A DNA stretch of 64,000 nt, taken from positions 1-64,000 of the forward strand of contig NZ_SSMQ01000045.1 in the NCBI RefSeq assembly GCF_005144585.1, written 5' to 3'. A program made the position numbers and the translations under genes. Source of the stretch: Polyangium fumosum (lineage in GTDB: Bacteria; Myxococcota_A; Polyangia; Polyangiales; Polyangiaceae). Below the pieces are notes generated by a model. That model had not been told where the DNA came from, ran no database searches, and worked only from the letters and a program-made list of their open reading frames with translations. Of the stretch, positions 1-64,000 are shown one piece after another; positions within the stretch are counted from its first letter, which is position 1; every line of letters starts with the position of its first letter.

Positions 1-106
1 GTGGAAGAACTGCGCGGAGCGCAGTTCTTCCACCCTCGGTCCAGGCCGTGCCTGGTCCGGGTCCCGGGGCGGACAGCCCCGGGTGGGGTCTGGGGCAACG
101 CCCCAG
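1..106 (+). repeat. Three-stem structured intergenic element, copy A
   Basis: The element opens with a perfect 14-bp hairpin (1-14 with 20-33, 5-nt loop). Three short hairpins follow: 41-46/50-55, 63-69/77-83 (7-nt loop containing GGACA) and 90-96/100-106 (3-nt loop). A second copy lies at 51111-51214. The linker TCCGGGT, the 7/7 and 7/3 stem/loop sizes and the 6-nt spacer before the last stem are the same in both, while paired bases differ in a compensatory way. It lies just past the 3' end of the minus-strand HEAT-repeat gene. It may extend beyond the left edge. The function is unknown; a bidirectional terminator or a mobile RNA/DNA repeat is possible. Confidence 0.75.
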
Positions 107-127
107 CGCAGCGGCCCCAGGGGTCGT

Positions 128-1078
128 TCAGCGCCGGAGCGGGCTGTTCCGGAACCGCTCGACCAGCGCGTCGAGTGCTGCTTGATCCCCTGGGCGAGCG
201 CCGCGCTTTGCGGCCTCCGCGAGGTCCGGCGTTGATGCGTGATCCACCATCAGCACGGCTTTCGTGATGGCCACGCGTGCGTCGCCTTCGTAGCGCAGGT
301 ACGAGGCCACGAGGGCCCGTGCTGCGGTCGCGCGTACGACGGCTTCTTCACCGCTTGCTGCGATGATGGGCGTCTTCCAGGCCCAGGCCGAGCCTACGTC
401 GCCGAGGGATCGGGCCACGAGGATCGCGGTCTCTGCGTCCGGGTGCGCGAGCAGCGTGGAGGCGAGCGCCTCGGCTACCACGAGCCTTCGGCAGTCGCCC
501 ATCCCTGCGAGCACGCCCTTCTGCTTCGGGCCTTCTTTTTTCGCTAGGGCCACGAGCTTCTGCGCGGCGGCGTCCGTGCCCAGCTTCCCGAGCGCCGAGG
601 CCGCGGCACGCACGAGATCCGTGTGCATCTCGGTCGTGTCGATGATCGCGAAGAGCACCGGCGCGGCGCGGCCGTCTCGGAGCGAGCCCACGGCTTCCAC
701 GAGGCCCACGCGCCATGCGTGCCATGCGTCGTCGGACATGTCGCCGCGGGGCTTCGCCTCGATCGCGAGCTCGTTCAGCATCGGCAGGAGCGCGTCCTTG
801 CCGAGGCCCTTCAGGATGGCTGCGACTGGCACGTAGCGACCGCGCTTCTGTGCGTCGAGCGTGGGCATGTCTTCTCGCAGCCGCGCGAGCGTGTCGAAGG
901 CGGCTGGGTTCTCGCGGCGCGCGACGTTGATCGCCTGGACGAGCGTCGCCCGATCCTGCGCGGCGAGCCGCTCCGGCCCGATCCACACGCCATCGGCCGC
1001 GTTCGCCGCACCCGTGAACGCCGAGAGCACGAGACCTGCGGCGACCAGGCTGATCCCCAGGATACGCTTTGCCTTCAT
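128..1078 (-). CDS. Secreted HEAT-repeat protein
   Basis: This 316-residue protein begins with a classical signal peptide (MKAKRILGI then a hydrophobic stretch, cleavage probably after FTGAANA). The rest is Ala/Leu-rich helical repeats of about 35 residues in the HEAT/Armadillo style, for example around VEAVGSLRDGRAAPVLFAI and ASALGKLGTDAAAQKL. Such repeats usually form a scaffold for protein contacts. The chosen ATG overlaps the stop of the upstream deiminase gene in an ATGA (1075-1078), so the two are probably translated together and may act together in the periplasm or outside the cell. No catalytic motif is visible. The partner is unknown, but the tight coupling makes the deiminase a reasonable candidate. 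Confidence 0.8.
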   Translation of the reverse strand: MKAKRILGISLVAAGLVLSAFTGAANAADGVWIGPERLAAQDRATLVQAINVARRENPAAFDTLARLREDMPTLDAQKRGRYVPVAAILKGLGKDALLPMLNELAIEAKPRGDMSDDAWHAWRVGLVEAVGSLRDGRAAPVLFAIIDTTEMHTDLVRAAASALGKLGTDAAAQKLVALAKKEGPKQKGVLAGMGDCRRLVVAEALASTLLAHPDAETAILVARSLGDVGSAWAWKTPIIAASGEEAVVRATAARALVASYLRYEGDARVAITKAVLMVDHASTPDLAEAAKRGARPGDQAALDALVERFRNSPLRR

Positions 1079-2955
1079 AGAGCACCTTCCCACCAGGGGT
1101 TCGCTTCCGGCACGACCCGCGTCGTGTTCGACCCGCAATGCACCTCTCCGTCGTTGCGGTGATAAAGGTTCCAGTTCTCGATGAAGCTCACCGTGATGCC
1201 GTAGGGCTTGAACGCCTCGACGAGCTGCGCCTCGAAGATGTCCTGGCCGTTGATGTTCGGGCCGTGTGGCTTCGGCGGGCCGAAGACCGTGTCCGAGAGG
1301 TAGATGCCGTTCACCGTGCCCGGCTGGTAGGCGACCGAGTAGCCCTGCGCCGGCTGATGCAAGAACGGGATGCGGATGATCTCGGCGTCCGTGATGCCCG
1401 TCTCCTGCTTCAGCACCTCGAGCTGCTCAGCGACCTCGACCGCGGACGACGCGCTCTCGTTCATCACGTCGGGGTCGTTCAGCACCTCGTCGATCGTGAC
1501 CTCCGCGGGCGAGTTCCCCCACCAGTATTTGCCGATGAACATGCGCACGCTGCCGTGGCCGGCCGCCTTCGCTTCCTCGAGCATCGACTTCGCGAGCCCC
1601 GCGTCGTTCAGGCCGAGCGCCCAGCCGCGCGGCGTGTTGGCTTTGACGAACGTCGTCGTCTCGTCGACGTGCCCGACCAGCAGCCACTCCGTGCTGATGT
1701 TGATGATGGGCTGCGCGTTCTGCGCGCTCACCATGCGATCGAAGCTCTTGTCCGGGTAGTACGTGGGCGTCGAGCCGCGCAGCACCCGCCCGTTCGGGTA
1801 GCTCTTCCCGTCGTGGGTGTAGGGCGGCACGGTCTCCAGGTTCCCGAACGAGTTCAGCGAATCCATCCCGTTCGAGTGCTGCGGATCGAACTGCGCGAGG
1901 GCGCCGACGTCCTTGCCGCGGAGCGCGAACACGATCCGCCCGGCGCTGCGCAGGCTGCCCGTGTGGTTCGCCGAGCGCACGTTCACGTGCATCACGTGTT
2001 GCTTGCCGCCCGCGCCGGGCATCGAGGTGTACGCGGTCTCGAAGTAGTCCTGCGTCCACTGATCCGAGTTCGCGTACTCGTAGAGCGGCTCGGCGAGACC
2101 TGCGGTCTGCATGGCCGCCTTCAGGTCGTTGCGGAACGCGGTCGACGAGGCCTCTCCCTGGACGTTCGCTGCGTAGATCGTGCGCGCCGGGTGGAGGTGG
2201 TGGCGGAAGAGCACCGGCGCCACGCGGAGCCGCACGGTGTCCTTCTCCTCCGGCATCGGCGCGCCCGAGGGATCGGTGCCCGTCACTGTCAGCGAGACGT
2301 CGACGAACCCGTCCCACACGGCCGTATCGCGCGTGATGTCGCGCGCCTCGATCGCCAGCTCGACACCGGCCGCGAGATCCGCCTGGCCGAGCTTCGTCGC
2401 GGGATCGAAGAACTCGAACGCGCCGACGGCCGTCTTCCGGAAGAGCCGCACCTGCTCCGGCGCGCTCACCGTGATCGTGCCCGTGGCGTCGGCGTAGGCC
2501 GCCGGCCACGGCGCGGCCACGATCCGCGCGAGGTCGGCGAGATCCTCCTCGCCGTTCACCACCGTATCGGCGGCGTCGTTGCACCCGATGAGCTGCGCGT
2601 CGTTCTGACCGCCCGCGGGGCACTGGTCCTCATCGTCGTCGATGTTGGCGAGGAAGATCGCGCCGTGCGCGGCGTCCCACGTGTCCTCGCCTTGATCCTC
2701 CGTGGGATCGTCGAAATCGATCGTGCCGTTGCGGTTCACGTCGGCGCGCAGATCGACGGGGCCCGTGGGCCCGCCGCCGCCTTGCCCCGCGCCGCCTTGC
2801 GCGGCTCCGCCCTGTCCCGCGCCGCCTTGTCCTGCGCCGCCCCCGACGCCTGGGCCCGAGCTGAGCCCGAGATCCTCGTCCGCTCCGCCGCACCCGGCCG
2901 CGAGCGCGGCTCCGGAGAGCGTCGCGGCGCACAGCCACGTCCATCGTCTACGCAT
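1075..2955 (-). CDS. Lipoprotein peptidylarginine deiminase (PAD family)
   Basis: The 626-residue protein should convert peptidyl-arginine to citrulline. It has a lipoprotein signal with lipobox LAAGC (Cys22), a Gly/Gln linker (about 35-63), a middle domain with the calcium-type loop DVNRNGTIDFDD (about 72-83), and a C-terminal catalytic domain. The four catalytic positions of vertebrate PADs are all present: Asp303 in QWTQD, His429 and Asp431 in GHVDE, and Cys607 in EVHCGSN. Their spacing is close to human PAD4 (Asp350, His471, Asp473, Cys645). NSFGNLE and KPHGPNING are also PAD signatures. The start is set at the ATG with GAGGTG six bases upstream; an in-frame GTG three codons earlier lies inside that Shine-Dalgarno. 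The lipobox implies an envelope-anchored enzyme. The gene overlaps the next one by ATGA. Family assignment is firm; activity and substrate are inferred. Confidence 0.9.
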   Translation of the reverse strand: MRRRWTWLCAATLSGAALAAGCGGADEDLGLSSGPGVGGGAGQGGAGQGGAAQGGAGQGGGGPTGPVDLRADVNRNGTIDFDDPTEDQGEDTWDAAHGAIFLANIDDDEDQCPAGGQNDAQLIGCNDAADTVVNGEEDLADLARIVAAPWPAAYADATGTITVSAPEQVRLFRKTAVGAFEFFDPATKLGQADLAAGVELAIEARDITRDTAVWDGFVDVSLTVTGTDPSGAPMPEEKDTVRLRVAPVLFRHHLHPARTIYAANVQGEASSTAFRNDLKAAMQTAGLAEPLYEYANSDQWTQDYFETAYTSMPGAGGKQHVMHVNVRSANHTGSLRSAGRIVFALRGKDVGALAQFDPQHSNGMDSLNSFGNLETVPPYTHDGKSYPNGRVLRGSTPTYYPDKSFDRMVSAQNAQPIINISTEWLLVGHVDETTTFVKANTPRGWALGLNDAGLAKSMLEEAKAAGHGSVRMFIGKYWWGNSPAEVTIDEVLNDPDVMNESASSAVEVAEQLEVLKQETGITDAEIIRIPFLHQPAQGYSVAYQPGTVNGIYLSDTVFGPPKPHGPNINGQDIFEAQLVEAFKPYGITVSFIENWNLYHRNDGEVHCGSNTTRVVPEANPWWEGAL

Positions 2956-3115
2956 TCGTTTCACCTCGAACGATTGTCCGTCCTGCGTGAGGCATCGATG
3001 TAGGCCGGCGAATGCCTCGCCGCAACGACCGAATCGTTACGAAATGTGTCCGTTCACGTGACGTGGGAATTGTTCGCCGAGTGTGCTCTCGACGGGAAAA
3101 CGCGCGCCGCGGAAC

Positions 3116-4441
3116 TCACGCCGGCGTTGCAGTCTGCGCGTCTTTTTCGCCGCGGAAGTAAGCCTCGGCCTTCTTGGGATCGCAGAGGAGCAAGAGCGGG
3201 ATCGCCACGACCTGGACGAATGCGGCGATGAGGATCGCGCGCGAATACCCCATGCGATCCGCCAACCATCCGCCGTACCACGCCGTGAACGAGTAGCAGA
3301 GGTTCGTCATGGCCATGTAGGCCGTGAAATGGGTCGCGCCGAGCGCCGGGTTCGAGATCGTCATGAAGAAGCCGAGCGTCGCCGCGCTGTACATGCAGTA
3401 CGCGAACTGGTGCGCCACCTGGTACGCGACGAGGAAGCCGAACCGCGGCCAGAGCTCTGGGTGCGCCGCGAAGGTCGCCATCACGAGCCCGATGAGGAGC
3501 ATGCTCACGGCCATGATGCTCCGCTTGCCGAAGCGATCCGCGAGCGCGCCCCCGACGAGCGAGCCCACGACGCCCGCGGGCGCGTCGAAGGTGCTGAGCG
3601 CCCAGAGCGCCTCCTCGGAGAGCCCGAGGTCCTTGCGGTAGAGGCGCGTCGTGAAGGTGCCGACGAGCGCGAACCCGGCCGGCGCGCAGAAGCCGATGAC
3701 GAACCCCCCGAGCCCCGGCCAGAACCGCAGCGTCCGGACGAGCTCCTTCACGTTCAGCCGCTTGCCCTCCGGCGCGAGCTCGGCGCCCTCGCTGCGAGGT
3801 CGCTCCCGCACGAGCAGCGGCGCCAGCATGATCACCCACACCGGCAGGGCCATCGCGACGAACGTGGCTTCCCATCCGATGTGCTTCGCGAGCTTCGCGC
3901 CGCCGGCGCCGATCGCGACGCCGATGATCTTCGCGGCCCACATGATGCTGTTGGCGCGCCCGGTCTCGTCGGCCGGCAGGATGTCCACCGCGAGCCCGTC
4001 CGACGCCACGTCCTGGAGCGCGGCGAACGAGTTGTGGACGAACAAGAGCACGTTGATCACGCCGAGTCGGTTCGGATCCGCGGCGGCGAGCGCGAGCAGC
4101 GGCAGCCCCATCAGGAGCTCGGCGAGGAGGATGAACGGGCGCCGCCGGCCGAACCGGCCGCCGCGGTACCGATCGAGCAGCGGCCCGAGGAAGACCTTGA
4201 AGCTCCAGGGCAGGTAGGCGATCCCCATGACCGTGCCGAGCGCCTCGTTGCTGAGCCCGCGATCGATCAGGAAGACGCGGTAGCCGCCCGCGAGAAAGCC
4301 CCAGGGGATCCCCTGCGCGAAGTACATCAAGCCGAAGAAGACGAAGCGGAGGATCCGGCTGTCCGCGAGCGTCTTGCCGCGTGGCTTCGGCGGAGCGGTC
4401 GCCTCGGGAGCAGCGTAGAGGTTCTCGGCCGGCTCGCTCAT
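3116..4441 (-). CDS. AmpG-like MFS permease
   Basis: This 441-residue protein has about 12 hydrophobic segments. It carries the Major Facilitator signature between segments 2 and 3 (GPLLDRYRGGRFGRRRP) and a second copy of the loop in the C-terminal half (GALADRFGKRS). The opening GLMYFAQGIPWGFL and the charged pair in LPWSFKVFLGPLLDR resemble the AmpG/PAT branch, which imports muropeptides or transports acetyl-CoA-type solutes. Substrate cannot be read from sequence. It starts 13 bp after a hypothetical gene in a minus-strand run with epmA and pgsA. A myxobacterium digesting prey walls could use a muropeptide importer, but that is inference. Confidence 0.8.
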   Translation of the reverse strand: MSEPAENLYAAPEATAPPKPRGKTLADSRILRFVFFGLMYFAQGIPWGFLAGGYRVFLIDRGLSNEALGTVMGIAYLPWSFKVFLGPLLDRYRGGRFGRRRPFILLAELLMGLPLLALAAADPNRLGVINVLLFVHNSFAALQDVASDGLAVDILPADETGRANSIMWAAKIIGVAIGAGGAKLAKHIGWEATFVAMALPVWVIMLAPLLVRERPRSEGAELAPEGKRLNVKELVRTLRFWPGLGGFVIGFCAPAGFALVGTFTTRLYRKDLGLSEEALWALSTFDAPAGVVGSLVGGALADRFGKRSIMAVSMLLIGLVMATFAAHPELWPRFGFLVAYQVAHQFAYCMYSAATLGFFMTISNPALGATHFTAYMAMTNLCYSFTAWYGGWLADRMGYSRAILIAAFVQVVAIPLLLLCDPKKAEAYFRGEKDAQTATPA

Positions 4442-4454
4442 CGCGCCGAGGCTA

Positions 4455-5012
4455 TCACGCCTCGTCGTCGCCCGAGGTCTCCGGGGCGGAGCGATCCCGG
4501 AGCCGCGGGAAGAGCGTCGCGCGGATCGACGCGGCCGGCTCGTCGAAGAGGGCTTCGAGGCGCGTGTACACGACGCCGACGAGCCGGCCTTTGGGCGGCC
4601 GAAGCGCGGCGTGCACGAACGTCACGTCGATCGTGATGCCCGCGTGCGCCGAGGCGTCCGCCGCGAGCTCGCTCGCCCGTTCGTGGCCACGCGCGCGGTC
4701 CTTCGTCGTGCGGATCCGGAGATGCAGGCCCGCGCGGAGGAGCGCGTGGTAGCTCGCCATCCACGCCATCCACGGCTCGATCGCGCCGCCCGCGCGGGCC
4801 GCCCGGAGCGCGGCGAGGCGCGCGTCGACGACGTCGAGCGGCAACGTGTCGAGCTCGTGCAGCGCGCCCGGGAAGCGCTCGGCGAGCGCCTTGAACACGG
4901 CCCGTGCGGGTAGGGGCTCGCCGCGATCCCGGGCGCGCCGGAGCGCCGCGATCTCGGCGTATTTGCCTTCGAGGGCGGCGAGCGCCTCTTGGCTCGGCGC
5001 GGACGTCTTCAC
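4455..5012 (-). CDS. Hypothetical protein coupled to epmA
   Basis: I do not recognise this 185-residue protein. It starts at a GTG that overlaps the epmA stop (GTGA, 5009-5012), so it is probably translated by coupling. The sequence is Ala/Arg-rich and mostly helical in the first 100 residues. A more mixed region with a strand-like stretch (ITIDVTFVHAAL) follows, and the tail is acidic (ETSGDDEA). No signal peptide, membrane segment or metal motif is seen, so it is likely cytoplasmic. GC3 is as high as in its neighbours, which supports it as a real gene. A role beside EpmA in EF-P modification is possible but not shown by the sequence. Confidence 0.65.
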   Translation of the reverse strand: MKTSAPSQEALAALEGKYAEIAALRRARDRGEPLPARAVFKALAERFPGALHELDTLPLDVVDARLAALRAARAGGAIEPWMAWMASYHALLRAGLHLRIRTTKDRARGHERASELAADASAHAGITIDVTFVHAALRPPKGRLVGVVYTRLEALFDEPAASIRATLFPRLRDRSAPETSGDDEA

Positions 5013-6271
5013 AACCAGGCGTACGGGAAGGCCGTGACGTCGCCGATCGCGCGCGCGCCGAGGCCGAGCGCGATCAGCCGATCGATCCCGAGCGCGTTGC
5101 CGGCCGCGGGCGGCATGCCCTCCGCCAGCGCCGCGAGGAAACGCTCGTCGATCGGATACACGGGTTTGCCCTCGGCGCGCCGCTGCGCCTGATCCCGTTC
5201 GAAGCGCTCGCGCTGCTCGACCGGATCCGTCAGCTCGCCGAAGCCGTTGCACACCTCCACGCTGCCCACGTAGAGCTCGAAGCGCTCGGCGACACGCGGA
5301 TCGTTCGGGCAGAGGCGCGCGAGCGACGCGAACGGGGCCGGGTACTCCACGAGGAAGACCGGCCGGCCGAGGCGCGCGAGGCTCGGCTCGATGTGCTCGA
5401 CGAGCAGCCGAAAGAAGCGGTCCTCGTCCTCGCTCGCCATCGTGATCGCCTCGTCCGCGCTCGTGCCCGCGTAGCGCGCGAACGCCTCGCCGACGGAGAT
5501 CCGCTCGAACGGCGCCGCGAGATCCACGCGTGTCCCCTCGACCTCGATCACGTGTGTCCCCGCGAGCTTCGAGACGACCGACCGGACGAGCTCCTCCGTG
5601 TCCGCGACGACCGCGTCCATCGACGCGAACGCGCGGTACCACTCGAGCATCGTGAACTCGGGGTTGTGGCGGCTGCCGATCTCGCCGCGGCGATAACACC
5701 GCGCGAGCTGAAAACAACGCGGCACGCCGCCCGCGAGCAGGCGCTTCATCTGGTACTCGGGCGACGTGATGAGCCAGAGCGGGCGACCTTCGGGACTACC
5801 CTCCACTCCGAACGCATCGAGGTGCAAATCGAGGCCGGGGCAGGGGACCATCGAGGGCGTCTCGACCTCCAGAAACCCCCGGCGCACGAAGAACGATCGC
5901 ACCTCGGCGAGCGCCTCCGCACGTGCCCGGAGCGCGCGCCCCACGCCGCGAAACACGAGACGCTCGGTCTCCGTCTCCGGCGCCTCGCTCGCCGCGCCCC
6001 GCGAGACGTTCGGCGTGTGCGGCGTGTGCCGCTCGATCACGCGGCCCCCGGCGAGCTTCCCCGCGACGAACGAGGCCTCGACGATCGCGAGATCCGCCGG
6101 CGCGAGGGAGCCCTCCGCGAGCGTGATCGTCACGCGCGCGAACGCGTCGGCGAGGACGATCTCGTCGCCCACGACGTCGAGGACGCGGCCCCCCACGCGG
6201 ATCGGCCCCGGCGCGCCCGCCAGCGTATCGAGATCACCCGGGGCGAACGGCGAAACCTGAGGTTCGGTCAC
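5009..6271 (-). CDS. epmA: EF-P beta-lysine ligase, EpmA/GenX family
   Basis: This 420-residue protein is a class II lysyl-tRNA synthetase catalytic core. Motif 1 is near EVRSFFVRRGFLEVETP, motif 2 is FQLARCYRRGEIGSRHNPEF with the following TMLEWYR, and motif 3 is GNALGIDRLIALGL. EpmA attaches (R)-beta-lysine to a conserved Lys of elongation factor P, which relieves stalling at proline stretches. Enteric EpmA is about 325 residues and lacks an anticodon domain. This one has roughly 95 extra N-terminal residues that look like a small OB-type beta fold (VGGRVLDVVGDEIVLAD), so it falls between EpmA and full LysRS. It has a GTG start 18 bp after a small lipoprotein gene. Neither efp nor epmB is in the window. 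Confidence 0.85.
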   Translation of the reverse strand: MTEPQVSPFAPGDLDTLAGAPGPIRVGGRVLDVVGDEIVLADAFARVTITLAEGSLAPADLAIVEASFVAGKLAGGRVIERHTPHTPNVSRGAASEAPETETERLVFRGVGRALRARAEALAEVRSFFVRRGFLEVETPSMVPCPGLDLHLDAFGVEGSPEGRPLWLITSPEYQMKRLLAGGVPRCFQLARCYRRGEIGSRHNPEFTMLEWYRAFASMDAVVADTEELVRSVVSKLAGTHVIEVEGTRVDLAAPFERISVGEAFARYAGTSADEAITMASEDEDRFFRLLVEHIEPSLARLGRPVFLVEYPAPFASLARLCPNDPRVAERFELYVGSVEVCNGFGELTDPVEQRERFERDQAQRRAEGKPVYPIDERFLAALAEGMPPAAGNALGIDRLIALGLGARAIGDVTAFPYAWL

Positions 6272-6289
6272 GTCGGCACGCGCGGGGAC

Positions 6290-6691
6290 TCAGCCTCCGC
6301 TGCCCCCGGCGCCGCCCATCCCGCCCGTGCCTCCGGCGCCGCCCATGCCGCCGGTGCCGCCCGTACCTCCGGTGCCGCCGGTGCCGCTGGCCATGCCGCC
6401 CGTACCGCCGGTGCCTCCGGTGCCTCCGCCCGCGCCGCCTGCGCCGCCGACGCCGCCGGTGAGCGCCCCGGGCGTGCACGCGGGCTCGTCACTGCCCGTC
6501 GGCGGGCAGCAGATGTCCGAGGACCCGAGTAGCTCGGTCTTCGACACGCATACGAGGCCGTCCTCGCAGTCGCTGTTGTTGTTGTCGATGCTGCAAGCCT
6601 GACCGACGCTCTGGTTCGAACACGCGGCGAAGGCGAGGCCCGCGGCGAGCGTGACCAGGACGAACCCCGGGAAGATACGGCGTGAAATCAC
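6290..6691 (-). CDS. Small Cys-rich lipoprotein with Gly-rich tail
   Basis: The 133-residue product has a lipoprotein signal ending FAACSNQ (Cys24). A 60-residue Cys-rich module follows (QACS, SDCEDGLVCV, DICCPP, EPAC), likely disulphide-bonded and resembling small EGF/knottin-like modules of myxobacterial surface proteins. The last 50 residues are GGTGGTGGM-type repeats. A GTG start 13 bp after the pgsA stop is chosen because it places the signal peptide correctly; upstream in-frame codons are only a basic Arg-rich shadow of pgsA. It is predicted to be an envelope lipoprotein of unknown function, in a run with pgsA and epmA. Confidence 0.75.
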   Translation of the reverse strand: MISRRIFPGFVLVTLAAGLAFAACSNQSVGQACSIDNNNSDCEDGLVCVSKTELLGSSDICCPPTGSDEPACTPGALTGGVGGAGGAGGGTGGTGGTGGMASGTGGTGGTGGTGGMGGAGGTGGMGGAGGSGG

Positions 6692-6704
6692 GCCGGCTCT
6701 CTTA

Positions 6705-7397
6705 TCATTTTTCCCGCGCCTGCTCCGGTCCCTCGTACGCCGCCTTGTTCTTCGCGTCGATCGCATCCACGAAGAGGCTCATGTACCGGCCCGCGCTCCA
6801 GAGCGAAAAGACGAGCGACGTGTAGATCAAGAGCCGCCCGACGTGCACCAGATCGACGACCCCGAAGTCGAAGATGCCGATCGTGAACCCGTAGGGGTAG
6901 CCGAGGATCAGGCACACGATCCCGATCATCTGCAGCGCCGTCTTCGTCTTGCCGCCCTCGCCCGCGGCGATGATGATGCCCTCGGACGAGGCGATCGAGC
7001 GCAGGGCCGTGATCGTGATCTCGCGCGAGATCAAGAGCACCACCGCCCACGCCGAGATGCGCCCCATCGGGACGAGCCAGACCAGCGTGCCCGTGACGAT
7101 GAGTTTGTCCGCGAGCGGATCGAGGAACTTGCCGAGCACGCTGACGAGGCCTTGCCGCCGCGCGAGCCAGCCATCGAGCATGTCCGTGATCGCCGCGAGC
7201 GCGTAGACCCCCGCGGCCCAGAAGCAGTCGTGCGGGCTGCCGCGCCCGAGCAGGATGAGCACGACCGGGATCATGATGATCCGGGCGAACGTCAGGAGGT
7301 TCGGGACGTTCCGCGCGTCCTCCCAGAGCGTCTTGCGCCGCGCCGCCTTGATCTTCCGGAGCGACGCCTTGTCCACCTTCGAGCCGCTAGCGACCAT
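6705..7397 (-). CDS. pgsA: CDP-diacylglycerol-glycerol-3-phosphate 3-phosphatidyltransferase
   Basis: PgsA joins CDP-diacylglycerol and glycerol-3-phosphate to make phosphatidylglycerophosphate, the first step to phosphatidylglycerol and cardiolipin. The 230-residue sequence has the full CDP-alcohol phosphotransferase motif: DMLDGWLARR, then eight residues, then GKFLDPLADK. There are about five to six membrane segments and a cytoplasmic N-terminus rich in Lys. An extra 25-residue basic N-terminal stretch precedes the usual NVPNLLTFARI start. The start codon overlaps the upstream TPR gene by 11 bp, which indicates one operon. Confidence 0.93.
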   Translation of the reverse strand: MVASGSKVDKASLRKIKAARRKTLWEDARNVPNLLTFARIIMIPVVLILLGRGSPHDCFWAAGVYALAAITDMLDGWLARRQGLVSVLGKFLDPLADKLIVTGTLVWLVPMGRISAWAVVLLISREITITALRSIASSEGIIIAAGEGGKTKTALQMIGIVCLILGYPYGFTIGIFDFGVVDLVHVGRLLIYTSLVFSLWSAGRYMSLFVDAIDAKNKAAYEGPEQAREK

Positions 7398-8724
7398 GGA
7401 GCAGCACCGTGCCCTCGCCCGAGAAGACGACCAAACTCTTCACCCCGGCCGGCGCCTCGCTCGGCGGGAGCGCCCGCGGAATCACGCGCCCCATCCAGCC
7501 GAGGACGCTCGGCGCATGCAGCGCCGTGCTCTTGCCCTCGCGGACGTCGAGCGCGAGCATCGGCCCCTTGAGCCGCGCCACGAGCGTCCCCGGGCCGCGA
7601 AGCTGCACCATCCCGACCGCCTCGCCGTCCCCCACAGGCATGCGGCCGTTCTCGTAGCTCATCGCCCCTTCGAAGCCACCGAGCAGATCCTCGCGCAGGT
7701 AAAGCGGCTCTTCTTCCAGGCTGATCGGCACGAGCTCGTGCTCCGGCGGCGGCGTGAGGACGAGATCCCCGCGCCCTTCGAGCTCGACGAGCCCGTCGCC
7801 CTCGCCGCCGAGCGGCTCCTCCAGCGACTTCCCGCGCATCCTCCGCATCATCGGCTTGTGGCGCGGGCCGCTCGTGTAGGCCATCGAGCGGACGAGCGAG
7901 GGCCGCACGGCAAACCCGCTCGTCGCCGCGACGAGCAAGACGCCGCCCGGGTGCGCCGCGATCTTCCCCTCCGCGGGGAACGTGAGCGTGTGGCGCCGGC
8001 CGAGATCGGTCGGCGAGAGCGGGCCGCGCGGCGGCGAGTCGGACTTCGCCGCGTGGGTCGCCGTCGTGGTCGCGGCCGGCGTGGCGCGCGGCGGCCCCGC
8101 ATCCGCGGCGGCGAGGAGCGCGTCCCAGCCCGCCGAGATCGACTGCGGCAGCGCGCTCGACGGCGTGAGGTCCATCGTGCGATCGATCTCCTGGAACGAT
8201 CCCGGCGGGAGCGAGGGCTTGCGTTGCCCGTTCAGCGTCATCCCCGTCGCGTCCATGATCCGACGCGCCATCGCCTCGTGACCGCCGCGCGTGAACGCGT
8301 GGAGCGCGCGATCCGCGTCGCCGAGCGCCTGATGCGCGAGGCCGAGGTACCCCCACGCGCGCTGGTGCCCCGCTTGTTGCGCGACCACCCGTTCGAGCTC
8401 CTGCCGCGCCCGCGCGGGTTGCCCCGTCTTCAAGAAGCAGAGCGCGAGGTTCACGCGCGGCTCGAGGGACTCCGGGTAGGCCTGGACGAGCTTCTCGTAG
8501 ATGGCGATGGCCCGCGGGTAGAGGCCGAGCCGGAAGTAGACGACGCCGAGCAGGTCCTGGCCCTTCGGATCCGCGGGCGAGAGCTCGAGCGCCTGCTCCA
8601 GCTCGACCCGCGCCTCCACGACGCGGTTGTCCTGCAGGAGTTCGCCACCACGATACAGGTGGAAGAGGAAGTCTTCCCCGGGATCACCCGAGGGAGGGCG
8701 CGGCGGAGATGCTCGGTCGGCCAC
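7387..8724 (-). CDS. TPR protein with AIM24-like C-terminal domain
   Basis: The 445-residue protein has three to four tetratricopeptide repeats in residues 20-160 (AYPESLEPRVNLALCFLKTG and neighbours). A low-complexity linker follows (about 165-240). The C-terminal beta-rich domain begins near RRHTLTFPAEGKIAAHPGG and continues through LDVREGKSTALHAPSVLGWM to SLVVFSGEGTVLLHG. That last domain resembles the AIM24/TRAP-like beta fold. The family call is from pattern memory and should be tested by profile search. No signal peptide is seen. It is the first gene of the pgsA-epmA run. Confidence 0.75.
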   Translation of the reverse strand: MADRASPPRPPSGDPGEDFLFHLYRGGELLQDNRVVEARVELEQALELSPADPKGQDLLGVVYFRLGLYPRAIAIYEKLVQAYPESLEPRVNLALCFLKTGQPARARQELERVVAQQAGHQRAWGYLGLAHQALGDADRALHAFTRGGHEAMARRIMDATGMTLNGQRKPSLPPGSFQEIDRTMDLTPSSALPQSISAGWDALLAAADAGPPRATPAATTTATHAAKSDSPPRGPLSPTDLGRRHTLTFPAEGKIAAHPGGVLLVAATSGFAVRPSLVRSMAYTSGPRHKPMMRRMRGKSLEEPLGGEGDGLVELEGRGDLVLTPPPEHELVPISLEEEPLYLREDLLGGFEGAMSYENGRMPVGDGEAVGMVQLRGPGTLVARLKGPMLALDVREGKSTALHAPSVLGWMGRVIPRALPPSEAPAGVKSLVVFSGEGTVLLHGR

Positions 8725-8796
8725 GGCGCGCAGGGTACACGATGATCGCCGCGGGAAAAGGGCGCGCGCGGCGTTTCACCTCCCGAACCGGGTGCG

Positions 8797-9519
8797 TCAG
8801 GGAACGGAGGCCGCCGCCGCGAGGGCCTCTTCCAGCGTGAAAACGCGCTCATAGAGCGCGCGCCCCACGATCGCGGCGGACACGCCCGGGACACGCGCGA
8901 GCGCGCGAATGTGCTCGAGGCTGCCCACGCCGCCCGACGCGATCACGGGAAACCCTCCCCTCTCGGCGAGCGCCGCCGTCGCCGTGACGTTCGGCCCCAC
9001 CTGCGTGCCGTCCCGCGCCACGTCCGTGTAGAGCAGCGCTGCCACGGGCGCGCCCGCGAGATCACGCGCGACGTCGAGCGCCGTGCGGGTCGACGTCCGC
9101 ACCCACCCCTCCACCGCGACGAACCCGTCCTTCGCATCGAGCGCGACGACCACGCGCCCCGGGTGCGCCGTCGCGAGCGCGCGGACCATCCCGAGATCCT
9201 GGATCGCGGCCGTCCCGAGCACGACCTTGTCCGCCCCGAGCGCGAGATACGCCTCCGCCGTCTCGGCCGAGCGCACCCCACCGCCGACCTCCACCCCCGG
9301 CCCGAACGCCTGCACGACCGCGCGGACGAGCTCCTTCTGCACGGGCCGACCTTCCCGCGCGCCCTCCAGATCGACCACGTGAAGCGCGTCGACCTTGCCC
9401 TTGAGCCGTGCCGCGAGGCCCACGGGATCCGCGTCGTAGATGGTGACAGCGTCGTACCGCCCTTGATGCAGGCGGACCGCCTTGCCCTCGAAGAGATCGA
9501 TCGCAGGGAGGATCCACAT
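8797..9519 (-). CDS. hisA: ProFAR isomerase (histidine biosynthesis)
   Basis: HisA opens the ribose ring of 5'-ProFAR to PRFAR, the fourth step of histidine synthesis. The 240-residue length is standard for this (beta/alpha)8 barrel. Catalytic Asp8 (PAIDLFEGKAVRL) and Asp128 (VALDAKDG) are present, as are phosphate-binding GGGVRS and ASGGVGS. The ATG at 9519 is used; a GTG one codon upstream is an alternative. It diverges from the DUF2288 gene across 57 bp. The other his genes seen, hisB and hisH, are about 7 kb away, so the pathway genes are dispersed. Confidence 0.95.
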   Translation of the reverse strand: MWILPAIDLFEGKAVRLHQGRYDAVTIYDADPVGLAARLKGKVDALHVVDLEGAREGRPVQKELVRAVVQAFGPGVEVGGGVRSAETAEAYLALGADKVVLGTAAIQDLGMVRALATAHPGRVVVALDAKDGFVAVEGWVRTSTRTALDVARDLAGAPVAALLYTDVARDGTQVGPNVTATAALAERGGFPVIASGGVGSLEHIRALARVPGVSAAIVGRALYERVFTLEEALAAAASVP

Positions 9520-9576
9520 CACGAGCCGAGGCCTACGATGGAACCAGCCCGAGGAAAAGCTAGGCTCTCGCGCATC

Positions 9577-9873
9577 ATGCGGGAACGAATCGCCGAGACC
9601 CTCGGAGACGTCCACTGGAGCGACCTCCGCGCGCACATCGCGCGGGGCGCCGTCATCATCGTCGACGACGCGCTCGATCTGCTCGACGTCGGCGTGGCCC
9701 TCGCGAAGAACGACGTGCCCACCGTCGACGCGTGGATCCGCGCAGGGAAGCTCCAGAAGCCCACCACCGAGGATCTCACGCGCTGGTCGCTCGACGCGAG
9801 CACGCGTTTCCTCGCGGCCATCGTGCAGCCGTTCGTCCTGATCCGACGGCCCGCCGCGAAGGTGCTGTCCTAG
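9577..9873 (+). CDS. DUF2288 family protein
   Basis: This is a small acidic cytoplasmic protein of 98 residues. It matches the DUF2288 pattern: an N-terminal helix with VHWSDLRAHIARGAVIIVDDALDLLDVG, then KNDVPTVDAWIRAGKL, and a C-terminal FLAAIVQPFVLI. The family has no assigned reaction. The start is the ATG right after GCGCATC. An in-frame reading extends far upstream antisense to hisA and is not credible. The gene ends 21 bp before a long palindromic repeat array. Confidence 0.8.
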   Translation: MRERIAETLGDVHWSDLRAHIARGAVIIVDDALDLLDVGVALAKNDVPTVDAWIRAGKLQKPTTEDLTRWSLDASTRFLAAIVQPFVLIRRPAAKVLS

Positions 9874-9894
9874 AGGCCGAGGCCTGGGCGTGAG

Positions 9895-10338
9895 CGCGCG
9901 TCTCCAGGTCGCGTGCACACGTCTCCAGGTCGCGTGCACGCGTCTCGAAGGCGCGTGCGCGCGTGTTCCTCATCACGAACACGCGTCTTCAGGTCGCGTG
10001 CACGCGTCTCCAGGTCGCGTGCACACGTCTCCAGGTCGCGTGCACGCGTTTTCAGGTCGCGTGCACGCGTTTTCAGGTCGCGTGCACACGTCTCCAGGTC
10101 GCGTGCACGCGTCTCCAGGTCGCGTGCACGCGTTTTCAGGTCGCGTGCACACGTCTCCAGGTCGCGTGCACACGTCTCCAAGTCGTGCGCACACGCCTCG
10201 AAGGCGCGTGCGCACGTGTCCATCATCACGAACGCGCGTCTCGAAGGCGCGTGCACGCGTCTCCAAGTCGCGTGCGCACGTGTGTTTCGTCACGTGCACG
10301 CGCCTTCAAGTCGCGCGCGGGCGTCTCCAGATCGCGTG
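9895..10338. repeat. 21-bp tandem array of phased palindromes (21 units)
   Basis: Units read CACGCGTCTCCAGGTCGCGTG with small variation. I count eighteen 21-bp units and three 22-bp units (starting 9958, 10211 and 10275), which sum exactly to 444 bp. Unit ends are inverted (CACGCG/CGCGTG), and most junctions form the palindrome CGCGTGCACGCG or a near match. The period of two helical turns puts every palindrome on the same DNA face. The 22-bp units at 9958 and 10211 carry ATCACGAA and follow units with CTCGAAGGCGCG, giving a higher-order repeat. The array fills the space between convergent genes. It lacks stop codons in most frames, so the long reading frames across it are artefacts. It is not a CRISPR, because there are no unique spacers. 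Confidence 0.9.
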
Positions 10339-10348
10339 CGCGCGTGTG

Positions 10349-10873
10349 TTACGTCCCGCCCATGCCACCGGCGCCGCCCATGCCACCGGCGCCGCCCATG
10401 CCACCGGCGCCGCCCATGCCACCGGCGCCGCCGGAGCCCGGGCCCGCCTGCGGATCGAGGCTCTCGATCCAGAGCTTCACGCAGTTGATCTCGAGATCGG
10501 TCATCGAGCCGCCGAGCGGCATCTTCAGCCCGCACGGCGGCGGATCCACGAGCTTCGCGTAGATCAGGCTGCCCGCCGCATCGATCGGGTTCGCCAGGAT
10601 CACGCTCCCGCAAGACTCGGTCCCCGCGACGCTCACGAGCCGCGACTCGAGGTTCGGCGAGGCCAGGTCCACCGTCGTCGTGCCCGCCGCATGGCAGTTC
10701 GCCGTGCCGCATTTCGCCGCGAGCATCACAGGCACATCCGGGCAGGCCCCGCCGCCCTGGAAGATCGCCTTCTCCTCCTCGGTCAGCGTACCCGGACAAC
10801 CAGCCGCGAGCGCGACGACGAAGGGGGCGGAGAGCGCCGCGGCGCAGATACGGAAGAAGCGCGCGTTCATCAT
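10349..10873 (-). CDS. Lipoprotein with Cys/His motif and GGMGGA tail
   Basis: The 174-residue protein has a lipoprotein signal with ALAAGC (Cys26). Its central domain contains KCGTANCHAAG and two further cysteines (ESCGSV, INCVKLW). The overall pattern (DVPVMLAAKCGTANCH, LVDPPPCG, DLEINCVKLWIESL) resembles planctomycete/myxobacterial cytochrome-like domains, but the spacing is Cys-X4-Cys-His rather than CXXCH, so haem binding is doubtful. The C-terminus is four perfect 18-bp repeats encoding GGAGGM. The start is the first of two adjacent ATGs, with GAGGA four bases upstream, seven bases after the outer-membrane protein gene. Confidence 0.75.
   Translation of the reverse strand: MMNARFFRICAAALSAPFVVALAAGCPGTLTEEEKAIFQGGGACPDVPVMLAAKCGTANCHAAGTTTVDLASPNLESRLVSVAGTESCGSVILANPIDAAGSLIYAKLVDPPPCGLKMPLGGSMTDLEINCVKLWIESLDPQAGPGSGGAGGMGGAGGMGGAGGMGGAGGMGGT
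10361..10432 (-). repeat. Four perfect 18-bp coding repeats
   Basis: The plus-strand unit CATGCCACCGGCGCCGCC is repeated four times without change. It encodes the GGAGGM tail of the lipoprotein gene. Perfect identity suggests recent expansion or slippage, so tail length may vary between strains. Confidence 0.9.
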
Positions 10874-10880
10874 CGTGTCC

Positions 10881-12248
10881 TCAATCCATGTAAGCCAGGC
10901 CGAGCCGGACGCCGAAGAACTGATCGAGCGCGCCGCCCGCCACGAACGCGTCGCCGAGCACGGGATCGAAGTCCGAGAAGAACCGATCGTAGTGGCCCGT
11001 GAGCCGGATCTGCAGCCCCGACTCGAAGCGCACGGCGAGCCCCGCCGCCGTCGTGATTCCATGCACCTTCGCGCCCGTGAACCGCTCGTACACCGCGCCC
11101 GTCGTGAGCGGCTCGAGCCACTCGAACCCGAGGAGCACCGCGACCGGCCCGACAGGGATCCACCCGTCGACGCCCGCGCGGATCGCCAGGTAGTCCACGT
11201 TCGCCACCTGTTTGCCGAGGTCGCCGGGCGCGTCGATCTGGAACTGCTGCCAACGGACCCCGCCGAGCACGCCGATCACCGGCCCCGTCGGCCGCGAGAT
11301 CGGGATCCGGTACTTCAGCGCGGCCGTGACCCGCTGGTAGACCGTGTCCACCGGCTCGCCGCCCTCCGTCGCGGATTGCAACCCGAACGCGCGTGCATAC
11401 CCGAGCGAGAGCCCGAGATCCCGCAGCACCGGCACCGTCGTCATCGCCGCCGGGAACACCTCGACCGACACGGCTCCCACGGGCGCGCCGTACACGTCGT
11501 AGCGCCGCAGGTTCCCTGAGATCCCGTCCGAGTACGTGAACACGCGCCCGCCGATCTCGAAGCCGACCTCCGCCGACACGATCGACGAGCCCGCCTGATG
11601 CCGCACCCGCGCCGGAGGCTCCTCCTCCTTCGGCTTCGTCTCGGCCGGCGGAGGCGCTTCCGTGTCCTTCGGCTCGGGCGGCGGCGGCGGCGCGTACGTC
11701 TCGACCGCGCTCGTGATCGCCGCGGTGATCGCCTTCCTCCGTTCGTCCTCGGAGCCCTTCAGCGAGACCGCCGTGTCCACCGGCGTCGCGTCGTCCTCGG
11801 CGTTCACCCACACGAGGTGCACGCGCGTCTCGCCGCGCGCCTTCTGCACGATGCCCACGAGCACCGCGCCCGCGCCGAGGATCGACGCCGCTTGCTGCAC
11901 GCGAGGCACGAGCCGATCACGTTGCTTCGTGTTCGTCATCGCGGCGCCGAGCGGCTTCGACTGGCCCGCCTTGCGCAGCGCTGCGGAAAACTCCTTCGTC
12001 GTGGCGACGACGATCCGATCGGGGAGCACGGCCTCGATGTCCCCGCGCACCGAGCCTGCGTCCGGGCCCTCCACGTGCACGGCCAAGATCTTCTTCGCCG
12101 CAGGCTCCGCGGCCGAGGCCGAGGCCGGCGCGCTCGCGGCCACGAAGCCGAGGAGGGGCGCCACGAGGCGCGTCACCAGCGCGAAGGCCCACGCCGCCGT
12201 TCGCGTGGATCGCGAGCGATTCGCCGCCCTTCGCGGCACCGCGTTCAT
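10881..12248 (-). CDS. Probable outer-membrane beta-barrel protein
   Basis: The 455-residue protein has a long N-region and hydrophobic signal (about 12-45, ending SASAAEP). A periplasmic alpha/beta domain (KILAVHVEGPDAGSV to SAVETYAPPP) is followed by a Pro/Glu linker. The C-terminal 240 residues alternate hydrophobic and polar as expected for beta strands (VSAEVGFEIGGRVFTYSDG, LKYRIPISRPTGPVIGVLGG) and end in LGLAYMD. I infer an outer-membrane barrel with a periplasmic domain; no specific function is recognised. A GTG three codons upstream is another possible start. It is probably cotranscribed with the lipoprotein gene seven bases downstream. Confidence 0.7.
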   Translation of the reverse strand: MNAVPRRAANRSRSTRTAAWAFALVTRLVAPLLGFVAASAPASASAAEPAAKKILAVHVEGPDAGSVRGDIEAVLPDRIVVATTKEFSAALRKAGQSKPLGAAMTNTKQRDRLVPRVQQAASILGAGAVLVGIVQKARGETRVHLVWVNAEDDATPVDTAVSLKGSEDERRKAITAAITSAVETYAPPPPPEPKDTEAPPPAETKPKEEEPPARVRHQAGSSIVSAEVGFEIGGRVFTYSDGISGNLRRYDVYGAPVGAVSVEVFPAAMTTVPVLRDLGLSLGYARAFGLQSATEGGEPVDTVYQRVTAALKYRIPISRPTGPVIGVLGGVRWQQFQIDAPGDLGKQVANVDYLAIRAGVDGWIPVGPVAVLLGFEWLEPLTTGAVYERFTGAKVHGITTAAGLAVRFESGLQIRLTGHYDRFFSDFDPVLGDAFVAGGALDQFFGVRLGLAYMD

Positions 12249-12399
12249 CAAAAGCACGGCGTGAGCCTACAGGGGCCCGCGCCCGGGGGTAAAGACCTCC
12301 GCAAGGACGTCCTCGGCAGCAAAATCCTTTGCCATTGCGAAATTCGTGTGTGCTCCAAGAGAATCGGCGGATCCTGGGTTCGGACGCCGTGCTTGCGCG

Positions 12400-12428
12400 T
12401 TGACGCCCGTGGAGGCCCGGCATACCAC
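12400..12428 (+). promoter_or_regulatory. Candidate sigma-70-type promoter for DUF1592 gene
   Basis: TTGACG, a 17-bp spacer and TACCAC lie about 30 bp before the chosen start. The -35 is near consensus and the -10 is weak. Confidence 0.4.
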
Positions 12429-12459
12429 CGGGGTTGCCAAAGCCCTGGAGGTGGCCGGC

Positions 12460-14136
12460 ATGGAGATTCTTAGCGCCCCTTCCTCCGTCATGCGCCGCAT
12501 TCCGACGCTCCTGCGCGCCGGAGCGCTCGTCCTCGCTTGTCTCTCGCCCGCGTGCGTCGGGACGATCGGCGGCTCGTCGGAGGATCAAGCAGCCGTTCAA
12601 TCGATACCCGAGCGCAGCGCCTTCCCGCGCTTGACCCACGCGCAGTGGGAAAACTCGGTGCGCGACGTATTGCGCCTCGATGCGCCCCCGGGATTCTCGG
12701 CGTCGTTTACCGGGGACCCGCTCGGCGGCGTCTTCGACAACAACGAGGCCGTCCTTTCGGTCACGCCGAACCTGTGGGCCGATTACCAGCGCGCCGCCGA
12801 GGAGCTCGCGTCCCTGGTCGTCTCGGATCCCGCGAAGGTCGACGCGCTCGTGCCGGCCGATGAGGGACAAGGGAACGAGGCCCGCGCCCGCGCCTTCATC
12901 GAGGCCGTCGGCAAGCGCGCGTATCGCCGGCCCCTCACGGCCCCGGAAATCAACCAGCTCGTCGCGCTCTTCAACGAGGCCCCGAGCCTCATCGACGGCG
13001 ACCCCTTCCTCGCCGGCGTCGAGCACGTCCTCTCGGCCCTCTTCCAGTCGCCGCATTTCATCTATCGCGTCGAGGGCACGCGCACCCCGCGCCCCGACGG
13101 CCTCATCCCGCTCGGCCCCTACGAGCGCGCCGCGCGGCTCTCGTACCTCCTCTGGAACACGATGCCCGACGACGTGCTCTTCGAGGCTGCCGCAGCGGGC
13201 GAACTCGACACGCAGGAGGGCCTGCGCACCCATGCCGAGCGCATGCTCGCGGATCCGCAGGCGCGCGACGTCGTCCTCGCGTTCCACCGCCAGCTCTTCG
13301 ACTTCCGGAAGTTCGAGGATCTCTACAAGGATCCCGCCGTCTTCCCCGAGTTCGTCCCCGAGATCGGGAAAGACCTCGTCCGCGAGGCCGAGCTCTTCGT
13401 CGAGGACGTGGTCTTCGAGCAGGAAGGTGGCCTGACCGCGCTGCTCACCTCGCGCACCGCGTTCGTGAACGACAGGCTCGCGGGCATCTACGAGGTCGAC
13501 GCGCCGAACGGCGCCGAGTTCGGCAAGGTCGAGCTCGACGCGGAAAAACGAAGCGGCATTCTCACCCGCGCCGGCTTCCTCGCGGCGAACGGCACGGCCC
13601 GCGCGTCCGACCCGATCCACCGCGGCGTCTTCGTGAACCTGCGTGTCCTCTGCGCGCGTTTGCCGCCGCCGCCGAACAACGTCCCGCCGCTGCCGCCCGT
13701 CGAGGGCAAGACGACGCGCGAGATCGTCGCCAGCCACACGGGCAAGGGCACGTGCGGCGCCTCGTGCCACGGCACGCTCATCAACCCGGCCGGCTTCGCG
13801 TTCGAGAACTACGACGCGATCGGCCGGTACCGGGCCGAGGACAACGGCTTCCCGGTCGACGCCGCGGACGCCTATCCGCTCGGCGGCGGGATGGCGAGCT
13901 TCAGCGACGCCCTCACGTGGAGCCAACTGCTCGCGGAGAGCCGCGAGGCGAACGAGTGCTTCGCGAAGAACTGGCTCGAGTTCGCCTACGGCAGGGATGC
14001 CGAGGTCGAGGACGCCAAGTTCATCGCGAAGCTCGGCGAGGCCTCGCGCACCGGCATGTCCGTCAAGGAGCTCCTGCTCGAGCTCGTCTCCTCCGACGCC
14101 TTCTCGACCCGCCGCCCTGTGGAGGTCGCGCAATGA
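12460..14136 (+). CDS. DUF1592/DUF1588-type exported protein
   Basis: This 558-residue exported protein has the module order typical of planctomycete and myxobacterial sets: an N-terminal DUF1587-like FPRLTHAQWENSVRDVL, a DUF1595-like RAYRRPLTAPEI, DUF1592 (SPHFIYRVEG, RAARLSYLLWNTMPDD), DUF1588 (RSGILTRAGFLAANG to GTCGASCHGTLINPAGFAFENYDAIGRYR) and DUF1585 at the end. GTCGASCHG is a modified Cys/His site that could hold haem or metal. The start is the ATG eight bases after GGAGG; a later ATG would give a shorter signal. Function is unknown; the partner is the overlapping DUF1552 gene. Confidence 0.85.
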   Translation: MEILSAPSSVMRRIPTLLRAGALVLACLSPACVGTIGGSSEDQAAVQSIPERSAFPRLTHAQWENSVRDVLRLDAPPGFSASFTGDPLGGVFDNNEAVLSVTPNLWADYQRAAEELASLVVSDPAKVDALVPADEGQGNEARARAFIEAVGKRAYRRPLTAPEINQLVALFNEAPSLIDGDPFLAGVEHVLSALFQSPHFIYRVEGTRTPRPDGLIPLGPYERAARLSYLLWNTMPDDVLFEAAAAGELDTQEGLRTHAERMLADPQARDVVLAFHRQLFDFRKFEDLYKDPAVFPEFVPEIGKDLVREAELFVEDVVFEQEGGLTALLTSRTAFVNDRLAGIYEVDAPNGAEFGKVELDAEKRSGILTRAGFLAANGTARASDPIHRGVFVNLRVLCARLPPPPNNVPPLPPVEGKTTREIVASHTGKGTCGASCHGTLINPAGFAFENYDAIGRYRAEDNGFPVDAADAYPLGGGMASFSDALTWSQLLAESREANECFAKNWLEFAYGRDAEVEDAKFIAKLGEASRTGMSVKELLLELVSSDAFSTRRPVEVAQ

Positions 14137-15509
14137 ATCGCCGTCATTTGCTTCGAGGTCTCTTCGGCGTCTCCCTCGCGCTCCCGTTCCTCGAGAGCTT
14201 CTCGCCGCGCAAGGCCGAGGCCGGCGCGGGCGACGTCCCTCCGTTCGCGATCTTCATGCGCCAGGCGAACGGCGTCGTGCAGCAGACCAACGACGAGCCG
14301 GAGATGTTCTGGCCGAGCCAGACGGGCGCGCTCACGACCGAGTCGATGAAGGCCGAGAGTGATCGTGCGGTCAGCGAGCTGAGCGAATATGCCTCGCGCC
14401 TCCTCCTGGTGAAGGGCATCAACTTCGCGTTCCCGGGCAACGGCTGCGGCCACTCCGGCGGCGGCAACCAGTGCCTCACGGCGCAGAAGGTCTCGACGGA
14501 CCCGGTCGGCAACGAGTCGCTCGCGATGGGCGAGTCGATCGACAACCGCATCGCGCGCGAGCTCAACGCGCCGGGCGTCGAGCCCCTCACGTTGTATGCG
14601 GGCAAGAAGGCCGGCTACATCAATGAGGTGCTCTCGTACCGCGACGCGAAGGTCATCCGCGCGGCCGAGCACAACCCGATCAACGCCTACAAGGCGCTCT
14701 TTGGCCTCTCGGACCTCGACCCCGAGGTCCTGAAGCGGCTCGCCGCGCAACGCAAGAGCGTGAACGATCTCGTGCGTGAGCAGATGCAATCGCTCATGTC
14801 GCGCAAGGAGCTCGGCAAGGCCGACCGGGATCGATTGGACCTGCATTTCCAGTCGATCCGGGACCTCGAGGTCGGGCTCCAGTGCGCGCTCACGAAGGAA
14901 GAGGTCGCGGCGATGGAGGTGATGAGCCCGGACGCACGCGCGAACGACAACCTGGAGAAGGTCGCGCGGATGCAGATGGACATCATCGCGCTCGCGATGG
15001 CGTGCGGCACGACGCGCGCCGCGACGATCCAGATCGGCGACGGCAACGACAGCACCGAGTATTACATCAACGGCGTCCGGCAAAAGAGCTTCCACAAGAT
15101 CTCGCACCGCATCGACAGCGACGGCTCCGAGGGCCCGCCGATCGAGGGCGCGTACCTGCTCCACCACGAGATCGACCGCATCCACGCGCGGATGTTCAAG
15201 TACCTGCTCGACAAACTCGCGGCCTACGATCTCGGCTCCGGATCGCTCCTCGATTTCGGCGTCGCGGTCTGGCTGAACGATCTCGGCAACAAGTACCACT
15301 CGTACACCGACGTCCCGTACGTCCTCGTGGGCGGCGCGAACGGCTACCTGAAGACGGGCCAGTACGTCGACGTGAACGGCGTTCACAACGGCCGCCTCCT
15401 CGGCACGATCGGCGCCGCCCTCGGCTGCAAGAACGCCGCGGGAGGCCCGCTCGACGATTTCGGCGACCCCGAGCTGCCGAAGGGCATGCTCACCGAGATC
15501 ATCGCGTGA
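14133..15509 (+). CDS. DUF1552 exported protein
   Basis: The 458-residue protein opens with MNRRHLLRGLFGVSLALPFL, a Tat-like signal with an RR motif, and cleavage near KAEAGAG. The body matches DUF1552: IFMRQANGVVQ, RLLLVKGINFAF, GHSGGGNQCLT, ESIDNRIA and LDFGVAVWLNDL. The family is consistently paired with DUF1592-type proteins and often compared with exported sulfatase-like or electron-transfer components, but no reaction is established. It overlaps the previous gene by ATGA with GGAGG eight bases upstream, so coupled expression is expected. Confidence 0.85.
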   Translation: MNRRHLLRGLFGVSLALPFLESFSPRKAEAGAGDVPPFAIFMRQANGVVQQTNDEPEMFWPSQTGALTTESMKAESDRAVSELSEYASRLLLVKGINFAFPGNGCGHSGGGNQCLTAQKVSTDPVGNESLAMGESIDNRIARELNAPGVEPLTLYAGKKAGYINEVLSYRDAKVIRAAEHNPINAYKALFGLSDLDPEVLKRLAAQRKSVNDLVREQMQSLMSRKELGKADRDRLDLHFQSIRDLEVGLQCALTKEEVAAMEVMSPDARANDNLEKVARMQMDIIALAMACGTTRAATIQIGDGNDSTEYYINGVRQKSFHKISHRIDSDGSEGPPIEGAYLLHHEIDRIHARMFKYLLDKLAAYDLGSGSLLDFGVAVWLNDLGNKYHSYTDVPYVLVGGANGYLKTGQYVDVNGVHNGRLLGTIGAALGCKNAAGGPLDDFGDPELPKGMLTEIIA

Positions 15510-15532
15510 GTTGAAATGGTATATCGGGCAGC

Positions 15533-15961
15533 ATGCCCACGCTGCCCGAGCGCATCCTCACGCTCTTCGCCACCTACCACATTCGCCGCGAGAAGATCCT
15601 CGTGGACCTCGACGCGCTCTACGCGCCCGACGTCCGCTTCGTGGATCCTTTCAACGACGTCACGGGCAAGGACCGCTTCCTCCGCATCAACGAGAACCTC
15701 TTCAAGCGCCTCCGGGAAATGCGCTTCGACGACCTCGCGCTCGTCGGCGAGGAGCCCCATTTCATGCTCTCGTGGACCGCGACGATCGAGAGCCGCCTCG
15801 GCCTCACGATCACGGCCCCGGGCGTGAGCGAGTTCCGCGCGGAGAGCGGCGTCGTCGTCTACCACCGCGATCACTGGGACGTGCTCTCGTCCGTGGCCGC
15901 GAGTGTCCCCGGCGTCCGGAAGCTCTATCCGCGCCTCACCGCCCTGTTCTTCGAGCGCTAA
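15533..15961 (+). CDS. NTF2-like (SnoaL-type) protein
   Basis: The 142-residue single-domain protein has the cone-like NTF2 pattern: an N-terminal helix pair, then LYAPDVRFVDPFNDVTGKDRF, and later strands FMLSWTATIES and VVVYHRDHWD. Proteins of this fold are small isomerases, hydrolases or binding proteins. YHRDHWDVL resembles a DUF2358-like subgroup that binds lipophilic ligands. No signal peptide is present. It starts 23 bp after the DUF1552 gene and may belong to the same transcript. It ends 3 bp before the convergent hisH stop. Confidence 0.75.
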   Translation: MPTLPERILTLFATYHIRREKILVDLDALYAPDVRFVDPFNDVTGKDRFLRINENLFKRLREMRFDDLALVGEEPHFMLSWTATIESRLGLTITAPGVSEFRAESGVVVYHRDHWDVLSSVAASVPGVRKLYPRLTALFFER

Positions 15962-15964
15962 TCG

Positions 15965-16609
15965 TTACGCCGCGACGAACGCCCCGAGCAGCACGAGCCC
16001 CGCGCCCTGGCTCTTCTCGGGGTGGAATTGCACGGCCGTCACGTTGTCCCGCGCGACCGCCGCCGTGACCACGTTCGGCCCGTGCGTCACCGTCGCCACG
16101 ACGATCGACGGGTCCTCCGGCACCGCGTGATAGCTGTGCACGAAGTACACGTGCGGCGCCTCCGCGCCCCACGCGCCGAGCGCGCCCTCGGGCGTTCGCG
16201 TCATCTCAAGCCGATTCCACCCGATGTGCGGGATCTTCACCGCGCCCGCGCCCGCGCCTGGATCGAGCCTTCGCACGGCGCCGCGAAACACGCCGAGCCC
16301 CGCGGCCCCCGGCGCCTCCTCGCTCGACGCGAACAGCGCCTGCAGCCCCAAGCAAATGCCGAGATAGGGTTTGCCTCGACGAATGGCCTCCCGCAGCGCC
16401 TCCCCGAGCTCGCCCGCGAGCGCGGTCGCGCAATCGCGGAACGCGCCTTGCCCGGGCACCACGATCTTGTCCGCGCCGAGCACGTCCTCCGCCCGCCCGC
16501 TGCGGACGACCTCGCTCGCCACGCCGCGATCCTCGGCCGCGCGCGTGATCGCCCGCTCCACGCTGCGCAGGTTGCCCATCCCGAGATCCACGACGACGAT
16601 CCGCGCCAT
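15965..16609 (-). CDS. hisH: Imidazole glycerol phosphate synthase, glutaminase subunit
   Basis: HisH hydrolyses glutamine and passes ammonia to HisF, which makes imidazole glycerol phosphate and AICAR. The 214-residue class I glutamine amidotransferase has its triad intact: Cys86 in GICLGLQ, and His196 and Glu198 in FHPEKSQG. The oxyanion region PGQGAF and HSYH are typical. The ATG lies two bases after the hisB stop, so the pair is an operon. hisF is not in the window. Confidence 0.95.
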   Translation of the reverse strand: MARIVVVDLGMGNLRSVERAITRAAEDRGVASEVVRSGRAEDVLGADKIVVPGQGAFRDCATALAGELGEALREAIRRGKPYLGICLGLQALFASSEEAPGAAGLGVFRGAVRRLDPGAGAGAVKIPHIGWNRLEMTRTPEGALGAWGAEAPHVYFVHSYHAVPEDPSIVVATVTHGPNVVTAAVARDNVTAVQFHPEKSQGAGLVLLGAFVAA

Positions 16610-16611
16610 GG

Positions 16612-17208
16612 CTAGAGGCTCCCCTTCGTCGACGGCACGCCGGCCACGCGCGGATCGATCCGCGTCGCCCGCATCAGCGCCTTCGCGAAGGCCTTGAAGC
16701 TGATCTCGATGATGTGGTGCAGGTTCTCGCCCTCCTGCATTTTGAGGTGCAAGTTGCACTGGGCCGACCGGGCGAAGGCCTCGAAGAACACCGGGACGAG
16801 CTCCACGTCGAACGTCCCGACCTTCGCCTTCGGCAGGGGCACGCGGAACACGAAATACGGACGACCCGAGAGATCGAGCGCGCACGTCACGAGCGCCTCG
16901 TCCATCGGCAACGTCGCCTCGCCGTAACGCGTGATCCCGGCCTTGTCCCCGAGCGCCTGCGCGACGGCCGAGCCGAGCACGATCCCGAGATCCTCGGTCG
17001 TGTGGTGCCCGTCGATCTCCACGTCGCCCTGGGCCTCCACGCTCAGGTCGAAGAGCCCGTGGCGCGCGATCTGATCGAGCATGTGCGAGAGGAACGGCAG
17101 CGGCGTCGTGATGCGGCTTTTTCCGGTCCCGTCCAGATCGACCTCGACGGCGATGCGGGTCTCGTGGGTCACGCGTTCGACCCGGCTAGCACGCGGCATG
17201 GCGGCCAT
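16612..17208 (-). CDS. hisB: Imidazoleglycerol-phosphate dehydratase
   Basis: HisB dehydrates imidazole glycerol phosphate to imidazole acetol phosphate at a di-manganese site. The monofunctional 198-residue form is standard outside enterics. Metal-ligand motifs are GHHTTED in the first half and NLHHIIEISFKAFAKAL in the second; LSHMLDQIARHGLFDL is also diagnostic. A second in-frame ATG at 17199 is an equally plausible start. It lies directly upstream of hisH and diverges from a lipoprotein gene. Confidence 0.95.
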   Translation of the reverse strand: MAAMPRASRVERVTHETRIAVEVDLDGTGKSRITTPLPFLSHMLDQIARHGLFDLSVEAQGDVEIDGHHTTEDLGIVLGSAVAQALGDKAGITRYGEATLPMDEALVTCALDLSGRPYFVFRVPLPKAKVGTFDVELVPVFFEAFARSAQCNLHLKMQEGENLHHIIEISFKAFAKALMRATRIDPRVAGVPSTKGSL

Positions 17209-17269
17209 CGTAGCGGCCCCGCGCGCCCATGGCGAAGCTCCTGCGCCCAGGATGTGTTATGCCCGCCTC

Positions 17270-18034
17270 GTGAAGCTCTCCGCCTGGTTCGTCGCCCTCG
17301 CGCTCCTCGGCACGGCCTGCAGCTCGAGCACCCTCGTCCAGCAAGGGCCCAGCGACACGCTCCGCGCCTACGCCCGCGCCCTCGAAGAAGGCCACGTCGA
17401 CGAGGCCTATCGCCTGCTCTCCGACGACGCGAAGCGCTCGATGTCGCTCGAAGCGTTTCGCCGCGCCGTGAAGGAGAGCCCGGACGAGGTCATCGAGATC
17501 GCCCGCGCCGTCTCGCGCCCCGCGAGTGATCCGCTCGTCACGGCCACCGTGAGCTTGCCGAACGGCGACGAGCTGCTCCTCGTCTACGAAGACGGCAAAT
17601 GGCGCATCGACGCCGCCGCGATCGACCTCTACAGCCAGGCCACGCCGCGCCAGGCGCTCGCGGGCTTCTTGCGGGCCTTCGAGCGCAAGCGTTACGACGT
17701 CGTCCTTCGCTACGTCCCCGACGCCGAAAAAGAAGGCATCACCCTCGGCGAGGAGCCCGCGCCCGCCGCGACGCCCGAGGCGGCCCCGCCGGCCGGAAAG
17801 GCCGACGCGCCCGCGCCGAAGACGACCGGCACGGAGCTCACGGCGGAGAAGCTCCGCGCGGCCTGGGAAGGCCCGCAGAAGGACCAGATCAACCGGATCG
17901 CCCAGGCCATCCGCACCGCGCTTCCGACGGCCGTCATCGAGGAGACCGGCGACAGCGCGTCGATGTCCTACGGCGCCGGCGGTACGGTCGCCCTCGTTCG
18001 CGAGCACGGGCTCTGGAAAATTCGCGACTTCTGA
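17270..18034 (+). CDS. Putative lipoprotein with NTF2-like repeats
   Basis: The 254-residue product begins with KLSAWFVALALLGTACSSS, a probable lipoprotein signal with an imperfect lipobox. Two similar segments follow: AYARALEEGHVDEAYRLLSDDAKR with LLVYEDGKWRID, and AGFLRAFERKRYDVVLRYVPDAEKE with ALVREHGLWKIRDF. Both follow the DUF4878/NTF2-like layout of a helical start and a final W-[RK]-I strand. They are separated by a Pro/Ala linker (APAATPEAAPPAG). An ATG at 17252 is an alternative start. Function is unknown. It is followed 66 bp later by lon. Confidence 0.7.
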   Translation: MKLSAWFVALALLGTACSSSTLVQQGPSDTLRAYARALEEGHVDEAYRLLSDDAKRSMSLEAFRRAVKESPDEVIEIARAVSRPASDPLVTATVSLPNGDELLLVYEDGKWRIDAAAIDLYSQATPRQALAGFLRAFERKRYDVVLRYVPDAEKEGITLGEEPAPAATPEAAPPAGKADAPAPKTTGTELTAEKLRAAWEGPQKDQINRIAQAIRTALPTAVIEETGDSASMSYGAGGTVALVREHGLWKIRDF

Positions 18035-18100
18035 CGCGGCCCGCGCGGGCCCTGCGCGTTACGAGCGGGTCCGCAAAAAATGTACTAGGGTGTCGCGCGT

Positions 18101-20500
18101 ATGGCCTCGAACGGCGCGCCCCCCTCTCGACCACCCTCTTCCTCGGGTGAGGATAGCGTCCCGATCCTCCCGCTGCGGAATTCCGTCTTGTTTCCGATGT
18201 CGGTGGTCCCGATCAACGTCGGGCGTCCCCGCAGTGTCCGGCTCGTCGAGGACCTCCTCGGCCGCGAGCGGGCCCTCGTCGGCGTGATCAGCCAGCGTTC
18301 GCCCGAGATCGACGAGCCGACCTTCAAGGAGCTCTACACGGTCGGCACCATCGCGCGGGTCGTGAAGGTGATCCGCCTCGGACCGAGCAACTACTCCGTC
18401 GTCCTGAACGGGCTCGGCCGCTTCCGCGTGAAGAACATCGTCGCGCTCGAGCCGTACATGCGCGCGAAGATCGAGCGCATCCCCGAGTCGCTCGTCCGCG
18501 ACGTCGAGCTCGACGCGCTCGGCACGGGCCTGCGCGAAGCCACGCGCGAGGTCCTGCAGCTCATGCCGAACCTGCCGCGCGACACGGCGGGCATCCTCGA
18601 CAACGTGCGCGAGCCCGGCGCGCTCGCCGATCTCATCGCCTCGAACTTCCCGCAGGCGCAGGCGTCCGTCGGCGACAAGCAGGAGATCCTCGAAGCCTTC
18701 GACGTGAAGGCCCGCGTGCGGCTCGTGCTCGCGATGGTGGGCCGCCAGCTCGAAGTGCTGCGCGTGAAGAAGGAGATCTCCTCCATGGTCCAGGAGGAGA
18801 TGGGCAAGAGCCAGCGCGAGTACATCCTGCGCCAGCAGATGAAGAGCATCCGCGAGGAGCTCGGCGAGGCGGGCGAGGACGACGAGATCGAGGAGCTTCG
18901 CGAGCGGGTGCGCCGCGCGAAGGTCCCGCCCGAGGTCGAGAAGGTCGTGAAGAAGCAGCTCGGCCGCATGCGCTCGATGGCGCAGCAGTCGGCCGAGTAC
19001 AACGTCACGCGGACGTACGTCGAGTGGATCGCGGACTTGCCGTGGTCGAAGACGACGGTCGATCGCATCAGCGTGCAGGAGGTGCGGCGTTGCCTCGACG
19101 AGGACCACATGGGCCTCGAAAAGGTGAAGAAGCGCATTGTCGAGTACGCTGCGATCCGGCAGCTCCGGGCCGACAAGAAGGGGCCAATCCTGCTCTTCAT
19201 CGGGCCGCCCGGCGTCGGCAAGACCTCGCTCGGCCGCTCGATCGCCCGCGCGATGGGCCGCCAGTACGAGCGCATCGCGCTCGGCGGCGTGCGCGACGAG
19301 GCCGAGGTCCGTGGTCACCGCCGCACGTACGTCGGCGCCTTGCCGGGCCGCATCCTGCAGGCGCTGAAGAAGGCGGGCACGAAGAACCCGGTGCTCGTCC
19401 TCGACGAGGTCGACAAGATGGGCGTCGATCTGCGCGGCGATCCGGCGGCGGCGCTTCTGGAGGTGCTGGATCCCGAGCAGAACTCGACGTTCCAGGATCA
19501 CTACCTCGACATGCCGTTCGACCTGTCGCAGGTGATGTTCCTGGCCACGGCGAACAACCGCGAGACGATCCCGCCTGCGCTCTTCGACCGCATGGAGGTC
19601 ATCGAGGTCCCGGGCTACACGCGCACGGACAAACTCGGCATCGCGCGCGAGTTCCTCGTGCCGAAGCAGCTCTCGGCGCACGGCCTCACGGACGAGCGGC
19701 TCGAGTTCACCGAGCCCGGCATCGCCACGCTCATCGACCACTACACGCGCGAGGCCGGCGTGCGCGGGCTCGAGCGCGAGATCGCGGCGGTCTGTCGGGC
19801 CACGGCGGTCAAGCTCGCCGAGGGCAACGCGGTGCTGGAGGTCGTCTCGCCCGAGCACGTCGAGAAGGTCCTCGGGCCGCACAAGCATCGCCCGGAGATC
19901 GCCGAGCGCAACCTCGAGCCGGGCGTGGCGACGGGCCTCGCGTGGACGCCGACGGGCGGCGAGATCCTCTTCATCGAGGCCACGAAGATGCCCGGCAAGG
20001 GCAACGTCGTGCTGACCGGCAACATGAAGAACGTGATGCAGGAGTCCGCCACGACGGCCGTCTCCTTCGTCCGCAGCAAGGCCGGCGAGCTGCACCTCGA
20101 TCCCGAGTGGCTGAAGAACATCGACCTGCACGTGCACATCCCGAAGCACGGCACGCCCAAGGACGGGCCGAGCGCGGGCGTGACGATGTTCACCGCGGTC
20201 TGCTCGCTCCTGCTCGGCTGCCCGGTGCGCTCGGACATCGCGATGACGGGCGAGATCTCGCTGCGCGGCCGCATCATGAGCGTGGGCGGCGTGAAGGAGA
20301 AGCTGCTCGCCGCGCACCGCGCCGGCATCAAGCACGTCATCATCCCGGCGAAGAACCGCAAGGATCTCGAAGACGTGCCGCAGGACATCCTCGACGAGGT
20401 CAAGGTGACGCTCGTCAACGCGATGGATGAGATCCTCCCGCTCGTGCTCGAACCCCCGCGACAAACGTCCGTGAGCACGCCGCCGCCGCCCCTGGCGTGA
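18101..20500 (+). CDS. lon: ATP-dependent protease Lon
   Basis: Lon degrades misfolded and regulatory proteins. The 799-residue protein has an N-terminal substrate domain (ILPLRNSVLFPMSVVP), a coiled-coil linker, an AAA+ module with Walker A GPPGVGKTS (from residue 368) and Walker B VLVLDEVDKMG, and the serine protease domain with the Ser-Lys dyad: Ser691 in KDGPSAGV and Lys734 in GGVKEKLLAAHRAG. A Pro-rich tail of about 15 residues is extra. In Myxococcus, Lon paralogues are tied to development (BsgA, LonV); which one this is cannot be told here. The stop overlaps the next gene's GTG. Confidence 0.97.
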   Translation: MASNGAPPSRPPSSSGEDSVPILPLRNSVLFPMSVVPINVGRPRSVRLVEDLLGRERALVGVISQRSPEIDEPTFKELYTVGTIARVVKVIRLGPSNYSVVLNGLGRFRVKNIVALEPYMRAKIERIPESLVRDVELDALGTGLREATREVLQLMPNLPRDTAGILDNVREPGALADLIASNFPQAQASVGDKQEILEAFDVKARVRLVLAMVGRQLEVLRVKKEISSMVQEEMGKSQREYILRQQMKSIREELGEAGEDDEIEELRERVRRAKVPPEVEKVVKKQLGRMRSMAQQSAEYNVTRTYVEWIADLPWSKTTVDRISVQEVRRCLDEDHMGLEKVKKRIVEYAAIRQLRADKKGPILLFIGPPGVGKTSLGRSIARAMGRQYERIALGGVRDEAEVRGHRRTYVGALPGRILQALKKAGTKNPVLVLDEVDKMGVDLRGDPAAALLEVLDPEQNSTFQDHYLDMPFDLSQVMFLATANNRETIPPALFDRMEVIEVPGYTRTDKLGIAREFLVPKQLSAHGLTDERLEFTEPGIATLIDHYTREAGVRGLEREIAAVCRATAVKLAEGNAVLEVVSPEHVEKVLGPHKHRPEIAERNLEPGVATGLAWTPTGGEILFIEATKMPGKGNVVLTGNMKNVMQESATTAVSFVRSKAGELHLDPEWLKNIDLHVHIPKHGTPKDGPSAGVTMFTAVCSLLLGCPVRSDIAMTGEISLRGRIMSVGGVKEKLLAAHRAGIKHVIIPAKNRKDLEDVPQDILDEVKVTLVNAMDEILPLVLEPPRQTSVSTPPPPLA

Positions 20501-22827
20501 GCGTGAACCTGAAACGACTGGCGAGCGCGCGGCCGTCCTCGATCGGCATCGGGGCGGTCGTGCTGCTCGTGGGCGCGATCGGGTTTCTGCCGCTCTTCGA
20601 CGGGCCCGGCTACGAGAGCGCGCTCGCCGCGGGCCTCGTCGTGCCGAGCGCCGCGGCGATCACGACGGCGCTTTCGGCGAGCGAGGCGCGACCGGCGCCG
20701 TTCGACGCGTTCGCCTCGGGCCTCGCGCGGGGCGCGATGTTCGTGGGCGCCGCGTGGCTCGTGACGATCGTCCACGGCCTGCGCGCGGGGTTCTGTGATC
20801 CGCTCTCCGGCTCGGTCCTGTTTGCCCTCGGCCCCGGGGTCGGCGCGCTGCTCGCGGGGGCGTGGGGCGCGGCGGCAGGCGAGATCGCGGGGCGCGTGAA
20901 GCGGCGGCGGCTCTGCGCGGTGCTGCTCGCGCTCGCGGCGCCGCTCGTGTCCGTGGGAGTCTCGCTCGTCCGGTTCTACACGAGCCCGATGGTCTTCGCG
21001 TACGACCCGTTCGTCGGCTACTTCAGCGGCAGCCTCTACGACACGGTCATCGACGCCTCGGGGCTCTACGCGTACCGGGCGGGCTCGGCCGCGACGTTGC
21101 TCGCGGGCGCCGTGCTCGCGTCGCACCTCACGCGTACGGAGGAAGGCAAGCTCGCGCGCCGCTCGAAAAGCCAGCCGGGCGCGATCGTGCTCGGCGTGTT
21201 CGCGGCGACGGCGAGCCTCGGGATGACGCTCTTTGGTCATCGCCTCGGGCACTGGCACACGCCCACGAGCATCGCCGAGACGCTCGGCGGCAGGGTGGAG
21301 AGCGAGCGTTGCGACGTCGTCTACCCGCGCGGCATGCCCCGCGAGGACGCGCTGCGTTTCGCGCGGGACTGCTCTGCGCACGTCGTCGCGCAGGAGGCGT
21401 GGCTGGAGACGAAGGGGCCCGCCAAGATCACGGCGTACTTGTTCGCCGATCCCACGCAAAAAGGCGCGCTCATGGGCGCGGCCGACACCTACATCGCCAA
21501 GCCCTGGCGGAACGAAGTCTACGTCCAGCAGAACGGCTATCCGCACCCCGTGCTCGGCCACGAGATCGCGCACGTGATGGCCGGATCGTTCGGTCGAGGC
21601 CCCTTCCGCATCGCCGGCAGCCTCGGCGGCCTCTTGCCGAACCCCGGCCTCATCGAGGGCATCGCCGTCGCGACCTCGCCGCACGAGGGCGCGCTCTCGG
21701 CCCGCGAGTGGGCCAAGGCCATGAAGGACCTCGGCAAGCTCCCGAAGCTCTCGCGCCTCTTCGCGCTCGGGTTTCTCGGGGAAAACTCCAGCGTCGCATA
21801 CACAGCGAGCGGCGCGTTCGTGGGGTTCGTCAAGGAACGGTACGGCGCGGCGGCGGTGCGCGCGTGGTACGGCGGAGGATCGCTGCCGGAGATCACGGGC
21901 GCGAGCTGGGACGAGCTCGAGCGGTCGTTTCACGAGGACCTCGACCGCGTGGTGCTGCCCGAGGCGGCGGCGGCCCAGGCGCGCGCGCGCTTCGAGCGGC
22001 CCGGGATCTTCGGCCGGCGGTGCCCGCACGTGGTCGACGCCTGCCGCAAGCGCGCCGAGGAGCAGAAGGCCCGCGGCGACGACGAGGGCGTGATCGAGGC
22101 GCTCCGTGAAGTCCTCGCGCTCGATCCGGGCGAGAGCGGCGCGCGCGTCTCCATCGCCCGCGCCCTCGTTCGTCTCGGCAAGCCAGACGCAGGCAAGGCC
22201 GAGCTCCAGGTGATCGCCGACGAGGCGCGTTTTCCCCGGCACGTCCGCGATCGCGCCCTGGAGGAGCTCGGCGACCTCGCGCTCGCGGAGGGCGATCACG
22301 AGCGGGCGATGGTGCAATATCGCGAGGTCATGTCCCGCACCGTCGAAGAGGACCCGCTCCGCACCCTCGACGTGAAGCTCGAAGCCACGCAAAACCCGCG
22401 CGGCAAGGACGCGATCGTCGCCCTGCTCGTGGGTACGACGGGCCGCGGGCCCGACAAGATTCGCGCCGCCGAGGAGCTCGGCGCCTGGGCCGCGAGCGCG
22501 ACGGACGACGGTCTGCCCGACTACCTGCTCGCGCGCAGCTACGTGGGCAGCGGCGATTTCGCCGAGGCCGCCCGGCGGCTCGATCGCGCGCTCGGTCGCC
22601 GCCTCGGGATCGGCCGGGTCGCGGCCGAGGCCGAGCGCCTGCGCCTGGTCACGGCCTGCGCGCTCGACGATCGGCCGACCGCCGAGCGGATGACGCTCGC
22701 CTACGTCGCGCGGAAAGATGTGCCACGCGCGCGACGCGAGGCCGCGGCGAGCTTGTATGCTCGTTGCACGGGCGCTTTGGCGCCGGCCGTCCCCGAGGCC
22801 ACGAAAGCCGGGGGCGCGCTTCCATGA
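20497..22827 (+). CDS. Membrane HExxH metalloprotease with TPR tail
   Basis: The 776-residue protein starts with five to six hydrophobic segments (about 15-245). A gluzincin-like peptidase domain follows, with zinc motif His355-Glu356-Ile-Ala-His359 and a candidate third ligand Glu387 in LIEGIAVA, 28 residues on. The C-terminal 250 residues are TPR-like (ALREVLALDPGESGARVSIARAL; DLALAEGDHERAMVQYREVM). The GTG start overlaps the lon stop (GTGA), and the stop overlaps the next kinase gene. This puts a membrane protease in a coupled unit with Lon and a sensor kinase, consistent with an envelope stress or proteolysis circuit (inference). The peptidase domain is probably outside the cytoplasm. I recognise no named family. 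Confidence 0.8.
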   Translation: MSVNLKRLASARPSSIGIGAVVLLVGAIGFLPLFDGPGYESALAAGLVVPSAAAITTALSASEARPAPFDAFASGLARGAMFVGAAWLVTIVHGLRAGFCDPLSGSVLFALGPGVGALLAGAWGAAAGEIAGRVKRRRLCAVLLALAAPLVSVGVSLVRFYTSPMVFAYDPFVGYFSGSLYDTVIDASGLYAYRAGSAATLLAGAVLASHLTRTEEGKLARRSKSQPGAIVLGVFAATASLGMTLFGHRLGHWHTPTSIAETLGGRVESERCDVVYPRGMPREDALRFARDCSAHVVAQEAWLETKGPAKITAYLFADPTQKGALMGAADTYIAKPWRNEVYVQQNGYPHPVLGHEIAHVMAGSFGRGPFRIAGSLGGLLPNPGLIEGIAVATSPHEGALSAREWAKAMKDLGKLPKLSRLFALGFLGENSSVAYTASGAFVGFVKERYGAAAVRAWYGGGSLPEITGASWDELERSFHEDLDRVVLPEAAAAQARARFERPGIFGRRCPHVVDACRKRAEEQKARGDDEGVIEALREVLALDPGESGARVSIARALVRLGKPDAGKAELQVIADEARFPRHVRDRALEELGDLALAEGDHERAMVQYREVMSRTVEEDPLRTLDVKLEATQNPRGKDAIVALLVGTTGRGPDKIRAAEELGAWAASATDDGLPDYLLARSYVGSGDFAEAARRLDRALGRRLGIGRVAAEAERLRLVTACALDDRPTAERMTLAYVARKDVPRARREAAASLYARCTGALAPAVPEATKAGGALP

Positions 22828-25283
22828 GGGAGGGATTGGTGCCCGATTCGGACAAGCTCGTCGTCCTCAACGCCGTGCTCCGCGTGGCGGCTCGTCACCC
22901 GAGCCTGCTCGCGCCGGCCGCGTTCGAGGACCTCTCGCGCACGCTCGCGGCGCACCTCTCGTTCGCCTCCATCGCCGTGCTCCTGCCCGACGACGAGGAA
23001 CACCAGCGCTTCTACACCGACAACGCCGATCCGAACCTGCCTGGCAACGTCCGCTTCGGCGCCCGCATCCCCTTCGATCCGAGCTTCTACCAGCGCGTCT
23101 ACGTCGAGGTGCGGCCGTACATTTGCGACGACACGCGCCTCGGCAACGAGATCGAGCGCTCCGTCGGCGAGGCCGGCTACCGGTCCTACGTAGCCGCGCC
23201 CGTGCGCTCGCCGGACGGCAAGCGCGCGCTCGCCACGTTCACCATGACCTTCGCGGAGCCGGGCGCCGCGAGCCGCGCGCCCGTCGATCTGATCGAGGAG
23301 ATCGGGGACATCTTCGGCGCGAGCATCGAGCGTTCGCTCCGGTCCGCGCGGGAGCGCAGGCTCGCGATGATCCTCGACACCTCGGGGGACGCGATGCTCG
23401 CGTGGGATCGCAGCGGCCGCGTCACCGACGCGAACCGCGCCGCGCTCGCGCTCACGGGCCACACGCGCGAGGCGCTCATCGGCCAAAACATCGGCTCGCT
23501 CCTCGATCCCGAGCCCGATCCGGCCGTGGGGCTGCCCGAGCCCGACGCGCGCCTCGTCCTCGTCGCGCGCACGCCCGAAGGCGAAGCGCGCCGGCTGCCC
23601 GTGGCCGTGACGATCACGGCCGTGGAGGACGATCCGCTCGTCGCTTGCCACGCGCTCCTGCGTGATCTCTCGGCGTGGGAGGCGAGCGAGCACGAGGTGG
23701 TCGCGCACCTCGCGCGTATTCGTGAGCTCGAAGAGCAACACCGCACGCTGCTCGACAACGCTCCGCTCGTGATCTTCCGGCTCGATCCGAGGACGCTCGA
23801 GCTCGTGTACCTGAACCACTGCGCCGAGCGGCTGCTCGGCGTCCCGCTCGACGAGGCGCTCGCCACGCCGGGGTTCTTGTGCGGCGTGCACGTCGATCAG
23901 GAGGGCGCCGCCGCGTACGACGAGGCCGTCCTCCGGGCCCGCGCGGGCATGCGCTCCTCGCCCTACGAGGCCCGCCTCGCGCGCCGCGGCGCGCACGCCA
24001 TCACCGCGCGCGGCACGATCTATCCGCTCGTCGGCAAGGGCGGCGAGGTCGTCGCGATCGAGGGCCTCTTCATGGACGTGAGCGTCGAGCACGCCGCGCG
24101 CACGCGCCTCATCCAGGCCGATCGCCTCTCCACGCTCGGCACGCTCGCGGCCGGCGTCGCGCACGAGATCAACAACCCCGCCGCGTTCATCTTGCTCGGC
24201 ATCGACATGATGGCGCGCATGCTCGACGGCCCCGGCGTCGATCTCGGCCCGACCGTCTCCGAGCAGGTGCACCACATGCTCGGCGAGCTGCGCGACTCGA
24301 CGCGCCGCATCGTCGACATCGTCCGCGACCTCCGCATGTTCGCGCGCGCGCCGGCCGGCACCCGCCGCATCGCGGTCGACGTGAACCGCACGGTGGAGAG
24401 CGCGCTCTCGCTCACGCGGGGCCAGATCATCGAGCGTGCGCGGATCGTCCGCGACCTCGGCGACGTGCCGCCCGTCATCATCGACGAGGGCCGGCTCGGG
24501 CAGGTGCTCGTGAACCTGCTCGTCAACGCATCCCAGGCGATCCCGCGCAACGCGCCCGGCGAGCCCGCCGTGACGGTCACGACGCGCAGCGAGGATCCAC
24601 GCACGGTGGAGATCGAGGTGCGCGACACGGGCGTGGGGATCTCGCCGGAGATCCTCGATCGGATCTGGGATCCCTTCTTCACCACGAAGGAGCCTGGCGC
24701 GGGCACGGGGCTCGGCCTCTCGATCAGCCGTGAGATCATCGAGCGCAGCGGCGGCCGCATCTACGTCGAGAGCCCCATCGAGGCCGAAGCGCCGCCGCGC
24801 GGCGCGCGTTTCGTGATCGTCTTGCCCGCCGCGGGCCGAGGCGACTCGTCAATCCCGCCGATGCCCTCGACGCCGCCGCGCTCGATCAAGAGCGGCGTGC
24901 GTGTGCTCGTGGTCGAGGACGAGGCGCCGCTCGCGCGTGCTCTTGCCGAGGAGATCGGTCGGGTGCACGAGGTCTCCGTGGCGGGCGGGGCGCAGGGCGC
25001 GATGGAGGCCCTTTTGGTGCAGCGGTTCGACGTGATCCTCTGTGATCTCCGGATGCCGGGGATGAGCGGCGAGGCGTTTTACGAGAAGGTCGCCGCAGAC
25101 AAACCCGACGTCGCGAAGCGATTCGTGTTCATGACGGGTGTGGGCTTCGGCGCCGACGTGGAGCGGTTCCTCGCGGAGTCGGGGCGGCCGGTGCTCGAAA
25201 AGCCGTTTTCGGCGGAGGATGCGCTCGCGGTGATCCAGAAGGTCGTCACGCGGCACGGGCGGGCGCCGCTGCCGGCGCGGTGA
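22824..25283 (+). CDS. Hybrid sensor histidine kinase (GAF-PAS-PAS-HisKA-HATPase-REC)
   Basis: The 819-residue soluble protein has an N-terminal GAF-like domain (LVVLNAVLRVAARHP to IERSLRSARERR), two PAS domains (DTSGDAMLAWDRSGRVTDAN; DNAPLVIFRLDP), and a HisKA with phospho-acceptor His447 in AAGVAHEINNPAAF. The HATPase has N, G1 and G2 boxes (LVNLLVNASQAI, DTGVGISPE, GTGLGLSIS). The C-terminal receiver has Asp741 in ILCDLRMPG. It lacks membrane segments, so the signal is cytoplasmic or relayed. The ATG overlaps the protease stop (ATGA). An in-frame GTG at 22839, preceded by GGGAGGG, is a strong alternative start. Confidence 0.92.
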   Translation: MREGLVPDSDKLVVLNAVLRVAARHPSLLAPAAFEDLSRTLAAHLSFASIAVLLPDDEEHQRFYTDNADPNLPGNVRFGARIPFDPSFYQRVYVEVRPYICDDTRLGNEIERSVGEAGYRSYVAAPVRSPDGKRALATFTMTFAEPGAASRAPVDLIEEIGDIFGASIERSLRSARERRLAMILDTSGDAMLAWDRSGRVTDANRAALALTGHTREALIGQNIGSLLDPEPDPAVGLPEPDARLVLVARTPEGEARRLPVAVTITAVEDDPLVACHALLRDLSAWEASEHEVVAHLARIRELEEQHRTLLDNAPLVIFRLDPRTLELVYLNHCAERLLGVPLDEALATPGFLCGVHVDQEGAAAYDEAVLRARAGMRSSPYEARLARRGAHAITARGTIYPLVGKGGEVVAIEGLFMDVSVEHAARTRLIQADRLSTLGTLAAGVAHEINNPAAFILLGIDMMARMLDGPGVDLGPTVSEQVHHMLGELRDSTRRIVDIVRDLRMFARAPAGTRRIAVDVNRTVESALSLTRGQIIERARIVRDLGDVPPVIIDEGRLGQVLVNLLVNASQAIPRNAPGEPAVTVTTRSEDPRTVEIEVRDTGVGISPEILDRIWDPFFTTKEPGAGTGLGLSISREIIERSGGRIYVESPIEAEAPPRGARFVIVLPAAGRGDSSIPPMPSTPPRSIKSGVRVLVVEDEAPLARALAEEIGRVHEVSVAGGAQGAMEALLVQRFDVILCDLRMPGMSGEAFYEKVAADKPDVAKRFVFMTGVGFGADVERFLAESGRPVLEKPFSAEDALAVIQKVVTRHGRAPLPAR

Positions 25284-25997
25284 TCAGCCGCCGGAGGTGG
25301 CTCCAGGTGACGGGGCCTTTCCGGCTGGCTGCATCGCCTCCAGCGTGTCGAGGTACCCGAACACCTTGGCTTCGAGGTCCCGGGGCAGCGCCGGGTTTTT
25401 CTTGATCTCGCGGACCAGATCGTCTCGCAGGCGCCCGAGCAATCCGACGGCCGACGAACGGAGCTGAGCGGCCTGTTTCCGGGCGGCTTTGGGCACGTCG
25501 GCGCGATCGCTCAGGGTGAGGTGGATCTGCTCGCCGGCGTCAAGGAATCCTTTGGTTGTTTCGAGCAACGTGCCGCCGTCCGCGAGGGGGAAACGTTCGA
25601 GGTCGGCTTTCATGGAGACGAGCAGGGATTTTCGTTCGAGGGCGCGCTCGGCTTGGACGGCATAGGAGGCGCCGAGCTCGGCCATTTGGGGAATAAACGC
25701 GGCGCGGATCCGCTCGGCAGCGGCGACGGTTTGGGGGCTCGCGCCGGGCAGTCGCAGATACACCTCGGTCGTGAAGTAAATGGCGGCGCCGAATCCGTCG
25801 TGTGTGTCGTTGAGCGTGTCCAGCGTCGCCGCGTGGGGCGCGCCCCCGGTGAGCGCGGGCGGGAGCGCCTCGATCGTGGCGAGCTGCTCTTCGAGCTGGG
25901 CTTCGTAGTAGGCGCCGGCCTTCGAGAGGACGAGGTCCGGGCGGCGCTTGTCGAGCAGGTCCCGGAGGCCGAGCTTGATGGAGGTGAGGGTCCACAT
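25284..25997 (-). CDS. Unrecognised helical protein beside NTPase island
   Basis: I do not recognise this 237-residue protein. It is almost entirely helical, with no signal peptide or membrane segment. It starts with MWTLTSIKLGLRDLLDKRR, has a conserved-looking middle (DTHDGFGAAIYFTTEVYLRLPG), charged long helices (AERALERKSLLVSMKADLERF) and a flexible Pro/Gly tail. Its stop codon abuts the stop of the convergent histidine kinase (TGA|TCA at 25281-25286). Upstream it diverges from the P-loop NTPase pair across 346 bp, which suggests possible shared control. A reading frame runs on upstream as Pro/Arg-rich low-complexity sequence and is rejected as coding. Confidence 0.7.
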   Translation of the reverse strand: MWTLTSIKLGLRDLLDKRRPDLVLSKAGAYYEAQLEEQLATIEALPPALTGGAPHAATLDTLNDTHDGFGAAIYFTTEVYLRLPGASPQTVAAAERIRAAFIPQMAELGASYAVQAERALERKSLLVSMKADLERFPLADGGTLLETTKGFLDAGEQIHLTLSDRADVPKAARKQAAQLRSSAVGLLGRLRDDLVREIKKNPALPRDLEAKVFGYLDTLEAMQPAGKAPSPGATSGG

Positions 25998-26343
25998 GGG
26001 GCGGGAGTGTAAGTGAAGTGTGTGGGACGGACACCGGAAGATGAGGTCGACGGCATGCTCGGGCGAGCTGGGGTCGCTTGGGGGTGCGGTCGGCCGTGCA
26101 GGTGGGCGCGTCGGGGCAGGGTGGGGGAGCGGTGGACCGTAGGAGGGAGCGAGTCGGGGCAGGATGGGGGCGCGGTGGACGGCAGGAGGGAGCGAGTCGG
26201 GGCAGGGGGCGGGGGCGATCGACGGGGCGGGGGAGCGGCTCGGGGTTGCCGTCGGGTGCGGCTTGTGGCGCGGGCGGGCGGGTCGGGGGGACCTCGGAAG
26301 GTGGACGTCCTTGGATCGACCCGCTAGCGTTCGCGCACGGATC
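25998..26343. other. G-rich divergent intergenic region
   Basis: This 346-bp spacer separates two divergent transcripts. The plus strand is strongly G-rich, with many runs of three to six G, and holds the 43-bp tandem repeat described separately. The composition gives long but non-credible Pro/Arg reading frames. G-quadruplex formation on the plus strand is possible. No consensus promoter could be picked. Confidence 0.6.
26110..26206 (+). repeat. 43-bp tandem repeat, two units plus partial
   Basis: GTCGGGGCAGG recurs at 26110, 26153 and 26196, exactly 43 bp apart. Between these anchors the two units share GCGGTGGAC and AGGAGGGAGCGA with only a few substitutions. It lies upstream of both divergent genes of the NTPase island. 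Confidence 0.85.
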
Positions 26344-27630
26344 ATGGAACAGCCCGATCTTCGCGTGGTGCAGAAAGCGCTTTTCCAGGCGCTGCGTGAT
26401 CGCCCGCTCGATTTGCTCGACGAGGCGGACCGCAAGCTCTACGAGCCGCTGCACGACGACGATCACGACCCTGTTCGGCGGCTGTTCGACAACATCGAGT
26501 TCAGCGAGAACGAGAGCGTCCAGCTCGTCGCTGGCTTTCGCGGGACGGGCAAGACGACGGAGTTCTCTCGCCTCGAAAGGGATCTGTGGGAGGCGGGGTA
26601 TTTCGTGATCCGGGTCGACCTGGACGAGTACCTTGACATGCACTCGGCGGTCGACATTCGTGATTTCCTGCTGATCATGGCGGGCGCGATCAGCGACAGG
26701 CTGACGGATGAGAGGTTGCTCGGTGTCAACGAGGGCTTGAAAAAGGGCTTCTGGGAGCGCGTGCGGGACCTCGTTCCCGGTGGGGTTGAGGTCAAGGAGT
26801 CCGCGGTCAAGACGCCGGTGGGGGACTTGAAGCTCGCGTTCCGGAGCGACCCGTCCTTCCGCGAACGGGTCCGCACGGCATTCACCGGCCGGCTCGCCGA
26901 GCTGGTCGAGCAGGTGCGGGCGCATCATGCCGAGGTGCTCAAGGCCCTCGCGAAGCGCGCGGGCAAAGCGGTGAAGCTGGTGGTGATCCTGGATTCCCTC
27001 GAGCACCTCCGCGGGACGTTCGAGAGGGCCGAGGGCGTGCGGCGCAGCGTGGAGGAGCTGTTTTTCACGCATGCGGCCCAAATCGGCCTGCCGAACACGC
27101 ACATGGTGATGAGCGTGCCCGCCTTTCTGGTGCTCCAGGGCGATAACCTCCCGGCGCAATTCGTCAATGGTGCCGTCCAGGCGTGGCCGGCTTATCGTGT
27201 CACGAGTCGCGCCGGAGTACGTACGGCCGTGGTGGACCGGATGATCTCGCTGGTGAGCAAGCGCGGTGACTGGCGCCGGATCCTGCCGGACCAGCAGGCG
27301 CTCGAAAAGCTCATTCTAGCTTCCGGCGGACACCTGCGGGATCTCCTCAATATGCTCATTGAGGCGATCCACCTCGCGGGAAAGGGCGTGAGCCTTGAGG
27401 CGGCCGATAAGATCGTGAATGTCGCGCGGCGCGCGTATATGCCTCTCTACAAGGACGAGATCGGCGTTTTGCGTCGAATTGCCGAGAAGCGAGACGTCCG
27501 GGAGATCAATACCGACGAGCAGGAATATCTCCTGCGGTTCCTCGATTCGGGGCTCGTGCTTTGTTACATGAACGACGACTTCTGGTACGACGTTCACCCG
27601 CTCGTGCGTGACGTCGTGCGCACTCCATGA
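26344..27630 (+). CDS. P-loop NTPase of a candidate conflict/signalling pair
   Basis: The 428-residue cytoplasmic ATPase has Walker A GFRGTGKTTE (Gly64 to Thr72) and Walker B VVILDSLEH (Asp217). The layout is that of AAA/STAND-type NTPases: a leader helix, the P-loop, then VIRVDLDEYLDMHSAVDIRDFL, a helical lid and a C-terminal winged-helix-like part (EQEYLLRFLDSGLVLCYM). The Asp after Walker B is Ser-Leu-Glu-His rather than Asp-Glu, which fits STAND-like proteins. It overlaps the next gene by ATGA. Base composition is less GC-biased than in the flanking housekeeping genes. The link to conflict systems is inference from family resemblance and gene pairing. Confidence 0.8.
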   Translation: MEQPDLRVVQKALFQALRDRPLDLLDEADRKLYEPLHDDDHDPVRRLFDNIEFSENESVQLVAGFRGTGKTTEFSRLERDLWEAGYFVIRVDLDEYLDMHSAVDIRDFLLIMAGAISDRLTDERLLGVNEGLKKGFWERVRDLVPGGVEVKESAVKTPVGDLKLAFRSDPSFRERVRTAFTGRLAELVEQVRAHHAEVLKALAKRAGKAVKLVVILDSLEHLRGTFERAEGVRRSVEELFFTHAAQIGLPNTHMVMSVPAFLVLQGDNLPAQFVNGAVQAWPAYRVTSRAGVRTAVVDRMISLVSKRGDWRRILPDQQALEKLILASGGHLRDLLNMLIEAIHLAGKGVSLEAADKIVNVARRAYMPLYKDEIGVLRRIAEKRDVREINTDEQEYLLRFLDSGLVLCYMNDDFWYDVHPLVRDVVRTP

Positions 27631-29270
27631 GCCCCGAAGAGGAGGAGGCGCGCGAGCGGCTCCTTTTCCACCTGGAGAACCAGACAGGGTTCTGGTTCGG
27701 GTTGGTCGTGGGGGATGATCCGCGCCCGCGTGCGCGGCTTTGTGAGGCGGCGGCGGCCTGGTGCAAGGAGCATGGCCGGGCTTTTGTGTTGCACGAGCCG
27801 GAGCCCGATGGTCTCGTTCAGCTCGCGGTGGAGCTGGCCCGTGGCGATAGCCCCGGGGTGCACTGGATCGTCGCGGATGGGGTGCGGGGGCTCGTCGATG
27901 TCTGGAACGCGGGTGCCACGCAGATGCTCATGGCGATGAACGAGCGCCGGGAAGCGTATCGGAAACGGCTCGATGGGGGGATCGTGGTGGAGGGGCGCTC
28001 GTCCTTGAAGCGCATCCTGCGAGAAATGGCGCCGGATCTGTTCTCGATCCGTGCGTTCATCGCCGAGCCGGGGGAGGAGCCCAAAGCGGCATCGACCGAC
28101 CTGCCTGAATGGCAGGAACCATTTTCGTTGGCGTCGATGGTGTCTGCGGACGACGTGGATCCCGATCTTGCACTCGCGCGGCTGGAGCGGCTCACGATGT
28201 TCGAAGCTCTCGCAACGACGGAGGACTGGATCGATGCGGAACTGGGGGCGACGACGAGCCTCTACAACACAGCTCGTTATGACGAGGCGGAGCGGGTTGC
28301 GCGTGACCTTCTTTCGAGGCTCGAAGCCAGTTCCGTCGAACCCGAGAAATACGCGTACCAGCGAGCGCAGGCTTGCGTCATTCTGGCCCGGATCCGCATC
28401 CTCCGCGCAGACGACACGAACGAGGCGCTAGACTTCTGGGCCGAGGCACTTCGACTTCTGGAGGCACATTCTGCACGCGAACCGGACGACGCGCTTGGAT
28501 GCATGCTGCTCACGACACGCATTGCCGAGGAGCAAGCCGGGCTGTTCGTTCGCATGGGTGAGCCTTACGCGGCAATACAGAGTTTGTTTGCCTATGTTGA
28601 ATTAATCCTACCGGAGTCGGTCGTCGACTTGCTGCCAGAGATGCAGACCGACCTGATGGGGGTCTATGTCAGGCTTGCTGGTTTATTGGCCAAACATAAA
28701 GACCTCGACGGAGCAGAGAGCACGCTTCGGAAAGCCGCGTTGATTATCCAGGAATGTGCGTCCCGGCACGGGGAAGACCCGCGATGGGAATTCGAACGCC
28801 TGCGAAATTCCGTGATGTTGGGCCAGGTCCAACTCGCGAAAAAGGATAGGGGGTCCGCCGCCCAAACGCTGGTGGCCGTCGCTGCTCTTGCGAAGAAGCT
28901 GGAGTCGTACGGCGAGATGCGGTCTCCTTGGCGAAATGTGCTTGAGCGGTTCTACCTGGATCTCGCCAGGGTACTCTCGTTCCAGGTGAAATACTCGGAT
29001 GCGGTGGACCGCGTTCGCGTGCGTGCCCTTTCAAACTTGACACGACAGTTCGAGCGAACGCCGGACAACGTGAAGCTCGGCTGGGTGCTCGCCCAATGCC
29101 ATCTCAAGCGCGCCATGCTCCTCGAAAAGGAAGACGTCGAGGGCGCAAAAGATTCTGCCCAGCAGGCCCTGGAACTCGTCGCACGGCTGCCGGTTGAATC
29201 TGACGCAGAGGCGAATCTCAAAGGCAAGATCGAAGCCCTCCGCGCCTTCGTACGGAAGCCCGGGGAGTAA
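27627..29270 (+). CDS. Degenerate NTPase-TPR partner protein
   Basis: The 547-residue protein has an N-terminal domain (about 1-155) that reads like a P-loop NTPase without its nucleotide site. FGLVVGDDPRPRARLCEAAAAW stands where a Walker A would be, HWIVADGV where a Walker B would be, followed by the ERREAYRKRLDGGIVVEGRSSL and APDLFSIRAF pattern seen in inactive STAND domains. About 350 residues of TPR-like helices follow (YNTARYDEAERVARDLL; LAKHKDLDGAESTLRKAAL). The start overlaps the NTPase stop (ATGA). The stretch 28560-28760 is clearly AT-richer than its surroundings, which suggests transfer. The inactive-STAND call is from pattern, not search. Confidence 0.75.
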   Translation: MSPEEEEARERLLFHLENQTGFWFGLVVGDDPRPRARLCEAAAAWCKEHGRAFVLHEPEPDGLVQLAVELARGDSPGVHWIVADGVRGLVDVWNAGATQMLMAMNERREAYRKRLDGGIVVEGRSSLKRILREMAPDLFSIRAFIAEPGEEPKAASTDLPEWQEPFSLASMVSADDVDPDLALARLERLTMFEALATTEDWIDAELGATTSLYNTARYDEAERVARDLLSRLEASSVEPEKYAYQRAQACVILARIRILRADDTNEALDFWAEALRLLEAHSAREPDDALGCMLLTTRIAEEQAGLFVRMGEPYAAIQSLFAYVELILPESVVDLLPEMQTDLMGVYVRLAGLLAKHKDLDGAESTLRKAALIIQECASRHGEDPRWEFERLRNSVMLGQVQLAKKDRGSAAQTLVAVAALAKKLESYGEMRSPWRNVLERFYLDLARVLSFQVKYSDAVDRVRVRALSNLTRQFERTPDNVKLGWVLAQCHLKRAMLLEKEDVEGAKDSAQQALELVARLPVESDAEANLKGKIEALRAFVRKPGE

Positions 29271-29291
29271 CGCCGCCCGAAGAAGCGCTGA

Positions 29292-30551
29292 CTACCGGGC
29301 GCCCATCTCCTCCCACAACGCCGCATCCCCCAGCGCCGCGCCCCGCTCCGCGTCCGCTCTCGCCTCGTCCGCGCGCCCCATCCGCAAAAGCGCCCGCCCT
29401 CGCCAGACGAACGCCGTCGCGTATTCGGGATCCAGCGCCATCGAGCGCTCCGCGTCCGCGATACACGCCTCGTCGTCCCCTTGATCGAAAAACGCCTCGG
29501 CCCGGTTCGAGAGCACCCGCGCCGCCTCGGGATCGAGCTCCAGCGAGCTCGTGTAATCGGCGATCGCCCCCGCCACGTCGCCCACGAGGTGCCGCGCGAT
29601 CCCGCGGGTATCGAACGCGTCCGCGTCCGGCTCCAGGTAAATCGCCCACGACGCGTCCGTGATCGCCCGATCGAGCTCGCCCGCTTCGAGCCACGCCGTC
29701 GCGCTCGATCGATACGCCCCCGCGATCGCCGCCGCGTCCCGCACGCCCCACGTCCACGCCCGCGCCTGCGCCGCGTCCGCGAGCGCGTCCGCGATCCGCT
29801 CCTCTTCGAGCGCCTGCAGCGCCGAATCCGCGTGCACGTTCACCTGCTCGATCCGCGTCTCCTCCGGCGCGGCGAGCACCGTCGATTCGAGCCGGCTCAT
29901 GAACCGCGGCGACTCGCCACCTTCGTCGAACGTGTAAAACACGGGCTCGTCCTCGACCGTGAACACCGGCATGTCGTGCGCGACCGCGAAGGCCAGCGCC
30001 GCGAGGCCGAAGGCGTGGGTCTCCGGCAAGACCGAGACGAGCCGCCCGAGCGGCGTGTCCGGATCGAAGAGCCGATCGAGAAGCTCCTCCGTCTCCTCTG
30101 CCTGCAAAAATTCGAGCGAGAGTGACGTCTCTCCAGGCAGGGCCGCCTGGATCGTCGCGAGCAACGCGCCCCATTCGTCTTTGCGCAGCTCCCACACGAA
30201 GGGGAGGGACCAGCGCACGCGCGCGCCGTCATGGCCCTCATCGCGCAGCACACGGATGTGCACGTCCGCTTGCCGCAGCCTCGCGAGCAGGTGGCCGAGG
30301 ACGAGGTCGAGGTCCGCCGTGGAGGGCAGGGTGACGAGGTCCTCGCCGTAAGGCAGAAAGAGCTGCGGCGCGGCCTCGCCGAGCTCCGCGAGGAAGGCGT
30401 CCTCCTCGTCGAGTGGCGCGCCCTCCTCGTCGACGAGCTCGAAGCGCGGCGCGCAGAACATCCGCCCGACCCCGAGGACGTGCGCGAGGAGCGGGAACGT
30501 CGCGAAGCTCCGGTACTCGAAATCCGCGTCACCGATGAGGAAATGGCCCAT
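29292..30551 (-). CDS. TPR protein
   Basis: The 419-residue protein lacks a signal peptide. The first 230 residues form an unrecognised alpha/beta domain (MGHFLIGDADFEYRSFATFPLLAHVLG; LPETHAFGLAALAFAVAHDMPVF). The C-terminal part is four to five TPRs (DAFDTRGIARHLVGDVAGAIADYTSSLELDPE and similar). It is acidic and probably cytoplasmic. It converges on the NTPase-TPR pair with 21 bp between stops and diverges from the giant kinase gene. Its codon use is typical of the window, unlike the adjacent island. Confidence 0.75.
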   Translation of the reverse strand: MGHFLIGDADFEYRSFATFPLLAHVLGVGRMFCAPRFELVDEEGAPLDEEDAFLAELGEAAPQLFLPYGEDLVTLPSTADLDLVLGHLLARLRQADVHIRVLRDEGHDGARVRWSLPFVWELRKDEWGALLATIQAALPGETSLSLEFLQAEETEELLDRLFDPDTPLGRLVSVLPETHAFGLAALAFAVAHDMPVFTVEDEPVFYTFDEGGESPRFMSRLESTVLAAPEETRIEQVNVHADSALQALEEERIADALADAAQARAWTWGVRDAAAIAGAYRSSATAWLEAGELDRAITDASWAIYLEPDADAFDTRGIARHLVGDVAGAIADYTSSLELDPEAARVLSNRAEAFFDQGDDEACIADAERSMALDPEYATAFVWRGRALLRMGRADEARADAERGAALGDAALWEEMGAR

Positions 30552-30734
30552 TTGACGCGTGCATCATGCGCCGCCGGAAGGTGCGCGAGCAAGGGGGGGA
30601 GGCGCGCCGCCTTGGGGCTTTTGTCTTGGTGTCGGCCCTGACCATGAACCGCCCGGGTCGATCGAAGAGGACACGCGGAGGGCCGCGAAATGACTTGGAT
30701 GATCGCACATCCGCCCGGATAGAATTCCGGGGCG

Positions 30735-33700
30735 ATGTTGAAGCCAGGGATGCGGGTCGCCGCGCGTTTCGAACTCGACGATCACACGATCGCGGGCGGG
30801 ATGGCCACGATCTACCGCGCGCGTGATCTGGAGACGGGCGCCGTGGTCGCGGTCAAGGTCCTCGGCGGACGCAACGTGCGCGAGATGGAGCGCTTCTCGG
30901 CCGAAGCCGTGTTGCTCGCCGAGCTCCGGCATCCCGGCATCGTCCGCTACGTCTCCCACGGGTCGCTGCCCGCAGGCGAGCTCTTCCTCGTGATGGAGTG
31001 GCTCGAAGGCGAGGACCTCTCCGATCGCCTCGCGCGCGGCCGCTTGCCGCTCGACGAGGCGATCCGGCTCGCGCGGCGCGTGGCAGACGCGCTCGGCGCA
31101 GCCCACGCGCGCGGGATCGTTCATCGCGACGTGAAGCCGAGCAACGTGTTCCTGCCCCGCGGCGACGTGGACGAGGCGAAGCTGCTCGACTTCGGCATCG
31201 CGCGGCTCGGTTACGGCCGGACGCTCGCGACACGCACGGGCACGTTGCTCGGGACGCCCGGGTACATGGCCCCCGAGCAGGCGCAAGGGCGCAAGGACGT
31301 GGACGCGCGCGCCGACGTGTTTTCCCTCGGCGCGATGCTCTTCGAGTGCCTGACGGGGCGGCCCGCGTTCGCCTCGGAGCAGCTCATGGCCACGCTTTCG
31401 CGCATCCTGTTCGAGGAGCCGCCGCGCGTGCGCACGATCCGCAGCGAGACGCCGGCCGCGCTCGATCTGCTGGTCACGTCGATGCTCTGCAAGGATCCCG
31501 CAGGCAGGCCGCGCGATGGATCGATGATCGTGGCCGCGGTCGACGCGCTCGGGCCGCTGCCCGGAGGGCCGTCGAGCAGCGAGTTCGTGCACTCGTCCGT
31601 GGTGAGCAGGCCGGCGATCACCGTGCGCGAGCAGCAGCTCCTCTGCGTCGTGCTCGCGACGAGCACGTTCTCGAAGACGATCGCGGACGGCGACTCCCCC
31701 GAGACGGACGTGACGCTCACGCCGGGGATGATGGCGGAGGCCATCCTCCGCCGCAGCCTGCCGAGCTTCGGCGGCGACGCCGTGAGCGGCACCGCGGGCA
31801 CACTCGACGATCTGAACGGCGCCGCGGCGGCGTACGGCGGCAAGCTCGAACAGCTCGTCGACGGCTCGCTGCTCGCGGTGTTCACGGGCGCCGCGGCCGC
31901 GATCGATCTCGCGGCGCGGGCCGCGCGGGCGGCGATCGCGCTCCGCGAGCTCTTGCCGGGCGTGCCGATCGCGGTGGCGACGGGGCGTGGCCTCGTGGCC
32001 CAGCAGCTCCCGGTCGGCGAGGCCGCGGAGTCGGCCGCGCGCACGCTCTCGGCGGCGCGCCGCGAGGGCGTGCAAATGGAGGGGCGCGTGTTCGTCGACG
32101 AGGTGACGGCGGGCCTGCTCGACGCGCGCTTCGACGTGCGGGAAGAGGGTGTTACGCGGGTGCTCGAGGCGGTGCGGGATCGCGCGGATGCCGCGCGCAC
32201 GTTGCTCGGCAAGCCGAGCCCGTGTGTCGGGCGCGAGCGCGAGATCGGCACGCTCGTCGCGATCATGGAGGAGAGCATCGCGGAGCCGATCGCGCGCGTC
32301 TCGCTGGTGACGGGGCCCGCGGGCGTCGGCAAGTCGCGCGTCGCGACGGAGGTGCTCCGCAGGCTCGACGCGGCAGGGCACGACCTCGAAGTGTGGGTCG
32401 CGCGCGGCGATCCGATGGCCGCGGGCTCCACGTTCAACATGCTCGCGCAGATCATCCGCGCCGCGGCGGGCATCGAGGTCGGCGCGCTCGCGTCCGTGCA
32501 GGAGGAAAAACTCCTCGCGCGTGTCGCGTCGTGCGTCGCTGCCGACGACGTCGTGCGCGTGACCGTCTTCCTCGGCGAGATCCTCGGCCTGCGTTTGCCG
32601 GCGGAGCGCAGCCACCTGCTCGCCGCGGCCCGCGCGGACGCGATGCTGATGGGTGATCAGATGCGCCGCGCGTTCGAGGACTGGCTCTTCGCGGAGTGCA
32701 CGAAGACGCCCGTGCTGCTGCTGCTCGACGATCTGCACTTCGGCGATCTGTCGACGGTGCGGCTCATCGACGCGGCGCTGCGCCACGCGCGGGAGAAGCC
32801 GCTCTGCGTGCTCGCGCTCGCGCGCACCGAAATTTCGCGCGTCTTCCCGCGCCTGTGGGAGGAGCGCGGCATGCAGGAGGTTCGCCTCGGCGAGCTCGGG
32901 CGGCGGGCGAGCGAGCAGCTCTGCAAGGTGTGGCTCGGGAGCACGGCCACGCCGGATCTCACGGCGCGTATCATCGAGCGCGCGGCGGGCAATCCGTTTT
33001 ACCTCGAAGAGATCGTGCGCGCCGTCGCCTCGGGCCGCGGCGACGCGCTGCCGGGCACGGTGCTCGCGATGGTGCAAGCGCGCCTCGAAGAGCTCGAGGC
33101 CGTCGAGCGCCGCATCCTCCGCGCCGCGAGCGTGTTCGGCGACGTCTTCTGGCCCGCGGGCGCGGCCGCGCTCGTCGGCGGCGAGAAAAAAGAGGCGTCC
33201 GTACGCGAGGCGCTCGGCACGCTCGTCGAGCGCGAGCTCGTCGTGCGCCGCACCTCGCGCAGGTTCCTCGATCAGGAGGATCACGCGTTCCGCAACGCGC
33301 TCGTGCGCGAGGCGGCGTACGCGACGCTCACGGACGCCGATCGCATGCTCGGCCATCGCCTCGCGGCCGCATGGCTCGAATCGGTGGGCGAGACCGAGGC
33401 GATGGTGCTCGCGCAGCACCACGAGCGTGGCGGGGATCTGATCCGCGCGGCCTCGTGGTACGCGCGCGCGGCGGAGACGGCGCTCGAAGGCAGCGACTTC
33501 GAGGCCGTGATCGAGCGGAGCGAGCGAGCGATCACCTGCGGCGCGCAGGGCGAAGAGCTGGGTCGCCTCCGGCTGCGCCAGGCCGAGGCGTACCGCTGGC
33601 AAGGCAAGTTCAGCGAGGCCGAAGAGCGCGGGCTCGAAGCGATCCAGATCCTGCCCGCGGGCAGCGATCCGTGGCTCTTCGCGGTCGGCGAGATGGCGAG

Positions 33701-34721
33701 CGTGTTCGGCAAGCTCGGCAGCGTCGAGCGCGTCGAGGTCCTCGGCGACGCGCTGCTCACGGTCGCGTGTATGCAGGAGGCGCCCGCGAGCGACGGGCAC
33801 ATCGCGGCGCTCTCGCGCACCTCGACGGCGGCGCTGCTGCTCGGAAAAAACGAGCTCGCGGAGTCGCTGTTCAAGGAGCTCGAGCGGCTCGGGGGCGCGT
33901 CGGAGAAACCACTGGCCGTCGGCTGGCGCGAGCGCGCGCGGGCGTTCCGCGCGCCGTTCGTGGGCGAGACGGGCGCGTCGGCGCGGTTCTTCGCGCTCTC
34001 GGCCGAAGGTTTTGAAAAGGCCGGCGACGTGCGCAACGCGTGTCTCCAGCGCGCGAACTACGGCGCGTCGTGTCTCGAAGTCGGCGACTGGATCGGCGCG
34101 GAGAAGGCGCTCGTGCCGGCGATCGTGGACGCCGAGCGCATGGGCGCGAAGCACATCGTCTCGTCGGCGCAGCGCGACCTCGGGTACGCGTTCGCGCGGA
34201 TGGGCCGGCTCGACGAGGCCAAGACGCTCGAAGAGCAGGCCGTCGCGGAGTTTTCGGCGCACGGGGATCGTCGGCTCGAAGGCGTGGGGCGCGACGAGCT
34301 CGCGACGATCCACCTGATGCGCGGCGATGTCGCGGAGGCAGAGGCCGAGGCGCGGCGCGCGGTGGATCGGCTCGCGGTCGCGCCGCCGTACCTCTGCCAC
34401 GGGCACGCGACGCTCGCGCGGGTGCTGCTCGTGGTGGGCAACGTGGAGGAGGCGCTCGTGAACGCGCGCGCGTCGCGCAAGCTGCTCACGGAGGTGGGCG
34501 CGCTCGAGGAGGGCGAGGGGCTCGTGCGGCTGATCCTCGCGCGCGCGCTCCACGCGGCCGGCGAGGTCGAGGAGGCGCGCGTCGTCCTCGTGGAGGCGTT
34601 GCAGGAGATCGATCGGCGCACGGCGACGATCGCCGATCCGGACGCGCGACAAACGTTCGCCGCGATCCCCGAGCACGTGGAGACACGCGAGATCGCGCAG
34701 ACCTGGGGGATCACGGGCTGA
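30735..34721 (+). CDS. Ser/Thr kinase fused to cyclase-like, AAA and TPR domains
   Basis: This 1328-residue multidomain regulator has a Hanks kinase first: AGGMATIYRARD loop, Lys41, HRDVKPSN with Asp132, DFGIARLG and GTPGYMAPEQA. A domain resembling a degenerate class III nucleotidyl cyclase follows (LLCVVLATSTFSK, GGKLEQLVDGSLLAVFTG, IAVATGRGLV). It lacks the usual metal Asp pair, so it is probably inactive. An AAA_16-type ATPase has Walker A GPAGVGKSR (from about residue 527), VLLLLDDLHFGD and ERAAGNPFYLEE. The last 450 residues are TPR repeats. No membrane segment is seen. This layout is typical of myxobacterial signal integrators. A PAS-STAS gene follows 17 bp later. Confidence 0.93.
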   Translation: MLKPGMRVAARFELDDHTIAGGMATIYRARDLETGAVVAVKVLGGRNVREMERFSAEAVLLAELRHPGIVRYVSHGSLPAGELFLVMEWLEGEDLSDRLARGRLPLDEAIRLARRVADALGAAHARGIVHRDVKPSNVFLPRGDVDEAKLLDFGIARLGYGRTLATRTGTLLGTPGYMAPEQAQGRKDVDARADVFSLGAMLFECLTGRPAFASEQLMATLSRILFEEPPRVRTIRSETPAALDLLVTSMLCKDPAGRPRDGSMIVAAVDALGPLPGGPSSSEFVHSSVVSRPAITVREQQLLCVVLATSTFSKTIADGDSPETDVTLTPGMMAEAILRRSLPSFGGDAVSGTAGTLDDLNGAAAAYGGKLEQLVDGSLLAVFTGAAAAIDLAARAARAAIALRELLPGVPIAVATGRGLVAQQLPVGEAAESAARTLSAARREGVQMEGRVFVDEVTAGLLDARFDVREEGVTRVLEAVRDRADAARTLLGKPSPCVGREREIGTLVAIMEESIAEPIARVSLVTGPAGVGKSRVATEVLRRLDAAGHDLEVWVARGDPMAAGSTFNMLAQIIRAAAGIEVGALASVQEEKLLARVASCVAADDVVRVTVFLGEILGLRLPAERSHLLAAARADAMLMGDQMRRAFEDWLFAECTKTPVLLLLDDLHFGDLSTVRLIDAALRHAREKPLCVLALARTEISRVFPRLWEERGMQEVRLGELGRRASEQLCKVWLGSTATPDLTARIIERAAGNPFYLEEIVRAVASGRGDALPGTVLAMVQARLEELEAVERRILRAASVFGDVFWPAGAAALVGGEKKEASVREALGTLVERELVVRRTSRRFLDQEDHAFRNALVREAAYATLTDADRMLGHRLAAAWLESVGETEAMVLAQHHERGGDLIRAASWYARAAETALEGSDFEAVIERSERAITCGAQGEELGRLRLRQAEAYRWQGKFSEAEERGLEAIQILPAGSDPWLFAVGEMASVFGKLGSVERVEVLGDALLTVACMQEAPASDGHIAALSRTSTAALLLGKNELAESLFKELERLGGASEKPLAVGWRERARAFRAPFVGETGASARFFALSAEGFEKAGDVRNACLQRANYGASCLEVGDWIGAEKALVPAIVDAERMGAKHIVSSAQRDLGYAFARMGRLDEAKTLEEQAVAEFSAHGDRRLEGVGRDELATIHLMRGDVAEAEAEARRAVDRLAVAPPYLCHGHATLARVLLVVGNVEEALVNARASRKLLTEVGALEEGEGLVRLILARALHAAGEVEEARVVLVEALQEIDRRTATIADPDARQTFAAIPEHVETREIAQTWGITG

Positions 34722-34738
34722 GCGCGCGGGGGGGCATC

Positions 34739-35617
34739 GTGAGCGACGCGGGATTCCTCCTTCCGAGCATCGAACGAGCCGACTGGAAGACGTTCCTGCT
34801 CCTGCAGCTCGTCCTCGACACGATCCCCGATCCCATCTTCGTCAAGGACCTCGATCACCGGCTGATCGCCTGCAACCAGGGGTTTTGCCGCCTGGTCGGC
34901 CAGCCCTACGAGGTGGTGATCGGCGCGAGTGATCCCGACTTCATGCCGAAGGAGCAGGCCGACGTCTTCTGGCACTTCGACAACGTCGTGTTCCGCACCG
35001 GCCAGCCGAACGAGAACGAGGAGCTCGCCACGAGCTCGGACGGCGCGACGCGCACCATCTGGACGCGCAAGTTCCCGCTTCGGAACGTCGGCGGCGAGGT
35101 GGTGGGCCTCTGCGGCATCGTCACCGACATCACGACGATGAAGGAGCGTCTGCAGCGGGCCGAGCGGCTCGAAGCGGAGAACCGCGAGCAACGCGCGGTC
35201 ATCGAGGCGCAGACGACGATGCTCGATCGGATGAGCATGCCGGTGCTCCAGGTCGGGCCGGGCGTGCTCCTCCTGCCGCTCGTCGGCGAGATCAGCGATC
35301 GGCGGGCCGAACGCTCGCTGCAGACGTTGCTCGGCGCGATTCACGAGCGCCGCGCCGAGATCGTGATCCTCGACGTGACGGGCGTGCCGACCTTCGATAC
35401 GGCCGTGGCGGGGCACGTCGTGCGCGCGGTGCAAGCGGCCGAGCTGCTCGGCTGCCCGTGCGTGCTCGTGGGCATCGGCCCGGAGGTCGCGCGGACGCTC
35501 GTGGAGCTTCAGGTGGATTTCGGGCGCGTCACGACGCGGTCCACGCTGGAGGACGGGATCGCGTTCGCGATGAAGCAACACGTCCGGCGCAAAGGGCCAC
35601 AGGCCGGACGCGCGTGA
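34739..35617 (+). CDS. PAS-STAS (RsbR-like) regulator
   Basis: The 292-residue protein has a PAS domain (LVLDTIPDPIFVKDLDHRLIACNQGF to GLCGIVTDIT), a short coiled coil (ERLQRAERLEAENREQRAVIEAQ), and a STAS domain with ILDVTGVPTFDTAVAGH. STAS proteins of the RsbR type sit in stressosome-like partner-switching complexes and are phosphorylated on Thr/Ser near this motif. The upstream kinase gene is a natural candidate to phosphorylate it (inference). The GTG start follows a GGGGGG tract. Confidence 0.85.
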   Translation: MSDAGFLLPSIERADWKTFLLLQLVLDTIPDPIFVKDLDHRLIACNQGFCRLVGQPYEVVIGASDPDFMPKEQADVFWHFDNVVFRTGQPNENEELATSSDGATRTIWTRKFPLRNVGGEVVGLCGIVTDITTMKERLQRAERLEAENREQRAVIEAQTTMLDRMSMPVLQVGPGVLLLPLVGEISDRRAERSLQTLLGAIHERRAEIVILDVTGVPTFDTAVAGHVVRAVQAAELLGCPCVLVGIGPEVARTLVELQVDFGRVTTRSTLEDGIAFAMKQHVRRKGPQAGRA

Positions 35618-35623
35618 ACCCCG

Positions 35624-36463
35624 TCAGGGGCTCGGCGTCAAGAACCGAGGCGGCCGCGTGCTCGTCTCGTTTTTGGCCATCGGTGCGGGCGCGGGTCGCG
35701 CGGCGCGCAGGATCTTCTCGACCTCGCCGGTGACGCCGTCCGCCCATTTCGTGGCGGCCTCGATGCCAGCCGGGAAAAATCCGTAATGCCAGCCGTCGCC
35801 GCCGTCGGGGTAGGCCGAGAGCTTCCGGCTGTCGACGAGGTGGCAGGCCGGCGCGGCTTTCGGGTCGTCCCCGGCGGCCTTGATACCGGCGCGCAGCATC
35901 GCGTAGACCTTGTCGCCGAAGGCGGGCGACCATTTCCGCATGGAGGGCGGGCCGATCCAGACGCAGACCGTATTCGGTCGCGACCGGATGCGTCGGACGG
36001 TTTGCTCGACGTTCCCGACCTGCAACGAGGGCTCCCCGGGCATGTTGCTGCCGAGCCCGACGATCACGACCTGCGTTTCGTACGTGCCAGGCGGCGCGAG
36101 CAAGTCGTCGATCGTCGGCGCGCGCAGCTTGCGCTCCGGCAATCGGACCCGCGCCAGGATCGGCGATTTGCCACAGCTATGGTAATGGTAGCCCCTCCGC
36201 GATACCTTCGCCGTGAGGAGCCATTCCGTGGACGCGCCGCCGAGCGTGTAGCTCTCGAGTTCGGCGTCTTTTTGCGCGAGCAGCCAGGCGTCGAGCCGGT
36301 CGCCGAAGGCCGTGAGGCCGTGCGAATCGTAGACCGTGGCGAATCGGACCCGCCCGCACGGCGCCGCCTGCGCTTCCGCGCGGGTCACGAGGAGCGAAGC
36401 GAGCGCGATCCCCAGGGAGACGACACGACGGAAGGCAAGCACGCGCCTACGGTACCACGCCAT
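35624..36463 (-). CDS. Secreted SGNH-hydrolase-like protein
   Basis: The 279-residue protein has a signal peptide (cleavage near VTRAEAQA). The fold pattern is SGNH/GDSL-like: nucleophile block YDSHGL (Ser47) in place of GDSL, block III GLGSN (Asn140) and the C-terminal Asp223-X2-His226 in DGWHYG. VCVWIGPPSMRKWS is also typical of this superfamily, whose members deacylate or deacetylate glycans and lipids. DSHG instead of GDS is the variant seen in some polysaccharide esterases. The substrate is unknown. Confidence 0.7.
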   Translation of the reverse strand: MAWYRRRVLAFRRVVSLGIALASLLVTRAEAQAAPCGRVRFATVYDSHGLTAFGDRLDAWLLAQKDAELESYTLGGASTEWLLTAKVSRRGYHYHSCGKSPILARVRLPERKLRAPTIDDLLAPPGTYETQVVIVGLGSNMPGEPSLQVGNVEQTVRRIRSRPNTVCVWIGPPSMRKWSPAFGDKVYAMLRAGIKAAGDDPKAAPACHLVDSRKLSAYPDGGDGWHYGFFPAGIEAATKWADGVTGEVEKILRAARPAPAPMAKNETSTRPPRFLTPSP

Positions 36464-36494
36464 TCGTCGCGCGGAAAGGCTCCGCGCGGCCGGG

Positions 36495-38201
36495 TCATTT
36501 GCTGAGCGTGATCGGGATGTAGGCGAGGCGCATCTTGGACATCGTCCCGTCGCGCGTATACCCTGCCAAACCGTAGAGGACGTTCCACCAGTGCCCCGTG
36601 GGCGATTGGCCGTACGAGAAGAGCGGGAAGAAGTGGAACTCCCATTCGGATCCGTTCGCGAGCTTCTTTTCGCGGTAGAACGTGTTCAGGGCGAGCTGCG
36701 AGACGCCGTCCTGGTCGGCGAAGCGGAAGAAGCCCGGGAGCACGACCGTCGCGCGCGACGTCGGCGAGGCGAAATCCCACACGAAGGGCGCGAGCACGAG
36801 GTGCGACGATTGATTCGTGCGCCCCATGTGGAAGATGGGGGAGAGGTTCGCCGCCCAGCCCGTGGTGTCGGCGCGATACCGGAAGAGCGGCGTGATCCAG
36901 GTCTCGTCGCTGAGGCCGTACCGCTGGAACCGGCCATAGAAGGGGAAGATCGCGAGCTCCTTGCCGCGCGGCGATTCGCCCTTGTAGAAGAACGGCAGGA
37001 AGAGCTTCCGATCGAGCCCGATGTCCGGATCACGGTAATGCCAGTAGAGCGGCGTGATCATCTCGAGCTCGGTGCGGCCCTGGTAATGGGCATAGCCCCA
37101 GGTCGCGAACGTCTTTTCGCCCTTCTCGCCCCGCTCCCAATAAAAGAGCGGCGTCGCGAGCCGCGAGGCGTTGCCCTCGTAGCCGTAATGAAAGAGCGGG
37201 AAGACCGTGAGGTTTTCCTTGTTCTTGCCCCAGGTGTGCCAGTAGAACGGCACGACGTGGCGGCTGTCGCTCTCCTTGTCGTGGCGGCGGATGTACGGGC
37301 CCCAGACGTTGAGCCAGCTCTCGCCGATCTCGTTGTAACGATAATAATGGAGGAGCGGCGGGATGACCTCGTATTCGGTCGTCTCGTTCCGGCCGTAGAA
37401 ATAAAGCGGCGCGACGCCGAGGTCGATTTCGTCGGCGGTGCGCGTGTCGCACGCAGGGCCGCCCTTCCATTTGCAGAACATCGGGCCGACGATGTCGAGG
37501 CCGTCGTGATCCGTATGCTGCGTGAACGTGAGCAGCGGCGGGATGTGCAAATAACTCTTCGACCCCGTCTTCCCCTCGAAGAAGAGCGGGGGAAGGAGGT
37601 TCATGTGGCTCGCCGGCTGCTTCGCCGTCGCCTCGCGCTCCTGGTGCACGTACGGGCCGACGACCGTCGTGCGGGTCTCGCCGTCACGGAGCCGCCAAAA
37701 CAGCGGGAAGAGGACGTCGGCGTCGGCCTTGGGGCTGCGGCGGTTGTAATAAAAGAGCCCGAAGAGGCTCGAACGGTCCTGCTCCTGCGGCTTCTTCCAC
37801 TCGGCCCACAGAGGAAAGAGCGTGCGAAATTCGTATTTCGGGCTCTTCTCCGAATACCACAGGCCATAAAAGCGGCGCTCGGACGGCTCGAGGGGCGGCG
37901 TCGCGTCGGGATCGGCGCTCGATCCGAGGCGCTTCGCCACGCCCGGCGGGACCGCCAGCGGATCCTGCGGCAGCGAAGGTTCTTGCGTCTGGAGCTGCCC
38001 GGCCTCGTCCGCGCCGGAGGCGGCGTGCGTCTGCGGTTGGTCCGGAGGCGGCTGCTTCGGGCGCCCCTGCGAGGGAGGAGGGCCCCCGCCAGGCCCACCC
38101 GGACCCATGCCGCCCTGCGCGTGCGAGACCAGTGGGACCGCGACGAGCGCCGCGATCACGAGAGAGGCCAGCGAGGCGCCGCGCCTTCGAAGGACGCTCA
38201 C
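36495..38201 (-). CDS. Secreted aromatic-repeat protein
   Basis: I do not recognise a named family for this 568-residue protein. A signal peptide (ending VSHAQGG) and a Pro/Gln linker (about 30-100) are followed by some 20 irregular repeats of roughly 20 residues. Each has a PLF/PPLF/FPLFW core flanked by charged turns (FRTLFPLWAEWKK, ADVLFPLFWRLRD, NLLPPLFFEGKTG, ITPLYWHYRDP, ITPLFRYRAD). This suggests a beta-strand array, either an outer-membrane barrel or a beta-solenoid. The GTG start overlaps the hisS stop (GTGA), an unexpected coupling of an envelope protein to a tRNA synthetase. Confidence 0.7.
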   Translation of the reverse strand: MSVLRRRGASLASLVIAALVAVPLVSHAQGGMGPGGPGGGPPPSQGRPKQPPPDQPQTHAASGADEAGQLQTQEPSLPQDPLAVPPGVAKRLGSSADPDATPPLEPSERRFYGLWYSEKSPKYEFRTLFPLWAEWKKPQEQDRSSLFGLFYYNRRSPKADADVLFPLFWRLRDGETRTTVVGPYVHQEREATAKQPASHMNLLPPLFFEGKTGSKSYLHIPPLLTFTQHTDHDGLDIVGPMFCKWKGGPACDTRTADEIDLGVAPLYFYGRNETTEYEVIPPLLHYYRYNEIGESWLNVWGPYIRRHDKESDSRHVVPFYWHTWGKNKENLTVFPLFHYGYEGNASRLATPLFYWERGEKGEKTFATWGYAHYQGRTELEMITPLYWHYRDPDIGLDRKLFLPFFYKGESPRGKELAIFPFYGRFQRYGLSDETWITPLFRYRADTTGWAANLSPIFHMGRTNQSSHLVLAPFVWDFASPTSRATVVLPGFFRFADQDGVSQLALNTFYREKKLANGSEWEFHFFPLFSYGQSPTGHWWNVLYGLAGYTRDGTMSKMRLAYIPITLSK

Positions 38202-39487
38202 CGCGCCTCGCCCGGCGGAAGAGACGCCTCGGCCCGCGCCCGCGCCGCGAGGACGTCCGCCGCATCCGCGAGCGGCACCTCGTCCTGCTTGTGACCCGCG
38301 AGGTCCTTGACCGACGCGACGCCCCGTTCGAGCTCGCCGTCGCCGAGAATCACGCAGAACTTCGCGCCGAGCGCATCGGCGCGGCGGAGCATCGCCTTGA
38401 GGCGGCCGCCGCGGCCGTCGACCTCGACCCGCACGCCGCGCGCGCGGAGGTCACGGCCGAGCACGAGCGCGCGGCTCGTGCACGCGTCCGAGAGCGGCGC
38501 GACGTAGACCGCGGGGCGCTCGCGCGAGACCTCGCCAGGCATCAACGTGAGCAGCCGCTCGATGCCCATCGCGAAGCCGATCGCGGGCACGCTCGGGCCG
38601 CCGAGGCCCTCGATCATGTTGTCGTAGCGGCCCCCGCCGACGACCGTGCTCTGCGCGCCGAGATCCCCGCTGGTCGTGACGAACTCGAAGAGCGTGCGCG
38701 TGTAGTAGTCGAGCCCGCGCACGAGCGTGGGATCGACGATGTACCGCACGTCGAGCGCGTCGAGGTGGCGGCGCACGCCCGCGAAGTGCGCAGCGTCGGC
38801 CTCGTCGAGCAATTCGAGGATCGAGGGCGCGCCCTTCGAGGCCTCGCGGTCGCGCGGATCCTTCGAGTCGAGGATGCGCAGCGGGTTCTTCTCCAGCCGG
38901 CGCTGGGAGTCCTCGGAGAGTTTGTCCTTCATCGGCGTGAAGTACGCGACGAGCGCGTCGCGGTAGCGCGCACGCGTGCCCGCCGCGCCGAGCGAGTTCA
39001 GCCGCACCTCGATGTTGCCGATGCCGAGTCCTTGGTTGAGGAGCGAGAGGATCATCTCGATCATCTCGGCGTCGGCGAGGGGACCCGCGTCGCCGTAGAG
39101 CTCGCAGCCCGCCTGGTAAAACTGCCGGTAGCGGCCCTTCGCCGGCCGTTCGCCGCGGAACATCGGGCCGAGGTAGGACCAGCGCGAGACGGGCTCCTTC
39201 GTGTGGACTTTGTGCTCGACATACGCGCGCGCCGCGCCGGCCGTGCCTTCAGGGCGCACGGTGAGCTCGTCGCCGTGCCGCGCGAACGAGTACATCTCTT
39301 TCTCCACGACGTCGGTCGTCTCGCCGATCTGCCGCGAGAAAAGCGCGGTGTGTTCGAGGATCGGCGTGCGCACCTCGTCGTAGCCGTACCGAGCGACGTG
39401 CTCGCGGAACGCCTGCTCGAGGCGCTGCCAGCGCGCCGCCTCGTCCGGCAGGATGTCGTTCATCCCCTTGACCGCGCGAAGTTCCAT
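38198..39487 (-). CDS. hisS: Histidyl-tRNA synthetase
   Basis: HisS charges tRNA-His. The 429-residue class II enzyme has motif 1 in GYDEVRTPILEHTALF, motif 2 in GPMFRGERPAKGRYRQFYQ, the histidine motifs LVRGLDYYTRTLFEF and GGGRYDNMIEGLGG, motif 3 IGFAMGIERLL, and a C-terminal anticodon-binding domain (VYVAPLSDACTSRALVLGRDLRA). It diverges from ruvX. A candidate promoter lies immediately upstream. The gene is coupled to the downstream repeat protein through a GTGA overlap. Confidence 0.96.
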   Translation of the reverse strand: MELRAVKGMNDILPDEAARWQRLEQAFREHVARYGYDEVRTPILEHTALFSRQIGETTDVVEKEMYSFARHGDELTVRPEGTAGAARAYVEHKVHTKEPVSRWSYLGPMFRGERPAKGRYRQFYQAGCELYGDAGPLADAEMIEMILSLLNQGLGIGNIEVRLNSLGAAGTRARYRDALVAYFTPMKDKLSEDSQRRLEKNPLRILDSKDPRDREASKGAPSILELLDEADAAHFAGVRRHLDALDVRYIVDPTLVRGLDYYTRTLFEFVTTSGDLGAQSTVVGGGRYDNMIEGLGGPSVPAIGFAMGIERLLTLMPGEVSRERPAVYVAPLSDACTSRALVLGRDLRARGVRVEVDGRGGRLKAMLRRADALGAKFCVILGDGELERGVASVKDLAGHKQDEVPLADAADVLAARARAEASLPPGEAR

Positions 39488-39498
39488 GTCCGCCGCGG

Positions 39499-39527
39499 CT
39501 TATGGTCGGAGAGCCGATGAGGGTCAA
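39499..39527 (-). promoter_or_regulatory. Candidate hisS promoter
   Basis: On the minus strand, TTGACC (39527-39522), a 17-bp spacer and CATAAG (39504-39499) fit sigma-70 spacing. Transcription would start within about 10 bases of the hisS ATG, giving a very short leader. Confidence 0.45.
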
Positions 39528-39579
39528 GCTTTGCCGACCTCTTGACGTACGACGGGGTCTGTCCTCCCTTGTCCCGGGT

Positions 39580-40092
39580 ATGGTTGAGCGTCCTGGCCGT
39601 CCTCCAAACCCCCCGCGTGTATGTGCGCTCGACCTGGGCAAGGCCCGGGTGGGCGTGGCGATCGCCGACGAGCTCGGCCTGCTCGCGCACCCCCGGCCCC
39701 CGCTCGACGGGCGCGACAAAAAGGCGCTGATTCGCGCCCTTGGCGAGCTCGCCCGCGAGGAAGGGGTGGGCCTCTTCCTGGTCGGCCTGCCGCTCGACAT
39801 GTCGGGCGCGCACGGCCCCATGGCCACGCGCGCCACGGACCTCGCCCAGGAGATCAGCCAGGCCACGGGCGTGCCTGTGGAGTTCTTCGACGAGCGTTGG
39901 ACGACCGTGGAGGCGGCCCGGAAGCTCCGGGAGAGCGGGACCTCGGGCAAGCGGCAAAAGGGCGTCATCGACGGCATGGCCGCCGCCGTGATGCTCCAGG
40001 CCTACCTCGATCGCGCCCAGGGCCTCGGCAGCGCCGACGCGCTCGTCATGCCACCACCCCCGCCGCCGCGCGGACGGGGCGGCCGGCGCTAA
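39580..40092 (+). CDS. ruvX: RuvX/YqgF RNase H-like nuclease
   Basis: The 170-residue YqgF-family protein starts its RNase H fold at CALDLGKARVGVAIAD. It continues through LFLVGLPLDMSGAHGPMA and FFDERWTTVEAARKL to GVIDGMAAAVMLQAYL. The acidic catalytic positions (Asp in LDLG, Glu in DERW, Asp in VIDGMAA) are present. The family processes pre-16S rRNA and Holliday-type junctions. A Pro/Arg tail (PPPPPPRGRGGRR) is extra. The ATG at 39580 is preferred over an upstream one in the hisS promoter region. The TAA stop lies within the left arm of a foldback element. Confidence 0.9.
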   Translation: MVERPGRPPNPPRVCALDLGKARVGVAIADELGLLAHPRPPLDGRDKKALIRALGELAREEGVGLFLVGLPLDMSGAHGPMATRATDLAQEISQATGVPVEFFDERWTTVEAARKLRESGTSGKRQKGVIDGMAAAVMLQAYLDRAQGLGSADALVMPPPPPPRGRGGRR

Positions 40093-40217
40093 CAGCCTGT
40101 GGACTTATCTGCTGCGCGCCCCGAATCGTCGGTCGACATCGCTCGAAATCCTTCAGGATTCCTCGCTCCGTCGCCCTAGCTTCGGGGCGCTCGCGACGAT
40201 AATTCCACAGGCTGCTA
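40090..40217. repeat. 128-bp foldback element containing two convergent stop codons
   Basis: The ends form an 18-bp inverted repeat with 16 matches (40090-40107 and 40200-40217; core CAGCCTGTGGA/TCCACAGGCTG perfect). Inside is a second perfect 10-bp pair (GCGCCCCGAA 40116-40125, TTCGGGGCGC 40181-40190). A third 5-bp hairpin (40147-40151/40156-40160) lies in the centre. The first three bases are the ruvX TAA and the last three are the minus-strand kinase TAG, so the element exactly fills the space between the two coding regions. It may act as a bidirectional terminator or be a MITE/REP-like insertion. Confidence 0.85.
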
Positions 40218-41876
40218 AGCGGCCTTCTTGTTGTCGTCGAGCATCAGGTGCGCCACCAGCGCCGCGATGAACGCGATGACGAGCAGGAGCACGTCCCACA
40301 CGGGCCACGCCACGCCGACCGCGCGCCGGAGCAGCACCGACTCGATGAGCCGCACGAGCATCGCGCCGAACCCATAGGAGCAGAGGCCCACGACCACGGG
40401 GCGACGCAGGCGCCCGAGCATCTCGATCGCCTTGACCGTGTTGTCCCAGACCGTCTTCCGGATGTGGCGGATCAGCAGGATGATGGGCGTCGCGAGCGCG
40501 ACCGGGATGAGGAGCAGGAGCAGGACGGACTCCGAGACGGTCAGGTTCGCCGTCGCGCCGCCGCCGCGCGTGATGCGGAAGATGGACGCCGCGGTCGTGA
40601 TGAGGCCGCCGAGCGTGAAGAAGACGCCGAGCGCCATCATGAGCACGAGCATCGGCCGCGCCATCGTGGCCTCTTGCTGCTGCTTGATGAAGAGGGCCGA
40701 CGGGCGCGCCGCGGTCCCGGTCGCGGTCGGATCGCCGATCGGGACCATCGCGGCGCTGGCCGGCTCCTCCGTGTCCCAGGCCGCGAGATCGGCGTCGAGC
40801 TCGGCCATGCTCTGGTGACGATCGTCCGGCTCCTTGGCCATCGCCCGCTGGATGACCATCTCCAGCGTCTCGGGGATGCTCGGCTCGAGCGAGCGCGGAC
40901 GCGGCGGATCCTCGGAGAGCACGGCCATGAGCGTCGCGGCCGGGTCGCCGTTGTCGAACGGGCGCTTGCCCGTGAGGGCGCAGTAGAGCATCGCGCCCAC
41001 GGCGTAGATGTCGGCGCGGTGGTCGACGCGGTGACCACGTGCTTGTTCGGGCGCCATGTACGAGGGCGTGCCCATGATCATCCCGGTGCGGGTGAGGGCC
41101 TTGCCCGTGGCGTTGTCCTCGACCTTCGAGATGCCGAAGTCGATCACCTTCGCCATCGGGCGGTTCAGGTCGCCGATGAGGAAGACGTTCTCCGGCTTCA
41201 TGTCGCGATGCACGACGCCCTTCGCGTGCGCGGCGGCGAGGGCCTTGCAGACCTGGCGGACGATGCGCACGGCCGGCGCCACGGTCATCTTGCCCCGCTG
41301 CGTGAGCAGGTCGGCGAACTCCTTGCCGTCGAGCAGCTCACTGATGATGAAGGGACGTCCGTCGGCTGTGCGATCGATGTCGTAGACGTCGATGACGTGC
41401 GGGTTCTTGATCTGCGCAGCGGCCTCGGCCTCGCGCTGGAAGCGGGAGAGCACGTCGGCCTGACGCGCGTACTCCGGGTGCAGCATCTTGATGGCGAAGC
41501 GCTTCGAGCCGATGCGCGTGTGGCGCGCCTCGTAGACGCGGCCCATGCCGCCTTCGCCGATCACGCGGACGATGGTGTACGACTCGCGCAGGGTCTGGCC
41601 GACGAGCTCGTCCCGCGTCTCCTCCGCGAGCTCGGCACCGTCCTTCGGGCAGATTTTGTACTCGCCCGGGTAGCGGCTGTTGCACGTCGGGCAGATGCGC
41701 TCCGGGGCGGCGACGCCTGCGACGAACGAGTCGGCCGATCCGTATCCGGTGGCCGCGGAGCCGATCCCGGTGAGGTTCGTCGTCGCGGGTCCCACGACGA
41801 TCGACGGCTGCGCCGACGAGGACGCAGCCATAAGGGGAGAAGCCCCCGAATCGGGGGGCCGAACATTACCGGCCAT
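40215..41876 (-). CDS. Membrane Ser/Thr kinase with zinc ribbon
   Basis: The protein is 553 residues from the chosen ATG. An N-terminal low-complexity segment is followed by a zinc-ribbon-like CPTCNSRYPGEYKICPKDG. A complete Hanks kinase follows (IGEGGMGRVYEA, FAIKML, VVHRDMKPENVFL, DFGISKVE, GTPSYMAPEQARG). The C-terminal part has about four hydrophobic segments (MLVLMMALGVFFTLGG; VLLLLLIPVALATPIILL), so it is membrane-anchored with no obvious extracellular sensor. ATG at 41831 is an alternative start, and neither has a clear Shine-Dalgarno. It diverges from rpsO and converges with ruvX at the foldback element. Confidence 0.9.
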   Translation of the reverse strand: MAGNVRPPDSGASPLMAASSSAQPSIVVGPATTNLTGIGSAATGYGSADSFVAGVAAPERICPTCNSRYPGEYKICPKDGAELAEETRDELVGQTLRESYTIVRVIGEGGMGRVYEARHTRIGSKRFAIKMLHPEYARQADVLSRFQREAEAAAQIKNPHVIDVYDIDRTADGRPFIISELLDGKEFADLLTQRGKMTVAPAVRIVRQVCKALAAAHAKGVVHRDMKPENVFLIGDLNRPMAKVIDFGISKVEDNATGKALTRTGMIMGTPSYMAPEQARGHRVDHRADIYAVGAMLYCALTGKRPFDNGDPAATLMAVLSEDPPRPRSLEPSIPETLEMVIQRAMAKEPDDRHQSMAELDADLAAWDTEEPASAAMVPIGDPTATGTAARPSALFIKQQQEATMARPMLVLMMALGVFFTLGGLITTAASIFRITRGGGATANLTVSESVLLLLLIPVALATPIILLIRHIRKTVWDNTVKAIEMLGRLRRPVVVGLCSYGFGAMLVRLIESVLLRRAVGVAWPVWDVLLLVIAFIAALVAHLMLDDNKKAA

Positions 41877-41963
41877 CGCGAGGCAGACTAGCGGAAGTCG
41901 GCTTCCCGAGGGGGACAATCCCGCTGCAAACCTTGCTCGTCCGCCCGTGGGCAACACGGTCCG

Positions 41964-41991
41964 TTGACCGAACGGACGAGATGCGTATACT
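41964..41991 (+). promoter_or_regulatory. rpsO promoter, sigma-70 type
   Basis: TTGACC (41964-41969), a 16-bp spacer and TATACT (41986-41991) form the most consensus-like promoter seen in the window. It implies a leader of about 120 nt before rpsO. That is long enough for the S15 autoregulatory fold known in other bacteria, but I could not match a specific structure. Confidence 0.7.
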
Positions 41992-42120
41992 CCGCGTCCG
42001 TTTTTCGTTCGGCCCGATCACGTGGGCACGCGCCGCTCCGGGCGTGCGCTCGCCGTCGGGCGACGCTTGGACGATCCGGGCGCTCGGCAGCGCCAGGATA
42101 CGCCGAGGAGTGACAGACCG

Positions 42121-42387
42121 ATGCTTCATCCGATTCACAAGACGACGATCATCGACAAGTTCCGCACGCACGAGGGCGACACCGGCTCGCCCGAGGTGCA
42201 GATCGCGCTCCTCAGCGAGCGGATCACGCAGCTCACGGAGCACTTCAAGACGCACAAGAAGGACCACCACTCGCGCCGTGGTCTCCTCAAGCTCGTCAGC
42301 CAGCGCCGCCGCCAGCTCGACTACTTGAAGCGCATCGACATCGAGCGCTACCGGTCGCTCATCAGCCGCCTCAACATCCGCAAGTAA
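42121..42387 (+). CDS. rpsO: 30S ribosomal protein S15
   Basis: S15 binds the central domain of 16S rRNA early in assembly and bridges to the 50S. The 88-residue length and signatures are canonical: [46 protein letters not shown] and a C-terminus of [16 protein letters not shown] lies ten bases before the ATG. The gene is followed by a strong terminator and then pnp, the common rpsO-pnp order. Confidence 0.98.
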
Positions 42388-42410
42388 GCGCACAAAGGCG
42401 CGCGAGCGAC

Positions 42411-42453
42411 GAGAGGGCTCGTTCCCCACGGGGAGCGGGCCCTCTTCGCTTTT
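42411..42453 (+). terminator. Rho-independent terminator after rpsO
   Basis: A hairpin of about 17 bp (42411-42427 with 42430-42447, with G-U pairs) ends in CTCTTC. A TTTT tract follows at 42450-42453. Some read-through to pnp is expected, as in other bacteria. Confidence 0.85.
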
Positions 42454-42756
42454 GTAGCGTTTGTCTTCGCGCTTCATGAAGTGCTTCCGGAAGAACGGCG
42501 CACCGGTCCGCCGAAAAAAGTGGCGGGTTTGGGCGGGAGGCTCTACACAGAGAGCCGAAATACGTCGGTTTGGACAATAACGGGGCGCGGGGGCGTTCCC
42601 CGAGGCCGTGAGCGCTACGGAGCGTCTTCGTCTTCGCTTCGTGCCCAGCAGCAAGGCTGCTCCTGGGTAGGAATCGAGGAAGAAGATCCGCCTTGCGCTC
42701 GGATGTCACGGGTCTTCGGGAGCGCGCTCGCGACCGCGAGAGAGAGCGCAAGATAC
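42454..42756 (+). other. Structured pnp leader region
   Basis: This spacer has no credible gene. It holds small hairpins, including GGCTCT/AGAGCC near 42539-42556 and CCCAG-CAGC/GCTG-CTGGG near 42650-42674. PNPase mRNA leaders in enterics carry an RNase III-cleaved autoregulatory hairpin; a similar role here is only inference. An in-frame reading of the pnp frame through the region is low quality and not used. Confidence 0.5.
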
Positions 42757-45030
42757 ATGTACGTTCGTGAATCCGTCATGGTCGGCGGCCGAGCCCTCAC
42801 GCTCGAGACCGGCCGTCTGGCCAAGCAAGCCCATGGATCCGTCCTCGTCACCTACGGCGAGACCATGGTCCTCGTGACCGCGGTGTCGCAAGACGAGCGG
42901 CCCGGGCTCGATTTCTTCCCCCTCACCTGCGAGTTCGTCGAGAAGACGTACGCCGCCGGCAAGATCCCCGGCGGCTTCTTCAAGCGCGAGGCACGCCAGC
43001 GCGACGAGGAGATCCTCGCCTGCCGCATCATGGATCGCCCGCTCCGCCCGCTCTTCCCCGAGGGCTTCAAGAAGGACACGCAGATCATCGCGACCGTCCT
43101 TTCGAGCGACAAGCAGAACAAGGCCGACGTCCTCGCCCTCACGGGCGCGAGCGCGGCGCTGCACATCTCGGACATCCCGTGGAACGGGCCCATCGTCGGC
43201 GTGCGCGTGGGCCGCAAGGCCGGCGAGTTCGTGGCGTACCCGACGGCGGCCGAGATCGAGGAGTGCGACATCGACCTCGTCGTCGCCTGCTCGCGCGACG
43301 CGATCGTGATGGTCGAGGGCGGCGCTGCCGAGGCGACCGAGAGCGACATCATCGACGCGCTCATGTTCGCGCACGAGACGGCGCAGCCCGTGATCGACCT
43401 CATCGAGCGCGTCCGCCAGGCGGTGGGCAAGCCGAAGAAGGCGTTCCAGGCGCCGCAGCTCGACGACGCCATCAAGGCGCGCGTCGCCGAGGTCGTGGAC
43501 AACGACCTCAAGTCGGCGACCCGCGTGACCGACAAGAAGGCGCGTTACGAGGGGTACTCGACGCTCAAGAAGAAGCTCGGCGAGGCGCTGCTCGGAGAGC
43601 TCGGCGCGGAGAAGTACCTCGCGAACGAGAAGCTCATCAAGGCGGAGTTCGAGGAGCGCAAGGCGCACGTCGTGCGTACCTACGTGCTCGACGAGGGCAA
43701 GCGCATCGACGGCCGCGACACGCGCACGATCCGGCCGATCATGTGCGAGGCGGGGCTGCTCCCGCGCGTGCACGGCAGCTCGCTCTTCCAGCGCGGCGAG
43801 ACGCAGGCGATCGTGACGACGACGCTCGGTACCTCGACGGACGAGCAGAAGATCGACGGCCTGATGGGGGAGAGCTGGAAGCGCTTCTACCTCCACTACA
43901 ACTTCCCGCCCTTCTCGACGGGCGAGACGAAGCCGATGCGCGGCCCGGGCCGGCGCGAGATCGGGCACGGCGCCCTCGCCGAGCGCGCGCTCTCCCGCAT
44001 GATCCCCGCGCAGGAGCAGTTCCCCTACACGATCCGCATCGTGAGCGAGACGCTCGAGTCGAACGGCTCGTCGTCGATGGCGGCCGTCTGCGGCGGTTGC
44101 CTCTCGCTGATGGACGCGGGCGTGCCGATCAAGTCGCCCGTCGCCGGCATCGCGATGGGCCTCATCGCCGAAGGCAACAAGTACGCGATCCTGAGCGACA
44201 TCCTCGGCGACGAGGACCACCTCGGCGACATGGACTTCAAGGTCTGCGGCACGGCGCGCGGCGTGACGGCGATCCAGATGGACATCAAGATCGCGGGCCT
44301 GTCGCGGGCGATCCTGGCGCAGGCGCTCGATCAGGCGCGCGAGGGCCGGCTGCACATCCTCGGCAAGATGCTGGAGGCGCTGCCCGCGCCGCGGCCGGAG
44401 CTCAGCCAGTACGCGCCGCGTATCACGACGATCAAGGTCAAGCCCGACCAGATCCGCCTGATCATCGGCCCCGGCGGCAAGACCATCAAGGGCATCGTCG
44501 ATCAGACAGGCGTGGCGATCGACGTGGAGGACGACGGCACGGTGAACGTGGCGTCGGCGGACTCGGAGGCCGTGAAGAGGGCGCTCGACATCATCAAGGG
44601 CCTGACGGCCGAGCCCGAGGTCGGCGCGGTCTACAAGGGCACGGTCAAGCGCATCACGGACTTCGGCGCGTTCGTCGAGATCCTCCCGGGCACCGACGGC
44701 CTCGTGCACATCTCGGAGCTCGCGCACACGCGCGTCGAGCGTGTCGAGGATGTGGTGAAGGAAGGCGACACGGTCGAGGTGAAGGTCGTGAGCGTCGACC
44801 GCGAGGGCAAGATTCGCCTGAGCCGCCGCGAAGTGCTGCCGCTGCCCGAGGGGCAGGCCGGCGTGGAGGCGAAGGCGCGGCTCGATCAGGCCCGCGAGCG
44901 CGACGCGGGTGGTCCGCCGCCGCGTCGGAGCGAGCCGGGTCGTGACGGCCCCCGCGGGGATCGTCCGCCGCGCGGCGACCGCGGGGATCGTCCGCCGCGC
45001 GGCGACCGTCCGCCGCGCGATCGTCGCTGA
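42757..45030 (+). CDS. pnp: Polyribonucleotide nucleotidyltransferase
   Basis: PNPase degrades RNA 3'-5' by phosphorolysis and is a degradosome core enzyme. The 757-residue protein has two RNase PH domains ([54 protein letters not shown]), a KH domain ([15 protein letters not shown]) and S1 domain ([30 protein letters not shown]). After S1 comes an extra tail of GDRPPRGDR repeats, rich in Arg-Gly, which probably adds RNA or protein contacts. The ATG is chosen before [11 protein letters not shown]; a second ATG lies seven codons on. Confidence 0.97.
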
Positions 45031-45076
45031 TCCACGTGGAGCGACATGATCCACGTCGTCGACGTGGATCATGTCG
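45031..45076. repeat. Near-perfect palindrome after pnp
   Basis: The 10-bp palindrome TCCACGTGGA (45031-45040) is followed by a perfect 16-bp hairpin (45042-45057 with 45061-45076, loop GTC). The motif GATCCACGT thus occurs three times. The hairpin precedes a separate terminator, so it probably has another role, such as 3'-end protection or protein binding. Confidence 0.8.
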
Positions 45077-45090
45077 ACATCCGCAAGTGA

Positions 45091-45127
45091 AAGGGGCGGG
45101 CCTCATGGGCTCGCCCCCTTCGTTTTT
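45091..45127 (+). terminator. Terminator between pnp and lysA
   Basis: AAGGGGCGGGCC pairs with GGGCTCGCCCCCTT (45091-45120, one bulge, one G-U pair). A CGTTTTT run follows. It ends pnp and, more weakly, could serve the convergent lysA. Confidence 0.75.
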
Positions 45128-45128
45128 G

Positions 45129-46430
45129 TCAGCCGAAGAGGCGGGACGCGGCCCAGGCCGCGGCGTCACGCGAGGCATGGACCGTCACCACGCGGCCGCC
45201 CGCGAGGAAGATCTCCGTGGGCAGCCCACGCCCGTTGTATTCACTCGCCATCACGAAGCCGTAGGCGCCGGCGTCGCGGACGACCACGGCGCGCGGCAGC
45301 GGCTCTGCGAAGGGATGCTCGCCGAAGTCGTCGGAGCTTTCGCAGACGGGGCCCACGACGCGGTAGCCGGGCGCCGCGTCGGCTGCGGGCGGGGGCGCGT
45401 CGATCGGCTCGATGCGGTGCTTGGCGCCGTAGAGCGCGGGGCGGATGAGATCATTCATGCCCGCGTCGATCATGAGCCACCGCCGCGTCGGCTCCCCCCG
45501 CGAGCGCTTCGCCATCACCACGCTCGCGCAGAGCACGCCGTACGGCGCCACGAGCGCGCGCCCCGGCTCGACGACGATGCGCGTGCCGCCGAAGCCCCGC
45601 TCCGCGACGAGGCGGCTCGCCGCGCGCGCGAAATCCGCGGGCGTCACGGGGCAACCCGCGCCGTAATCGATGCCGTAGCCGCCGCCGCAATCGACGTAGG
45701 CGAGGGGCTTGCCCGCGGCGCGGCGCTCGGCCGCGAGATCGAGCACCACACGCGCGCCCTCGAGGTACTCGTCCGTGCGCGTGAGCTGCGAGCCGACGTG
45801 ACAGCCGAGGCCCACGAGCTCGAGCGCGTCGCGGGCCGCGTCGACCCTTTCGTACGCCGCCGGAAGATCGGCGAGCGCGATGCCGAACTTCGCCTCGTCG
45901 TGTCCCGTCGCCACGTGCGCGTGCGTGTCGGCCTCGACGCTCGGGTTCACGCGGAAGGCCACGCGTGCCTTGCGTCCGAGCGCGCGGGCGCGGGCCACGA
46001 CGCGCGGGATCTCCTCGACGCTCTCCATCTGCAGCGCGAGGATCCCGCGGTCGCCAGCGCCGATCGCTTGATCGATCTCGCGTGCCGTCTTGGCGACGCC
46101 GCTGAACAGGATCGAATCCGCGGGGATGCCCGCGCCGAGCGCGGCGGCGAGCTCGCCGCCGGAGACCACCTCGGCCCCGCAGCCGGCGGCGCCGAGCGCG
46201 CGCACGATGGGGCCCGCCGTATTTGCTTTGACGGCGTAGGCGATCAGGTGCGGCGCGCCTTCGAAGCCTGCGGAAAGATCCCGCGCTGCCTGAACGATCG
46301 CATCCACGTCGTACACGTAGGCGGGGGTGCGCGGTCGTTCTCCTTGGGGGGACTCCGTCCCGAGGTCGAGGAGGTCCTCGAGGCGGAGACCGCCCATCGT
46401 GGCGGCCCCGCGCGCGTCGCGTTTCAGCAT
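45129..46430 (-). CDS. lysA: Diaminopimelate decarboxylase
   Basis: LysA decarboxylates meso-diaminopimelate to L-lysine with PLP. The 433-residue fold-type III enzyme has the PLP Lys68 in AYAVKANT, phosphate/ring motifs GCHVGSQL and CGGGYGIDY, EPGRALVAPYG, and the C-terminal active-site Cys in GPVCESSDDFGE. ATG at 46430 (LKRDARGA) is used; the next ATG at 46397 is close to the usual start. The gene diverges from pyk and converges with pnp. Confidence 0.95.
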   Translation of the reverse strand: MLKRDARGAATMGGLRLEDLLDLGTESPQGERPRTPAYVYDVDAIVQAARDLSAGFEGAPHLIAYAVKANTAGPIVRALGAAGCGAEVVSGGELAAALGAGIPADSILFSGVAKTAREIDQAIGAGDRGILALQMESVEEIPRVVARARALGRKARVAFRVNPSVEADTHAHVATGHDEAKFGIALADLPAAYERVDAARDALELVGLGCHVGSQLTRTDEYLEGARVVLDLAAERRAAGKPLAYVDCGGGYGIDYGAGCPVTPADFARAASRLVAERGFGGTRIVVEPGRALVAPYGVLCASVVMAKRSRGEPTRRWLMIDAGMNDLIRPALYGAKHRIEPIDAPPPAADAAPGYRVVGPVCESSDDFGEHPFAEPLPRAVVVRDAGAYGFVMASEYNGRGLPTEIFLAGGRVVTVHASRDAAAWAASRLFG

Positions 46431-46601
46431 GGGCCCTCGGGTAGCGCGGCGCGGGCAGGGGGTAAAGACGGCATGGCGCGGGGCGTCGAGCGGGCTCGTC
46501 CCGCGACCCGGGAGGACGCCCCGGTCCAAGTCGGACGGCTCACGGAGCTTCCCGGCGGAAGGCCCCTGTTAGCCGCGCGGACGTCATGCCATGCTGCGCC
46601 C

Positions 46602-48023
46602 GTGGTCGTACGTCGCGCGAAAATCGTCTGCACGATTGGTCCTGCTTCCGAGCCCCAGCTCGAGCAACTCATCCGCGCCGGTATGGATGTGGCGCGTCTG
46701 AATTTTTCCCACGGCACCCACGACGAGCACGCGCGCCGCTTCCAGGCCGTCCGTGCTGCGGCCGAGGCGTGCGACAAACCCGTGGCGATCTTGCAAGACC
46801 TTTGTGGTCCCAAGATCCGCGCGGGCAAGTTCGAGGGCGGCACGATGGATGTGCCCACGGACGCTCACATCGTGCTCACCGAAGCCACGAAAGAGCAGCC
46901 GTCCGGCGGGCCCGGCGAGATGCCGATCCTGTACGAGGGCCTCGCCGAAGATCTGCAACCGGGCGACATCGTGCTCGTCGACGACGGCCGCATGGTCCTC
47001 ACGGTGACCAAGGTCGACGGCCGGCGCGTGCACGCCGTGGCCACGCAGGGCGGGCAGCTCCGCGATCGCGTAGGCGTGAGCCTGCCGGCGCGGCGCGTGC
47101 GGCTCGCGGCGCTCACCGAGAAGGACAAGGCCGACCTCTCGTTTGGCCTCTCGCTCGGCATCGATTACGTCGCGCTCTCCTTCGTGCGCACGGCGGACGA
47201 CATCCGGCTCGTGCGCGACATCTGCGAGGCGTGGGGCCGACCGACGCCCATCGTCGCGAAGGTCGAGACGCCCGCGGCGGTGGAGAACCTCGAGGCGATC
47301 ATCCAGGCGACGGACGCGGTCATGGTCGCGCGCGGAGATCTCGGCGTGGAGTTCAACCCCGAGCGTGTGCCCGTCATCCAGCGCGAGATCCTCGGCCTCG
47401 CGCGTGTGCATCAGAAGCCGGTCATCGTCGCGACCGAGATGCTCCAGTCGATGGTCACGAACTCACGCCCGACGCGCGCGGAGGCGAGCGACGTGGCGAC
47501 GGCGGTCTTCGAGGGGACGGACGCGGTGATGCTCTCGCAGGAGACGGCGACGGGCGCGCATCCGTCGCTCGTCGCGCGGGTGATGAGCCGCATCGTCATG
47601 GAGGCCGAGCAGAGCAAGTTCTTCCGTCCTCTTTCGAGCGAGATGCCCGGCGTGCGCTCGAACGTGCCCGAGGCCGTGGCGCGCAACGGCTGCGACATCG
47701 CGCGCGACATCGGCGCGCGGGTCATCGTGGCCTTCACGGAGAGCGGATCCTCGGCGCTCTACGCCTCGAAGCACAGGCCCGTCGTTCCGATCATCGCGTT
47801 CTCGCCGAACGAGGCGACGCGCCGCAGGCTCGCGCTTCTCTGGGGCGTCGTTCCGTGGCCGATCGACAAGGTCACGAGCGCGGACGAGATGGTCGATCGC
47901 GCGAGCATGATCCTGCTCGCGAACGGCTTCGTCTCGCCGGGGGACAAGTTCGTCGCGATCTTCGGCGCGCCCATCGGCGTGCGGGGCTCGACGAACTCGA
48001 TTCGCGTGAAGGTCGTGGAATGA
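46602..48023 (+). CDS. pyk: Pyruvate kinase
   Basis: Pyk makes ATP and pyruvate from phosphoenolpyruvate in the last step of glycolysis. The 473-residue protein has RRAKIVCTIGPAS at the start, ARLNFSHG, the substrate/metal motif IVAKVETPAAVENL, MVARGDLGVEF and GTDAVMLSQETATG. The C-terminal regulatory domain is complete. The start is a GTG, since no ATG lies in this frame nearby. The stop overlaps a Ser/Thr kinase start, which joins a central metabolic enzyme to a regulator. Confidence 0.96.
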   Translation: MVVRRAKIVCTIGPASEPQLEQLIRAGMDVARLNFSHGTHDEHARRFQAVRAAAEACDKPVAILQDLCGPKIRAGKFEGGTMDVPTDAHIVLTEATKEQPSGGPGEMPILYEGLAEDLQPGDIVLVDDGRMVLTVTKVDGRRVHAVATQGGQLRDRVGVSLPARRVRLAALTEKDKADLSFGLSLGIDYVALSFVRTADDIRLVRDICEAWGRPTPIVAKVETPAAVENLEAIIQATDAVMVARGDLGVEFNPERVPVIQREILGLARVHQKPVIVATEMLQSMVTNSRPTRAEASDVATAVFEGTDAVMLSQETATGAHPSLVARVMSRIVMEAEQSKFFRPLSSEMPGVRSNVPEAVARNGCDIARDIGARVIVAFTESGSSALYASKHRPVVPIIAFSPNEATRRRLALLWGVVPWPIDKVTSADEMVDRASMILLANGFVSPGDKFVAIFGAPIGVRGSTNSIRVKVVE

Positions 48024-49972
48024 CGGAAGCCTCCGCCCTGCCGGGGCTCCCCAGGCTCGCGAAGTACGAGCTCATCGAGGAGATCGGGCACGGTGGGATG
48101 GCGACGGTCTATCGCGCCCGGGACAAACGTCTCGGGCGCGAGGTCGCCATCAAGCTCATCCACAAGCACCTGCGCGAGAACGCCGAGGTCGGCGCGCGGT
48201 TCGTCGCCGAGGCGCGCGCGGCCGCGAAGCTCCGCCACCCGAGGATCGTCGAGGTCTACGACGTCTCCAGTGAGGAGGACGGCGAGCGGTACCTCGTCGT
48301 CGAGCTCTGCCGCGGCACCACGTTGCGGAAGGTCCTCCAGCGTCATCGCGACATGCCCGCCGAGATCGGCGCGGCGATCGTCCTCGTGCTTTGCGAGGCG
48401 CTCGAGCACGCGCATGCGTGCGGCATCGTGCACCGCGACGTGAAGCCGGAGAACGTGCTCGTGGAGCTGCCGACCGATCGTACGAGCGAGTCGCGAGCGC
48501 GCGTGGACAAGGTCGACGAGACGCCCGTCCCCGACGCGCCGCGATCCACGCCGCGGCCCGTCCCAAGCCGCGCCGGAAATCTCGGCGTGCTCATCAAGCT
48601 GACGGACTTCGGCATCGCCAAGATCCTCGACGCGCAGGGCGTGACGTCGACCGGGCAGGTGCTCGGATCGCCGGCGCACATGGCGCCCGAGCAGATCGAG
48701 GCGGGCGAGGTCGACGGGCGCACGGATGTTTTCGCGCTCGGCGTGCTCATGTACGAGTGCCTCGTGGGGCACCTGCCGTTCGAAGGGAAAAACCCGGCGC
48801 AGGTCCTTCGTCGTGTGCTCGAAGGCGACTATCCACCCGCGGATCACGAGCGGTCCACCGTCGGGGGTCGCTTCGCGCGCATCATCGACGGCGCCCTCGC
48901 GCGCGCCGCGGCCGATCGCGTCGCGGGCCCTGGTAAGCTCGGCGAGCTCATCCGCGCCGAACTCGAAGCGCTCGGCATCACCGATCCGCAGCGCGAGATC
49001 GAGGCTTATTTCGAGGACCCGGTCGGCTACGCCGACGCCCTCACGACGCGGCTCGTGCCGTGCCTCGTCGCCCGCGGCGAGGCTGCGCGCAAGGCCGGCG
49101 ATCGCACGGGCGCTGCGGCCGACTTCAACCGTGCGCACGCGCTCGCGCCGCACGACCTCGCGATCCTGAAGCGCGTGACGAGCCTCTCCGCGAGCGCCGA
49201 GCGCCAGAAGCTCGCGCGCAGGGTGGCCGGCCTCGTCGCGGGCACGGTCGCGCTCGGCCTTGCGGCCTTCGCCGTCGCGCGGTTTCGCAAGCCCGCAGCC
49301 GCGCTCGAGCCTGACGCGGGCCCGAAGGCCGACGCCACGACGGCCACCACGGAGCGCCCCAAGGACCCGACCGCGCCCGACGCGTCCGCGGATCCCCGCA
49401 CGCCGAGCAGCGCAGCGTCGTCCATCAGCATGGTCGATCCGCCGCGCAGCATCCGCATCAAGCTCCCGCTCAGCGCCGCGACGACCTCGGCCGCCACGCC
49501 GCCGTCTTCACCTCCGGACCTGCGCAAGGTCGTCTTCCTCGTCAGCCCGCAGGGCGCAACCCTCGTCCTCGACGGCAAGGAGGAGAAGCATTTTTCGCGC
49601 GTGTTCCTTCTCAAACCCGGCGGTCACTCCGTGTCGGCGCGGGTGAAGGACTCGAAGTGCTGCGGGACCTTCGACAGCACCCTCATCGTCGAGCCTCCGC
49701 CCGAGAATGATCCCGACGACGTCCAGCGTTACCGTGTGCGGCTCACGCCGCTGCCGTCGACCGTCGCCCTCGGCCCGGCGCCCGCGTACGCGCAGGTGGT
49801 GTGCTCGGACATCAAGCTGACGCTCTTTCCAGGTGCTACCAAGAAGGTGCAGCTCGAAGAGATCACGTACGACAACAAGTGTCAGTTCACGGCGCCGGGG
49901 GAGGAGGCCTTCCGGCGCAACGTGAGTTTGCGCGCCGGCGAGCACAACGTCGTGCCTTGGTCGGCGCGGTGA
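48020..49972 (+). CDS. Membrane Ser/Thr kinase with extracytoplasmic beta domain
   Basis: The 650-residue protein has a complete kinase domain (GHGGMATVYRARD, VAIKLIHKHL, IVHRDVKPENVL, LTDFGIAK, GSPAHMAPEQIEAG). An insert of about 40 residues (SESRARVDKVDETPV) lies between the catalytic loop and DFG. A single membrane helix (VAGLVAGTVALGLAAFAVA) follows a TPR-like stretch. The outer part has a Pro/Ala linker and a PEGA-like beta domain (VVFLVSPQGATLVLDG; FLLKPGGHSVSARV) with paired Cys. The ATG overlaps the pyk stop (ATGA), so co-translation is expected. Control of Pyk by this kinase is possible but unproven. Confidence 0.92.
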   Translation: MTEASALPGLPRLAKYELIEEIGHGGMATVYRARDKRLGREVAIKLIHKHLRENAEVGARFVAEARAAAKLRHPRIVEVYDVSSEEDGERYLVVELCRGTTLRKVLQRHRDMPAEIGAAIVLVLCEALEHAHACGIVHRDVKPENVLVELPTDRTSESRARVDKVDETPVPDAPRSTPRPVPSRAGNLGVLIKLTDFGIAKILDAQGVTSTGQVLGSPAHMAPEQIEAGEVDGRTDVFALGVLMYECLVGHLPFEGKNPAQVLRRVLEGDYPPADHERSTVGGRFARIIDGALARAAADRVAGPGKLGELIRAELEALGITDPQREIEAYFEDPVGYADALTTRLVPCLVARGEAARKAGDRTGAAADFNRAHALAPHDLAILKRVTSLSASAERQKLARRVAGLVAGTVALGLAAFAVARFRKPAAALEPDAGPKADATTATTERPKDPTAPDASADPRTPSSAASSISMVDPPRSIRIKLPLSAATTSAATPPSSPPDLRKVVFLVSPQGATLVLDGKEEKHFSRVFLLKPGGHSVSARVKDSKCCGTFDSTLIVEPPPENDPDDVQRYRVRLTPLPSTVALGPAPAYAQVVCSDIKLTLFPGATKKVQLEEITYDNKCQFTAPGEEAFRRNVSLRAGEHNVVPWSAR

Positions 49973-50057
49973 GGCGGGGGGCCTCGCTTCGCGGATAGCG
50001 GTCCCCACGGTGCCCAAATTCCGGTAGAAGGGTCCCTCGGTTACTCGGTTACGGGGA

Positions 50058-51104
50058 ATGACGGCGCGACCTCGTCTGCAGCGGGCTTTGCCCGGCGGGC
50101 TTCGGTTCGGGCGGGACCGCCGCGGCCCCAGGGCCAAAGGGTGCGTTTCGTTCGGCCGCGTGGCGCTCGCCGCAGCGACGGGCCTCGTGTTCGCCTTCGT
50201 GTCCCGAGCCGCGCGCGCGGACGATTTGCAGCAGTTCGAACTCGGCAAGACGCGCTTCGACGCGGCCGAGTACGACGAGGCGGCCTCGCGTTTCACGGCG
50301 ATGCTCGATCCGGCGCAGAAGCCTTGCGAGTCTGTCCCGACGAGCGGCACCGCGCCGTGTCGCCTCACGGACACGGACCTCATCCAGCGCGCGCGCACGC
50401 TCCGCGCGGCCTCGCTCGTCGCGCTCAAGCGTTACGACGAGGCTGAGGCCGAGATTGCCACGATCCTCCGGCAAAACCCGACGTATTCGCCCGACCCCGC
50501 GGTCTTCCCGCAGGAGGTCGTGGATCGCTTCACGCTCGTGCGGGGTCGCTTGCGCCAGGAGCTCGACGTGGCGGAGCAGAAGCGCGCCGAGGAGGAGCGG
50601 CAGCGGCGCATCGCGGAGCAGAAGGCGAAGGAGGAGGAAAAACGCTGGATCGAGTCGCTCGTGAAGGCGGCCTCCGAGCGGCAGATCGTCATGCAGAATT
50701 CGCGCATCGTCGCGGCGATGCCGTTTGGCATTGGCCAGTTTCAGAACGGCAGCAAGAAGCTCGGCTGGACCTTCGCCATCACGCAGGCGTTCACGGGCGC
50801 GACGTCGATCGTCGCGTCGCAGGTCTTCAACTACTACGCGAGCTTCGATCAGACGATCGCGACGGGCGCCGAGCGCGAGGAGCTCGTGCGTCGCCAGCAG
50901 ATCACGCTGATCATCAACCAGGTCGCGTTCGGCCTATGGGCTGGGCTCACGGTCGCGGGCATCGTGCAGGCGCAGATCGCCTACGTGCCGCAAAAGGTCA
51001 CGATCGAAAAACGCCCCGTGCCGCCGCGCCCTGCGGTGCGCGTCGTGCCGACGGTGGCGGTGACGCCCGACGGGTTTGGCGTGGGCGTCATCGGCGCGTT
51101 CTGA
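50058..51104 (+). CDS. Exported TPR-like membrane protein
   Basis: The 348-residue protein has a basic N-region and signal (about 30-55, ending RAARADD). A TPR-like helical part follows (FELGKTRFDAAEYDEAASRFTAML; KRYDEAEAEIATILRQNPTY), then a charged coiled coil (QKRAEEERQRRIAEQKAKEEEKR). The C-terminal region has two hydrophobic segments (GWTFAITQAFTGATSIVA; ITLIINQVAFGLWAGLTVAGI). The architecture suggests an envelope protein that binds partners on the periplasmic side. Function is unknown. The gene ends just before structured element copy B. Confidence 0.75.
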   Translation: MTARPRLQRALPGGLRFGRDRRGPRAKGCVSFGRVALAAATGLVFAFVSRAARADDLQQFELGKTRFDAAEYDEAASRFTAMLDPAQKPCESVPTSGTAPCRLTDTDLIQRARTLRAASLVALKRYDEAEAEIATILRQNPTYSPDPAVFPQEVVDRFTLVRGRLRQELDVAEQKRAEEERQRRIAEQKAKEEEKRWIESLVKAASERQIVMQNSRIVAAMPFGIGQFQNGSKKLGWTFAITQAFTGATSIVASQVFNYYASFDQTIATGAEREELVRRQQITLIINQVAFGLWAGLTVAGIVQAQIAYVPQKVTIEKRPVPPRPAVRVVPTVAVTPDGFGVGVIGAF

Positions 51105-51110
51105 AGCGCC

Positions 51111-51214
51111 TTTGCATCGACCACATCGTGGTCGATGCACCAAAGGTCCAGGGCTGGCCCTGGTCCGGGTCGAGGGGTGGACAACCCCTCGTCGGGTCCG
51201 GGGTGAAACCCCGG
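51111..51214 (+). repeat. Three-stem structured intergenic element, copy B
   Basis: A perfect 12-bp hairpin (51113-51124/51128-51139) is extended by CTTT/AAAG around it. It is followed by stems 51148-51153/51158-51163, 51171-51177/51185-51191 and 51198-51204/51208-51214. The second of these has a 7-nt loop with GGACA, and the third a GAA loop. Linkers and sizes match copy A at 1-106, with compensatory pair changes. It sits between convergent genes, 10 bp from the minus-strand stop. Confidence 0.8.
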
Positions 51215-51224
51215 CGCTACGCTT

Positions 51225-51857
51225 TCAGGTGCTGCGGCTGCTCGTCGGCCTCACACCGGGAGGGCCGTCGTTGTGCTCGCGGCAGCCGGTGCGCGACATC
51301 ATCTTTGCGCGGAACGACACGCGACCGCACGTGTCGCAGACGCAGAGGTTCTGGTCGTAGAGGTTGCGGTTCGAAAGGATGTCGGCGGCGAAGAGGCTGA
51401 GGACGATGTCGCTCAGCGAGTCTTCCTTTTGCGGCCGCGCGATCCACGAGGCCTTCGTGCCGATGCCGATGGGCTGCACGCGGCTCGACTTCGTGGCGAG
51501 CTCGAGGAAGCCGTCTTCGGGTGGATCCGTGATGAGTCCGCGCAACGTGAAGACGACACGCGACCGTGCGCGGCCGAGGATTCGATCGAGCAGCGCTTTC
51601 GTCGCGGAGGGCGGCGCGCCCACGGTGTTCAGCGTGTCGAGCAGCAGCGTGCCTGCCATCGGCTCGGCGACTTGGACGGGGCGCTGCATGCGACCTGCGC
51701 GCACGAGGTACTCCTCGATCCAGGTCTTGAGCTCCCGCGCGCCCATGGCCCCGATGCCGACACCCTCGACGAACGCAAGCGCGCCGATGAGCGCGCCGCG
51801 GTCGTTGTCCGCGCCGGTGAGGAGGGTCGGGATCGAGCTCGTGGACGTAGGAGGCAT
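51225..51857 (-). CDS. Hypothetical protein with C-terminal zinc motif
   Basis: I do not recognise this 210-residue cytoplasmic protein. The N-terminal part is helical (VEGVGIGAMGARELKTWIEEYL). The middle includes a domain with VVFTLRGLITDPPEDGFLELA. The C-terminus has CVCDTCGRVSFRAKMMSRTGC-REH, a likely treble-clef or ribbon zinc site. The ATG has AAAGGA six bases upstream. A zinc site close to the C-terminus suggests nucleic-acid or protein binding. Confidence 0.7.
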   Translation of the reverse strand: MPPTSTSSIPTLLTGADNDRGALIGALAFVEGVGIGAMGARELKTWIEEYLVRAGRMQRPVQVAEPMAGTLLLDTLNTVGAPPSATKALLDRILGRARSRVVFTLRGLITDPPEDGFLELATKSSRVQPIGIGTKASWIARPQKEDSLSDIVLSLFAADILSNRNLYDQNLCVCDTCGRVSFRAKMMSRTGCREHNDGPPGVRPTSSRST

Positions 51858-51994
51858 CGCGGGTCCTTTCAGCGACGACGGGCGCTCGGAGGGGGCCCTG
51901 CAACGTGCAGTATCGCTCTGCTTCGCGGCGGGGCCAACATCGACGCCGGGGAGCGGGGGTCCACCTGCACGATGCGCGAATCCTCGAAGGCCAC

Positions 51995-52020
51995 GATGAT
52001 CAAAAATATCAGTGATTTCC
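51995..52020. promoter_or_regulatory. AT-rich patch upstream of zinc-motif gene
   Basis: Within the 194-bp spacer 51858-52051 there is a short AT-rich stretch with an inverted repeat (ATCA ... TGAT around AAAATATCAG). This is unusual in such GC-rich DNA. It could be a promoter or operator for the minus-strand zinc-motif gene. No clear -35/-10 pair was found. Confidence 0.3.
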
Positions 52021-52051
52021 GACCCGAACAACAGGGACGAGGGGCACCCGC

Positions 52052-52813
<762 letters not shown>

Positions 52814-52940
52814 CCCGGCCGGTTGTAGCCCAACGCGGGCGTGATCGCAGCCCCGACGGCGTGCAGCGGGGCGTGACGCCTCGCGCCGTCGGCCCTATGG
52901 ACAGGTCACCGCCGAACGGGCGGCCGGACAGGAGACGACC

Positions 52941-53438
52941 ATGAAGCCCGGCGATCACCCCGACTTTTACAGGCTCGCGCCCCCGCCGGGCACGTCGCGC
53001 GAGAGTACGATCGTGCTCGATCGCGAGGGTCGCTTCTGGCACGACGGCGCGCGCGTGGACCACCCTGCGCTCGAAGAGGCGCTCCATCGCTGGATCGCGC
53101 GGCACCCCGAGGATGGGCGGCTCATCCTGACGAACGGCTACGACTGGTGTTACTTCCGCGCCGAGGAGACGCCGTTCGTCGTGCGCTTCGTCCGCGTCGA
53201 GGACGAGGGCCGCGGGGCGCTCCTCGTGCTCTCGGATGGCACGGAGGAGCGGCTCGATCCGCGCGTGCTCTCGGTGTCGAGTGACGGTGTGGTGTTCGCG
53301 CGGGTCAAGGAGGGCGCGGAGGACGCGCGGTTCTCGCGGCACGCGCAGGCCGGCCTCGCGCCGCTGCTCGTGTCGGCGGAGCCTCCGATCGTGCGCGTGG
53401 GCGACGTGTCCGCGGAGCTCTCGGAGCGCGCGGTCTAG
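52941..53438 (+). CDS. DUF1285-like protein
   Basis: The 165-residue cytoplasmic protein starts DFYRLAPPPGTSRESTIVLDREGRFWHDGARVDHPALEEALHRWI. It continues with LILTNGYDWCYFRAEETPFVVRFV, a layout close to DUF1285, a two-domain beta fold of unknown role. The ATG has AGGAG six bases upstream. Its TAG stop shares the four bases CTAG (53435-53438) with the stop of the convergent TamB-like gene. Confidence 0.7.
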   Translation: MKPGDHPDFYRLAPPPGTSRESTIVLDREGRFWHDGARVDHPALEEALHRWIARHPEDGRLILTNGYDWCYFRAEETPFVVRFVRVEDEGRGALLVLSDGTEERLDPRVLSVSSDGVVFARVKEGAEDARFSRHAQAGLAPLLVSAEPPIVRVGDVSAELSERAV

Positions 53439-56400
53439 TAGCGATACTGCCAGAACAGATCGAGGCCGGAGCTCGGCTGCTGGTTGATTCCTCCGAAGCC
53501 GAACGATCCGCGCAGCGCCCAGTTGCGCTTGAAGCGCCAGTCGAGGTTCAGCTCCGTGCGGTTCTCCGTGCCCTGCGTCGCGCCTGTGGGGCTCTGGATG
53601 CCTTCGAGGCGGCTCGACGCGGGTGAACCCTCGTAGCTCGCCTGCGCGGTCACGGTGTCGCCGAGCTCGTAGATCACCGTCGTGCGGAGCCTGCCGGCCT
53701 CGGTCGTCCCGACGCGCGTGGACAGACCTCGGAGCGGGGCGATCTGCGACAGGATCGCGTTGATCTGCGCCGAGGCGATCTCGCCGCCCACCACGCCCGC
53801 CGCCACGTCGGTGGCGCGCGGCGACGCCTGCGCCGTCGCCTGCGACTGCGTGTCCTTCGACTCGGGCGTGTCGCCGATGAGGATCATCGACAGGATCGCC
53901 TGCTGCGACATCGGCGGGCTCGATCGGAAGCGGAGCTTTTGCTCGGTGATCGGCTTGAGATCTCCCACGTAGTCGACGAACACGCGCGTGCCGTCGGGCG
54001 CGTCCCAGCGCGCCGTCACGTTCACGTAGGGGTTGCCTGCTTCTTCCGGCCGCAGGCGCAGCAGGCCTCGTTCGAGCTCGAACTTCTTGCCCACGATCTC
54101 GAACGAGCCGCGGCTGACCTCGACGTCGCCCGAGAGCTGCGTCTCGTCCGTGAGCGAGATGCGCGGCGGCGTGCTGCCGCCCGTGAGGTCGACATCCGCG
54201 CCCATCCCCACGATCGTGATGTCGCCGAGTTCGAACGTGATCAGATACGCGAGCGCGTCCTTCGCGCGCTCCTCCTTCGGCGGGCCGAGCGCGTGCGAGA
54301 CCACGACGTCGGGATTGGGATCGAGCGACTGCACGCCGCGCGTGCTCGACGCAGGCAGGGCGAGATGAAGATCGGGCACGCTCACGATGAGCGACACCTC
54401 GCGCTCCTTCTTCTCCGCCGCGAGCACGATCCTCCCGTGCGCGTGCCCGAGCGGCACACCCTCGAACGTCACGGGCAGCTCCTCGTCGCGATCGATCGTG
54501 AGCTCGCCGTTCGCCTTATGGAAGGCGAGGCCCTTCATCTGCACGACCGCGAACCCTTCCACCGCGCCGCTGATGCCCTCGGCGCGGAGGTCGTCGAAGC
54601 GCAGCTCGCCCTTGTCCGTCGTGCGGATCGAGACGTGCGTGTTCTTGAACTCCTGGCCGATCTGCGGGACGTGGAAGACGCCGTTGTGTACCTCCATGTT
54701 CGCCTCGATGCGCCCGTCGTCCTCGCCGAAGCGATGCAGGCCGACGCGCAGATCCCCGTTGAGCGATCCGTCGAGCCGCGAGAGCGTCCCGGAGACGAGC
54801 GGCGTGAGGCTCGCGAGGCGGAATTGGTTCGCCTTGAGGAGCAAGTCCGCGGGCCGCGTCGCGTCGATCTGCGGGACGATGCCTTGCCAGTTTACGCCCG
54901 CGTACCCCGTGGCGTCGATGCGCCCGCCGCCACGACCGACGAGCTCGAGCTGCGCCACGCCGCGCGCGGGGTTCCCTGCGCCGCCGGGGTTTCCGATCGA
55001 GAGCTCCAGGGTGGCGCGATCGAAGGCCGACTGGCTGCCGAGCTCCAGGCCCGACACCTCGAGCCGCACCGCGGCTTGGGGTTCGGTGCCGCGCTGCTCG
55101 AAGCGGAGGACGCCGCTCACGCGGCCCGCGACGTCTCGATCCGCGAAGAACGGGATGAGCTCGAGCGGCAGATCCCGGAGCGTCGCGCGTGCGTCGCCGC
55201 GCGGCGGGATGTCGCGGCCCGCGCGCAATGCGGCGAGGTCGACGTCGGCGTTCGCCTCGACCATGGCGAGCTCGCGCGCGTCCTTGCGCACGGCCGCGCG
55301 CAGGGTCGCCTTGCTCGCGTCGTAGGTCGCGGTCGCGTCCACGTCGACGGGGAATGCCCACGGGCTCGGGCCGAGCGTCCGTGTGTCGTGCGCGAGGCCG
55401 AACCCACGCGCGTTCACGCGGATCGCCGGCCGCTCCAAGGTCCCGCTCGCCGACGCGGAGAGCGCGATCGCGCCGCGGATCGGCGGGAGCGCCTCGCGCA
55501 GGACCGTGGGCAAGCTCTGGAACGAGCGCACCGTTCGCCGCGGGATCGTGAGCTCGGCCGTCCCGCGCGACGCGAGCAGCGAGGCGCGCCGCTTCTTCGG
55601 ATCGTCGACGAGCGTCGGGAGATCGAGATCCACGTGGGTCGCGAGCTCCACCATCGTCGACGTGTCGAGCAGCGAGAGCGTCACGTCCGTCGCGCCCGTC
55701 GCGCCATTCACCGATCCGGAGAGCGCGACGTCCATCGCGCGCGACTCCCAGGCGGGTTTGTCCTCGCCGAACCCCACGGGCCCCGCGACCACGAGGTCAC
55801 GCGTGCGCACGTCGAGGTCGCGCACCGACACGAACCGCTGCCCCGCAGGCCGCTCGATCGTGAAGCCCGTACCGAGGCGGCCCGAGACCTCGCTGAGGAC
55901 GAGCGCGACCGGCAGGCGCCGCGCGATGCACCGCAGATCCCAGTCGGGCGCGTCCACGCGCGCCGCGCCCGTGAGATGCGCCCACGTCGACGGCTCCAGG
56001 AGCGACCCGCGCAAGTTCCCCTCGGCGCCAGAGATCCGCACCTCGGCGATCGAACCGTTGCACGCGTCCTCCGCGTCGCTCTTGTCGCGATCGACGAGGC
56101 GGAACGTGCCATCCATCGCCGCGTGCGAGCCGTCGAACGTCGCCACGAGCGAGCCGCTCGCGCCCGTGATCGGCAAGCCCCCTGCGGAGAACGTCCCCTC
56201 CTCGATCTGCAGGTGCACATGCCCCTTGCGCCCGTCCCTCGTGCGCGCGAGCGCGACGTCCACGTCCGCGAGGCCCCGCAAGTTGCGATCGAGATCCAGC
56301 AGCCGACCGAGCCGCCCGAGGTCCACGCCTTCGCCCTTGAGCTTGCCCGTGAACTCGGGCCCGTCCACCGCGAGTGACCCTTGGAGGGAGCCCACGCCCG

Positions 56401-58339
56401 GACCCTCGGCCGAGATCCCCTCGATCGCGAGCGCCCCACCGCGCATCGCGATGCGCTTTGCTTTGCCCTCGATCCGCTCGCCCTCGCGCGAGAGCCGCAC
56501 CGCCACCTCGCGTGCGCTCTTCTCTTTCGTCTCGATGCGCGCCGACGCTTCGAGCTCGCCCACGTCGCCGCCTTCGAGCCGCGCCTCCACCCTCGGCGCC
56601 ACGACCGGCCCGCTCACGCGCGCCGTCACCTTGTCCGCGCTGCGCCCGCCCGCGATGAGGCCTTCGCCTTCGAGCGCGGCCTCGACGTCGAGTTTTTCGA
56701 AGGGCCCGCGGATGCGCCCTTCCACGCGGCCTCGTTCGAGCGACACGCCGCCCTTCGCGTGCAGAGCGCGCACCGAGCCGAAGGCACGCGCGTCGATCTT
56801 CCCCGCGCTGATCGTCCCCTGCACCTGCACACGCGCGCTGCCCGTGGCCGGGCCCGCGAGCCGCGGCGCCGCTTCGAGCGACGCGACGGACGTCTCCGCC
56901 TCGAACCGCACGGCGCCGCCCGGGCGCACGATGAACGAGCCGGACGTGGGCGCGCCCTGCTCGTACAACGTCACGCGGCCTTCGAGCTCGCCGTGATCGT
57001 AGACCAGGTGCACGTCGGCCGCCGGCACCGCCTGCTGCTGCACGACCGTCGGCTCGGTCCTCGCATCGGCCACGAGCCGCAGCGCGGGGTTCGTGTCGAG
57101 CTTGAGCCGCGCGCTCATGTCCACGTTCGTTTCGGGCAAACCCTCCACGAACATGCGCGGATCGACGTCGTCCGCGGTCACGTCGAGCGCGAGCCGCGCC
57201 CCATTCGCCACGTCGAGCTTGCCCCGCAGCGCGATCGAGCCCGGCGAACGCTCCGCGGGCATCACATCGAGCCGCCCCTCGACCTCGAACGAGGGCGCAT
57301 CCCCTTCGAGCGTGACCTTCGCGGAGACCCGCTCGCGCAGGGGCAAATCCGGCACGAGCAGCCTGAGATCCGCGGGCTCGGCGCGCGGAAGCTCGACCGC
57401 CGCGGTGACGTGCGCGCCTTCGAGCGCCGCGCGCGCTTGCACCTCGAGCGGCCCCGCGCGCCCCGCGAAGCTGCTCCACATCCGCACGACGCTGGCCGGG
57501 CTCGTCGGGTCGGGCGCTCCGCTCGTCGTCGTCGCCTCGGGCGGCGTGTCGATGTGCAGGTGGTAATCGAACGTGCCCGCGAGCGGCACCGGCGCGATCG
57601 AGCGCTCCCGGATGCCCGTGTGCTCCACGTCCACGGCGACCCCACGCGGGCTCACGTGCACCGACGCGAACAGGCGCGTGATGTCGGCGTCGACCGCGCG
57701 CGGCGGCGCCACCTGCCCGTGCACGTGCGCGTGGCCGATCTCGATACGCTCGAGAACCACCGTCGTCGGCCGCTCGGCCGCCCGCTCCACCTCGCCCGGC
57801 TTCTTCGGCTTCTTTGGCTTCGTCGGCGTCGGCCGCAGCGTGAACGCCGTCTGGACCCCGAAGTTCTGATCGGGCCCGCGCTCGAGCAGCACCTCGGCCT
57901 CCTCGATCCGGATGTGCTGGAAGACGAGCGAGCGTTCGCCCGTGCCGAAGAGCGACGCGCGGGCAAACCGTACGAGGTCGAAGCGCCCCTGGATCCCAGT
58001 TGCCCGGATGATCTCGGTGCCGCGCGCATCGCGCGTGACGGCCGATCGGATCGACACCTCGTCGAGCGCGAGGTGATCGATCTCCGAGACGACGATCGTC
58101 CCTTCGAAGAGCGAGCCGAGCGCCTGGTTCGCGACGTCCCGCGCGAGGCGGCGGAACGGGCCGACGTCGAGGTGGAGGCCGACGGCGAGGACGGCGGACC
58201 CGGTGAACACCGCGCAGAGCCCGAGCGTGGCCGCGCCCGTGGCGAGCGCGCGGCGCACCCGTCCCGGTCGTCGCGGTGGCGCGGCTTTCGGGGGGGAATC
58301 GTGATCGGCCGGCGCGCTCGGAGCCACGGCCGTCAGCAT
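53435..58339 (-). CDS. Large TamB-family (AsmA-like) envelope protein
   Basis: At 1634 residues this is the largest gene in the window. A cytoplasmic start with basic residues (RRPGRVRRALATG) leads into one membrane helix (LGLCAVFTGSAVLAVGLHL). A very long beta-rich periplasmic part of AsmA/TamB-type repeats follows (GKLDVANGARLALDVTADDVD, GTLERPAIRVNARGFGL and others). The C-terminal DUF490/TamB domain is present (PYVNVTARWDAPDGTRVFVDYVGDLKP, SSPPMSQQAILSMILIGDTPES, ending in FWQYRY). TamB proteins form lipid-conducting grooves between the membranes and assist outer-membrane assembly. No tamA lies nearby. Confidence 0.88.
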   Translation of the reverse strand: MLTAVAPSAPADHDSPPKAAPPRRPGRVRRALATGAATLGLCAVFTGSAVLAVGLHLDVGPFRRLARDVANQALGSLFEGTIVVSEIDHLALDEVSIRSAVTRDARGTEIIRATGIQGRFDLVRFARASLFGTGERSLVFQHIRIEEAEVLLERGPDQNFGVQTAFTLRPTPTKPKKPKKPGEVERAAERPTTVVLERIEIGHAHVHGQVAPPRAVDADITRLFASVHVSPRGVAVDVEHTGIRERSIAPVPLAGTFDYHLHIDTPPEATTTSGAPDPTSPASVVRMWSSFAGRAGPLEVQARAALEGAHVTAAVELPRAEPADLRLLVPDLPLRERVSAKVTLEGDAPSFEVEGRLDVMPAERSPGSIALRGKLDVANGARLALDVTADDVDPRMFVEGLPETNVDMSARLKLDTNPALRLVADARTEPTVVQQQAVPAADVHLVYDHGELEGRVTLYEQGAPTSGSFIVRPGGAVRFEAETSVASLEAAPRLAGPATGSARVQVQGTISAGKIDARAFGSVRALHAKGGVSLERGRVEGRIRGPFEKLDVEAALEGEGLIAGGRSADKVTARVSGPVVAPRVEARLEGGDVGELEASARIETKEKSAREVAVRLSREGERIEGKAKRIAMRGGALAIEGISAEGPGVGSLQGSLAVDGPEFTGKLKGEGVDLGRLGRLLDLDRNLRGLADVDVALARTRDGRKGHVHLQIEEGTFSAGGLPITGASGSLVATFDGSHAAMDGTFRLVDRDKSDAEDACNGSIAEVRISGAEGNLRGSLLEPSTWAHLTGAARVDAPDWDLRCIARRLPVALVLSEVSGRLGTGFTIERPAGQRFVSVRDLDVRTRDLVVAGPVGFGEDKPAWESRAMDVALSGSVNGATGATDVTLSLLDTSTMVELATHVDLDLPTLVDDPKKRRASLLASRGTAELTIPRRTVRSFQSLPTVLREALPPIRGAIALSASASGTLERPAIRVNARGFGLAHDTRTLGPSPWAFPVDVDATATYDASKATLRAAVRKDARELAMVEANADVDLAALRAGRDIPPRGDARATLRDLPLELIPFFADRDVAGRVSGVLRFEQRGTEPQAAVRLEVSGLELGSQSAFDRATLELSIGNPGGAGNPARGVAQLELVGRGGGRIDATGYAGVNWQGIVPQIDATRPADLLLKANQFRLASLTPLVSGTLSRLDGSLNGDLRVGLHRFGEDDGRIEANMEVHNGVFHVPQIGQEFKNTHVSIRTTDKGELRFDDLRAEGISGAVEGFAVVQMKGLAFHKANGELTIDRDEELPVTFEGVPLGHAHGRIVLAAEKKEREVSLIVSVPDLHLALPASSTRGVQSLDPNPDVVVSHALGPPKEERAKDALAYLITFELGDITIVGMGADVDLTGGSTPPRISLTDETQLSGDVEVSRGSFEIVGKKFELERGLLRLRPEEAGNPYVNVTARWDAPDGTRVFVDYVGDLKPITEQKLRFRSSPPMSQQAILSMILIGDTPESKDTQSQATAQASPRATDVAAGVVGGEIASAQINAILSQIAPLRGLSTRVGTTEAGRLRTTVIYELGDTVTAQASYEGSPASSRLEGIQSPTGATQGTENRTELNLDWRFKRNWALRGSFGFGGINQQPSSGLDLFWQYRY

Positions 58340-58441
58340 AACGAATCGCGGCTGGGATTCACGGCCCGGGCGCCCCGCAGTTTCATGCTTTCGCGGAGGG
58401 GTGGAAGTTGCCGGAGAATCTCGATCCGCCCGCGACGGCGC

Positions 58442-59581
58442 TCATTGGCAGAGGCTCGGCAGCGCCTCGGCCTCGGCGAGCAGCTCCGTGTAACTCTCGA
58501 TCCGGCGACCGCCGTGCACCGTATCGTCGAACTCGATGAACACGCGCCGCTCGTCGGGCTGCACCATCGCGTTGAAATAGGCCGCGGCGTCGGTGTCCGT
58601 ATTGCCGAAGGCGTAGGTGGGGATCATTCCTTTTTGCGCGAGCATCGTGAGCTCGCCGGTCTTGTACGTGGACGCCTCGCTCCCGAGCGCGCCCGACTTC
58701 GTCAGCGTCGTGTGCACGATCCCGTGCGGAAAACCGTTTTGATCGAGGAACGCCCGCGTCCGCGCCCCCAGCCATTCGGGCCGGGCGGTCATGTAAAACG
58801 GGTGATAGCCCTTCGAAACGAGCACGTCGAAGAGCTTCGCCGCGTCCTTTCGCACCTCCGGCAGCGCCCCCTGGGCGAGCGCGACGAACTCCTCCGTCTC
58901 GTAGGTCGTCAGCGTCCCGTCGATGTCGCTCACGAAGACCGGCGTCCCTTTCGGAACGACCTCGAGGAAGAGGTCCGTCGTCGAGAGGTCGCCCTTGACA
59001 ACGAGATGAGCCCTGTGTCTGCCGAGCCCGAGGGCCTTCTCCTTCGGGATCTCGAAGTAGACGCGCCCTCCCGTGTCCTCCACGCCCTCGACCGTCGCGT
59101 GCTCGCCGTCCTCGGTCGTCGTCGCGGTCCCGAGGTGCTCCCACGCGCCTGCGCAGTCGCGCTGCACGTAGACGTCGACGTACTCGCCCTTGATGTCGTC
59201 GTCGAAGGTCCCGTACGAGAACTTCGCCAGGATCCACTGCGGATCGCCGGGGTTCAGGAAGAGATCCCGCCCGCGGTGGTTCGGCGCGCCGAAGGGCGGG
59301 ATCACCGCGTTCCAGTCGACGGCCTCTCCCGGCGGCGGGGGAGGCGCGTCGCAGGCCGGGATCGGCGCGCACCACGCCCCCGGTACGCCGCCCGATCCGC
59401 CGCCCCCCGTCGCGTCGCCGCCCGCGCCCCCGTCGCCGCCCGATCCGCCCGCGCCCCCGGAAGCGCCCGCGCCCGTCGTGGCGCCGCTCGGCACGACATC
59501 GACGCCGCCCCCGGTGCCACATGCGGCCATGCCCACGATCCCCGCCAAGAAGAAAGCGAACGCTCCACGCATGCCCTCCAT
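58442..59581 (-). CDS. Lipoprotein with lipin-like (LNS2) HAD phosphatase domain
   Basis: The 379-residue protein has a lipoprotein signal (Cys21 in MAACGTG), a Gly/Ser-rich linker (about 38-66), a beta domain (DDIKGEYVDVYVQRDCAG to LFLEVVPKG), and a HAD phosphatase domain. Motif I is DIDGTLT (Asp219, Asp221), motif II is YMTARPEW (Thr265), the motif III Lys is in TYKTGEL (about 307), and motif IV is GNTDTDAAAY. That order matches the LNS2 domain of lipin/Smp2 phosphatidate phosphatases. Location outside the cytoplasm is predicted from the lipobox. The substrate is not known; phosphatidate is the family guess. Confidence 0.82.
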   Translation of the reverse strand: MEGMRGAFAFFLAGIVGMAACGTGGGVDVVPSGATTGAGASGGAGGSGGDGGAGGDATGGGGSGGVPGAWCAPIPACDAPPPPPGEAVDWNAVIPPFGAPNHRGRDLFLNPGDPQWILAKFSYGTFDDDIKGEYVDVYVQRDCAGAWEHLGTATTTEDGEHATVEGVEDTGGRVYFEIPKEKALGLGRHRAHLVVKGDLSTTDLFLEVVPKGTPVFVSDIDGTLTTYETEEFVALAQGALPEVRKDAAKLFDVLVSKGYHPFYMTARPEWLGARTRAFLDQNGFPHGIVHTTLTKSGALGSEASTYKTGELTMLAQKGMIPTYAFGNTDTDAAAYFNAMVQPDERRVFIEFDDTVHGGRRIESYTELLAEAEALPSLCQ

Positions 59582-59703
59582 TGTGGACCCAATCGATCCG
59601 CAGAAAAAGAGCCTCGACGCGCTGCATCCTTCGCCGTCACGAACCTCCCGTTCGCGCCCCTTGCGCGGAAGAGCGCACCTCTGCGAAGGTTCTACCCCCT
59701 CGT

Positions 59704-60363
59704 ATGCCCAAGCCTGATCCCCGCGTCCTCGCCCGCACCGCTGGCAACTACCTGAAAGAGCACCCCGAGGAGATCGTCCGCGCCTTGCGCAGCGCCCTCG
59801 GCCTGCGCGCCTCCATCCCCATGGATGCCCTGCGTTACCTCGCGCGCGAGTTCGTCCCGGACAACAAGAAAGCCCCGAAAGACATCGTCATCGAGGCCGC
59901 GCCGCCCGGCGTGCGGATCGCCGCGACCGTCGATGCCATGGGCACGCCGCTGCGCGCCTCGCTCATCCTTCACATCGAGGAGATCGCCATCTCTTTGACC
60001 GAGATGCGCATCGGGGTCCGCATCGAGGGCCTCACCCTCACCGTGCTCGGCGACTCGAGCTCGCCGCTCGCCGGCCTCCTCAAATCCGGCGCGCTCGATC
60101 TCTCGAAGCCCGGCAACCTCGTCGCCTTCATGCCGAAGCGTCCGCCCATGCTGGTCGAGGCCAAGGACGATCGCCTCACGCTCGACCTCATGAAGGTGCC
60201 CAAGATCGCGGAAAACCCCAAGGTTCGTCGTTATCTCTCGATCGTCCTGCCCGTGGCCTCGGTCCGGGCGATCCGTACCAAGGACGATCACCTCGACGTG
60301 CACCTCAAGGCAAACCTCGGCGGACTCTCGCAAGCGATCGCTGCGGCGCGGCAAACGGTTTGA
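59704..60363 (+). CDS. Hypothetical lipid-binding-like protein
   Basis: I do not recognise this 219-residue protein. It begins with a helical segment (LARTAGNYLKEHPEEIVRALRSALG). A beta-rich part follows (IVIEAAPPGVRIAATVDAMGTPLRASLIL; EMRIGVRIEGLTLTVLG) and it ends HLKANLGGLSQAIAAARQTV. The amphipathic strands could form a lipid- or membrane-associated sheet. No signal peptide is seen. It lies 15 bp before a kinase gene and is probably in its transcript. Confidence 0.65.
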   Translation: MPKPDPRVLARTAGNYLKEHPEEIVRALRSALGLRASIPMDALRYLAREFVPDNKKAPKDIVIEAAPPGVRIAATVDAMGTPLRASLILHIEEIAISLTEMRIGVRIEGLTLTVLGDSSSPLAGLLKSGALDLSKPGNLVAFMPKRPPMLVEAKDDRLTLDLMKVPKIAENPKVRRYLSIVLPVASVRAIRTKDDHLDVHLKANLGGLSQAIAAARQTV

Positions 60364-60378
60364 TACACTGACCCGCGA

Positions 60379-62682
60379 ATGCCGCCGCCTCCTGGGCAAG
60401 ACCCGTCCGCGCTCTCCTTCCTTGTGCTCGCGGAGATCGCGGCCGGGGAGTCGGCGAAGGTCGATCTCTGCCGCGTGACCCACGGCCCCGCCGAGGGTCG
60501 CCTCGTCGCCGTCAAGCGCCTCCACCCGCACCTCGCCAGTGATCCCGCGTTCGTCGCCCAGTTCCGCGACGAGATGTGGATGACCGGAGCGCTCCGGCAC
60601 CCGAACGTGGTCGAGGTCGTGGGCTGGGGCAGCGACGATCAGGGGCTCTACCTCGCCGTCGAGCTCGTGCAGGGCGTCTCGCTGGCGCGGCTCATGAAGA
60701 CGATCTTCGACACGGGCGAGGCGTTCACCGAGCGGATGGTCGTCTTCCTCGCACGCCAGATCTGTCGTGGCCTCGGCACCGCGCACGCCCTGCGCGCGCC
60801 GAGCGGCGAGCCGCTGTACCTCGTCCACCGCGATCTCACGCCCGGCAACGTGCTCTGTTCGTTCCAGGGAGACGTGAAGATCACCGACTTCGGCCTCGCC
60901 AAGGCGAAGCAACGGCTCACGCGCACGCTCACGGGCATGGTGAAGGGCCAGCTCGAGTACATCTCCCCCGAGCAGGCCACGGGCAACAACATCGACGCGC
61001 GCGCCGACATCTTCTCGCTCGGCGTCATGCTCTTCGAGCTCTTCGCGGCGCGCAGGCCCTGGGTCGCGCCGAACGACATGGAGCTCGCGCGCATGCTCAT
61101 GACCGCGCCCCCGGCCGATCTCTTCAAGCTCCGGCCGCGGATCGATCGCGAGCTCGTCAGCATCGTGAGCAAGTGCCTCGAAAAGGATCCGAAGGCGCGC
61201 TTCCAGTCGGTCGCCGAGATCCTCGCGCGGCTCGACGAGTGGCTCAGCGCGCACGGGTACATGGAGGAAAACGAGGAGGCCCTCGGCCGCTTCGTCCGCC
61301 GGAACGCGATGCGCCAGATGGCCTGGTTCGAGCGCGTGATCGCGAGCCAGACGCCCGAAGTCAAAAAGGCAAAACCCCGCCCGCCCACGTTCACCGGCGG
61401 CTCGGTCGTGGCCCCGCTCCCGAAAGACCCGCCGAAGCGCAGCGACTCGCCTCCGCCCACCGAACGTCCGGGCACCAAACGATCGGCCGAGGCCACAGGC
61501 CCGCTGAGCACGGACGCGCACGAGATCACCGAGGACGCGACCGCCGAAGCGAAGGTCACGCCGCGGCGGGTCGGTACGCTGCGGAACGCGCCGCGGATCG
61601 CGTCGGAGCGCGGCACGGGCGAGGGCGAGGTCGATTGGGGCGAAGAGGTCCCGACGCTCGTCAAAGGCACGCCCGAGCAGCTCGCGCTCCTGCGCCAGCA
61701 GTTCAAAGGGGGCAAACCCTTCGATCCGAAGCTCGTCGCCGCCGACGTCGCCGCCGCGCGCCCCGCGCCCCCGCCCGAGGCCCCCGACGAGAAACGCGCC
61801 CCCCAGCCGAGCTTCGCGACCGTCCTCGAGGGCAAACTCCCCCCCGGCTCCGGCCGCCGCGATGAGCCCGCCGACAGCGAGGATCTCGACGATCCGACTG
61901 CGCCCATCGGCGACATGCTGCGCAAGGTGCGCGCCGCGACGGCCGCGCGCTCCATGCCTTCGGCGCCGCCGGGTCAGATCGTCGCCCCCGATCCTTCCGT
62001 GCCCTTGCCGCCCGTCACCGCCCGGAGCGCAGGCTCGGCGCCGCCGCCGCCTCCGGTCTTCGCGGATCCGACTGGCGAGGATCGGCTGCGCAGCGAGGCC
62101 GAGCGGCTCTCGATCGAGGCCATGCGCCTCGCCGAGGAGGCGAAGGCCGCGTACGCCCGCGCCGAGCGGAAGGCCGCGCTCGCCAAGGCCACGAGCGACG
62201 CGGCCGCGATCGCCGCGGAGGCGCTCCGGATCGGGAAAGCCCAAAGCGTCACGGATGGCCTGCGCCGGCTCGAAGTCGCGCTCGCGATGGAGCGCTCGGC
62301 CCGCGCGACCGAGGGCGCCGCCGCGCAGAGCGTGAGCGCGCCGCCCCCGGGCTTCGGGGCCATGGCGCCGCCGCCGATCCCGCCGCCGGCGCCGCTCCCG
62401 GCCCTCGCGCCGAAACCGTCCCCCTCGGTGCCTCCGATCGCGGCCCCTTCCATTCCTGCGCCGCCGCCCATCCCTCCGGCGCCGCCCGTGCCAGGTCGCT
62501 CCGTCCCGCCGGGCGCGACGCGCCTGCCGGATCGGGCCTTGCCCGCGCCCGAGCTCGATGCGGACGCGTTCACCACGCGCTTGCGGCCGCGTGTGCTCGG
62601 ATTGCCGACGCCGGTGCTCATCGCGATCGGCGTCGGCGTGGTGCTCCTCGTGCTCGTCGTGATCGTGATCAGCTTCTCCTGA
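60379..62682 (+). CDS. Ser/Thr kinase with atypical catalytic loop and C-terminal anchor
   Basis: The 767-residue protein has an N-terminal kinase domain with Lys46 (VAVKRLHPH), Asp152 in HRDLTPGN, TDFGLAKA and GQLEYISPEQATG. Two usual features are altered: the Gly-rich loop reads EIAAGESAKVDL, and the catalytic-loop Lys is Thr154. Such variants occur among myxobacterial kinases, so it may still be active. A 400-residue disordered Pro/Ala linker with a short coiled coil (AERLSIEAMRLAEEAKAAYARAERKA) follows. A single membrane helix lies at the extreme C-terminus (VLIAIGVGVVLLVLVVIVISF), making it tail-anchored. It is probably cotranscribed with the upstream hypothetical. Confidence 0.9.
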   Translation: MPPPPGQDPSALSFLVLAEIAAGESAKVDLCRVTHGPAEGRLVAVKRLHPHLASDPAFVAQFRDEMWMTGALRHPNVVEVVGWGSDDQGLYLAVELVQGVSLARLMKTIFDTGEAFTERMVVFLARQICRGLGTAHALRAPSGEPLYLVHRDLTPGNVLCSFQGDVKITDFGLAKAKQRLTRTLTGMVKGQLEYISPEQATGNNIDARADIFSLGVMLFELFAARRPWVAPNDMELARMLMTAPPADLFKLRPRIDRELVSIVSKCLEKDPKARFQSVAEILARLDEWLSAHGYMEENEEALGRFVRRNAMRQMAWFERVIASQTPEVKKAKPRPPTFTGGSVVAPLPKDPPKRSDSPPPTERPGTKRSAEATGPLSTDAHEITEDATAEAKVTPRRVGTLRNAPRIASERGTGEGEVDWGEEVPTLVKGTPEQLALLRQQFKGGKPFDPKLVAADVAAARPAPPPEAPDEKRAPQPSFATVLEGKLPPGSGRRDEPADSEDLDDPTAPIGDMLRKVRAATAARSMPSAPPGQIVAPDPSVPLPPVTARSAGSAPPPPPVFADPTGEDRLRSEAERLSIEAMRLAEEAKAAYARAERKAALAKATSDAAAIAAEALRIGKAQSVTDGLRRLEVALAMERSARATEGAAAQSVSAPPPGFGAMAPPPIPPPAPLPALAPKPSPSVPPIAAPSIPAPPPIPPAPPVPGRSVPPGATRLPDRALPAPELDADAFTTRLRPRVLGLPTPVLIAIGVGVVLLVLVVIVISFS

Positions 62683-62746
62683 CGCGGCGTGGCGCGAGCC
62701 TTCCGCGCTTGATCTCGGAAGCGGCCTTTCGCTACCGTGATCCGCG

Positions 62747-64000
62747 ATGAGCAAAGACGAAGAATGGGTCATGATTGCTCTGGACCCGAAGATGTCTCGC
62801 CGCCAGGGGATGCCGCCGCAGCTCCCCATTCCCAAGAGCGAGTTCGAGGGTCTGGCCGACAAAGGCCTGTCCATCGACAACGCCCGCAAGTGGATCAAGT
62901 CGTTCCTCAACGACTCGCCCGCGGGCAAGGATGGCAACTGGCGCAAGAAGAACAGCCAGCTCGTCTCGGCGCTGGAGGTCTTCCTCGACAAGGCGCCGCT
63001 GCTCGATCGCGCGCAGAAGGGCTTCGCCGAGAACGACTTCGAAAAGGCGCTCTCCGCGCTCAAGCGCATCGCCTCGATGGATCCGGACGATCACGCCGCG
63101 CGCCTGAACCTCGCCGCGGCGCAGACGGCCCTGCGTGATTACCCGGCCGCGCTGAAGACGTACCAGTCGCTCCGCAAGACCTTCGAGGGCGACGCGGATT
63201 ATCACGTGGGCCTCGGCCAGGTCCACGCGACCCTGAGCAACAAGGACGCGGCGATCGACGAGTTCGTCCTCGCGCTCGAGGCGCAGCCCGACTGCCAGCC
63301 TGCGCTCGACGCGCTCGCCAAGCTCGGCGTCCTCGTGCCGGTCTACGAGAACCCGCGCGACGCTGCCTCGCTCACGTACGTGCGCAGCGACAAGGTCGAC
63401 GAGTACCTCACCTCCGTGTGGGATGCCGAGGCGCGCGACGCCGCGTATTACCTGGAGCAGCTCGCGTACCACGAGCGCGAGGCCCGCCCGATCGTCGTGT
63501 TCGCGATCGCCGAGCGCATCATCAAGCTCGGGGATGCCGGCTCCGCCGAGCGCGGCGAGCTCGCGAAGATCGCGGCCCTGCGTGACCTCGGCCGGCGGGA
63601 CGATGCCCTCGCGGCGGCGAAGGCGTACGTCGAGAAGGCGCAGTCGGCGGGCGCGTACGTCGAGCTCGGGCGCTCGCTCGCGGCCGCGGGCAACGTCGAC
63701 GAGGCGCGCGCGGCGCTCGACAAGGCGCTCGAGGCGGATCCGGGGGATCTGCTCGCGCTCCAGTATCGCTTCTGGCCTGCGGACGCGGCCACGAACATCC
63801 AGGGCGTCTCGAACGCGATCCCGGCGCTCGCGGCGTTCGCGGACGCGCATCCGAACGCGGTCGGCGCGTGGCGCTCGCTCGCGCGCGCGAAGATCGCCAC
63901 GGGCGCGAAGGACGAGGGCATCGACCTCCTCAAGAAGGCCGTCGCGCTCCGCCCCGAGGACGACGACCTCCGCGCCGAGCTCTGGACGCATCTCGGCAAC
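62747..64000 (+). CDS. TPR protein, truncated by window edge
   Basis: The frame is open for 418 codons from the ATG and runs off the right end, so the C-terminus is missing. The N-terminal 90 residues (KSEFEGLADKGLSIDNARKWIKSFL) are an unrecognised domain. TPRs follow (KGFAENDFEKALSALKRIASMDPDDHAARLNLAAAQ; GLGQVHATLSNKDAAIDEFVLALEAQPD; ELGRSLAAAGNVDEARAALDKALEADPGD). No signal peptide is present. It starts 64 bp after the kinase gene on the same strand. Confidence 0.8.
   Translation, partial: MSKDEEWVMIALDPKMSRRQGMPPQLPIPKSEFEGLADKGLSIDNARKWIKSFLNDSPAGKDGNWRKKNSQLVSALEVFLDKAPLLDRAQKGFAENDFEKALSALKRIASMDPDDHAARLNLAAAQTALRDYPAALKTYQSLRKTFEGDADYHVGLGQVHATLSNKDAAIDEFVLALEAQPDCQPALDALAKLGVLVPVYENPRDAASLTYVRSDKVDEYLTSVWDAEARDAAYYLEQLAYHEREARPIVVFAIAERIIKLGDAGSAERGELAKIAALRDLGRRDDALAAAKAYVEKAQSAGAYVELGRSLAAAGNVDEARAALDKALEADPGDLLALQYRFWPADAATNIQGVSNAIPALAAFADAHPNAVGAWRSLARAKIATGAKDEGIDLLKKAVALRPEDDDLRAELWTHLGN

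Follow-up and report, generated by a model that had tools for sequence, protein, structure and literature searches.

A candidate mobile repeat at gene ends in Polyangium with a strand-specific fold of four hairpins and a pseudoknot

The stretch analysed here (the window) comprises the first 64,000 nt of Polyangium fumosum contig NZ_SSMQ01000045.1 and opens directly with a structured repeat, copy A (1-106), while a second repeat, copy B, occupies 51111-51214; both were present at the positions given in an earlier note on this DNA. Just to the right of copy A ends a minus-strand gene with a HEAT-repeat match (128-1138, stop codon at 128-130). Copy B lies between a plus-strand open reading frame at 50058-51104, which closes with a TGA stop at 51102-51104, and a minus-strand open reading frame at 51225-53342, whose stop codon is at 51225-51227. 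When the window was searched with a 27-nt core pattern allowing up to three mismatches, we obtained two matches, both of them exact, compared with a mean of 0.00 in 100 shuffles, and the covariance model R1 matched copies A and B alone. Elsewhere in the window we observed an insertion of ~120 bp at 40093-40215 that is missing there from five congeners; bounded by inverted ends (CAGCCTGTGGA.../...TCCACAGGCTG) with flanking CTAA and situated at the stop end of a minus-strand open reading frame (40215-41957), it is a different, MITE-like element. For a block of ~3-4 kb (~25280-29320), those five congeners show no alignable counterpart at the corresponding position.

Read on the plus strand, copy A consists of hairpin I (1-33), a perfect 15-bp palindrome with a 3-nt loop that belongs to the GGAAGAACTGCGC family known from the halves of inverted pairs; stem II (41-46/50-55, within 38-58), which is followed by the linker UCC (56-58); stem III (63-70/76-83) with the loop GGACA (71-75); and stem IV (90-96/100-106) with its loop at 97-99. 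Copy B, on the same strand, presents hairpin I at 51114-51138 (an 11-bp palindrome with a 3-nt loop, GCATCGACC family), stem II at 51148-51153/51158-51163 (within 51145-51166) with the linker UCC at 51164-51166, stem III at 51171-51178/51184-51191 with the loop GGACA at 51179-51183, and stem IV at 51198-51204/51208-51214 with its loop at 51205-51207. The three bases after stem II pair with the first three of loop III, so that UCC and GGA form the 5' and 3' strands of an H-type pseudoknot (56-58/71-73 in A; 51164-51166/51179-51181 in B). Where the earlier note described three stems, we count four hairpins and a pseudoknot; its 7-nt loop III is 5 nt long, and its 7-bp stem III has an eighth pair (63-83 in A, 51171-51191 in B), the column of which covaries weakly (112 CG, 4 GC and 2 unpaired among 118 distinct copies). 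The five paired differences that it named between A and B all proved correct when we re-read the sequence, and hairpin I is palindromic as it claimed, although not freely variable, falling instead into a few sequence families.

Because copy A begins at the contig edge, its left part is missing. The full element of copy B would extend over ~51101-51228 and include an outer stem (51101-51108/51220-51228) that would enclose both flanking stop codons; its left arm, CTGAAGCG, holds the TGA of the plus-strand frame and its right arm, CGCTTTCAG, the stop of the minus-strand frame. Plain folding of B as a 116-nt piece paired part of stem II with part of stem IV, and folding of the 128-nt full element recovered the four hairpins. 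Compared with shuffled sequences, pieces of A and B folded more stably whichever strand was used (z -6.0 to -7.1).

These two copies belong to a large family of interspersed repeats. Model R1 gave at least 150 matches in the window's own genome (G000), confirming that further copies exist there, and found matches in all six Polyangium genomes searched, namely G000 and five congeners (G001-G005). Of the 39 genomes in total, the 33 from other genera yielded no R1 match, with up to 124 first-look candidates scored in each, and among the genomes searched the repeat has so far been found only in Polyangium, a genus of soil bacteria. Among named records with an exact core, the matches listed (80 rows, 96 stretches) all came from Polyangium sp. 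6x1, 15x6 and y55x31, a listing that says nothing about absence elsewhere; loci of G000 and its congeners had a median identity of 89.9% to these records over 88 aligned pieces of at least 1 kb, which suggests that all six genomes belong to this genus. The two-contig congener G004 carries 99 modules in a 1.6-Mb sample that was chosen partly where matches were already known, which at 75 nt per module make up ~0.5% of its length, with no modules in the 0.2 Mb of this sample at 1.0-1.2 Mb. Scaling from the positions of the best 150 matches suggests a few hundred modules per genome. We rejected a known RNA family, as the window gave no Rfam match at the gathering threshold and positions 1-400 gave sub-threshold matches only. 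A viral origin was likewise rejected, since viral contigs scanned with one pattern gave 0 exact matches. A search of the literature by title and start of abstract returned no description of a comparable repeat in myxobacteria, Polyangium included, a result that falls short of proof of absence.

Evidence that the fold matters comes from covariation across 118 distinct copies, drawn from the best 150 of 172 matches (a further alignment used the best 150 of 161), in which 99.8% of pair cells are standard. Taking related copies as independent, we counted 305 double-change cells compared with 102.8 +/- 6.7 in column shuffles and obtained a covariation score of 0.285 compared with 0.106 +/- 0.005, neither value being reached by any of 500 shuffles; with the partners slid by 1-3 columns, the score was at most 0.038. 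Two weaker, coarser measures gave 10 pairs with a double change (8.3 shuffled, reached in 11/500) and 19 further pair types (18.0 shuffled, reached in 148/500), and in a 21-row alignment, where 99.2% of cells pair, the same two measures were reached by 125 and 488 of 500 shuffles. The alignment was fitted to the stems of the model, from which the pseudoknot is absent. The earlier proposals that the stems covary across copies and that selection acts on structure are thereby supported, with covariation above both the shuffled and the slid controls. Some copies carry additional parts: a second hairpin (TGGGGCGTAGCTCGGCTTGCCGAGC...) lies inside stem III at L001, L008 and locus A of G001 (L260), and composite copies in which hairpin I and stem II units recur, split by CAAAGGGGGGCGGACAG and a TTTCCCC stretch, were seen at L124 (4897-5346) and L012 (1156-1575).

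The pseudoknot pairs follow the same rule. Among the 153 cores that could be parsed out of 157 distinct ones, the linker and loop triples were UCC/GGA in 125, UUC/GAA in 26 and one U.G away in 2, with 0 violations, and an exact search across the genus for linkers beginning with a base other than U gave 16 matches, every one of a single sequence type that combines a CGC linker with a GCG loop. Double changes thus occur at pseudoknot pairs 1 and 2, at pair 2 in two ways (CG, UA, GC), and pair 3 is always C-G. We then considered one-sided changes in 327 distinct cores, a set without five cores that hold inserts or insertion-sequence junctions, cores below 66 nt and identical rows, and observed 17 G.U against 2 A.C together with 13 other mismatches; the bias toward G.U has p = 0.0007 if rows are independent, which they are only partly. 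Because G.U outnumbers A.C in this way, the folded strand is the plus strand, as the earlier note wrote it. The best reading of these data is that the fold is kept under selection as one strand.

Modules occur in two main forms. The 62 elements in the 1.6-Mb sample of G004 comprise 31 -+ pairs, 2 -+-+ arrays and 29 solos in which a partner was not detected, with no +- arrangement; about half are therefore inverted pairs, in which stem IV faces outward. Twelve of the 29 solos have a GCATCGACC-type hairpin I, as in copy B, and the best-preserved solos of this type bear outer arms akin to GAGGGTGTTCCACAG, whose pairing joins the four hairpins in a single multi-way junction. Ends like GAGGGTGTTCCACAG were present on both sides in 7/86 solos and in 0 after shuffling. 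Permutation indicated that the outer flanks are complementary in a locus-specific manner (p = 0.003 for pairs, p = 0.007 for solos), and for pairs this was gone 50 nt further out (p = 0.50); the complementarity arises in part because the flanks hold transposon-end remnants.

An insertion sequence of 1504 bp in G004 is bounded by CTGAGCATNGGTCTCATC-like ends and contains an open frame of 481 codons that encodes a Tn5-like transposase, with Pfam matches to Tnp_DNA_bind, DDE_Tnp_1 and Dimer_Tnp_Tn5. Tn5 itself belongs to the IS4 group. On reading, the insertion sequence bears no relation to the modules. After removal of two duplicates from the 74 pairs scored, 10 of 72 distinct pairs have CTGAGCATNGGTCTCATC-like ends on both sides and 20 have at least one strong Tn5-like end, compared with 0 in shuffles; the remaining 52 have no end that scores at least 10 of 18 against the Tn5-like end. 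Target duplications, counted by eye, were a perfect 9 or 10 bp in five of the ten both-end pairs (L014, L030, L094, L100 and L114) and matched at 8 of 9 positions in L024, with none visible in the other four. A subset of pairs are hence probably MITEs with the ends and the 9-10 bp target duplications of the Tn5-like insertion sequence.

The insertion sequence also lands in the modules. In G000, 13 of the 15 contig-end junctions of the insertion sequence that we fetched lie inside modules, 11 in stem II and 2 in stem III (that at L239 counted by eye), and ~27 contig-end junctions in all are countable by position; in G004, one of two copies in 1.2 Mb sits in a module with the duplication GGCACGGCC. 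The single wide pair that we read out holds a Tn5-like element inside stem II. No autonomous element with two modules flanking a gene was noticed among the matches listed for G000 and the modules of G004. PF01609 has six matches in G000. Mobilisation by a RAYT or IS200 enzyme was rejected on the grounds that the sole Y1_Tnp match in G000, an IS200-type match of 152 aa, has ends unlike the repeat. In 390 modules, moreover, a GTAG foot is not conserved, the minus-strand foot before stem IV varying among GTAG, GTCG, GGAG, CCGC and others.

By the calls of a home-made gene finder, every one of the 62 G004 elements is intergenic and 0 lie inside genes, 30 being between convergent, 31 between tandem and 1 between divergent genes. 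When compared with the 1199 gene pairs called (219 convergent, 759 tandem and 221 divergent), these figures represent an excess at convergent pairs (p = 6e-8) and a deficit at divergent ones (p = 1e-4). Measured from the edge of the modelled core, a stop codon lies within 100 bp in 56 of the 61 elements that have a flanking stop, at a median of 18 bp, and the position just past a stop that had been reported for copies A and B extends to the family. Among solos between tandem genes, 7 lie sense and 11 antisense; this lack of a sense bias makes it less likely that they act in cis on the gene upstream. Neither A nor B has a T-run after stem IV, and the arrangement of an intrinsic terminator, a hairpin followed by a U-tract, is absent from both copies.

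On a larger scale, the best 150 matches in G004 avoid the origin, with 1 observed and 37 expected within 1.65 Mb of dnaA, a cut-off picked afterwards (whole-range KS p = 1e-17). A hand tally of GCATCGACC-type modules at 30 of 31 sites gave 9+/5- below 6 Mb and 3+/13- above, a split with p = 0.02 when the 6.0-Mb boundary is chosen afterwards and p = 0.13 with a symmetric terminus. GC skew in the stretches sampled stays largely positive as far as 6.1 Mb and has turned negative at 7.9-8.1 Mb, the change of sign falling somewhere in between. The orientation split is possibly a weak, post-hoc hint of coupling to replication.

Comparison among species shows loci that differ in the presence or form of their modules. 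Five species (G000, G002, G003, G004 and G005) have an element at locus B; G001 has none, and its two convergent stops lie 10 bp apart. L061 and L089 likewise hold an element in G000 but not in G004; target duplication was not seen at the three empty sites read (B, L061 and L089). Locus A has modules in all six species, in forms that differ: an inverted pair in G004, G005 and G003 (the left half cut by a contig edge in the last), of which copy A represents the right half; in G002, a pair to which a further unit is added; in G001, one module alone, in the opposite orientation; and in G000, only the half that the contig contains. At two further sites, L128 and L102, a solo in one species corresponds to a pair in another. 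The G004 sites matched to L098 and L111 have a C-rich hairpin (CCCCTCCCCC...GGGAGAGGGG and similar) at a gene end without a module.

We favour, with a probability of roughly 0.55, the interpretation that this repeat is a non-autonomous, REPIN/MITE-like mobile element with a strand-specific RNA-like fold and a predicted RNA role at 3' ends. A module of ~105 nt, the plus strand of which would fold into hairpins I-IV with the H-type pseudoknot, would be mobilised in pairs and in trans by a transposase of the Tn5-like kind, and such transposases probably moved the pairs that we observe. Insertions would survive mainly at gene ends, and the plus-strand fold, where it forms part of the 3' portion of a transcript, would act as RNA, most likely as a nuclease-resistant, transcription-hindering 3' end, a role that would keep the fold under selection. 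We prefer an RNA role at transcript 3' ends to its main rival, recognition of single-stranded DNA; the 3' placement by itself could also arise from selection against insertion elsewhere.

In that rival, the fold would be selected as single-stranded DNA or as a cruciform for a putative mobility enzyme, comparable to REP hairpins and RAYT, and would have no RNA role. A strand-specific fold, an inverted-pair architecture (31 -+ and 2 -+-+ but 0 +-) and the lack of sense bias relative to genes are all consistent with such recognition, as are the REPIN precedent in excerpts of PMC3116915 and the weak post-hoc hint from GCATCGACC-type orientation by chromosome part (9+/5- vs 3+/13-). However, the only Y1 match of G000 is the 152-aa IS200-type one with unrelated ends, the GTAG foot is not conserved, and the pairs with intact ends carry Tn5-like 9-10 bp duplications, which indicate a mechanism on double-stranded DNA; we regard this explanation as possible though unlikely. 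It appears improbable that the host has adopted the module as a bidirectional terminator or mRNA 3'-end module kept at chosen gene ends. The median distance of 18 bp from a stop, the strong convergent bias, the near-absence from divergent promoters and the occupation of locus A in all six species, in differing forms, would suit such adoption, whereas the missing U-tract after stem IV in A and B and the clean absence from other loci in some species would not, and 3' placement would also follow if insertions simply avoided promoters and genes.

Two further explanations concern how the module spreads and why its palindromes persist. It is very improbable, in our estimation, that the module is a self-contained pseudoknotted RNA and itself the mobile replicator, a bacterial counterpart of SINEs that would use an RNA intermediate and a putative enzyme and settle at gene 3' ends; the Tn5-like element would then be no more than a carrier and parasite that came later. 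Least probable of all is passenger status, in which the module would ride in Tn5-like MITEs, gene conversion or inverted duplication between copies would alone maintain its palindromes, and its fold would be unselected. The exchange of forms at the same site, pair against solo between species, and the many near-identical copies would be expected of a passenger; yet the strands of the pseudoknot are not arms of any one hairpin and still change in a matching manner, and copying alone would not yield 17 G.U against 2 A.C among the one-sided changes.

Among small bacterial repeats of this sort, REPs are the best known; they are short palindromes and are often tied to RAYT enzymes. As judged in G004, the Polyangium repeat is of REP type in being a high-copy intergenic palindromic unit that occurs as singlets and inverted doublets. 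Excerpts of PMC3116915, PMC1525189 and PMC3733652 describe REP, BIME and REPIN sequences in the same terms, as high-copy intergenic palindromes that lie mostly between convergent or same-direction genes, form singlets and inverted doublets and serve as landing sites for insertion sequences, and 3' placement is also reported for REPs in the excerpted PMC3733652. Unlike the 20-40 bp palindrome of a REP, the Polyangium unit has ~105 nt with four hairpins and a pseudoknot, and unlike the REP/REPIN-RAYT systems it has no conserved GTAG tag and no RAYT found in G000. Its resemblance to Tn5/IS50-like (IS4 group) MITEs lies in the 10/72 pairs with CTGAGCATNGGTCTCATC-like ends on both sides, 5 of them with perfect 9-10 bp duplications; in contrast to such MITEs, most pairs are without recognisable ends, and the interior of a pair is two strand-specific structured modules rather than a recognisable deletion derivative of an insertion sequence. 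According to excerpts of PMC1525189, ISPpu9, ISPpu10, ISPa11, ISPsy8, ISRm19 and ISRm22 use a repeat palindrome as landing site, whereas the landing site of the Tn5-like element here is stem II or III within a pseudoknotted module.

The pseudoknot, the inverted pairs and the transposon link were missing from the earlier note and are added here. Polyangium carries many copies of a repeat for which G000 yielded no RAYT and whose pseudoknotted fold is selected on one strand, together with a Tn5-like insertion sequence that has a marked preference for this structured repeat. Since each genome offers many natural replicates at gene ends, the question of whether the repeat is a DNA target or an RNA device is directly testable.
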